Positions 1 through 16,543 of a stretch of 16,543 bases of DNA are shown piece by piece. Below the pieces are notes generated by a model. It saw nothing but the letters and a program-made list of their open reading frames with translations, made no database searches and was not told where the DNA came from. The translations under genes and the position numbers were made by a program. Source of the DNA: a bacterium (GTDB lineage: Bacteria; T1Sed10-126). The stretch spans positions 1 to 16,543 of the forward strand of contig PWOD01000105.1 of the NCBI GenBank assembly GCA_003557545.1. The letters are read 5' to 3'. Each line of letters starts with the position of its first letter. Within the stretch, counting starts at the first letter, position 1.

Positions 1-75
1 AACATCGTGAATTTTCAGGGAAAAACATACCAGTTGAGCATGATTTTACCGTCCGGGATAAAAGTTGAGTGGTAG
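1..75 (+). CDS. C-terminal fragment of an upstream gene, unidentified
   Basis: The first frame is open from the window edge to a TAG at 73-75 and encodes 24 residues ending in PSGIKVEW. It overlaps the start of the following MFS gene by 11 bases, a common arrangement for translationally coupled genes. The fragment is too short to recognise a family. It is called as coding only because the frame is open, the sequence is not low-complexity, and no other start signal or promoter for the MFS gene is visible. It could be chance. Confidence 0.45.
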   Translation, partial: NIVNFQGKTYQLSMILPSGIKVEW

Positions 76-1306
76 AGCCACCCCGTTGGTCAAACAAACA
101 GCCTCCTCGGAACACTCTGACCCGCCGGCAATAAAGTTTGCTTTTTTTGGTGCATATTTTCTGTTCTTTCTGGGGATTGGTGCGTTATTGCCATATCTTT
201 ATTTATTTCTTCGGGATGCTCGGGATATGTCCCCCATTATGGTTGGGCTGGCAACTCTTCTGGCACCGCTGGCTGTAATGGTAGCCCAGCCACTATGGGG
301 GAGTCTTGGTGATCTCACCGGCCGGCCGGTGCTGATTATTCAGGTGGCCTCTCTGCTGGTTTCTTTAACTGCAGTTGTCATGTGGCAGGAGCTTTATTAT
401 GGCTGGTATTTTTTGTTGGTCCCGCTGTTTTTTGTTTTGCAATCGGCGATTGATCCTTTAATTAATGCGGCCGTGGTTAGAGATGAACAGCAGACCGGTC
501 GGCAGGGTGAGTTTGGCAAAAAGCGGCTCTGGGGTTCAGTGGGCTTTATCGCCGGAAATCTTCTTGCTGCCCATGCCACCCATAGCTATGGTCTGGACAT
601 AATCTTTCCCGTCTATTCAGTAGCCATGTTATTACTGATGCTGCAGGCCTTTGCTCTGCGGGGGATAAAAACCTATGCGGTAGGATTTTCTGAGATGCTG
701 GGGGGGTTGAAAAGAGCGGTTAAAACACCGGCCTATATGTGGCTGGTTGTTTATTTGATAGTCTGGGGAATTCCCTTCGGTGGTAACTCCGTAGCCTTTG
801 GTTGGTACTGGGCAGATATTGGTGGGACCGAACGAGGTTTGGGCTACATCTGGTTTCTGGCGGCAGTTTTTGAAATACCTCTCTATTATTTGACCGTTCA
901 TTTTAAACAGAAGATTTCTTTCAGATTTTTGCTCCTGCTATCGGCCTGTATGGCAGTCTTGAGATGGCTGATCTATCTCCTGCTGCCGGTTCCCTGGCTG
1001 CTTTATTTTGTTCAGCCGCTCCATGCAATAATGTTCGTCAGCCTGTCCGTTGGTTCGGTATATTTAATCGATATGTTATCCGATCCGGTGATTCGTTCGA
1101 CCGGACAGGCTGTACTGGCGGCGGCTATTTATGGTTTAGGTGCAGCAATTGGAAATTTAAGTGCTGGAATTATTTACCAGTTAAAAGGACCGGAATATTT
1201 TTATGGTTTTTTAATCATCTGTAATCTCTGCTGTATTTTAATAATGATAAAAATCAGTCGAATCGGACAGAAAAATGATTTTGCAGAGTATCGGACAGGA
1301 GACTGA
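65..1306 (+). CDS. MFS transporter, LacY/HcaT-like (MFS_1_like)
   Basis: A 413-residue polytopic membrane protein with about 12 hydrophobic segments, the usual length for the major facilitator superfamily. After a roughly 23-residue polar N-terminus the first segment begins (FGAYFLFFLGIGALLPYLYL). The loop between segments 2 and 3 carries a motif-A-like signature, GSLGDLTGRPVL (residues 79-90), and RLWGSVGFIAGNL follows around 153-165. That RxWGSxGF pattern is typical of the MFS_1_like group, which includes 3-phenylpropionate (HcaT-like) and sugar/nucleoside proton symporters. The substrate cannot be told from sequence. The start is TTG at 65 with only a weak purine-rich site upstream; TTG at 86 is a possible alternative, and no ATG precedes the first membrane segment. 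It overlaps the upstream fragment, so co-transcription is likely. Confidence 0.8.
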   Translation: MSGRATPLVKQTASSEHSDPPAIKFAFFGAYFLFFLGIGALLPYLYLFLRDARDMSPIMVGLATLLAPLAVMVAQPLWGSLGDLTGRPVLIIQVASLLVSLTAVVMWQELYYGWYFLLVPLFFVLQSAIDPLINAAVVRDEQQTGRQGEFGKKRLWGSVGFIAGNLLAAHATHSYGLDIIFPVYSVAMLLLMLQAFALRGIKTYAVGFSEMLGGLKRAVKTPAYMWLVVYLIVWGIPFGGNSVAFGWYWADIGGTERGLGYIWFLAAVFEIPLYYLTVHFKQKISFRFLLLLSACMAVLRWLIYLLLPVPWLLYFVQPLHAIMFVSLSVGSVYLIDMLSDPVIRSTGQAVLAAAIYGLGAAIGNLSAGIIYQLKGPEYFYGFLIICNLCCILIMIKISRIGQKNDFAEYRTGD

Positions 1307-1342
1307 CTGGAAAGTTTCGGGTGGGTGTGGTGGTTTGAACAA

Positions 1343-1372
1343 TTGACCTTGCGTCTGGTTGTTGTGTACAAT
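1343..1372 (+). promoter_or_regulatory. Predicted sigma70-type promoter for the cfa gene
   Basis: TTGACC at 1343-1348 (5/6 match to the -35 consensus) and TACAAT at 1367-1372 (5/6 match to -10) are separated by 18 bp. Transcription would begin near 1379 and give a leader of about 100 nt before the synthase start. A perfect 10-bp palindrome, CTGAATTCAG, lies at 1386-1395 just past the predicted start point and could be an operator. Confidence 0.6.
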
Positions 1373-1478
1373 ACTGGTGGTGGCGCTGAATTCAGGGTGA
1401 GATCATTTCATCAACAGGGAAATTTTTTTGTTTATCTGATTTTCATTTGAGTCGATCAGTTCTGGAGGTGTGACAAGA

Positions 1479-2597
1479 ATGAAAAGTTCCAGGCAGCTGT
1501 TAACCCGGATGTTAGAAAAGATAGGGGTGCGGGTGCAGGGGAGTTCTAGCTGTAATTTGCGGATAAATGATGAAACTGTTTATGATCGAATTATTAGCGG
1601 TGGGCGGTTGGCCCTGGGAGAAAGCTATGTTGAAGGTTGCTGGGACTGTGAGGATCTGGAGGAGCTGTTTTATCGGGCAATTCGTGAGGGTATTGATCAG
1701 CAGATAAAATATTCCTGGCGTGGATTATTCTATTTTGTTAAAGCAAAACTGCTGAATCTACAGAGATTTTCCCGGGCCCGGCAGGTGGGAGAGCAGCATT
1801 ATGATATTGGCAATGATCTGTATGAAAAGATGCTGGATAGCCGGTTAATCTATAGCTGTGGATACTGGCGTGAAGCAGAAGATCTGGAGACGGCACAAAA
1901 GGCCAAGCTGAATCTTATCTGTCGAAAACTGCGATTTGAACCGGGTCAGAGAGTTCTGGATATAGGATGTGGCTGGGCTGGACTGGCCCAATATGCTGCG
2001 GAAAATTATGGTGTTGAACTGGTTGGGGTAACTGTGTCAGAAGAGCAGGTTAAATATGGCAGGAAACTCTGCCAGGGTCTGCCGGTAGATATTCGATTTG
2101 CCGATTATCGGCAGCTGGATGAAAAGTTTGATCGGATCGTCTCGGTTGGCATGTTTGAACATGTAGGTGTGAAAAACTACCGTTGTTTTATGGAGGTTGT
2201 AAAACGTTGTTTAACGAAAAACGGTCTGTTTTTACTTCATACAATAGGTTCAAAAGTTTCCACTCATGCCACAGATCCCTGGATAGATAAATATATATTT
2301 CCCAATGGGATGTTACCATCGGCCTCCCAGATAACTGAGGCTTCCGAGGGGTTGTTTTTTCTCGAAGACTGGCATAATTTTGGCCCTGATTATGCACTGA
2401 CCTTGCGAGCCTGGAAAGAAAATTTCCAGCAGCACCGGGATTATTTCAGGGAAAGATATAGTGATAAATTCTGTCGAATGTGGGACTATTACCTGGCGGT
2501 CTCTGCCGCCGCTTTTCGAGCGCGACATAATCAGCTATGGCAGGTGCTGTTTTCCCCTGAAGGTTCTGTTAGAAGTGATTATCGCTCTGTTCGCTGA
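1479..2597 (+). CDS. cfa: Cyclopropane-fatty-acyl-phospholipid synthase
   Basis: SAM-dependent enzyme that adds a methylene bridge across the cis double bond of unsaturated acyl chains in membrane phospholipids; it acts at the inner membrane face. The protein is 372 residues, close to E. coli Cfa (382). An N-terminal substrate-binding domain is followed by a class I methyltransferase fold with the SAM motif VLDIGCGWAG (residues 159-168). Residues corresponding to known active-site and bicarbonate-binding positions are present: Cys127 in IYSCGYW, Glu227 in MFEHVG, His254 in LLHTIG and Tyr305 in PDYALTLRAW. The start chosen is ATG 1479, ten bases after GGAGG (1464-1468). An in-frame GTG at 1470 sits directly on the Shine-Dalgarno site and is unlikely. 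It has its own promoter. Cyclopropanation usually protects membranes against acid, solvent or salt stress. Confidence 0.93.
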   Translation: MKSSRQLLTRMLEKIGVRVQGSSSCNLRINDETVYDRIISGGRLALGESYVEGCWDCEDLEELFYRAIREGIDQQIKYSWRGLFYFVKAKLLNLQRFSRARQVGEQHYDIGNDLYEKMLDSRLIYSCGYWREAEDLETAQKAKLNLICRKLRFEPGQRVLDIGCGWAGLAQYAAENYGVELVGVTVSEEQVKYGRKLCQGLPVDIRFADYRQLDEKFDRIVSVGMFEHVGVKNYRCFMEVVKRCLTKNGLFLLHTIGSKVSTHATDPWIDKYIFPNGMLPSASQITEASEGLFFLEDWHNFGPDYALTLRAWKENFQQHRDYFRERYSDKFCRMWDYYLAVSAAAFRARHNQLWQVLFSPEGSVRSDYRSVR

Positions 2598-2640
2598 AAC
2601 GCGCGGTGGCGAGAGTGAAAGCTGTTATTCGGAGGGTCTT

Positions 2641-2646
2641 TATAAT
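2641..2646 (+). promoter_or_regulatory. Possible -10 element upstream of the membrane protein-hydF-hydG genes
   Basis: TATAAT is a perfect -10 hexamer lying 26 bases before the GTG start at 2672 and 11 bases before its Shine-Dalgarno site. No good -35 hexamer is found at the right distance, so this is a weak call. If real, it would start transcription of the gene set that continues through hydF and hydG. Confidence 0.3.
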
Positions 2647-2671
2647 TTAAAGTTTCAGGAGAGATTTAACT

Positions 2672-3250
2672 GTGAAACTATTGTTTAATTTAGTTGTGTC
2701 ATTATTTTTTACTATCCTCGCCGGTGCTCTGATAGTTCTGTTGTTAGTAGTTAATCTGTCACCACCAGAGTTTGACAAAACTCAACTTTCTTCCCGACAG
2801 TTTCGGAACTATTATGAAATTTTGACAGCTGCAGCCACCCACCCGGGGGGGCCTGTGGAGCTTAAAATTCCGCTTGAGGAGGGCTCTTATCTGCTGGAAA
2901 GACATCTTCCCGGTCAACGCTTTGGAGGATTTGAGCTGGTCGATGTTAAGCTCTTTGAAAGTTCCGGGAAGGCCGCAATTAAACTGGCAGTTAAATCCCC
3001 TCTGGGTGTCTATTCGGTTATTGATTTTGTCGGAGAACTGCTGTATGAAAGGGATGACTGGACCGTATCAACCGATAAGTTGAGATTAGGTGCGCTTCCC
3101 ATCACACCTTTTGCCTCTTATTTAAGGTTGCCGAGGCTACCGGAGATCACGGCTGATAATGGGCTGAAGCTTGAAAAACTAACAGTAACAGCCGATGGAA
3201 TTGTGTTGTTTATATATGCTAATAGCCCGCTACTTGATCTGCTCGGGTAA
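2672..3250 (+). CDS. Membrane-anchored protein of unknown function upstream of hydF
   Basis: A 192-residue protein I do not recognise. Residues 1-27 form one hydrophobic helix (LFNLVVSLFFTILAGALIVLLLVV) without a signal-peptidase site or lipobox, so it is probably an N-terminal membrane anchor with the rest outside the cytoplasm. The remainder (28-192) is soluble, lacks cysteine except for none in conserved pairs, and looks beta-rich, with alternating hydrophobic strands such as GFELVDVKLFES and KAAIKLAVKSPLGVYSVIDF. This broadly recalls anchored YpmS-type proteins, but I cannot assign a family. The start is GTG 2672, eight bases after AGGAGAG. Only 23 bases separate it from hydF and no terminator lies between, so it is probably co-transcribed with the maturase genes. 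A functional link to hydrogenase is unproven. Confidence 0.75.
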   Translation: MKLLFNLVVSLFFTILAGALIVLLLVVNLSPPEFDKTQLSSRQFRNYYEILTAAATHPGGPVELKIPLEEGSYLLERHLPGQRFGGFELVDVKLFESSGKAAIKLAVKSPLGVYSVIDFVGELLYERDDWTVSTDKLRLGALPITPFASYLRLPRLPEITADNGLKLEKLTVTADGIVLFIYANSPLLDLLG

Positions 3251-3273
3251 AGTTTTAAGGAGAAGGAATATTT

Positions 3274-4530
3274 GTGAATAAAGCGCCCCGTTCGAGTCGT
3301 TTGCAGATTGGAGTTTTTGGCCGGACAAATGTGGGTAAATCGAGTTTTTTGAATATGCTAACCGGGCAGTCGGTTTCGATCACTTCAGAACATCCAGGGA
3401 CGACAACAGATGTAGTGGAGAAGCAGATGGAGTTACTGCCCCTGGGGCCTGTGTTGTTTTTTGATACGGGGGGGTTGGATGATAGTTCAATTCTTTCAGA
3501 ACAGCGGATATCCCGTACCTGGCATGTGGTTGAGGGGATCGATCTGGGTATCATTGTTACTGAACCGGGTGTCTGGGGAGATTTTGAAAAACAATTATTA
3601 GAGGATTTTGAAGAGCGCGGCCTGCCGGTTCTGCTGGTGATCAATAAAATCGATCAGCACCCGGTAACCGATAGGTTTAAACGGCAGCTTGAAGGGTTGG
3701 ATAAACCGGTGGTGCAGCTGGCAGCGGTTGATTCTGAGCAGCGTGATAAATATATTCGGCTGGTTAAGCTGGAGTTGCTGGAGCTCTGTCCGGCCGATTT
3801 TTTACAGCCCCCAACCCTTGTTGGTGATCTGCTGGATGCGGAAGATCTGGTCGTGCTGGTTGTTCCACTTGATTTAGAGGCCCCGAAAGATCGAATAATT
3901 CTTCCCCAGGTACAGACCATTCGAAATGCACTGGATAGTTTTGCTGCTGTTGCAATAGTCAGGGAAACAGGATACAGGTCGCTTCTAAACCGACTGAAAA
4001 AAGCTCCCAAACTGGTAATATGTGACTCTCAGGTTGTGGCAGATATTGCCCGGGAAACTGAACCTGATGTTGCTCTAACAACCTTTTCTATTCTGTTTGC
4101 CAGAAGAAAAGGTGATCTTCCTGAACTGGCTGCCGGTGCTGCAGAAATCGAGCGACTGAAACCAGGGGATGCTGTATTGATCGCTGAAGCTTGTTCACAT
4201 CATCCGGTTGAAGAAGATATTGGGCGTGTTAAAATTCCTCGATGGTTGGATAGCTATGTGGGGGGGGCACTTGATTATCAGGTTTATGCAGGGACAGATT
4301 TTCCCAATAAATTAGAGCAGTATAGTCTTATAATACATTGTGGTGGATGTATGACAAATCGTCGTCGGGTGCTTTATCGTATCCAGCGTGCCGGCCAGGC
4401 CTCTGTTCCCATAACTAACTATGGGATCTGTATAGCCGCTGTTCATGGTCTGGCGGAGCGGGTTCTGGCTCCTTTTGATGGAGCAGTTGCGGCTTATAGA
4501 GGTCGCAAGCAGTTAATTTTAGAAAGCTGA
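3274..4530 (+). CDS. hydF: [FeFe]-hydrogenase H-cluster maturation GTPase HydF
   Basis: HydF is the scaffold/carrier that receives the diiron precursor and delivers the 2Fe subcluster to apo-HydA. The 418-residue protein has the three expected parts. The N-terminal GTPase has P-loop GRTNVGKS (16-23), PGTTTD switch (41-46), DTGG (64-67) and NKID (124-127). A dimerisation region follows. The C-terminal [4Fe-4S] domain has Cys307-x-His309 and HCGGC (His355, Cys356, Cys359), matching the family CxH...HCxxC pattern with 45 residues between the two histidines. All three cluster cysteines are present, so the protein should be functional. The start is GTG 3274 with AAGGAGAAGG at 3257-3266. It lies 23 bases after the anchored unknown protein and 13 bases before hydG. 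Confidence 0.96.
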   Translation: MNKAPRSSRLQIGVFGRTNVGKSSFLNMLTGQSVSITSEHPGTTTDVVEKQMELLPLGPVLFFDTGGLDDSSILSEQRISRTWHVVEGIDLGIIVTEPGVWGDFEKQLLEDFEERGLPVLLVINKIDQHPVTDRFKRQLEGLDKPVVQLAAVDSEQRDKYIRLVKLELLELCPADFLQPPTLVGDLLDAEDLVVLVVPLDLEAPKDRIILPQVQTIRNALDSFAAVAIVRETGYRSLLNRLKKAPKLVICDSQVVADIARETEPDVALTTFSILFARRKGDLPELAAGAAEIERLKPGDAVLIAEACSHHPVEEDIGRVKIPRWLDSYVGGALDYQVYAGTDFPNKLEQYSLIIHCGGCMTNRRRVLYRIQRAGQASVPITNYGICIAAVHGLAERVLAPFDGAVAAYRGRKQLILES

Positions 4531-4543
4531 AAGGAAGATATTG

Positions 4544-6037
4544 GTGAGTCGAGATATTAGCAGGAAGGATTGGATTGAACAGCGGATAAAACCGGACGAG
4601 TATCGTAAATATCTGGATCAAGGTCAAAGTTTTATAGATGATAAATTTTTACAACGTATAGTGGCCGATGACAGTCAACCGGATCCTCTGCAGGTCAGGG
4701 ATATTTTACAAAAATCCCTGGAGATTGAAAGTTTAACTGAAGAGGAAACAGCAGTTTTAACCAGAGTTCAGGATCCAGATTTGCTGGCCACCATGGAAGC
4801 AACGGCTCTTAAGGTTAAGAAAAAGGTCTATGACAATAGAATAGTCACATTTGCGCCGCTATATTTAAATAATATCTGTGTTAACAACTGTCTTTATTGC
4901 GGATTTCGAACGGCCAATCAGCAGGTCGACAGAAAGATTTTAAGTTCCCGACAGATCAGGGATGAAACTCGTGTCCTGGCCGGTGAAATTGGTCATAAGC
5001 GATTGATTGTTGTCTATGGTGAAGCGCCTGAAACTGATATAGATTATATGGAAGAGTCGATTGAAACTATCTATTCAGTTAAGGTTCCCGTAAGGAACGG
5101 TGAGGGCAGAATCAGGCGGGTAAACCTTAATGCTCCACCCCTGCAAAAACGGGAGCTGGAACGGTTAAAAACAGTAGGGATAGGAACATATCAGGTTTTT
5201 CAGGAAACTTATCATGCTGAAACTTATCATCGGGTCCATCCCGGCGGCACTCTGAAAAATGATTATTTATGGCGGTTATACAGCATGCACCGGGCGTATG
5301 AGGCCGGTGTTGATGATTTTGGTCTTGGCGTACTGTTTGGACTTTATGACTGGAGATATGAGTTGCTGGGGCTTGTAAGTCATGCTCGTGAGCTGGAAGA
5401 AAAGTTTGGCGTGGGTCCCCATACAATTTCTTTCCCCCGGTTAGAACCGGCCCTGGGGGCTAAAATTGTTGAAAATTCAAAATATCGTCTGGCGGATTCC
5501 GAGTTCAAACGGCTGATTACAGTTTTACGGCTGGCAGTTCCTTATACAGGACTGATAATTACTGCCCGTGAATCGGCCGCTCTGCGGGATCAGGTGATCG
5601 AGCTGGGCTGTACCCAGGCGGATGCTTCAACAAAACTTGGTATTGGTGGATATAGTTATGATGAAGCAGCCCAGAGTAAAGCAAAACAGCAGTTCATCAT
5701 CGGTGATACTCGTTCCCTTGACAGTCTGGTTAGATCGCTGATTAAGCGGGGATATATTGTTTCTTTCTGTACGGCCGGATATCGTTGCGGTCGGACCGGA
5801 GAATCGATCATGAAGCTGTTAAAGACCGGTAAAGAGGGGGAATACTGTAAACTCAACGCAGTCTTAACCTTCAGAGAATGGTTGGATGATTTTGCTTCTG
5901 AAGAGACCCGGGTTCTCGGGGAAAGATTAATTCAGAAGGAAATCTCTCGCATCAAGCAGCAATTACCGGAGATCTATAGCAGATTTCAGGAGTATTACAG
6001 TAAAACGGTTGATGGTAAAAGAGACCTTTTTCTTTGA
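4544..6037 (+). CDS. hydG: [FeFe]-hydrogenase maturase HydG (radical SAM tyrosine lyase), variant C-terminal cluster motif
   Basis: HydG splits tyrosine to p-cresol and dehydroglycine and converts the latter into the CO and CN ligands of the H-cluster. The 497-residue protein has radical-SAM motif CVNNCLYC (Cys112, 116, 119) and family hallmarks RRVNLN, GIGTYQVFQETYH, MHRAYEAGVDD and GPHTISFPRLEPA. The C-terminal auxiliary-cluster region is odd. The family motif, as I recall it, is FCTACYRxGRTG with CX2CX22C spacing. Here it reads FCTAGYRCGRTG: Cys409 and distal Cys435 are kept, but the middle position is Gly412 and a new Cys415 lies three residues on (CX5CX19C). The GTG at 4544 is preferred over TTG 4541 because it lies six bases after AAGGAAG. 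It is 13 bases downstream of hydF. ThiH was considered, but the GRTG region and context favour HydG. Confidence 0.93.
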   Translation: MSRDISRKDWIEQRIKPDEYRKYLDQGQSFIDDKFLQRIVADDSQPDPLQVRDILQKSLEIESLTEEETAVLTRVQDPDLLATMEATALKVKKKVYDNRIVTFAPLYLNNICVNNCLYCGFRTANQQVDRKILSSRQIRDETRVLAGEIGHKRLIVVYGEAPETDIDYMEESIETIYSVKVPVRNGEGRIRRVNLNAPPLQKRELERLKTVGIGTYQVFQETYHAETYHRVHPGGTLKNDYLWRLYSMHRAYEAGVDDFGLGVLFGLYDWRYELLGLVSHARELEEKFGVGPHTISFPRLEPALGAKIVENSKYRLADSEFKRLITVLRLAVPYTGLIITARESAALRDQVIELGCTQADASTKLGIGGYSYDEAAQSKAKQQFIIGDTRSLDSLVRSLIKRGYIVSFCTAGYRCGRTGESIMKLLKTGKEGEYCKLNAVLTFREWLDDFASEETRVLGERLIQKEISRIKQQLPEIYSRFQEYYSKTVDGKRDLFL

Positions 6038-6113
6038 TCGCTGAAAAAAATTACTGGTGGTTTAACAAAAAATCGGAGTGGGGGATTTAATCATACAAAT
6101 TCATCCTGAAGAC

Positions 6114-6122
6114 TGTTATACT
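6114..6122 (+). promoter_or_regulatory. Predicted extended -10 promoter for the hydBAC operon
   Basis: TG-T-TATACT forms an extended -10 element (TG at 6114-6115, TATACT at 6117-6122). No clear -35 is seen, which extended -10 promoters tolerate. Transcription would start near 6129, about 75 nt before the hydB start. It fits with the terminator after hydC to define one transcription unit; read-through from hydG is also possible because no strong terminator follows hydG. Confidence 0.45.
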
Positions 6123-6143
6123 GTTTAGAATTTTTTAGCCGGC

Positions 6144-6158
6144 AGCTTAAAGTAAGCT
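6144..6158. repeat. Inverted repeat in the hydB leader
   Basis: A perfect 6-bp inverted repeat, AGCTTA-AAG-TAAGCT, lies just downstream of the predicted transcription start and about 45 bases before the hydB start. It could be a small operator or a weak hairpin in the leader. It does not match the TTGTGA/TCACAA half-sites of the redox regulator Rex. Confidence 0.35.
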
Positions 6159-6202
6159 AAGATTAATTGCGTAACCGGCAAAAACTTAAGGTGGAGTTAA
6201 AA

Positions 6203-8059
6203 TTGGCACAACTGTTGAATGGCGAGTCGATTCAATCGATTGATGGTAAAGCTCGGATTTTTGTCTGTATGGGTGGGGGCTGTGTATCATCCGGTGCAGA
6301 GGAGATTCTAAAACTGCTTACCCAGAAGATTCGGCGGCTTGAAACAGCGGTTGAGCTGGAAATTCTGGGGGAACAGGTTAATTTTGACAGTGATTCAGCC
6401 CATCCTTCCGGTTGTGATGGTTTTTGTGACCAGGGACCGTTGATACGGATTGATCCTCCCGGATTAATTTATACCCGGGTAACTCCTGAAGATGTTGATC
6501 AGATCGTAGAGATGACAGTGAAGCAGGGTCAGGTAATTGAGGAGCTCTGTTACCATGATCCTGAGGGAAAAGTTTATGAGTTGGACGAAGAGCTACCATT
6601 TTATTGTAATCAAAAAAAACTGGCGCTGGCCAGCTGTGGCCGGATAAATCCTGAAAGTTTTTCTGACTATCGCCGCCTCGGAGGATATCAGGCACTTGAA
6701 AAAGTTTTGACTGAAATGTCACCGGAGGATGTCTGGAGGGAGATACGGGTTTCTGGACTGCGAGGACGTGGTGGTGCGGGTTTCCCGACCGGACTTAAGT
6801 GGAAACATTGTTATGAACAGCAGGCCGACCAAAAATATATTATCGCCAACTGTGATGAAGGTGACCCCGGGGCCTTTATGGATAGAAATCTTATGGAGGG
6901 GGATCCCTATAGAATTATTGAAGGAATGATAATTGGGGCCTATGCTACCGGTGCCAGTCAGGGTTATGTTTACATCAGAATTGAATATCCTTTAGCAATC
7001 AAAAGAGTGAAAAAGACAATTGCTAAACTGCGGGAGAAGGGCTATCTGGGGAAAAATATTCTGGATTCCGGATTTGCTTTTGATCTAAGTATTCGTCGTG
7101 GTGCGGGGGCCTTTGTTTGTGGTGAAGAAACGGCATTGATACATTCGGTTGAGGGTCGCCGGGGTATGCCTCGGCCCCGCCCGCCCTATCCTACTGTGTC
7201 CGGTCTCTGGGGTAAGCCAACTGTGATCAATAATGTTGAAACTTTTGCTAATATTCCGACAATTATTAGCCGGGGAGCCGACTGGTTTGCCTCGATCGGG
7301 CCCAAAACCAGTCCGGGGACCAAGGTTTTTGCCCTGGCCGGCGACGTGGTAAATACCGGTCTGGTTGAGATACCTATGGGTATAACCTTGAAAGAGGTAG
7401 TGGAAGAGATCGGCGGGGGTGTGGCGGGAGGCAAAAAATTGAAGGCGGTTCAGACAGGCGGACCGGCTGGTGGTTGTATTCCGGCTGAGGAGCTTGATAT
7501 AAAGATAGATTTTGACAGCCTTGCGGTTAAAGGGAGTATTATGGGAAGCGGGGGAATGATAGTACTGGATGAGGATACATGTATGGTCGATCTGGCAAAA
7601 TATTTTATTCAGTTTTCTCGGGATGAGTCCTGTGGTAAATGTACCCCCTGTCGGGAGGGAAATACCAGGCTGTTAGAAATTCTTGAAAGAATCACCCGGG
7701 GTGCCGGTAAGGAAAATGATATTTATCTGCTGCGCCGGCTGGCTGAAGTTCAACAGCAAACCTCTCTTTGTGGTCTCGGTAAATCGGCCCCTAACCCGGT
7801 GTTGAGTACCCTCGATTATTTTGAAGATGAATATAAAAAACATATTTTTGATAGAGAATGTCCAGCCGGAGCCTGTCGTTATCTGGTCACCTATGAGATA
7901 GATGAAGAGGCCTGTATAGGTTGTGGTGCCTGTAAACGGGTCTGCCCGGTTGATTGTATTAGTGGTGCTTCCCGTAAGCCTCATCTTATTGATCAGGAGA
8001 CCTGTATTAAATGTGGTCAATGTTATGAAGTCTGTAATTTTGCGGCGGTTCGGAGATAG
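6203..8059 (+). CDS. hydB: Electron-bifurcating [FeFe]-hydrogenase subunit HydB (NuoF-like)
   Basis: Flavin subunit of the trimeric hydrogenase that exchanges electrons with NAD(P)H and is thought to be the bifurcation site. With the TTG 6203 start the protein has 618 residues, like known HydB proteins. In order: an N-terminal thioredoxin-like [2Fe-2S] domain (CX4C at 22/27, CX3C at 71/75); the NuoF FMN/NAD core with GRGGAGFPTGLKW (188-200), GDPGAFMDR and GAFVCGEETALI; an SLBB region; the [4Fe-4S] motif CGKCTPC with Cys523; and two C-terminal ferredoxin clusters (CIGCGACKRVC, CIKCGQCYEVC). TTG 6203 is six bases after AAGGTGGAG. TTG 6167 and GTG 6191 are in-frame alternatives with poorer sites, so the N-terminus is uncertain by up to 12 residues. 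HydA follows two bases after the stop. Confidence 0.95.
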   Translation: MAQLLNGESIQSIDGKARIFVCMGGGCVSSGAEEILKLLTQKIRRLETAVELEILGEQVNFDSDSAHPSGCDGFCDQGPLIRIDPPGLIYTRVTPEDVDQIVEMTVKQGQVIEELCYHDPEGKVYELDEELPFYCNQKKLALASCGRINPESFSDYRRLGGYQALEKVLTEMSPEDVWREIRVSGLRGRGGAGFPTGLKWKHCYEQQADQKYIIANCDEGDPGAFMDRNLMEGDPYRIIEGMIIGAYATGASQGYVYIRIEYPLAIKRVKKTIAKLREKGYLGKNILDSGFAFDLSIRRGAGAFVCGEETALIHSVEGRRGMPRPRPPYPTVSGLWGKPTVINNVETFANIPTIISRGADWFASIGPKTSPGTKVFALAGDVVNTGLVEIPMGITLKEVVEEIGGGVAGGKKLKAVQTGGPAGGCIPAEELDIKIDFDSLAVKGSIMGSGGMIVLDEDTCMVDLAKYFIQFSRDESCGKCTPCREGNTRLLEILERITRGAGKENDIYLLRRLAEVQQQTSLCGLGKSAPNPVLSTLDYFEDEYKKHIFDRECPAGACRYLVTYEIDEEACIGCGACKRVCPVDCISGASRKPHLIDQETCIKCGQCYEVCNFAAVRR

Positions 8060-8061
8060 AT

Positions 8062-9825
8062 ATGATTAAACAGGATCGGATAAGTCTGACAATTGATGGA
8101 TTTAAAGTGGATGTGGCTCCGGGTACAACTGTAATGCAAGCAGCTGACCGGGTGGGAGTACATATACCGCGCCTCTGTTACCATCCAAAACTTAGCATCC
8201 TTGGCGCCTGTCGGATCTGTATAGTTGAGTTAAAGAAGGAGGGCCGGATGGTTGCCTCCTGTTCATACCCGGTGGAGGAGGGGATGGTTGTTGTTACCTC
8301 TTCACCAAAGCTTCGCCGTTATCGGCGTGATATAGTGGAGCTGATCCTGGATAATCATCCTAAAGATTGCCAGACCTGTGTGAGGGATGGCAACTGTGAG
8401 TTGCAGAACGCTGCCTACAGTCTGGGAGTCCGGGAACGGCTGTTTGAAGGGGAGAGGAAGAGTTTCGCCCGGGATGAATCCTCCCCGTCAATTCAGCGTG
8501 ATCCGGAAAAATGTATTCTTTGTGGCCGTTGTGTGAGGGTCTGTGATGAGGTCCAGGGGGTAACTAATCTCTGGCAGCAGTTTCGGGGGTTTGAAAGTGT
8601 CGCGGCTCCGGCACATAATAATGAAATTAAACATTCGGTCTGTATTCATTGTGGCCAGTGTGTGAATGTCTGTCCGACTGCTTCAATTGTTGAAAAAAAT
8701 ACAACTGACGAGTTATTTGAGGCGCTGGCCGATCCGGAAATGACGGTGGTTGTTCAGACAGCCCCTTCAATTCGAGCTGCGCTCGGTGAGGGGTTTGGTT
8801 ATTCCCCGGGGACACCGGTGACGGGAAAGATGGTAACAGCTTTGAACCTCATGGGATTCGATGCGGTTTTTGATACTAATCTTGGTGCCGATCTGACAAT
8901 TATTGAGGAGTCTGAAGAGTTTTTAAACCGGCTTGAGTCAGGTGACGATCTTCCTTTAATTACCTCCTGCTCGCCGGGCTGGATAAGTTTTATGGAGACA
9001 TTTTATCCCCATTTGATTCCCTATGCATCAACCTGTAAATCTCCTATGAGTATGTTGTCCAGTCTGATTAAAACCTATTATGCGGAGACCCGGGAAATCG
9101 ATCCGGAGAAGATCTATTCTGTGGCAGTAATGCCCTGTACCGCCAAAAAATTTGAAGCTGCCCGGGATGAACATAAAACCGACTGGGGGGCCCCTTATAC
9201 CGATAATGTTATAACGACCAGAGAATTAATCTGGATGTGTAAATGTATGGGGATCAATTTTCGCCGTTTGCCGGATAGTCAGTTTGATAGTCCGCTGGGA
9301 GTTTCAACCGGGGGAGGAGATATATTCGGAACCACCGGTGGTGTGACCGAAGCTGCCCTGCGAACCGCTTATGAAAAAATAACTGGAGAGACCCTGGATG
9401 AGCTTGATTTTATGGCAGTTCGTGGTGTTGAGGGTTTGCGTGAGGCAACTATCGAGCTGGCCGGACGGGAGATTAATATTGGAGTGGCTAATGGGCTGCA
9501 AAATGCCAAAGAGCTGTTTGATCGGCTGTCGGCCGGCGAAAAACAGTACCATCTGCTGGAGATAATGGCATGCCCCGGAGGCTGTGTCGGTGGTGGTGGA
9601 CAGCCCTATCCTCCCGAGGATACATTCTCCCTTGATCCTGAACTTGTGAAAAGTAGAGCCAAGGCACTCTATTCAATCGATAGCAATAAAAAATTACGTA
9701 AATCTCATGAAAATCCGGCTATTCAGGAGCTCTATACCTATTACCTGGGTGAACCGAATGGTGAGCGTTCACATCAACTTTTACATACATGCTATAAACC
9801 GAATAAAAGGCGGGGAATCAGATGA
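8062..9825 (+). CDS. hydA: [FeFe]-hydrogenase catalytic subunit HydA (HndD/group A3-like)
   Basis: Catalytic subunit that makes or oxidises H2 at the H-cluster. Its 587 residues carry, in order, a plant-type [2Fe-2S] domain (Cys39, 50, 53, 67), a His-ligated [4Fe-4S] site (HPKDCQTC...C, 99-112), two ferredoxin clusters (CILCGRC at 151, CIHCGQC at 194) and the H-cluster domain. The signature loops are L1 TSCSPGW (301-307), L2 MPCTAKKFE (357-365) and L3 MACPGGCVGGGGQP (502-515). L1 has Ser304 where the textbook motif (TSCCPxW) has a second cysteine. The C-terminal SHQLLHTCY resembles the tail of trimeric-type HydA proteins. ATG 8062 is preceded by GGAGAT inside the end of hydB. The gene overlaps hydC by four bases (ATGA), so the three subunits are translationally coupled. 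Confidence 0.96.
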   Translation: MIKQDRISLTIDGFKVDVAPGTTVMQAADRVGVHIPRLCYHPKLSILGACRICIVELKKEGRMVASCSYPVEEGMVVVTSSPKLRRYRRDIVELILDNHPKDCQTCVRDGNCELQNAAYSLGVRERLFEGERKSFARDESSPSIQRDPEKCILCGRCVRVCDEVQGVTNLWQQFRGFESVAAPAHNNEIKHSVCIHCGQCVNVCPTASIVEKNTTDELFEALADPEMTVVVQTAPSIRAALGEGFGYSPGTPVTGKMVTALNLMGFDAVFDTNLGADLTIIEESEEFLNRLESGDDLPLITSCSPGWISFMETFYPHLIPYASTCKSPMSMLSSLIKTYYAETREIDPEKIYSVAVMPCTAKKFEAARDEHKTDWGAPYTDNVITTRELIWMCKCMGINFRRLPDSQFDSPLGVSTGGGDIFGTTGGVTEAALRTAYEKITGETLDELDFMAVRGVEGLREATIELAGREINIGVANGLQNAKELFDRLSAGEKQYHLLEIMACPGGCVGGGGQPYPPEDTFSLDPELVKSRAKALYSIDSNKKLRKSHENPAIQELYTYYLGEPNGERSHQLLHTCYKPNKRRGIR

Positions 9826-10313
9826 ACCGTGACTACTCTTTGTCCTCTGAAATCGTTCAGTCTTTACAGGATTTTTCAGAGAAAAACCGCCCGGAAAGTT
9901 ATTTGATTCCGGCCCTTCAAATGGTTCAGGAAAGCTATGGTTTTCTTTCCCGGGAACATCTCGATGAAGTGGCGCTGTTATTACGGGTTCCCTATGCAAA
10001 GGTTACCGGAGTTGCCTCGTTTTATCATTTTTTTAACTTTAAACCCTCCGGTGAAAATGAAATTGTGATCTGTACCGGAACTGCCTGTCACGTTCGGGGT
10101 GCCGGTGCTGTACTGGATAGATTTTTAGAAGAACTTCAAGTCAAGCTGGAGCAACCCACTGAAGATGGTCGGTTTTCGGTTACCGATGCTCGCTGTGTGG
10201 GAGCCTGTGCCCAGGCACCGGTGGTCATCATCGGTGAAAAGGTTTATTCTAAGGTTACTCCAGATGATGTTCCTGAAATTCTTTCTGAATATGGATTTGA
10301 AGCGGATAGCTGA
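9822..10313 (+). CDS. hydC: Electron-bifurcating [FeFe]-hydrogenase subunit HydC (NuoE-like)
   Basis: Small thioredoxin-like [2Fe-2S] subunit that partners HydB in the NADH-linked half of the complex. The 163 residues are the usual NuoE size. The four cluster cysteines follow CX4C (CTGTAC, Cys84/89) and CX3C (CVGAC, Cys125/129), and the NuoE hallmark VASFYHFFNFKP lies at 64-75. The start ATG overlaps the hydA stop as ATGA. It is the last gene of the unit: the terminator hairpin begins inside its final codons. Having the NuoE-like gene last differs from the hydC-hydB-hydA order of Thermotoga and the hndABCD order of Desulfovibrio. Confidence 0.95.
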   Translation: MNRDYSLSSEIVQSLQDFSEKNRPESYLIPALQMVQESYGFLSREHLDEVALLLRVPYAKVTGVASFYHFFNFKPSGENEIVICTGTACHVRGAGAVLDRFLEELQVKLEQPTEDGRFSVTDARCVGACAQAPVVIIGEKVYSKVTPDDVPEILSEYGFEADS

Positions 10314-10336
10314 ACCGCAGCTGATTCGCTATTTTT
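10301..10336 (+). terminator. Intrinsic terminator of the hydBAC operon
   Basis: The left arm AGCGGATAGCTG (10301-10312) pairs with CAGCT at 10318-10322 and ATTCGCT at 10324-10330. There is one G·U pair and a single bulged G at 10323; the loop is AACCG. That makes about 12 pairs followed at once by ATTTTT (10331-10336). The hydC stop codon lies inside the hairpin. This is a good factor-independent terminator. Confidence 0.75.
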
Positions 10337-10579
10337 GGTAATCGTTTGAAATTTTGCCAGCCCTCGATTTGTAGTTGTTATATTCCATCAAGTTATCTGA
10401 AAAGATCATCCAACCAGACCGACAGGTGGTTATTTAATATTGCCTGGCTGATCCAATGCTGGCTTGCCCGGAAGATAATAAGCTGAGGGACTATTTAAGA
10501 ATAAGTATAAATAGAGTATAATTATTCTCTCCAGATTTGATGATGGTAGGTAAAATCTTATTCTCAGGGTGGGTATCTA
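10337..10579 (+). other. Intergenic region between the hydC terminator and the nuclease gene
   Basis: About 240 bp with no convincing gene. It holds a second hairpin at 10412-10431 (AACCA/TGGTT with an inner CC/GG), followed by only a weak T-rich tail, and the predicted promoter at 10517-10522. A 17-codon open frame from ATG 10540 ends before the nuclease and lacks a clear ribosome site, so I do not call it. Confidence 0.5.
10494..10522 (+). promoter_or_regulatory. Predicted promoter for the PD-(D/E)XK nuclease gene
   Basis: A perfect -10 hexamer, TATAAT, lies at 10517-10522 in AT-rich DNA, with a poor -35 (TTTAAG, 10494-10499) 17 bp upstream. The leader to the proposed ATT start would be about 50 nt. 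Confidence 0.45.
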
Positions 10580-11635
10580 ATTACAGACAATAATCAGCAG
10601 CCCCAAAAACCACGAACTTTTTCTGCTTCACAGATTAATAAGTTTTATAGCTGTCCGCGAATGTGGGCATATGAGTATCTTGAAGGTTTGAAACCTCTTC
10701 CCAGTTATCCTCTTCAAAAGGGGACTTTTGTCCATGCAGTAGTGGAAAATTTTAATCGGGATCCCGGGCCGTTTCCCGATTCTTCACAGAAAAAACAGCA
10801 GATTGAGAGAGTGATCGAAAGATTGAACAGGATCGCGCGAAGGCTCTGGGAAGAGGGTCTGCCGGGTGAGTTTGAGGGGGAGATGCGAAAAAAATCACAG
10901 GAGCTGAAGGATCAGTTCAAAAATTATGCCGAAAGTTTTTTACAGCGTTTTAATCAGCTGAAAAGACGCACTGAATTATCTCCTGAAAAAGCCTGGCAAC
11001 GGGCGGCACCCGATGCAAATGAGCTGTCTGTTGCTGTAACCGATGAAAATGGGGAATGGTTGTTTTGTGGCGGAATTGATGCGGTTTATGAGAAACATCC
11101 GTTGTGGTTCGATCGGACCGCAATCGTTGATTATAAGACGGGAAAAAGTCCATTTAATTCGGCCACTCCTTTAAGCGTTGATTACGGGAGGCAGCTTGAT
11201 ATTTACGGCTGGTTGTATTACCAGGCTTTCGGCCAGGTTCCCGAAGTGGCAGGGATTCATTTTCTTGCTGCACCGACGAACAGTTCTACGGCTTTTGTTT
11301 TTAAGGAGATTGATCCTGGAACGGTGGAATCGGTTCATTTGATGCTGGAGAGGGTAAGGAGTTTAACCGTTTCAGAAAACTACCAGGATTATCCGCCTAA
11401 TCCTCAGTATAAATGGTGCTGTTTTAAAAAGAAAAATGGTCAAACTATTCGTTGTGATCACTGGAAATATTGTCAGGGCGGTGAAGCCCTCCCGGAACCG
11501 GTTAAACAGGATAATGGATTTGATGATAGAAAGTTGATTTTTGTTGATCAACGTGATCCGCTGGCTGAAAATCTCCCCTTAAGTGAACATGCCAGCGCAG
11601 TTTTTGATGACAGTCCGGATCCTGAAAAATTCTGA
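10580..11635 (+). CDS. Cas4/RecB-family PD-(D/E)XK nuclease, probable ATT start
   Basis: Stand-alone RecB-like nuclease, probably acting in DNA repair or processing. The family N-terminal motif FSASQINKFYSCPRMW begins upstream of the first ATG (10661), so that ATG is internal. Between the in-frame TAG at 10547 and 10661 there is no ATG, GTG or TTG. ATT at 10580 lies six bases after AGGGTGGG (10566-10573) and gives 351 residues. In that numbering: a GTFVHAVVEN helix, GGID (Asp167), catalytic DYKTG (Asp184, Lys186) and QLDIYGW (Gln205). Cys25 and the C-terminal cysteines 281, 292 and 298 could bind a [4Fe-4S] cluster, as in Cas4 and AddB; the last pair has CX5C spacing. No cas gene or CRISPR array is nearby. 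ATT initiation is rare, so a sequencing error or frameshift should also be considered. Confidence 0.8.
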   Translation: MTDNNQQPQKPRTFSASQINKFYSCPRMWAYEYLEGLKPLPSYPLQKGTFVHAVVENFNRDPGPFPDSSQKKQQIERVIERLNRIARRLWEEGLPGEFEGEMRKKSQELKDQFKNYAESFLQRFNQLKRRTELSPEKAWQRAAPDANELSVAVTDENGEWLFCGGIDAVYEKHPLWFDRTAIVDYKTGKSPFNSATPLSVDYGRQLDIYGWLYYQAFGQVPEVAGIHFLAAPTNSSTAFVFKEIDPGTVESVHLMLERVRSLTVSENYQDYPPNPQYKWCCFKKKNGQTIRCDHWKYCQGGEALPEPVKQDNGFDDRKLIFVDQRDPLAENLPLSEHASAVFDDSPDPEKF

Positions 11636-11868
11636 GGGTGTTAAGCCCGAGGGGGTTAGTCGGTTAAGCTGTTGATTGTAGATTAAAGCTAAAAAGAGGA
11701 TTTAAAGCTCGAGGGATCTAATAGAACTGTGGGTGGTTCGATTATTTCCCACCGTGATTAATAAAAGCTCCCGTTTAAAAAGGGGTGAGCTACAGGAGAT
11801 TTTTCTGTAGCTTATTACCCCTTTAACAGGGGAGATCTTCCTGAAAAAACTGGCGAGGATGACTGTTG
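11636..11868 (+). other. Structured intergenic/leader region before the second MFS gene
   Basis: About 230 bp without a gene. Its first half holds four related 8-9 base words ending at 11670, 11690, 11709 and 11769 (TTAAGCT, TTAAAGCT, TTAAAGCT, TAAAAGCT), the first three 19-20 bp apart. Its second half holds strong hairpins at 11766-11832 (separate entry). A weaker stem, GTGGG/CCCAC, lies around 11729-11751. No promoter with both elements was found. Confidence 0.5.
11766..11832 (+). promoter_or_regulatory. Alternative RNA hairpins, possible attenuator or cis-regulatory RNA
   Basis: Structure B joins AAAGGGGT (11779-11786) and AGCTACAG (11788-11795) to CTGTAGCT (11805-11812) and ACCCCTTT (11817-11824), giving 16 pairs around an internal bulge and a 9-nt loop. 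It competes with hairpin A, AGCTCCC at 11766-11772 against GG-T-GAGCT at 11784-11791, and hairpin C, CCCC 11818-11821 against GGGG 11829-11832. A plus C and B cannot form together. No T-run follows B, so it is not a standard terminator. The ribosome site of the MFS gene lies about 25 bases further on. I do not recognise a known riboswitch class. Confidence 0.45.
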
Positions 11869-13044
11869 ATGGTTGATTTTTTATTAAATTTCAAAAAAAC
11901 TCGAGAATACAAGTTGTTGACCTTGAGCGCAGTGCATGGTGCTGTTCATTCGATAATAATTATTTTTTCTGTTGTTCTGGGCTCTCTTCGGCAGGAGTTT
12001 AACTGGGGGTTAAGTTTTGCTGGTTGGGTCGGAACTGCCGGATTTGCCCTGTTTGGATTAACCTCATTGCCGGCTGGATGGCTGGCTGATCGATTTAGCA
12101 AGAAGACGCTGCTGTTGCTCATGGCGGGTGGAATAATTGCCGGATCATTTATCATGGGATTGGCTGTTTCATCTCCAATCTTCATTGTTGGCTGGCTGGC
12201 AGCCGGTTTTTTTGGTGGGATGTACCATCCTCTGGCCCTGGCTGAGATTGCCGGGACTTATGGGAAAAAATCAGGTAAAGCCCTGGCCTGGCATGGTAGC
12301 GGTGGTAATATAACGGTTGCGGTGACACCGGTTATCGCCGGACTGATAGCTTCAATCTACGGTTGGCGAGCGGCCTTTATAATGGGGGGGATTGTTGTCA
12401 CAATCGTTTTTTTTCTCCTGCTGGCCGTTACTGAAAACTCGGTTGATAGATCGAGAAAAAAACAGCCGGGGAGACTGCCGCCACTTAAGCTGCTCTGGAT
12501 TTTGCTGCTGGCCCATTGTTTGACCGGATTTATCTATCGGGGGGTGGTCACCTTTATCCCCTCATTTGTTGAGCAGCAGTGGCAGGGAGCTATCGGATTG
12601 TCAGCTGTTGGTGGAATCACCAGTTTGATTCTAATTTTCGGTATAGTTGGACAGTTTATCGGAGGAGCTCTTTCAGTTCGGGTAAATTTTTGGCGATTAT
12701 ATTTAACCCAGGTGGGTATTTATTCGCTGGCACTGTTTTTGACCCCGCTGTTGAGCCGCTGGTTTTTTGTTTCCACCCTGGTAATCTGGGGAATAGTCTA
12801 TTATTCGACCCAACCTGTAGTTAATTGTTACCTGGCGAGATTTAGCAGTGATCGAACTCATGGGAGATTATTTGGTCTGGCTTTTTTCATCAATTATGGG
12901 TTAGGTAGTATCGGTGCCGGTATCTCTGGACAATTAGCTGAATATGCCGGCCCTCTGGGAATGTTCTGGGGGATAGCTTTTATTGCCTGTGCCGTGGGGG
13001 TAATCCTCTGGTTTAATCGTTCGAAGCTAAATAAATACAGTTAA
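11869..13044 (+). CDS. MFS transporter, fosmidomycin-resistance (Fsr)-like
   Basis: A 391-residue, 12-segment permease of the major facilitator superfamily. The loop 2-3 motif A is GWLADRFSKK (about residues 70-79). The segment 4-5 region has GGMYHPLALAEIAG and GKALAWHGSGGNITVAVTPVIAG, patterns seen in Fsr-like exporters and related proteins (FxHP; GxGG...G...P). The second half begins after a charged loop (RSRKKQPGRLPP). The substrate is unknown; efflux of a small molecule is the best guess. ATG 11869 is eight bases after GAGGAT (11855-11860); TTG 11866 is the alternative. The structured leader upstream suggests that expression is conditionally controlled. No obvious partner gene is adjacent. 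Confidence 0.82.
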   Translation: MVDFLLNFKKTREYKLLTLSAVHGAVHSIIIIFSVVLGSLRQEFNWGLSFAGWVGTAGFALFGLTSLPAGWLADRFSKKTLLLLMAGGIIAGSFIMGLAVSSPIFIVGWLAAGFFGGMYHPLALAEIAGTYGKKSGKALAWHGSGGNITVAVTPVIAGLIASIYGWRAAFIMGGIVVTIVFFLLLAVTENSVDRSRKKQPGRLPPLKLLWILLLAHCLTGFIYRGVVTFIPSFVEQQWQGAIGLSAVGGITSLILIFGIVGQFIGGALSVRVNFWRLYLTQVGIYSLALFLTPLLSRWFFVSTLVIWGIVYYSTQPVVNCYLARFSSDRTHGRLFGLAFFINYGLGSIGAGISGQLAEYAGPLGMFWGIAFIACAVGVILWFNRSKLNKYS

Positions 13045-13071
13045 AGCTTCGATAATAGGAGATGAACCATT

Positions 13072-13140
13072 ATGGTTATAATTTTTGCCCGGATAACCAG
13101 CGGTCAACTGACGATTATTAATAGCTGGCTCTGGTGATTA
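13072..13140 (+). CDS. Possible 22-codon small ORF before exbB
   Basis: ATG 13072 lies ten bases after AGGAG (13057-13061) and opens a 22-residue frame (MVIIFARITS...NSWLW) ending in TGA. It has hydrophobic ends, one Arg and no similarity I recognise. The good ribosome site is the only argument for it; the rest of the 170-bp gap shows nothing else. It may be chance. Confidence 0.15.
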
Positions 13141-13214
13141 TTCCGCCCGAATTACTAGTGGTTTTTGGGGCGATGAAATGAATTTGAAAATTAATCTTTA
13201 TCGGAGGTGTTTCG

Positions 13215-13823
13215 ATGTTTGCGCTCTTGCTTGAAGGTGGTTTGTTGATGATTCCGATTGGGATCTGTTCGGTGCTGGCGGTTGGTTTTACCATAGAAAG
13301 GTTTATTTATTTATATTCAAATCACACCTCGGCGCGGGAGTTCTGGGAAAGAGTGGAGGGCCCTCTGAAAAAAGGTCGTGTGGATGTAGCTCTTGCTCGA
13401 ACTCGGGAGTTCAAAGGTGTTCTGGCTGAGTTGGTTGAAAAAGCCCTGCAGGTCGAACCGTTAACAGCAGAGGCTGCTGAAGAGGAGATGAAGATTTTTG
13501 GCAATGAAATATTATTGCGGCTCAAACAGTTTTTACCTTCGTTAGATTTTATTGCCCAGGTTTCACCGCTGTTAGGGTTGCTGGGAACTGTGGCTGGAAT
13601 GATCGAGACCTTCAGGATAATTGCCGAAATCGGTGTTGGTGATCCCAATCTCCTTGCCGGCGGTATTTATACAGCTCTGGTGACTACGGCGGCAGGTTTA
13701 ACTGTAGGTATTGTTGCATTGTTTTTCCATTATTTACTGAAAAGTAAGGTTGACAGTATAATCAATGATCTGGAAGCAGCGGTCAATAAAACTACTGTGC
13801 TGATAGAGGAAAACGATGTTTGA
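13215..13823 (+). CDS. exbB: ExbB/TolQ/MotA-family proton channel protein
   Basis: Inner-membrane subunit of the ion-driven ExbB-ExbD motor that energises TonB or a Tol system. It has 202 residues and three membrane segments: about 8-34 (GGLLMIPIGICSVLAVGFTIERF), 112-135 and 147-174. A cytoplasmic domain lies between the first two. The conserved core PLLGLLGTVAGMIETF (118-133) and GGIYTALVTTAAGLTVGIVAL (149-169) match the MotA/TolQ/ExbB domain. ATG 13215 follows CGGAGGTG (13202-13209). Its end overlaps exbD by eight bases, so the two are translationally coupled. ExbB is preferred over TolQ because a TonB-like protein is in the same operon, but these families cannot be separated reliably by eye. 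Confidence 0.92.
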   Translation: MFALLLEGGLLMIPIGICSVLAVGFTIERFIYLYSNHTSAREFWERVEGPLKKGRVDVALARTREFKGVLAELVEKALQVEPLTAEAAEEEMKIFGNEILLRLKQFLPSLDFIAQVSPLLGLLGTVAGMIETFRIIAEIGVGDPNLLAGGIYTALVTTAAGLTVGIVALFFHYLLKSKVDSIINDLEAAVNKTTVLIEENDV

Positions 13824-14238
13824 AGAAGCCAAACCATTTGGCCGGTTAGAAACAGAACATCAATTTACCTCGCTGCGGATTACACCTTTGATTGATATAG
13901 TGTTTTTGCTGTTGATATTTTTCATGGTTTCGACAACCTTCACTGTTCAGCCGGGTCTTCAGGTTGAACTACCCGGTGCCGGCGGGGAGGTTGAAATGGC
14001 ACCTGAACGTGATGTTATCTCTATTTCCCATGAGGGCCAGATCTATCTTAATGGTGAATCAATCAGGCTGGCCGATCTGATCGGTCAACTGGATGGCGAC
14101 GAAAGAATAGTTGTGGTCCGAGCCGATCGACGGGCTCGCCATGGTTTGATTGTCAGTGTGCTGGATAGTGTCAGAAAAGCTGGTGTAAGCCGGGTAAATC
14201 TTTCAACACGTCCATTAGAGGAAGATGGTAATGAATAG
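13816..14238 (+). CDS. exbD: ExbD/TolR-family biopolymer transport protein
   Basis: Partner of ExbB in the motor, with one membrane helix and a periplasmic domain. The 140 residues start with a short cytoplasmic tail, then [21 protein letters not shown] (about 22-42). Asp27 is the conserved proton-carrying aspartate equivalent to E. coli ExbD Asp25. The periplasmic part has the usual pattern ([45 protein letters not shown]). It overlaps exbB by eight bases upstream and tonB downstream, so the three are one operon. Confidence 0.94.
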
Positions 14239-15313
14239 ACGTCTGTTATCAGGGTTGATTGTCAGCATTGTTTTTCATCTGCTCCTGCTGCTTTTGCCCT
14301 ATGCGGCTCCCCAGGTCAGCCGACCGGAGCCGGACAAGTTAATTGTTGATTTGCGGGCCGGGTTGGAACCGGTTGCTCCGACAACTGAAAGAACTGAACT
14401 GGCAGAACAGCAGGAGGCTGAACCGGTGGATGAACAACCGCTCGATGATCCACCTGCAGAGGAGGAAGCTGAGCCTGAGCCTGAACCGGATTCAGACCCC
14501 GCGCCAGAACCGGAACCATCGCCAGAACCGGAACCATCGCCAGAACCGGAACCGGTGCCAGAACCGGAACCAGAGCCTGAACCGGAACCGGAGCCGGAAC
14601 CGATGCCAGAACCGGAACCGGAGCCGGAATCAGAGCCTGAACCAGAACCGGAGCCTGAACCGGAGCCGGTTGAACAGCTGGCAGATAAAGATCAGGAAGC
14701 TGAAGTCGATCAACAGATCTTACAGCCGGATGCCAGTCGTTTACAAAGAGAACCGGTTTTTCGTCGGGCTGAAGCGCGCACCGGTCAGACAGATTCTGGT
14801 CAGGATCCGATAGAACCCCGGGAGCGTCATACCACGGTTTCTGATTATGAAAGACATAGAATAGAGCAGCCCCAGAGGGAAACTGAGGAATCTGAAAGGG
14901 CTTTTCGTCCGGTACCTGAGTTTCAGCGTGAACGACAGAGGTTTTTACCGGATTTAGATATTCCTCAGTCGGTTGATCGCCGTCCGGAGGTGGAGGTTGG
15001 GGAAAATATGGATCTCCAGGTCCGGGAAGCAATCGATCCGACACTGGGTCGTGCCGACAGGTCACGTCGGTTACTTGAAGGGCCACTTCCTGAAGCGCCA
15101 GGTTGGCTTGAGGAGCGGGGGGAAAATGTTAGATTGGTGGTTGATTATCTGATAAAACCGGATGGTACGGTTAATTCAATCACCTTAATAAATAGTTCGG
15201 GGTATCCGGAGTTGGATTCACTGGTGGTCAACTATCTACAGCGCTGGAGGTATGAGGAGATGGATGAGTCTGAACAGCGAACTGTGGAGATACAGTTTCG
15301 ATTAAAAACTTAG
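14231..15313 (+). CDS. tonB: TonB-family energy transducer with a long acidic Glu-Pro linker
   Basis: Periplasm-spanning protein that carries ExbBD-derived energy to outer-membrane receptors. It has 360 residues, longer than E. coli TonB (239). An N-terminal anchor ([20 protein letters not shown], about 5-24) includes the membrane His of the TonB SxxxH pattern (SIVFH). A highly acidic Glu-Pro tract (about 80-148) and a second charged region rich in Arg and Glu follow. The C-terminal TonB domain (291-360) contains [41 protein letters not shown] 14231 is nine bases after GAGG; ATG 14225 is in frame but too close to it. The linker differs from the Lys-Pro-rich linkers of enterobacterial TonB. 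TolA is an alternative, but the C-terminal domain reads as TonB. Confidence 0.9.
14468..14674 (+). repeat. Glu-Pro coding repeat tract in tonB
   Basis: About 200 bp of degenerate repeats built from GAACCGGAACC-type units, with two adjacent near-identical CCAGAACCGGAACCATCG copies near 14512-14544. It encodes roughly 69 residues of alternating Glu and Pro with occasional Ser, Val, Met or Asp. Such a tract is prone to length change by slippage or recombination. Long open frames on the other strands here (14316-15086 minus, 14343-14813 plus) are by-products of it. Confidence 0.85.
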
Positions 15314-15330
15314 TTGAGTGGGAGAAAATT

Positions 15331-16543
15331 ATGAAATCAGCGATTGTAAAGATGATTGGTAATATTTGGAGTTTGATTCCAAGGGGTCTGGTCCGAACAA
15401 CAAAATTACTGGTAATGAGTTTCTTGATACTTGTTTTAAGCGGTTCAGTGTTTGCTGGAATCGGTTTGCGGGAGGAGCGAGATTATCGGGCGGCGGTCTG
15501 GTATTTGCGGGAAAATGATCTCCAACAGGCACGTTACCAGTACAGTCAGTTTGTTGAGGATTATCCTGGCTCCGAACGGCTTGGACGGGCTTATTTTGGT
15601 CTGGCGGAGACCTATTATTTAGAGGATGAGTATGAGTTTGCCGGATCAAACTATAAACAGGCTTTAATTGCTGGAAATCTCCCTGCTGAATATCGTGAAC
15701 AGGCTTACAGACGGGGGCTGGATGCGGCCGGAACGATTGGTTCGTTAGTTTTAACTGAGGGTATACTGGAGACTGCTGAACCGGATTATGCAGCTGTGAT
15801 TCCCCGCAGCGGGCTGTTAAATGCTATCCAGGTGATGGAAAACAATCAGCGGTATCAGCAGGCACTGGAACTGATTCGTAACGCACTTGATCGCTATGCA
15901 GACGATTCGGAGTTTCTCCATGAAAAAGCAGTTCAATTATCAAATTTAGAACGTTTTGAAGAGGCGGAAAAAGTTCTTGATAGGATCATTGAGCAGAGTA
16001 GTCTCTATCGAGAAGAAGCCAGGTTTTTACGGGCCGAAGTAAGGTTTGCCATGGGAAAATATCAAGCCGCTGCGGCTGATTATAAAAAATTAATTGAGAT
16101 AGCTGAATTTAAATATGATGCTGTTTATGGTCTGGCCTGGGTGGAGATAGTAGAAGAAAACTTTCAATCAGCCCTGGAATATCTCAGTCAGGTAGCCGAG
16201 GAAATTCCCGAGGAGCGGCAGCGACTGCGGCGGGTTGTAACCAGGGATCTGGCTCGATTGTATGCAACCCTGGGAGAGGCGGGTAAGGCTGATCAGTGGT
16301 ATGACACTGCAATCGAACTGGCAGTTGAGCCGGGTCGTTCTCAGCTGTTGATTGAAAAAGCAGAATATTTAGTGCAGAGAGGTCAGCTTGAGGCTGCAGT
16401 AGTTTATTATGAACAGTCCCGGGAAACCCTTCCTTCGGATAGTTTGAAAAGTCTTGTTCAGGGCTATCTATCCTTGCGTAAATATCAACCGGCAGTTGAA
16501 ACCCTGGATCGGGGTTTTGAAGCAGAAAAAATATCCGGTCATT
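15331..16543 (+). CDS. Secreted TPR-repeat protein, partial at the window edge
   Basis: An open frame from ATG 15331 runs 404 codons to the end of the window. GGGAG (15320-15324) lies six bases before the start. Residues 1-43 look like a signal peptide with a long basic n-region, a hydrophobic core (LLVMSFLILVLSGSVFA) and cleavage after VFA, so the protein is probably periplasmic. From about residue 50 there are successive helix-turn-helix TPR units (for example YSQFVEDYPGSERLGRAYFGLAETYYLEDEYEFAGSNY, split across two helices). The first units resemble CpoB/YbgF and BamD-type repeats. It lies 17 bases after tonB in the same direction, so it is probably part of the ExbBD-TonB operon, perhaps as a periplasmic adaptor. 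The C-terminus is outside the window. Confidence 0.85.
   Translation, partial: MKSAIVKMIGNIWSLIPRGLVRTTKLLVMSFLILVLSGSVFAGIGLREERDYRAAVWYLRENDLQQARYQYSQFVEDYPGSERLGRAYFGLAETYYLEDEYEFAGSNYKQALIAGNLPAEYREQAYRRGLDAAGTIGSLVLTEGILETAEPDYAAVIPRSGLLNAIQVMENNQRYQQALELIRNALDRYADDSEFLHEKAVQLSNLERFEEAEKVLDRIIEQSSLYREEARFLRAEVRFAMGKYQAAAADYKKLIEIAEFKYDAVYGLAWVEIVEENFQSALEYLSQVAEEIPEERQRLRRVVTRDLARLYATLGEAGKADQWYDTAIELAVEPGRSQLLIEKAEYLVQRGQLEAAVVYYEQSRETLPSDSLKSLVQGYLSLRKYQPAVETLDRGFEAEKISGH

Follow-up and report, generated by a model that had tools for sequence, protein, structure and literature searches.

HydG makes the CO and cyanide ligands of iron hydrogenases, and the cysteines of one of its clusters normally stand in a fixed spacing. 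We asked what has become of this site in the hydG gene of the window (the whole stretch of 16,543 nucleotides analysed here), where the middle cysteine is missing and another cysteine stands three residues downstream.

The cysteine motif of the window HydG

In a profile search, the protein scored 443.5 bits with the HydG model TIGR03955 (cut-off 312.15), residues 27-495 aligning with positions 8-468 of the 470 in the profile, and it did not reach the cut-off of the ThiH model TIGR02351 (250.7 bits versus 380). ThiH, the 2-iminoacetate synthase (TIGR02351; PDB 7PD1), shares with HydG the radical SAM tyrosine lyase fold and the first reaction but, unlike HydG, has no auxiliary-cluster domain. 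The window HydG is thus a full-length family match to canonical HydG (TIGR03955), and its closest solved relatives are the enzymes of Thermoanaerobacter italicus (PDB 4WCX) and Carboxydothermus hydrogenoformans (PDB 4RTB). Both of these solved HydG structures are canonical CX2CX22C enzymes. The gene and the residues that matter here are listed below, with the GTG at 4544 taken as residue 1.

4544..6037, forward strand: hydG, radical SAM H-cluster maturase, 497 amino acids; start GTG 4544, TTG 4541 also possible
4877..4900, forward strand: radical-SAM motif C112-X3-C116-X2-C119 (CVNNCLYC), standard; invariant in 45 variants and 78 canonical sequences
5381..5383, forward strand: His280, aligned to a conserved T. 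italicus His; present in 26/26 variants and 69/70 canonical sequences
5612..5614, forward strand: Thr357, clade-specific; Thr in 45/45 variants, Ser in 78/78 canonical sequences
5759..5761, forward strand: Val406, at a Pro position invariant in canonical HydG; Pro in 70/70 canonical sequences versus 0/26 variants
5768..5770, forward strand: Cys409 (TGT), first auxiliary-cluster cysteine, standard position; invariant in 123/123 aligned sequences
5777..5779, forward strand: Gly412 (GGA), vacated middle-cysteine position by alignment; Gly or Asp in the clade
5786..5788, forward strand: Cys415 (TGC), relocated cysteine, proposed replacement ligand; 47/47 variants, 0/78 canonical sequences
5846..5848, forward strand: Cys435 (TGT), third auxiliary-cluster cysteine, standard position; invariant

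The spacing is therefore CX5CX19C (FC409-TA-G412-YR-C415-GRTG...C435) and not CX2CX22C, while the count of three cysteines is unchanged and the radical-SAM CX3CX2C motif is intact. Translation of 4544-6037 gives the residues C409, G412, C415 and C435 as the first-pass annotation had read them, with the 22 residues it had counted between G412 and C435. When aligned with T. italicus HydG (PDB 4wcx), C409, G412 and C435 correspond to C394, C397 and C420, and C415 to Met400. The same annotation had argued that no single sequencing error could produce this pattern, and we agree, as the motif recurs in the sister genome of the window's phylum and in a Desulfobacteraceae metagenome-assembled genome (MAG). 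Sequencing error was ruled out on this ground, and a private mutation or a decaying gene by the open frame and the wide clade described below.

Distribution and descent of the variant spacing

We collected 125 distinct HydG sequences, from a first domain-wide bacterial sample and from later searches that targeted the variant-bearing groups. The CX2CX22C spacing without a cysteine at +3 was found in 78 of them. The remaining 47 have no middle cysteine (Gly in 37, Asp in 10) and all carry the cysteine at +3; no sequence among the 125 had both cysteines, or neither. Loss of the middle cysteine is thus coupled to the +3 cysteine far beyond chance (47/47 versus 0/78). Since the later searches centred on variant-bearing groups, the frequency was estimated from the first sample only, in which 60 of the 80 HydG that show the motif region are CX2CX22C and 20 are CX5CX19C. 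The strict CX2CX22C spacing does not define the HydG family, because about a quarter of the sequences above the cut-off have the other one. The first-pass annotation had allowed that FCTAGYRCG might prove common in HydG and functionally unremarkable; its commonness is borne out, at about a quarter of the HydG sampled across bacteria.

Both genomes of the window's phylum (G000 and its sister G001) carry the motif. This phylum is very sparsely sampled, with these two genomes, of one family, among 97,973 species. A scan of named genomes with the window protein returned one relative, the Desulfobacteraceae MAG, whose HydG is 58% identical and has the variant motif; in the class that contains it, 6 of 16 HydG are variants, in further genomes. 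Counted through group searches, variants occur in at least four phyla (those of G000, G504, G531 and G002). At least 19 families have them (f1, f11, f45, f72, f75, f103, f104, f114, f115, f116, f119, f126, f142, f197, f198, f217, f225, f229 and f251). In family f217, every HydG with a visible motif (L108-L115, L118, L120 and L121) reads CTADYRCG, with Asp at 412 and the +3 cysteine kept. Canonical and variant HydG coexist in two genomes, G177 (L007, L021) and G627 (L052, L095), and in f119 the best HydG is a variant in some genomes and, in others, canonical-like by score alone. This mixed occurrence fits transfer between lineages. Two second or third HydG copies, L098 in G665 and L099 in G528, have one in-frame TGA each and the divergent motifs CYGKGRVG and CYKKGRVG; either these copies are decaying or the TGA would be read as an amino acid.

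The alignment of relatives proposed in the first-pass annotation gave a clear answer, as Gly or Asp together with the +3 cysteine is found throughout one clade. In a maximum-likelihood tree of the first set (26 variants and 70 canonical sequences), calculated without the motif columns, all 26 variants fell on one side of a single branch with an SH-aLRT support of 99. A second tree, rooted with ThiH and comprising 45 variants and 78 canonical sequences, again placed the 45 variants in one group (support 91), nested within the canonical sequences. CX2CX22C is therefore likely ancestral; this polarity is moderately secure, the outgroup branch being very long. Because the tree shows the exchange as a single event, the coupling of positions 412 and 415 rests on persistence and not on repeated origins. 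That persistence is considerable: the variant clade of the first tree spans 8.1 changes per column of branch length, and C409, C415 and C435 are invariant in 45/45 variants, while position 412 became Asp in the whole of family f217.

The clade is also marked outside the cysteines. Three positions distinguish it without exception: Gly or Asp stands in place of Cys at 412, there is a Cys at 415, and Thr replaces Ser at 357. At position 406, the Pro of canonical HydG gives way to Thr, Ser or Val in the first-set variants. The window HydG has all the features of the CX5CX19C subfamily, namely no middle cysteine, a cysteine at +3, Thr357, no Pro406 and a place in the one clade. It thus differs from canonical HydG by Gly/Asp at the middle cysteine, the +3 cysteine, Thr357 for Ser and the lost Pro406, and has in common with it the radical-SAM motif, the first and third auxiliary cysteines, the YR and GRTG elements, N438 and the partner genes. 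The clade retains the following residues of canonical HydG: the radical-SAM cysteines, R342, R348, His280, Y413, R417, G419 and N438. We take the counterpart of His280 to be the published dangler-iron ligand His265 of T. italicus HydG (chain position about 266 in 4wcx). The complete list of clade-invariant cysteines is C112, C116, C119, C409, C415 and C435.

Partner genes and the proposed ligand exchange

In the window, hydF, hydG, hydB, hydA and hydC follow one another, the genes around hydG being:

3274..4530, forward strand: hydF, GTPase maturase with P-loop and C-terminal cluster motif; TIGR03918, 499.1 bits, and motifs
6167..8059, forward strand: hydB, NuoF-like diaphorase subunit of an NAD-linked [FeFe]-hydrogenase; NuoF family, 502.6 bits, under the model's cut-off
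8062..9825, forward strand: hydA, catalytic subunit of a group A [FeFe]-hydrogenase; NF040763, 817 bits, cut-off 765
9822..10313, forward strand: hydC, NuoE/HoxE-like subunit; HoxE and NuoE models, 131-140 bits, under their cut-offs

HydA carries all three H-cluster motifs (TSCSPGW, MPCTAKKFE and MACPGGCVGGGGQP). The order hydF-hydG-hydB is the same in G001, and hydE of the window's genome is on contig C227, so that HydE, HydF and an [FeFe]-hydrogenase are all present. Among the variant genomes tested, HydE was found in 19/19 and HydA in 18/19, and in most variant genomes the variant is the only HydG found. A non-functional variant would be hard to reconcile with the presence of these partners and with the standard HydF and HydA motifs in the window, and the variant HydG is very probably still a working enzyme of a large subfamily. 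The C-terminal CX7CX2C motif of HydE showed no link to the variant, as some variant genomes have it and others lack it.

Further downstream, ExbB/ExbD-like genes, recognized by sequence (13215-14238), adjoin a gene for a TonB-like protein with a long Glu-Pro repeat region (14225-15313), which together indicate an outer membrane. The window also encodes a stand-alone protein of the PD-(D/E)XK nuclease superfamily (10661-11635; Pfam PF12705, 61.9 bits); the match begins at profile position 17, and the frame may start upstream of the ATG.

We propose that the middle cysteine was shifted three residues downstream, turning CX2CX22C into CX5CX19C, and that C409, C415 and C435 would hold a [4Fe-4S] cluster with one iron left free. 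As in canonical HydG, this iron would bear the dangler iron and a cysteine, and the Fe(CO)2(CN) unit would be built there from tyrosine-derived dehydroglycine. A canonical ancestor would have undergone the exchange a single time, and descent, probably together with transfer, would have spread it. Were the segment a helix, residues 412 and 415 would lie one turn apart on the same face, and the exchange would be easy. An AlphaFold model calculated from two sequences had a mean pLDDT of 38, too low to bear on this. A CX5C spacing binds clusters elsewhere, in the CX4CX5C motif of lipoyl synthase. The repositioned cysteine that the first-pass annotation had suggested is supported by conservation: C415 is invariant where the middle cysteine is absent, the clade has no other new conserved cysteine, and the maturation system is present. 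From these sequence patterns we infer that C415 binds a cluster of the usual kind and that the chemistry has stayed broadly the same. Taken as a whole, a working HydG in which C415 replaces the lost ligand, with cluster and chemistry kept in outline, is in our judgement most likely the right explanation.

The alternatives differ in how far they depart from this scheme. By re-orienting the auxiliary cluster, the exchange could change the way in which the dangler iron is bound, perhaps aided by Asp412 in one family, giving a distinct synthon route or rate in about a quarter of HydG. C415 would then still hold the cluster, but the moved ligand, together with Thr357 and, in one family, Asp412, would alter the binding or turnover of the dangler iron and so the chemistry of the CO/CN synthon. 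The S357T change follows the clade boundary as strictly as the cysteine exchange does, Pro406 is lost, and Asp is fixed at 412 in f217, where a carboxylate beside the cluster could be relevant to the dangler iron. In ThiH, S318 and S321 surround the tyrosine phenolate (PMC9046217); Thr357 would lie just ahead of the stretch that matches them, a mapping drawn from the alignment. The loss of Pro406 and the Thr357 substitution could thus mean that the change is wider than the ligand alone. However, His280, the radical-SAM motif, R342, R348, Y413, R417, G419 and N438 are unchanged, and the adjoining HydF and HydA motifs are standard, which requires the usual [2Fe] precursor as the product. We hold such a distinct synthon route to be improbable, and likewise give little weight to altered handling of the dangler iron through the moved ligand. 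The "real variation in CO/CN synthesis chemistry" considered in the first-pass annotation is not evident in these sequences. Nothing unusual marks the partners, His280, the radical-SAM site or the H-cluster motifs, and this suggests unaltered chemistry on a cluster with a differently placed ligand. As an observation apart, Asp360 (5621-5623), aligned to ThiH Ser318, is shared by all variants and by about one fifth of canonical HydG, which departs from the strictly conserved Ser described for this position in HydG (PMC9046217).

The missing middle ligand could also mean that the cluster has been lost or is held by two cysteines, leaving an enzyme that only cleaves tyrosine, while CO would be formed elsewhere or in another way. 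This seems very doubtful to us, since the three site cysteines are invariant across the clade, which is unexpected after cluster loss, and a passage of PMC9431212 citing King et al. 2006 describes the C-terminal cluster as essential for maturation in canonical HydG. Least probable of all, and barely credible, is a third ligand from another side chain, such as Asp360, His249 or Asp412, with C415 in some other role. Y246, H249 and D360 are indeed invariant in the clade, but each also occurs in 11-16 canonical sequences whose middle cysteine is intact; position 412 is Gly and not Asp in most variants, and C415, which is confined to the clade, is its sole new cysteine. The exchange of the cluster ligand for C415 thus stands as our preferred explanation.

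Precedent and significance

The CX5CX19C spacing itself is already in print. The candidate HydG CLAU_RS03260 of C. autoethanogenum has a C-x(5)-C-x(19)-C motif that was proposed to bind the C-terminal cluster (PMC9431212, 2022). Its cysteine spacing is that of the window HydG, a likeness drawn from the published spacing. A passage of the same paper, citing Duffus et al. 2012, describes the cluster-binding sequence of HydG as variable, and Duffus et al. may say more on this motif. CLAU_RS03260 is treated in PMC9431212 as a single gene, in a main text without an alignment, a clade or the coupling. In the literature searched, with most subscription journals outside it, we found no description of the clade, the all-or-none exchange, its frequency or the coupled substitutions, and no biochemical work on a CX5CX19C HydG. 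Overall, we consider the variant real, clade-wide, probably functional as judged from sequence comparison, and partly anticipated in print.

Motif rules can leave genomes seemingly without a HydG (PMC9431212), and if about a quarter of HydG uses a relocated ligand, identification by CX2CX22C misses these enzymes. The genomes G177 and G627 offer natural pairs for a comparison of both HydG types within one cell. The variant clade is a natural experiment on the geometry that the dangler-iron site requires, and its orthologues form a set in which intermediates might be trapped.
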